Source of the DNA: Candidatus Rokuibacteriota bacterium
GTDB taxonomy: Bacteria > Methylomirabilota > Methylomirabilia > Rokubacteriales > JACPHL01
Direction of reading: 5' to 3'
Assembly: GCA_016188625.1 (NCBI GenBank)
Contig: JACPHL010000014.1
Span: 1 to 13,550 of the forward strand
Length of the DNA: 13,550 nt
Position 1 is the stretch's first letter; every line of letters starts with the position of its first letter. The notes below the pieces were generated by a model, which was given only the letters and a program-made list of their open reading frames with translations, did not search any database and had not been told where the DNA came from. The position numbers and the translations under genes were made by a program. Positions 1 to 13,550 of this stretch are shown here, one piece after another.

Positions 1-1044
1 AGCTTCGGGCGCGAGGCCCGCGACGCCGTGGAGACGGCCCGGGAGGCCATCGCCGGCTTCCTCGGGGTCGCCAAGGAGGAGGTGGTGCTCACCTCGGGCG
101 GGACCGAGTCGGACAACCTCGCCATCAAGGGGATCGCCGGCGCCCCGAGGTCCGGCCACATCATCACCTCCCAGATCGAGCACCACGCCGTCCTGCGGAC
201 CTGCCAGCACCTGGAGCGGGAGGGGTTCAGCGTGACCTACCTCCCCGTGGACGGGCACGGCCTGGTGGACCCCGAGGCCGTGGAGCGGGCCCTCCGCCCC
301 GACACCATCCTCGTCACGATCCAGTACGCCAACAGCGAGGTGGGGACCATCGAGCCGGTCGAGGAGATCGCCCGCGTCGTCCGGGCCCGCGGGGTGCCGT
401 TCCACGTGGACGGCGTCCAGGCCTTCGGGAAGGTCCCCTTCCAGGTCCAGGAGATCGGGATCGACCTCCTCTCGTTCTCGTCCCACAAGATCTACGGCCC
501 GAAGGGGATCGGCGGGCTGTACATCCGCAAGGGGACCCGGATGGTCCCCATCCAGCACGGCGGCGACCACGAGCGCCGGCGCCGGGCCGGGACCGAGAAC
601 GTCGCCGCCTGCGTCGGCTTCGCCAAGGCGGTGGAGCTCCGCGCCCGGGAGATGCACGACGAGGCGCGGCGGCTCACCCAGCTCCGGGATCGGTTCTGGG
701 AGGGGATCCGCGAGCGCGTCCCCGATGTCCGGCTGAACGGACACCCGACCCGCCGGCTCCCGGGCACCAGCAACATCAGCTTCAAGGGGGTCGAGGCGGA
801 GTCCCTGATCCTGGCCCTGGACCTGAAGGGGATCGGGGCCTCGGCGGGCTCGGCCTGTACCTCGGGGAGCCTCGAGCCGTCCTTCGTCCTGACGGCGATG
901 GGGGAGCCTCCCGAGTGGGCCCTCGGCGCCCTGCGCTGCTCCATGGGGCGGGTGACGACGGCCGAGGACGTCGAGTACGTGCTCGAGGTCCTGCCGGCCG
1001 CGGTGCAGCGGATCCGGGCGCTCTCCCCGGCGAGCGTCGCCTAG
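1..1044 (+). CDS. iscS: Cysteine desulfurase, NifS/IscS family (5' partial)
   Basis: This is a PLP-dependent cysteine desulfurase, which takes sulfur from L-cysteine as an enzyme persulfide and passes it to Fe-S scaffolds and other acceptors. The frame is open from base 1, where SFGREARDAVETARE matches the conserved N-terminal region of the family, so the true start lies upstream of the window and the GTG at 28 is internal. The PLP-binding lysine sits in SFSSHKIYGPKG (AAG at 487-489). The catalytic cysteine sits in GSACTSGSLEPS (TGT at 856-858), the motif of class I NifS/IscS enzymes. The C-terminus looks complete, ending at a TAG at 1042-1044. The IscU-like gene starts two bases after this stop and cysE follows, so the three form a cysteine/Fe-S operon. 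IscS and NifS cannot be separated from sequence alone; no nif genes are visible. Confidence 0.95.
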   Translation, partial: SFGREARDAVETAREAIAGFLGVAKEEVVLTSGGTESDNLAIKGIAGAPRSGHIITSQIEHHAVLRTCQHLEREGFSVTYLPVDGHGLVDPEAVERALRPDTILVTIQYANSEVGTIEPVEEIARVVRARGVPFHVDGVQAFGKVPFQVQEIGIDLLSFSSHKIYGPKGIGGLYIRKGTRMVPIQHGGDHERRRRAGTENVAACVGFAKAVELRAREMHDEARRLTQLRDRFWEGIRERVPDVRLNGHPTRRLPGTSNISFKGVEAESLILALDLKGIGASAGSACTSGSLEPSFVLTAMGEPPEWALGALRCSMGRVTTAEDVEYVLEVLPAAVQRIRALSPASVA

Positions 1045-1046
1045 AA

Positions 1047-1445
1047 ATGTACAACCCCACGCTCCTGGACCACTTCCGGCATCCCCGCAACGTCGGGCTC
1101 ATGCGCGACCCCGACGGGGCCGGGGAGAGCGAGAACCCGGTCTGCGGGGACCTCGCCAAGTTCTTCCTGCGGGTGATCGAGGGGAAGGTGGCGGAGGCCC
1201 GGTTCCAGACCTACGGGTGTGGCCCCTCCATCGCCGCCTCCAGCCTGGCTACGGAGCTGATCCGCGGGCTCACCATCGACGCCCTGGCGGCCCTGACCCC
1301 CGACGCCGTCGAGACTGCCCTGGGCGGGCTGCCGCCGGACCGCCGGCACTCGGCCGACCTCGTGGTGGACGCCCTCCGGGCGGCGGCTCAGGACTACCGG
1401 AGCCGCGCCGTCGTCGTCCCGGAGGGGGGAGCCGAGGGTGTTTGA
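1047..1445 (+). CDS. IscU/NifU-N-like Fe-S scaffold lacking the third cysteine
   Basis: This 132-aa protein is an IscU-type scaffold, on which Fe-S clusters are assembled with sulfur from the desulfurase encoded just upstream. Family marks are [17 protein letters not shown] at the N-terminus, NPVCGD (Cys33, Asp35) and [16 protein letters not shown] (Cys58). IscU proteins have a third cysteine directly after a histidine (HCSVLAxDA). Here the equivalent stretch reads [12 protein letters not shown], with His101 kept and Ser102 (TCG at 1350-1352) in place of Cys. Asp35 and His101 could still give a four-residue site with two cysteines. The ATG at 1047 follows the iscS stop by two bases with no clear Shine-Dalgarno, which suggests translational coupling. 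The 3' end overlaps cysE by eight bases. The family is secure, but function as a full scaffold is less certain. Confidence 0.88.
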
Positions 1446-2103
1446 CAGCCTCAGGCGCGACATCCAGGCCGCCATGGAGCGGGACCCGGCCGCGCGCGGC
1501 CGGCTCGAGGTGCTCCTCTGCTACCCGGGCGTCCACGCCCTCGCCTTCCACCGGCTGGGGCACCGCCTCTGGCGCTGGGGGTGGGTGGTCCCGGCCCGGC
1601 TCGTCTCCCACCTCGGCCGGTTCTTCACGGGGATCGAGATCCACCCCGCCGCCCGGATCGGTCCCGGGGTCTTCATCGACCACGGCATGGGGGTCGTGAT
1701 CGGGGAGACGGCCGAGCTGGGGGAGAACGTGACCCTCTACCAGGGGGTCACCCTCGGCGGGACGAGCCTGAAGCGGGAGAAGCGGCACCCGACCCTCGGG
1801 CGGAACGTGGTCGTCGGGGCCGGCGCGGCCATCCTTGGGGCGATCACCATCGGCGACGGGAGCCGGGTCGGGGGCGGCTCGGTGGTGGTCAAGGATGTAC
1901 CCCCCAACTCGGTGGTGGTCGGGGTGCCCGGCAAGATCATCTACCGGGACGGCAAGCGGGTCACCGAGGGGATCGACCTCGAGCACACCGACCTCCCCGA
2001 CCCCGTCGCGAAGGCGATCGAGCAGCTTCTGGAGCGGCTCCAGGCCCTGGAAGAGGAGGTGCGCGCCCTCAGGAAGGCGGCGGGGGCGGATCCCGAACCG
2101 TGA
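1438..2103 (+). CDS. cysE: Serine O-acetyltransferase
   Basis: CysE transfers acetyl from acetyl-CoA to L-serine, giving O-acetylserine, the precursor of cysteine. The 221-aa protein has a shortened N-terminal helical domain (about 1-65) followed by a left-handed beta-helix of hexapeptide repeats (about 66-165). Asp81 and His82 ([14 protein letters not shown]) and His117 ([10 protein letters not shown]) match the catalytic Asp/His residues of the family, and [10 protein letters not shown] is conserved. Residues 188-215 are charged and probably helical or coiled-coil. It is shorter than the E. coli enzyme (273 aa), like the short forms in Gram-positive and many other bacteria. The GTG start at 1438 has a purine-rich GGAGGGGGGAG at 1421-1431, six bases upstream, and overlaps the preceding gene by eight bases. 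It supplies cysteine for the desulfurase in the same cluster. Confidence 0.95.
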
Positions 2104-2170
2104 CAGTCCGGGGCGGGCGCGGGCCGGGTGGGTGTTCGGCCGATCGGCGGCCCCGTGGAGGAGGTGACCG

Positions 2171-2353
2171 TTGAGTCCGAGAGACCGGATGAGCGTTGAG
2201 GAGGTGTCGGCGTACCTCGCCCTTGACCAGGGGACCGTGGCCCGGATGGCCGAGGAGCGCCAGATCCCCGCCGTCAAGGTGGAGGAGGAGTGGGTCTTCT
2301 CCCGGAAGTCCCTCCAGAAATGGCAGCAGCTCCGGCGGCGCCGGGGCCAGTGA
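2171..2353 (+). CDS. Small helix-turn-helix (excisionase/MerR-like) DNA-binding protein
   Basis: The 60-aa product is essentially one HTH_17-type domain: MSVEEVSAYLALDQGTVARM, then IPAVKVEEEWVFSRKSLQKW, a pattern typical of excisionase/MerR-like winged helices (helix, helix-turn-helix, then the wing around Trp and Phe). The TTG start at 2171 is preferred because AGGAGG at 2159-2164 is six bases upstream; an ATG at 2189 would also keep the whole domain. No integrase or phage genes are nearby, so a role as a small chromosomal regulator is more likely than prophage excision. Its stop codon lies in the ribosome-binding site of bioY, 13 bases before the bioY start, so the two are probably co-translated. 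Its target is unknown. Confidence 0.8.
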   Translation: MSPRDRMSVEEVSAYLALDQGTVARMAEERQIPAVKVEEEWVFSRKSLQKWQQLRRRRGQ

Positions 2354-2366
2354 GGAGGCCCGCCTT

Positions 2367-2957
2367 ATGCAGGCAGCTTACGTAGGGACACTGGCAGACG
2401 TGCTGGTCCCCAGGACTGGGGACCGCAGCCGGGATCTGATCCGTGACGTCGCTCTGGTGGTGAGCTGCATGGTCGTGATGACCCTCTTGGCCCAGGTTCG
2501 GATTCCGTTGCCGTTCACCCCGGTGCCCATCACCGGCCAAACCTTCGGCGCCCTCCTCGCAGGCGCCGCCCTCGGCCGCACGCGAGGCGCGTCCGGCATA
2601 GGCCTCTACCTGGTGCTGGGCAGCGTCGGCCTGCCGGTGTTTGCCGGATGGACGAGCGGCCCCGTCTGGACCCTGGCCTCCGGCGGGTACCTCATCGGCT
2701 TCGTGGCAGCCGCCTACGTGGTGGGCTGGCTGGCTGAGCGGGGCTGGGACCGCCGTCCGCTGGTGCTGGTGGCCATGCTCATCGGCAATATCATCATCTA
2801 CATCCCCGGCCTGCTCCAGCTCAGCTTCTTCGTGCCGGAGGGACGCGTGCTGGAGTTCGGCCTCTGGCCCTTCATCCCCGGCGATCTGGTGAAGCTCTAC
2901 CTGGCGTCCATGCTGCTTCCCGGTACCTGGGCCCTCGTCCGCCGGCTCCGCAGCTAG
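2367..2957 (+). CDS. bioY: BioY, biotin-specific S component of an ECF transporter
   Basis: BioY is the membrane subunit that binds biotin for uptake by an energy-coupling-factor transporter. The 196-aa sequence has the family hallmarks: PFTPVPITGQTFGALLAGA (residues 49-67), VGLPVFAG (87-94), SGGYLIGF (105-112), GNIIIYIPGLL (140-150), and a C-terminal FIPGDLVKLYLASML. About six hydrophobic segments are visible (around 25-45, 52-72, 75-95, 104-123, 131-152 and 166-190). The ATG at 2367 has GAGGAGG at 2352-2358, eight bases upstream, overlapping the stop of the HTH gene. EcfA and EcfT genes are absent here, so the energising module must be encoded elsewhere or the protein acts alone, as some BioY proteins are reported to do. 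The downstream biotin carboxylase and biotinyl carrier fit its job of supplying biotin. Confidence 0.95.
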   Translation: MQAAYVGTLADVLVPRTGDRSRDLIRDVALVVSCMVVMTLLAQVRIPLPFTPVPITGQTFGALLAGAALGRTRGASGIGLYLVLGSVGLPVFAGWTSGPVWTLASGGYLIGFVAAAYVVGWLAERGWDRRPLVLVAMLIGNIIIYIPGLLQLSFFVPEGRVLEFGLWPFIPGDLVKLYLASMLLPGTWALVRRLRS

Positions 2958-3002
2958 TCCGCGACGGCGTACGGCCGGGCCTCTCGACTGGGAGCCTCTA
3001 CG

Positions 3003-3026
3003 CCCGCGGTCGGTTGCGGCCGCGGG
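3003..3026. repeat. Inverted repeat upstream of accC
   Basis: CCCGCGG (3003-3009) and CCGCGGG (3020-3026) form a perfect 7-bp inverted repeat around a 10-base loop, inside the 128-base gap between bioY and accC. No T-run follows, so it is not an evident intrinsic terminator. It could be an operator or an RNA hairpin, or chance in very GC-rich sequence. No convincing promoter was seen in the gap. Confidence 0.35.
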
Positions 3027-3085
3027 GGTATCCTGGGGGCCGGCTGGCCGTGGCGGGAGCGGAGGAGGAGCCGGCACGCACGCTG

Positions 3086-4420
<1,335 letters not shown>

Positions 4421-4423
4421 ACG

Positions 4424-4639
4424 ATGGCCGAGGAGGTGCGGGCCCACATCACCGGGGTGGTCTTCCAGGTCGTCGCCAAGGTGGGGGACCGGGTCGAGGG
4501 CGGGGACCCCATCATCATCCTCGAGTCCATGAAGATGGAGATCCCGGTGGAGGCACCCCGCGGCGGAATCGTGCAGGCGGTGAAGGTGGGAGAGGGGGAG
4601 ACCGTGCAGGAGGGGGACGTGGTGGCCCTCCTCGAGTGA
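4424..4639 (+). CDS. Stand-alone biotinyl carrier protein (BCCP-like, 71 aa)
   Basis: This is a single biotinyl/lipoyl-type domain that carries carboxy-biotin between carboxylase and carboxyltransferase. ILESMKMEIPVEAP places the biotinylated lysine at residue 37, and the protein ends in EGDVVALLE, as expected for the last strand of the domain. It lacks the N-terminal extension of E. coli AccB (156 aa) and resembles the roughly 73-aa YngHB type of Bacillus subtilis, which is likewise encoded beside a biotin carboxylase (YngH). ATG 4424 comes three bases after the accC stop, with AAAGG and GGGG upstream inside the accC 3' end. The ESMKM motif, rather than EAMKM, is shared with this short type. 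It probably partners the adjacent AccC. Confidence 0.92.
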   Translation: MAEEVRAHITGVVFQVVAKVGDRVEGGDPIIILESMKMEIPVEAPRGGIVQAVKVGEGETVQEGDVVALLE

Positions 4640-4655
4640 GGGGTCTCACAACCCC
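4640..4655 (+). other. Short hairpin immediately after the biotinyl-carrier stop codon
   Basis: GGGGT (4640-4644) and ACCCC (4651-4655) can pair around a CTCACA loop directly after the TGA stop. Only two T residues follow, so it is at best a weak terminator for the bioY-accC cluster. Confidence 0.3.
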
Positions 4656-4656
4656 C

Positions 4657-4686
4657 TTGACAAGGTCTCCCGGCCGCGGCTAGGCT
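4657..4686 (+). promoter_or_regulatory. Candidate sigma-70 promoter
   Basis: A perfect -35 TTGACA (4657-4662) is followed after 18 bases by TAGGCT (4681-4686), which keeps the first, second and last bases of TATAAT. A start near 4693 would transcribe the plus strand of the gap between two convergent genes, where no plausible plus-strand protein is encoded. That points to a non-coding transcript. Confidence 0.5.
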
Positions 4687-4692
4687 GAGTGT

Positions 4693-4840
4693 ACCCCGGG
4701 GAGATCGGGGTTGCCGGCGTCAGGCGCCGACGGGTCGGCCGGGATCGGGAGGGCCGGTTTGGGAAGCCAAGCCACCCCATGAACGATCCCGGAAGGCAAG
4801 AGGGCAGCCGACGTCGCGAGCATTCCGGGCTCCCTGGGGT
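4693..4840 (+). ncRNA. Candidate structured non-coding RNA, about 148 nt, family unknown
   Basis: The segment starts where the upstream promoter should initiate and can close on itself. ACCCCGGGGAG (4693-4703) pairs with CTCCCTGGGGT (4830-4840) over 11 bp with one G-U. Inside, CCGGGATCG (4739-4747) pairs perfectly with CGATCCCGG (4784-4792), and GGTTTGG/CCAAGCC (4756-4762/4767-4773) closes a GAAG tetraloop. CCCGGAA (4788-4794) can instead pair with TTCCGGG (4823-4829), which excludes the 9-bp helix. GGGGT (4707-4711) can also pair with ACCCC (4774-4778). The paired ends and size recall 6S RNA, but I see no firm 6S, SRP, tmRNA, RNase P or riboswitch signature. High GC makes some pairing expected by chance. 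Confidence 0.35.
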
Positions 4841-4842
4841 TT

Positions 4843-4955
4843 ACTTCGGAGGGGGGCTAACGCCCCCCTTCCGAACCTCCCCCCAAGGTTGCGCGGGCCA
4901 AGCCCGCGCTCGGAGCGCTTCGGTCAGAAACGCGGGGCAGAGCCCCCCTCCGAGT
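4843..4955. repeat. Palindromic intergenic element with near-terminal inverted repeats
   Basis: The element is bounded by ACTTCGGAGGGGGGCT (4843-4858) and AGCCCCCCTCCGAGT (4941-4955), which are reverse complements apart from one inserted base. Inside are a 13-bp hairpin with one bulge (4845-4857/4862-4875, loop TAAC), a perfect 8-bp hairpin GCGCGGGC-CAA-GCCCGCGC (4891-4909), and CTCGGAG (4909-4915), which can pair with CTCCGAG (4948-4954). It ends one base before the rpoD stop codon (4956-4958, minus) and may stop transcription from either side. No open frame and no obvious target-site duplication were seen. A degenerate second copy starts at 13244. Confidence 0.6.
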
Positions 4956-6536
4956 CTAATTCTCGATGAGACTCCGGAGCCCGCGCCCCCGCAGGGGGTG
5001 CCGGAGCTTGCGGAGGGCCTTGGCCTCGATCTGCCGGATCCGCTCCCGCGTCACGTCGAACTGCCGCCCGACCTCCTCCAGGGTGTGCTCGCCGTCGGCG
5101 CCGATCCCGAACCGCAGGCGCAGGATCTGCTCCTCCTTGGGCGAGAGGCCGGTGAGGGCCCGGCCGATCTGCTCCATGAGGTCCTGGCTCATGAGCGACT
5201 CGGCCGGGGAGGGCGTCCGCTTGTCCTCGATGAAATCGCCCAGGTCCGAGTCCTCCCCGATGGGGGTCTCCAGCGAGAGCGGCTTCTTAGCCGACTCGAG
5301 GATGAGACGGACCTTCCGGAGGGGCAGGCCGCTCCGCTTGGCGATCTCCTCCGGGGTCGGCTCGCGCCCGAGCTCCTGGAAGAGGGTGCGGTTCACCCGG
5401 GACAGGCGGTTCAGGGCCTCGATCATGTGGACCGGGATCCGGATCGTCCGGGCGTGGTCCGCGATGGCGCGGGTGATGGCCTGGCGGATCCACCAGGTCG
5501 CGTAGGTCGAGAACTTGAACCCGCGGCGGTACTTGAAGCGGTCCACGGCCTTCATGAGCCCGATGTTCCCCTCCTGGATGAGGTCGAGCAGGGGGAGATC
5601 GTGATTGAGGTACCGCTTGGCGATGGAGACCACCAGACGGAGGTTGGCCTCCATCAGGGCCTTCTTGGCCTGGCGGACCCGGGCCTCCCCGGCCGCCGCC
5701 TCCCGGAGGAGGTTCCGCAGACCGCGGTGGGGGAGTCCCGCCTCGGCCTCGATGGCCCGGGTCCGACGGCGGATCTCGGCCTTGCTTCCGTTCTGCCCGG
5801 CCTCGAGCCGCGCCCGGAGCTCGTCGAGCTCGCGCGCCCAGGCCTTGAGACGGGCCAGCAGCTGCTCCACCACCCTCGGACGGAGCGGCAGCCCGCCGAG
5901 GACCCGGCTCGTCTCCTCCAGGTTGTGGGCGATCCATTCCTTCAGCTGCTGCGACCGTCGCTGGCCCGGCTTCCGGGTTCCCTGGAGCGCGGCCTCGAGC
6001 CTGGCGAGCTCCCGATCCATCCGACGGACCTGCCCGAAGGCCGCCAGGACCCGCTTGAGCTCCGCCTCCTTGACCTCGGTCCCGTCGAGGGCCTGGATCA
6101 GCTCGCCCGTCGGCAGCTCACCCTTCCGGAGCCGCTCGGCGAGGGCGAGCAGTTCGCGCCGGACATACAGGCAGCGCACCACCGCCCGCTGGACGTGCGC
6201 CTGCCCGTCCTCGATGCGTCGGCCGAGCTCGACCTCCTGATTGGAGGTGAGGAGGGAGATCTTGCCGATCTCCTTCAGGTAGAGACGGACCGGGTCCTCA
6301 GGGGCGAGCCCCTCCTCGATCTCCTCGTCCTCCTCGACCGGGACCCCCCCCTGGGGGGTCTCCTCCTCGTCGATGACAGGGATGTTCAGCCCCTCGAGGG
6401 TCTCCATCGCCTCCTCGACCTGGCCGGGGAGGAGGTCGCCGGGGAGCGCAGCGGTGAGCTCCTCCCTGGTCAGGGAGCCCTTCTCCCGCCCCAGCCTGAT
6501 CAGGTCATCCATCTGCCAGGTAGCCTTATCGGCCAT
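4956..6536 (-). CDS. rpoD: RNA polymerase primary sigma factor (RpoD/SigA)
   Basis: This is the housekeeping sigma factor, directing RNA polymerase to -10/-35 promoters. The 526-aa protein has an acidic region 1.1-like N-terminus (about 5-75), region 1.2 ([20 protein letters not shown], 81-100) and a long charged non-conserved insert (about 115-285). Region 2 follows ([52 protein letters not shown]), then region 3 ([10 protein letters not shown] onward) and region 4 with its helix-turn-helix ([20 protein letters not shown], 484-503). The start at 6536 ([13 protein letters not shown]) is chosen because AAGGA lies 11 bases upstream and the conserved N-terminal pattern begins there. An in-frame ATG at 6590 has no ribosome-binding site. 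The gene is monocistronic and divergent from cinA; the usual rpsU-dnaG-rpoD arrangement is not seen. Confidence 0.96.
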
Positions 6537-6697
6537 CGGTCGAACCGTCCTTTCCGTGAGGTCTCCGGTTACGGGATCCGCTATTTTCATACTTGCATAA
6601 GACGTACCAGCCTGGGGAAAAGATTCACCCCGATCCGACCGTCCCGTCTGACTCGTACGGCGAGAGATCATAAACAAAAGTCGTAACAATTTTTCAC

Positions 6698-6726
6698 AAT
6701 TTAACACAGTTTCTGACCTTTTTCAA
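6698..6726 (-). promoter_or_regulatory. Candidate rpoD promoter
   Basis: On the minus strand TTGAAA (6721-6726) is followed after exactly 17 bases by TAAATT (6698-6703), in a locally AT-rich tract that stands out from the GC-rich surroundings. The predicted start near 6690 gives a leader of about 150 nt and rules out the in-frame GTG at 6707 as initiation codon. A second -10-like TATGAT lies at 6667-6672 (minus) with a poor -35. Confidence 0.55.
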
Positions 6727-6741
6727 CCCCTCAGAGAACGG

Positions 6742-6762
6742 CCTCCCGGCGCTTCCGGGAGG
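6742..6762. repeat. Perfect hairpin between divergent rpoD and cinA promoters
   Basis: CCTCCCGG (6742-6749) and CCGGGAGG (6755-6762) are an 8-bp inverted repeat with a 5-base loop, 16 bases upstream of the rpoD -35. It could be a regulator site acting on either gene. No T-run on either side makes it a terminator. Confidence 0.4.
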
Positions 6763-6810
6763 GGAATGCCATCTTTATACCCGGGAGTGCCAGAGCGGCA
6801 CAGGGGAGGC

Positions 6811-6832
6811 GCCGGCATGTTATGATGCCGGC
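6811..6832. promoter_or_regulatory. Inverted repeat overlapping a -10-like box upstream of cinA
   Basis: GCCGGCAT (6811-6818) and ATGCCGGC (6825-6832) are a perfect 8-bp inverted repeat with a 6-base spacer. A -10-like TATGAT (6821-6826) lies over the spacer and right arm; the -35 is weak (GGCACA at 6797-6802, 18-base spacing). The right arm ends just before the cinA Shine-Dalgarno GGAGG (6833-6837). The arrangement suits a dimeric repressor site on the promoter or an RNA hairpin near the ribosome-binding site. Confidence 0.4.
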
Positions 6833-6843
6833 GGAGGTGACGG

Positions 6844-8040
6844 GTGCAGGCCGAGATCGTCAGCGTCGGGTCCGAACTTCTCCTCGGGCAGGTGGTGGAT
6901 ACCAATGCCGCCACCATCGCCAGGCACCTGGCCGAGGTCGGGCTTGACCTCTTTTATAAAACGACGGTTGGAGACAACCTGGGCCGGGCCGCGGCGATCC
7001 TCCGGGCGGCCCTTGGGCGCTCCGACGTGGTCATCACCACCGGCGGGCTCGGCCCCACCGCGGACGACGTCACCCGGGAGGCCATCGCCGAGGCCACGGG
7101 TCGCCCCCTCGTCTTCGTCCCAGAGCTGTTGGGCCAGATCGAGGCCTTCTTCCGCGCCCGCGGCTTCACCCTGAGCCCCTCCAACCGGCGCCAGGCCTTC
7201 ATCCCCGAAGGGGCCATCCCGGTTGAGAATCCTGTCGGCACGGCCCCGGCCTTTATCGTCGAGGTCGGCGGCAGGGCCCTCATCGCGCTCCCCGGGGTGC
7301 CCCGCGAGATGGAGCACCTGGTGCTCACCCGCGTGATCCCCTATCTCCGGGAGCGCTACGGCCTCCAGGCCGTCATCGTCTCGCGCCTCCTCCGCGTCGC
7401 GGGCCTGGGCGAGAGCCGGATCGGCGAGATCCTCGGGGACTTCATGGAGCGGGGGGCCAACCCGACCGTGGGGACGATGGCCCACCTCGGCCAGGTGGAC
7501 ATCCGGATCGCCGCCAAGGCCAAGGACGCCGTCGAGGCCCAGGCCCTCATCGCCCCGGTGGAGGCCGAGATCCGGCGGCGGCTCGGCGACCTGATCTTCG
7601 GGGTGGACGGCCAGACCCTGGAAGGGGTGGTCGCGGGGCGGCTCGAGGCGCGAGACCTCCGTCTCGCCCTGCTCGAGATCGGGACCGGCGGCCTGGTGGC
7701 CGAGCGCCTGACCGGCGTCCCCGCGGCCGCCTCCCGGGTGCAGGGGCTCGTCCTCGGGACCGCGGAGGCGGGGGAGCGGTTGGGCCTCCCCGCCCGCGGC
7801 TCCGCCCCCGAGCTCGCGCGCGCGGTCCGCCGGTGGGGCCAGGCCGACCTCGGCGCGGCGGTGCTGCTGGGTCCGCCCGAGGAGGCGGGCGACGGCCCGA
7901 TCCATCCCGCGACGCTGGCCGTTGCCTCCGCCGCCGAGACCGCGGCCCGGGAGTTCCGCTTCGGCGGCGATCTCAGGCAGGTCAGGATCCGCGCCGCCAT
8001 TATGGCCCTCGACCTCCTGCGCCGCGCCCTGGCGCCCTAG
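6844..8040 (+). CDS. cinA: CinA-family protein with degenerate C-terminal amidase domain
   Basis: CinA proteins join an N-terminal molybdopterin-binding-like (COG1058) domain, linked to nucleotide pyrophosphatase activity, to a C-terminal nicotinamide-nucleotide amidase (PncC) domain. The N-terminal part is well kept: AEIVSVGSELLLGQVVDTNA (3-22), VITTGGLGPTADDVTREAIA (63-82), and NPVGTAPAF and ALPGVPREME (148-157). A KH-like middle domain follows (about 180-255). The C-terminal domain (about 256-398) keeps its helices and its end (RIRAAIMALDLLRR) but not its active site: AESCTGG is replaced by LEIGTGG (277-283), with Ile279 for Ser (ATC at 7678-7680), and TGIAGPGG by LLGPPEEA. It is probably a pyrophosphatase-like enzyme with an inactive second domain. 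The GTG start at 6844 has GGAGG at 6833-6837, six bases upstream. The length (398 aa) is close to that of full-length CinA proteins. Confidence 0.9.
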   Translation: MQAEIVSVGSELLLGQVVDTNAATIARHLAEVGLDLFYKTTVGDNLGRAAAILRAALGRSDVVITTGGLGPTADDVTREAIAEATGRPLVFVPELLGQIEAFFRARGFTLSPSNRRQAFIPEGAIPVENPVGTAPAFIVEVGGRALIALPGVPREMEHLVLTRVIPYLRERYGLQAVIVSRLLRVAGLGESRIGEILGDFMERGANPTVGTMAHLGQVDIRIAAKAKDAVEAQALIAPVEAEIRRRLGDLIFGVDGQTLEGVVAGRLEARDLRLALLEIGTGGLVAERLTGVPAAASRVQGLVLGTAEAGERLGLPARGSAPELARAVRRWGQADLGAAVLLGPPEEAGDGPIHPATLAVASAAETAAREFRFGGDLRQVRIRAAIMALDLLRRALAP

Positions 8041-8060
8041 GGCGGCCGGTCGCGCGCGCC

Positions 8061-9344
8061 ATGAAGGGTCCGCGGGCAGGCGAGAGGGTCACCCTCGAGG
8101 AGGCCATCGGCCGGCTCCGTCCCGGGATGCGGGTCCTCCTCCCCCCGGCCTGCGCCGAGCCGCGCGCCCTGATCGGGGAGCTCTGCCGCCAGGCGGAGCG
8201 GCTGCGCGGTCTCACCCTCATGGGCGGCCTGCTCCTCTCCGACTACCCCTTCTGCCGGGAGGCGTACCGGGGGATCTTCCGCTGGGTGACCTGGCACATC
8301 ATGCCGCCGCTCCGGGAGCCGCTCCAGGCCGGCCAGGTGGAGTTCGTCCCCGCCCGCTACTTCGACACCCTGCGGGTCTTCGGCCGCGGCGGGCCCTGGG
8401 CCGCCGACGCCTGCCTTCTCCAGACCTCCCCGCCGGACGCCCGCGGCTGGGTGAGCCTCGGGGTCTCGGTGAGCTACCCGCTGCCCATCGCCCGCGGGGT
8501 CCCCCTGGTCATCGCCGAGGTCAACCCCAGGATGCCGCGGACCCTCGGGGAGTCGTGCCTCCACCTCTCCGAGCTCGACTGCTGGGTCGAGGTCGAGCAC
8601 CCCCTGGTGGAGTACCCGCCTCCCGCGGTCGGGGAGGTGGAGCGCGGGATCGCCGCCCACGTGGCCGAGCTGGTCCCTGACGGCGCCACGATCCAGGTCG
8701 GGATCGGCGCCATCCCGCAGGCGATCCTGGAGGCGCTGTCGGGGAAGCGGGATCTCGGGGTCCACTCCCTGCTCGTGGACACGATGCTCCCGCTCATCGA
8801 GCGGGGGGTGATCACCAACGCGCGCAAGAGCCGGAACCCGGGGCGGATGGACCTGGGGGAGATCATGGGGACCGAGGCCCTCTTCCGCTTCGCCCACGAC
8901 AACCCCATGGTCAACATGGAGCCCTCCTCGGCGATCCACAACCCCATGGTCGTCGCCGGGATCGAGCGCTTCGTCTCCATCAACTCGGCCCTGGAGGTGG
9001 ACCTGACCGGGCAGGTGAACGCCGAGTCCCTGGACGGCGTCCAGGTGGGCGGGATCGGCGGGCAGTTCGACTTCGTGGAGGGGGCCTCCTGGGCCGGGGG
9101 CGGGCGCTCCATCATCGCGCTCCCCTCGACGGCCCGGGGCGGGGAGGTCTCCCGGATCGTGCCGCGCCTGGGCGCGGGGGCGGCCGTGACGATCCCCCGC
9201 CACCTGACCGACTGCGTGGCGACCGAGTACGGGGTCGCCGAGCTCAGGGGGCGGAGCGTCGAGGAGCGCGCGCGGGCGCTGATCGGGATCGCGCATCCGC
9301 GCCATCGCGAGGCGCTCGAACGCCAGCTCCGCATGGCCCGCTGA
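8061..9344 (+). CDS. Acetyl-CoA hydrolase / 4-hydroxybutyrate-type CoA transferase
   Basis: Members of this family move CoA between acetyl-CoA (or another acyl-CoA) and a carboxylate, or hydrolyse acetyl-CoA; they are cytosolic. The 427-aa protein has both expected halves. The N-terminal half includes DACLLQTSPPDARGWVSLGV and VIAEVNPRMPRTLGES. The C-terminal half includes VQVGIGAIPQAILEAL, LIERGVITNARKS, INSALEVDLTGQVNAES and GVQVGGIGGQFDFVEGA. The glutamate that forms the thioester intermediate in 4-hydroxybutyrate CoA transferase (about residue 238, in an HTEM-like motif) aligns with Leu237 in VHSLLVDTML (CTG at 8769-8771). The substrate cannot be named. ATG 8061 comes 20 bases after cinA with only weak purine-rich sequence upstream, so it probably shares the cinA transcript. 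It is followed by the large hairpin at 9349-9425. Confidence 0.88.
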   Translation: MKGPRAGERVTLEEAIGRLRPGMRVLLPPACAEPRALIGELCRQAERLRGLTLMGGLLLSDYPFCREAYRGIFRWVTWHIMPPLREPLQAGQVEFVPARYFDTLRVFGRGGPWAADACLLQTSPPDARGWVSLGVSVSYPLPIARGVPLVIAEVNPRMPRTLGESCLHLSELDCWVEVEHPLVEYPPPAVGEVERGIAAHVAELVPDGATIQVGIGAIPQAILEALSGKRDLGVHSLLVDTMLPLIERGVITNARKSRNPGRMDLGEIMGTEALFRFAHDNPMVNMEPSSAIHNPMVVAGIERFVSINSALEVDLTGQVNAESLDGVQVGGIGGQFDFVEGASWAGGGRSIIALPSTARGGEVSRIVPRLGAGAAVTIPRHLTDCVATEYGVAELRGRSVEERARALIGIAHPRHREALERQLRMAR

Positions 9345-9348
9345 GTAG

Positions 9349-9443
9349 GTGGTGAGGCTCCGCCGGGGGTTCCCGGCGAGCCCGTTGAGCGGGCCGGAAC
9401 CTCCGGCGGACCGCCTCCTCACCACACCAAAGTCGGCGGAGCC
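9349..9443. repeat. Large imperfect hairpin with an alternative pairing partner
   Basis: GTGGTGAGG (9349-9357) pairs with CCTCACCAC (9417-9425). Inside it, 9359-9373 pairs with 9396-9410 over 15 positions with a single G-T, and a small CCCG/CGGG stem (9381-9384/9390-9393) can form at the top. GGCTCCGCCG (9356-9365) is also perfectly complementary to CGGCGGAGCC (9434-9443), which competes with the main helix. It sits after the CoA-transferase stop and has no T-run, so it is not a canonical terminator on the plus strand. It may protect the mRNA 3' end or be a copy of a palindromic repeat family. Confidence 0.55.
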
Positions 9444-9445
9444 AT

Positions 9446-9471
9446 AAAAAAGGCCCGCCGGAAGGCGGGCC
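9446..9471 (-). terminator. Intrinsic terminator of the selenoprotein gene
   Basis: On the minus strand a perfect 8-bp stem GGCCCGCC/GGCGGGCC (9471-9464/9459-9452) with a TTCC loop is followed directly by TTTTTT (9451-9446). It lies about 20 bases after the stop codon at 9490-9492 and works for minus-strand transcription only. Confidence 0.9.
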
Positions 9472-9489
9472 GGGGTGGCTGGCGGAAGC

Positions 9490-9720
9490 TCAGGCCTTCC
9501 GGGCCTGGCGGACCTTGGCGAAGATCTCCTCGTTCGTCGGGAAGCGCCCGGTCTTGTGCTTGGAGTAGACCAGCGAGCCATCCAGCTCCACGTCGAAGAC
9601 CCCGCCGTGCCCCGCCTTCAGCTCAGCGCTGAGCGCGAACTCCTTCTTGATCGCGGCCTCGAGACCGGAGGCCTGGGGGAGGTAGTCTCATTCCGCGCAG
9701 TAGGTGATCCGGACCCGCAT
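9490..9720 (-). CDS. SelT/SelW/SelH (Rdx) family selenoprotein with in-frame UGA
   Basis: Read through one in-frame TGA (9688-9690), this gene gives a 76-aa thioredoxin-like Rdx protein. It begins MRVRITYCAEU, placing selenocysteine at residue 11 in a CxxU redox motif followed by DYLPQAS, and continues with GHGGVFDVELDGSLVYSKHK and TGRFPTNEEI, the signature of bacterial SelW-like proteins. The family is thought to act as small thiol/selenol oxidoreductases; the substrate is unknown. Evidence for a real gene is unusually complete: a strong promoter (9754-9782), AAGGAGG five bases before the ATG (9726-9732), a SECIS-like hairpin after the UGA, and an intrinsic terminator (9446-9471). Treating the TGA as a stop would leave only ten codons, so ordinary gene calling misses it. 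It is transcribed alone, convergent with the CoA transferase and divergent from the histidine kinase. No selA, selB, selC or selD is in the window. Confidence 0.93.
9655..9690 (-). promoter_or_regulatory. Bacterial SECIS-like element with its UGA codon
   Basis: In the transcript the UGA (9690-9688) is followed after 14 nt by a perfect 6-bp stem GGCCUC/GAGGCC (9673-9668/9660-9655) closing a loop CGGUCUC. The loop contains GGUCU, the same apical sequence as the E. coli fdhF SECIS bound by SelB. GGUCU begins 21 nt after the UGA here and about 18 nt after it in fdhF. The hairpin lies inside the coding sequence, as bacterial SECIS elements do. Confidence 0.8.
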
Positions 9721-9753
9721 GCGAGCCTCCTTGGGCTGGTTGCTCGGCCCTTC

Positions 9754-9782
9754 ATGATACCGGCCGCGCCCTCGGCTGTCAA
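9754..9782 (-). promoter_or_regulatory. Strong sigma-70 promoter of the selenoprotein gene
   Basis: On the minus strand TTGACA (9777-9782) is followed after exactly 17 bases by TATCAT (9754-9759), 11 of 12 consensus positions. A start near 9747 gives a leader of about 27 nt that contains the AAGGAGG ribosome-binding site. It is the best promoter match in the window. Confidence 0.8.
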
Positions 9783-9798
9783 ACGACGGCGGCCCGCG

Positions 9799-9827
9799 TT
9801 GTCCCGGCTCGCCCCTCCTGGTATGCT
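9799..9827 (+). promoter_or_regulatory. Candidate promoter of the histidine kinase operon
   Basis: TTGTCC (9799-9804), 17 bases, then TATGCT (9822-9827). A start near 9833-9834 falls only a few bases before the ATG at 9837, so the transcript would be almost leaderless unless another promoter is used. Confidence 0.5.
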
Positions 9828-9836
9828 AGGGGCGGC

Positions 9837-13239
<3,403 letters not shown>

Positions 13240-13243
13240 ATAA

Positions 13244-13303
13244 TTCGGAGGGGAACGCCCCCCTGGCGGGGCCGGCGGGCCACGATGGGGCGGGGCTGCC
13301 CCA
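13244..13303. repeat. Degenerate second copy of the intergenic palindrome plus adjacent hairpin
   Basis: TTCGGAGGGGAACGCCCCCCT (13244-13264, written here in pieces: TTCGGAGGGG, AACG, CCCCCCT) matches the element at 4845-4869 with the four bases GGCT missing from the loop side. It begins four bases after the regulator stop codon, as the first copy sits beside rpoD. Further on, TGGGGC (13286-13291) and GCCCCA (13298-13303) form a perfect 6-bp hairpin. The rest differs from the first copy. Confidence 0.5.
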
Positions 13304-13366
13304 CCCGTCGCCCCGGGATTCCCCATTCTCCCCAGGCAACCCGCCGGATTCATTGGTCTTACTTCC

Positions 13367-13382
13367 TGGCATTCTCGTTGCA
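13367..13382 (+). promoter_or_regulatory. Sigma-54 (RpoN) promoter upstream of the universal stress protein
   Basis: TGGCATTCTCGTTGCA carries the -24 GG (13368-13369) and -12 GC (13380-13381) with the obligatory 10-base gap, and matches TGGCAYR-N4-TTGCW at nearly every position. Transcription would start near 13393, giving a leader of about 70 nt. An NtrC-type activator gene lies directly upstream. The enhancer sites it would need are not evident; the GC-rich palindromes at 13244-13303 lie at a suitable distance. Confidence 0.7.
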
Positions 13383-13463
13383 ACCTTGAGATGGAGGTGT
13401 TCACAGACGGGCTGCCACCTGCGAGAAAGAACGCATGACGATCTACCAAAGGAGGAGAGATCC

Positions 13464-13550
13464 ATGAAGCTCAATACGATCCTGGTCCCGCTGGACGGCT
13501 CTGCCTTGGCGGAGGCGGCCTTGTCGAAGGCCGTCGAGCTGGCGCAAGAC
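13464..13550 (+). CDS. Universal stress protein, UspA family (3' partial)
   Basis: Only the first 29 codons are in the window: MKLNTILVPLDGSALAEAAL followed by SKAVELAQD. The hydrophobic first strand, VPLDGS with the conserved aspartate that contacts ATP in ATP-binding family members, and the start of helix 1 with its AExAL pattern are typical of UspA-like proteins. Such proteins are cytosolic, often bind ATP and are induced by starvation or stress; individual roles vary. ATG 13464 has a strong AAAGGAGGAG at 13448-13457, six bases upstream. A sigma-54 promoter 70-100 bases upstream and the neighbouring NtrC-type system suggest that it is a target of that system. The rest of the gene, including any C-terminal nucleotide-binding motif, lies beyond the window. 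Confidence 0.88.
   Translation, partial: MKLNTILVPLDGSALAEAALSKAVELAQD

Follow-up and report, generated by a model that had tools for sequence, protein, structure and literature searches.

A predicted SelW-like selenoprotein gene behind an in-frame UGA in an apparently empty interval of a Rokubacteriales genome

Does an interval that looks empty under the standard genetic code hold a gene once a stop codon is read as selenocysteine? This question is raised by positions 9344-9837 of the 13,550-nucleotide stretch of Candidatus Rokuibacteriota DNA that we analysed (the window), which seem empty and are flanked by two plus-strand genes, one for an acetyl-CoA hydrolase and one for a PAS/GAF histidine kinase. 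On the minus strand, a frame opening with the ATG at 9720-9718 reaches a TGA at codon 11 (9688-9690) and, beyond it, meets no further stop for 65 codons until a second TGA (9492-9490). If the first TGA stands for selenocysteine (Sec), the coding sequence runs from 9720 to 9490 (minus strand) and specifies a SelW-like protein of 76 amino acids, MRVRITYCAEUDYLPQASGLEAAIKKEFALSAELKAGHGGVFDVELDGSLVYSKHKTGRFPTNEEIFAKVRQARKA. Almost certainly, the frame is a real gene with its own transcription, and its product is a small selenoprotein of the Rdx (SelT/SelW/SelH) family. The earlier note on this DNA had arrived at the same reading from the letters, and it is upheld here by Rdx homology across the UGA, the Sec machinery of the host, conservation of the TGA and covariation in a hairpin downstream of it. 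The interval is thus only seemingly empty: ordinary gene callers shorten or pass over selenoprotein genes of this kind, and standard callers, which are blind to a recoded stop, would be expected to overlook the one found here.

The signals that the same note had listed around the frame are all present. A ribosome-binding site AAGGAGG (9726-9732, minus strand) ends 5 nt before the ATG, and further upstream lies a sigma-70-type promoter-like site, TTGACA-17-TATCAT (9754-9782, minus strand), with 11 of 12 matches, for which 0 occurrences were expected in shuffled sequences. On the 3' side of the gene, an 8-bp GC stem followed by a run of six T residues forms an intrinsic terminator (9446-9471, minus strand). 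A search against Rfam gave no match at gathering score, and the weak matches near the terminator were dismissed, being sRNA models at chance level. The convergent neighbour is an acetyl-CoA hydrolase/transferase gene (8061-9344, plus strand, start approximate; Pfam PF13336/PF02550) with conserved synteny: in the comparison of the window with 27 loci of the host's order, which includes Ca. Rokubacteria, the SelW-like gene adjoins an acetyl-CoA hydrolase homologue in convergent orientation. Elsewhere in the window, a sigma-54 response regulator gene (11930-13239, plus strand) appears to be frameshifted near 13000, where the frame of the AAA domain is lost and the C-terminal HTH lies in a different one; this is perhaps an assembly error at a C homopolymer.

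The translated product was then assigned to a family. Pfam Rdx (PF10262) matched it over nearly its full length (E=4.6e-19, 68.8 bits against a cut-off of 22.6), and TIGR02174 was passed with 58.7 bits against a cut-off of 34.2. The top-scoring NCBIfam model was NF041051 SelTWH_Campy, which describes a SelT/SelW/SelH family (seleno)protein and was matched over the full length (E=2.7e-24), its score of 85.2 bits lying just below the curated cut-off of 88 bits. Searched against the genome DNA, the family profile finds the locus unaided, with one TGA within the match. AlphaFold2, supplied with 20 orthologues, returned a model with a pLDDT of 94.9 and the order strand-[CxxU]-helix-three strands-helix, in which the motif C8-A-E-U11 sits between beta 1 (strand 3-8) and alpha 1 (helix 14-28). 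The claim of a full Rdx-fold protein behind the in-frame UGA is therefore backed by both sequence models and the predicted structure. The top Foldseek matches were the SelW-related structures 2fa8, 2obk, 2ojl, 2oka, 3dex and 2p0g (TM about 0.9, rmsd 1.0-1.5), which share the fold over nearly the full length, have longer chains, are 21-36% identical to the window protein in the Foldseek alignments and are described as Cys homologues. Behind these bacterial structures came MIEN1 and mouse SelW (2npb), in agreement with the profile search; mouse SelW has fold and family in common with the window protein at 25% identity.

Codon 11 is followed by a putative bacterial SECIS hairpin, GGCCUC-[CGGUCUC]-GAGGCC (9673-9655, minus strand), with a 6-bp stem (9673-9668/9660-9655) and a 7-nt loop that contains GGUCU (9666-9662). 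The eukaryotic SECIS is located in the 3'-UTR, whereas that of the window gene would lie inside the coding region. The fdhF SECIS of E. coli likewise has GGUCU in its apical loop at a short distance from the UGA, while its stem sequence presumably differs. The bSECIS model in use asks for a loop of 3-9 nt, a stem of 4-16 bp, a G in the first two loop positions, a distance of 16-37 nt from the UGA and an MFE of at most -7.5 kcal/mol (PMC13188914). The window hairpin falls within all of these ranges, with a loop of 7 nt starting with CG, a stem of 6 bp, a distance of 20 nt between UGA and loop and -11.0 kcal/mol for the hairpin region. However, with a minimum stem of 4 bp and no energy term, the model accepts 200/267 TGAs of the window, and the stability of the hairpin is not unusual compared with shuffled sequence (z +0.58). 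Since about three quarters of the TGAs pass so permissive a rule and the stability is not significant, the hairpin alone proves nothing, and we rejected both the minimal rule and thermodynamic stability as evidence for a SECIS.

Covariation and codon choice were more informative. Across 67 sequences anchored at the UGA and drawn from several phyla, pairing over the six positions of the stem was 89%, 42 cells were changed on both sides of the stem against 11.9 expected in shuffles, and the covariation score was 0.302 compared with 0.104 after shuffling and at most 0.112 on sliding, the sequences being related so that these events, like the codon counts, are not independent. Compensatory changes affected three stem pairs, and some of them were synonymous, with the Ala codons GCC, GCG and GCT each matched on the other arm. 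The Ser codon in the loop was AGT in 61/61 sequences, while AGT accounted for only 16/238 Ser codons in the other parts of these genes and for 1.8% of Ser codons in the flanking genes of the order; the Gly codon in the loop was GGT in 19/20 cases versus 57/501 in the remainder of the genes. The covariation and the frozen codons are difficult to explain without selection on the hairpin RNA, and the family offers a clear natural case of a bacterial SECIS loop under nucleotide-level selection within a coding region. The hairpin proposed in the earlier note hence stands with its GGUCU loop, its distance, covariation and codon freezing, but it gains nothing from its stability.

Conceivably, Sec insertion is real, but the hairpin reflects only the conservation of PQASGLEA in the protein and is not the SECIS. 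The minimal model is permissive, as seen above, and synonymous reshuffling, which the hairpin does not exceed, often yields equally good hairpins for most members of the order; the compensatory changes in three stem pairs, synonymous ones included, and the frozen AGT and GGT codons of the loop point the other way, and we consider this alternative improbable, though it is the one that fares best. In most members of the order, the stem contains a C.C mismatch, and a strict test for an uninterrupted stem was passed by only 69/91 sequences. In four sequences (L022, L034, L036 and L044; UGA plus 51 nt), an Ala-to-Glu change, GAG for GCC, falls in the 3' arm; there the pairing moves by one codon and a 7-bp stem with an 8-nt loop is retained.

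A Sec-decoding host, which the earlier note had taken the gene to imply, was indeed found. The host genome comprises 2.6 Mb in 344 contigs and is 84% complete, the window being contig C41. A second contig, C273, holds tRNA-Sec, selA and selB together: the tRNA scored 75.7 bits and was called by ARAGORN as tRNA-SeC with the anticodon TCA (UCA), selA scored 600 bits, and selB scored 381 bits, over its cut-off, and has GTP-EFTU, SelB beta-barrel, SelB-wing_2 and wing_3 domains, thus including the winged-helix domains of the SelB type. The gene selD was found over cut-off on a third contig, C179 (L016, 1347-2366, minus strand), with its own in-frame TGA in the motif LSHGAGUACKLG, by which the selenophosphate synthetase of the host is itself predicted to be a selenoprotein. 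The contigs with the Sec machinery have a GC content of 0.71-0.72, the same as the window. For host SelA, the identity is 75.6% with the G003 protein, 69-71% with those of the further order members compared and 55-56% with those of other class members, and G003 is also the order member with the closest SelW (68%). As both proteins are nearest to the same genome and the GC content of the contigs agrees, it is unlikely that the machinery stems from contamination of the bin. Weak tRNA-Sec matches in the host genome (G000) were set aside, since ordinary tRNAs also score and 14/14 control genomes match at E <= 0.001.

The host machinery also bears on the idea that a Trp or suppressor tRNA inserts a different amino acid at the UGA, or that readthrough occurs independently of a SECIS. 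Codes that assign UGA to Trp do occur in other lineages, but the residue aligned here is the Cys/Sec of CxxC/U and not Trp, UGA also terminates the SelW-like gene itself, the Sec system of the host is complete and the hairpin loop is kept at the nucleotide level; we therefore hold this to be very improbable, even more so than a hairpin without function.

Returning to the selenocysteine reading, we infer selenium insertion, expression, redox chemistry and substrate along the following lines. SelB-GTP carrying Sec-tRNA(Sec) would bind the hairpin just 3' of the UGA, selenocysteine would be delivered at codon 11, and the ribosome would add 65 further residues before the terminal stop. This would yield a one-domain thioredoxin-like protein of the order beta-[CxxU]-alpha-beta-beta-beta-alpha. 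Sec11 would attack a disulfide or peroxide as the oxidised substrate, and Cys8 (codon TGC, 9697-9699, minus strand), the presumed resolving partner within CxxU, would resolve it as a selenenylsulfide that cellular thiols may then reduce. Judging by the motif, the most likely role of the protein is that of a thiol/selenol oxidoreductase using a Sec11-Cys8 selenenylsulfide. The function of SelW-like proteins has been described as unclear, but as redox-related according to the CXXU motif, with an interaction with glutathione (PMC1088965).

Genome comparison showed how widely the gene is conserved. Among 60 genomes of the order, 52 had an Rdx match, which contained the TGA in 51/60, the remaining match being cut by a contig end. 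At the position of Sec11, the TGA occupied the same column in 33/33 SelW-like orthologues extracted and in 58 more, and Cys8 was invariant in alignment A1. The homologue check suggested in the earlier note thus revealed relatives without unrelated stops or decay and with a conserved downstream frame. Neither of the two outcomes that the note had named as refuting, a genome lacking selB/selC or decayed homologues, was encountered. Beyond the order, orthologues were present in 110/294 genomes of the phylum of a Planctomycetota record, with 7 matches without an internal stop, and in 41/297 genomes of the phylum of a record named Deltaproteobacteria, with 3 such matches. The near-universal TGA among orthologues agrees with the finding that Sec-using bacteria have very few or no Cys homologues of SelW-like proteins (PMC1794560). 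That a once functional Rdx gene became a pseudogene, or was misread, by a change of its Cys codon (TGC/TGT) to TGA would require a single base and might suit error-prone MAG sequence with a frameshift elsewhere in the window, but it is refuted by the conservation of the TGA along with the downstream protein, given the same TGA in the 51 order genomes and many of other phyla, the intact reading frame, RBS and terminator and the very few Cys versions in existence, and we assign it next to no probability.

Of the 51 order genomes carrying an Rdx gene with TGA, 47 had selA over cut-off. In the other four (G007, G021, G038 and G051), neither selA nor tRNA-Sec (selC) scored over cut-off, and G007 was scored 100% complete; if the Sec genes are clustered there as in the window genome, one unassembled stretch could hide them. 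Three Cys-containing Rdx matches (L019-L021) were excluded, since they form a subfamily of their own (YCTQC) and are not orthologues. In three SelW-like matches (L106, L109 and L111), the matched range held, in addition to the Sec TGA, a TAA or TAG that probably marks the end of the gene. In this little-known order, SelW-like proteins are widespread and almost all have the Sec form.

The window gene is known in kind. Bacterial SelW-like selenoproteins have been reported since at least 2005, when they were the most abundant selenoprotein family of the Sargasso Sea with 48 genes (PMC1088965). With these proteins (Rdx, PF10262; TIGR02174 CXXU_selWTH; PMC1088965) the window gene shares the CxxU after the first beta strand, the Rdx fold, the UGA with a downstream bSECIS and the length; the host lineage is the only difference, and we found none in kind. 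A 2026 review (PMC13188914) cites a MAG of the Methylomirabilota for which 63 selenoprotein genes were predicted, and our literature search found no paper describing a SelW-like gene in Rokubacteria. For a Sec-decoding bacterium, the gene itself is ordinary.

Two further Rdx selenoprotein families were observed in the order. One, with the pattern MxxEIKRCxxU-DLRREAVRL and one TGA, is distinct from the window gene (L054, L055, L057-L059, L063-L065 and L137-L149). The other, VEIVYCVVUGYLPVAVSVAAELSSIN, is near-identical across genomes (L060, L061, L062, L066 and L067). In four loci, the RCxxU paralogue has a TGA at both active-site positions, IRRU-x-x-U and hence UxxU (near base 1501 in L150, L151 and L153 and near base 1117 in L152). 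The genomes concerned (G003, G020, G055 and G015) belong to two families of the order, so that UxxU is not a single sequencing error. The 2026 review lists SELENOW-like proteins as CxxU only (PMC13188914). Whether the order thus possesses several paralogous Rdx selenoproteins (CxxU SelW-like, RCxxU and YCVVU), with the RCxxU paralogue of four genomes being a UxxU protein whose active site may be a diselenide and whose motif the 2026 catalogue does not give for this family, we regard as an evenly balanced call. These UxxU paralogues, which lie outside the window, are more unusual than the window gene.
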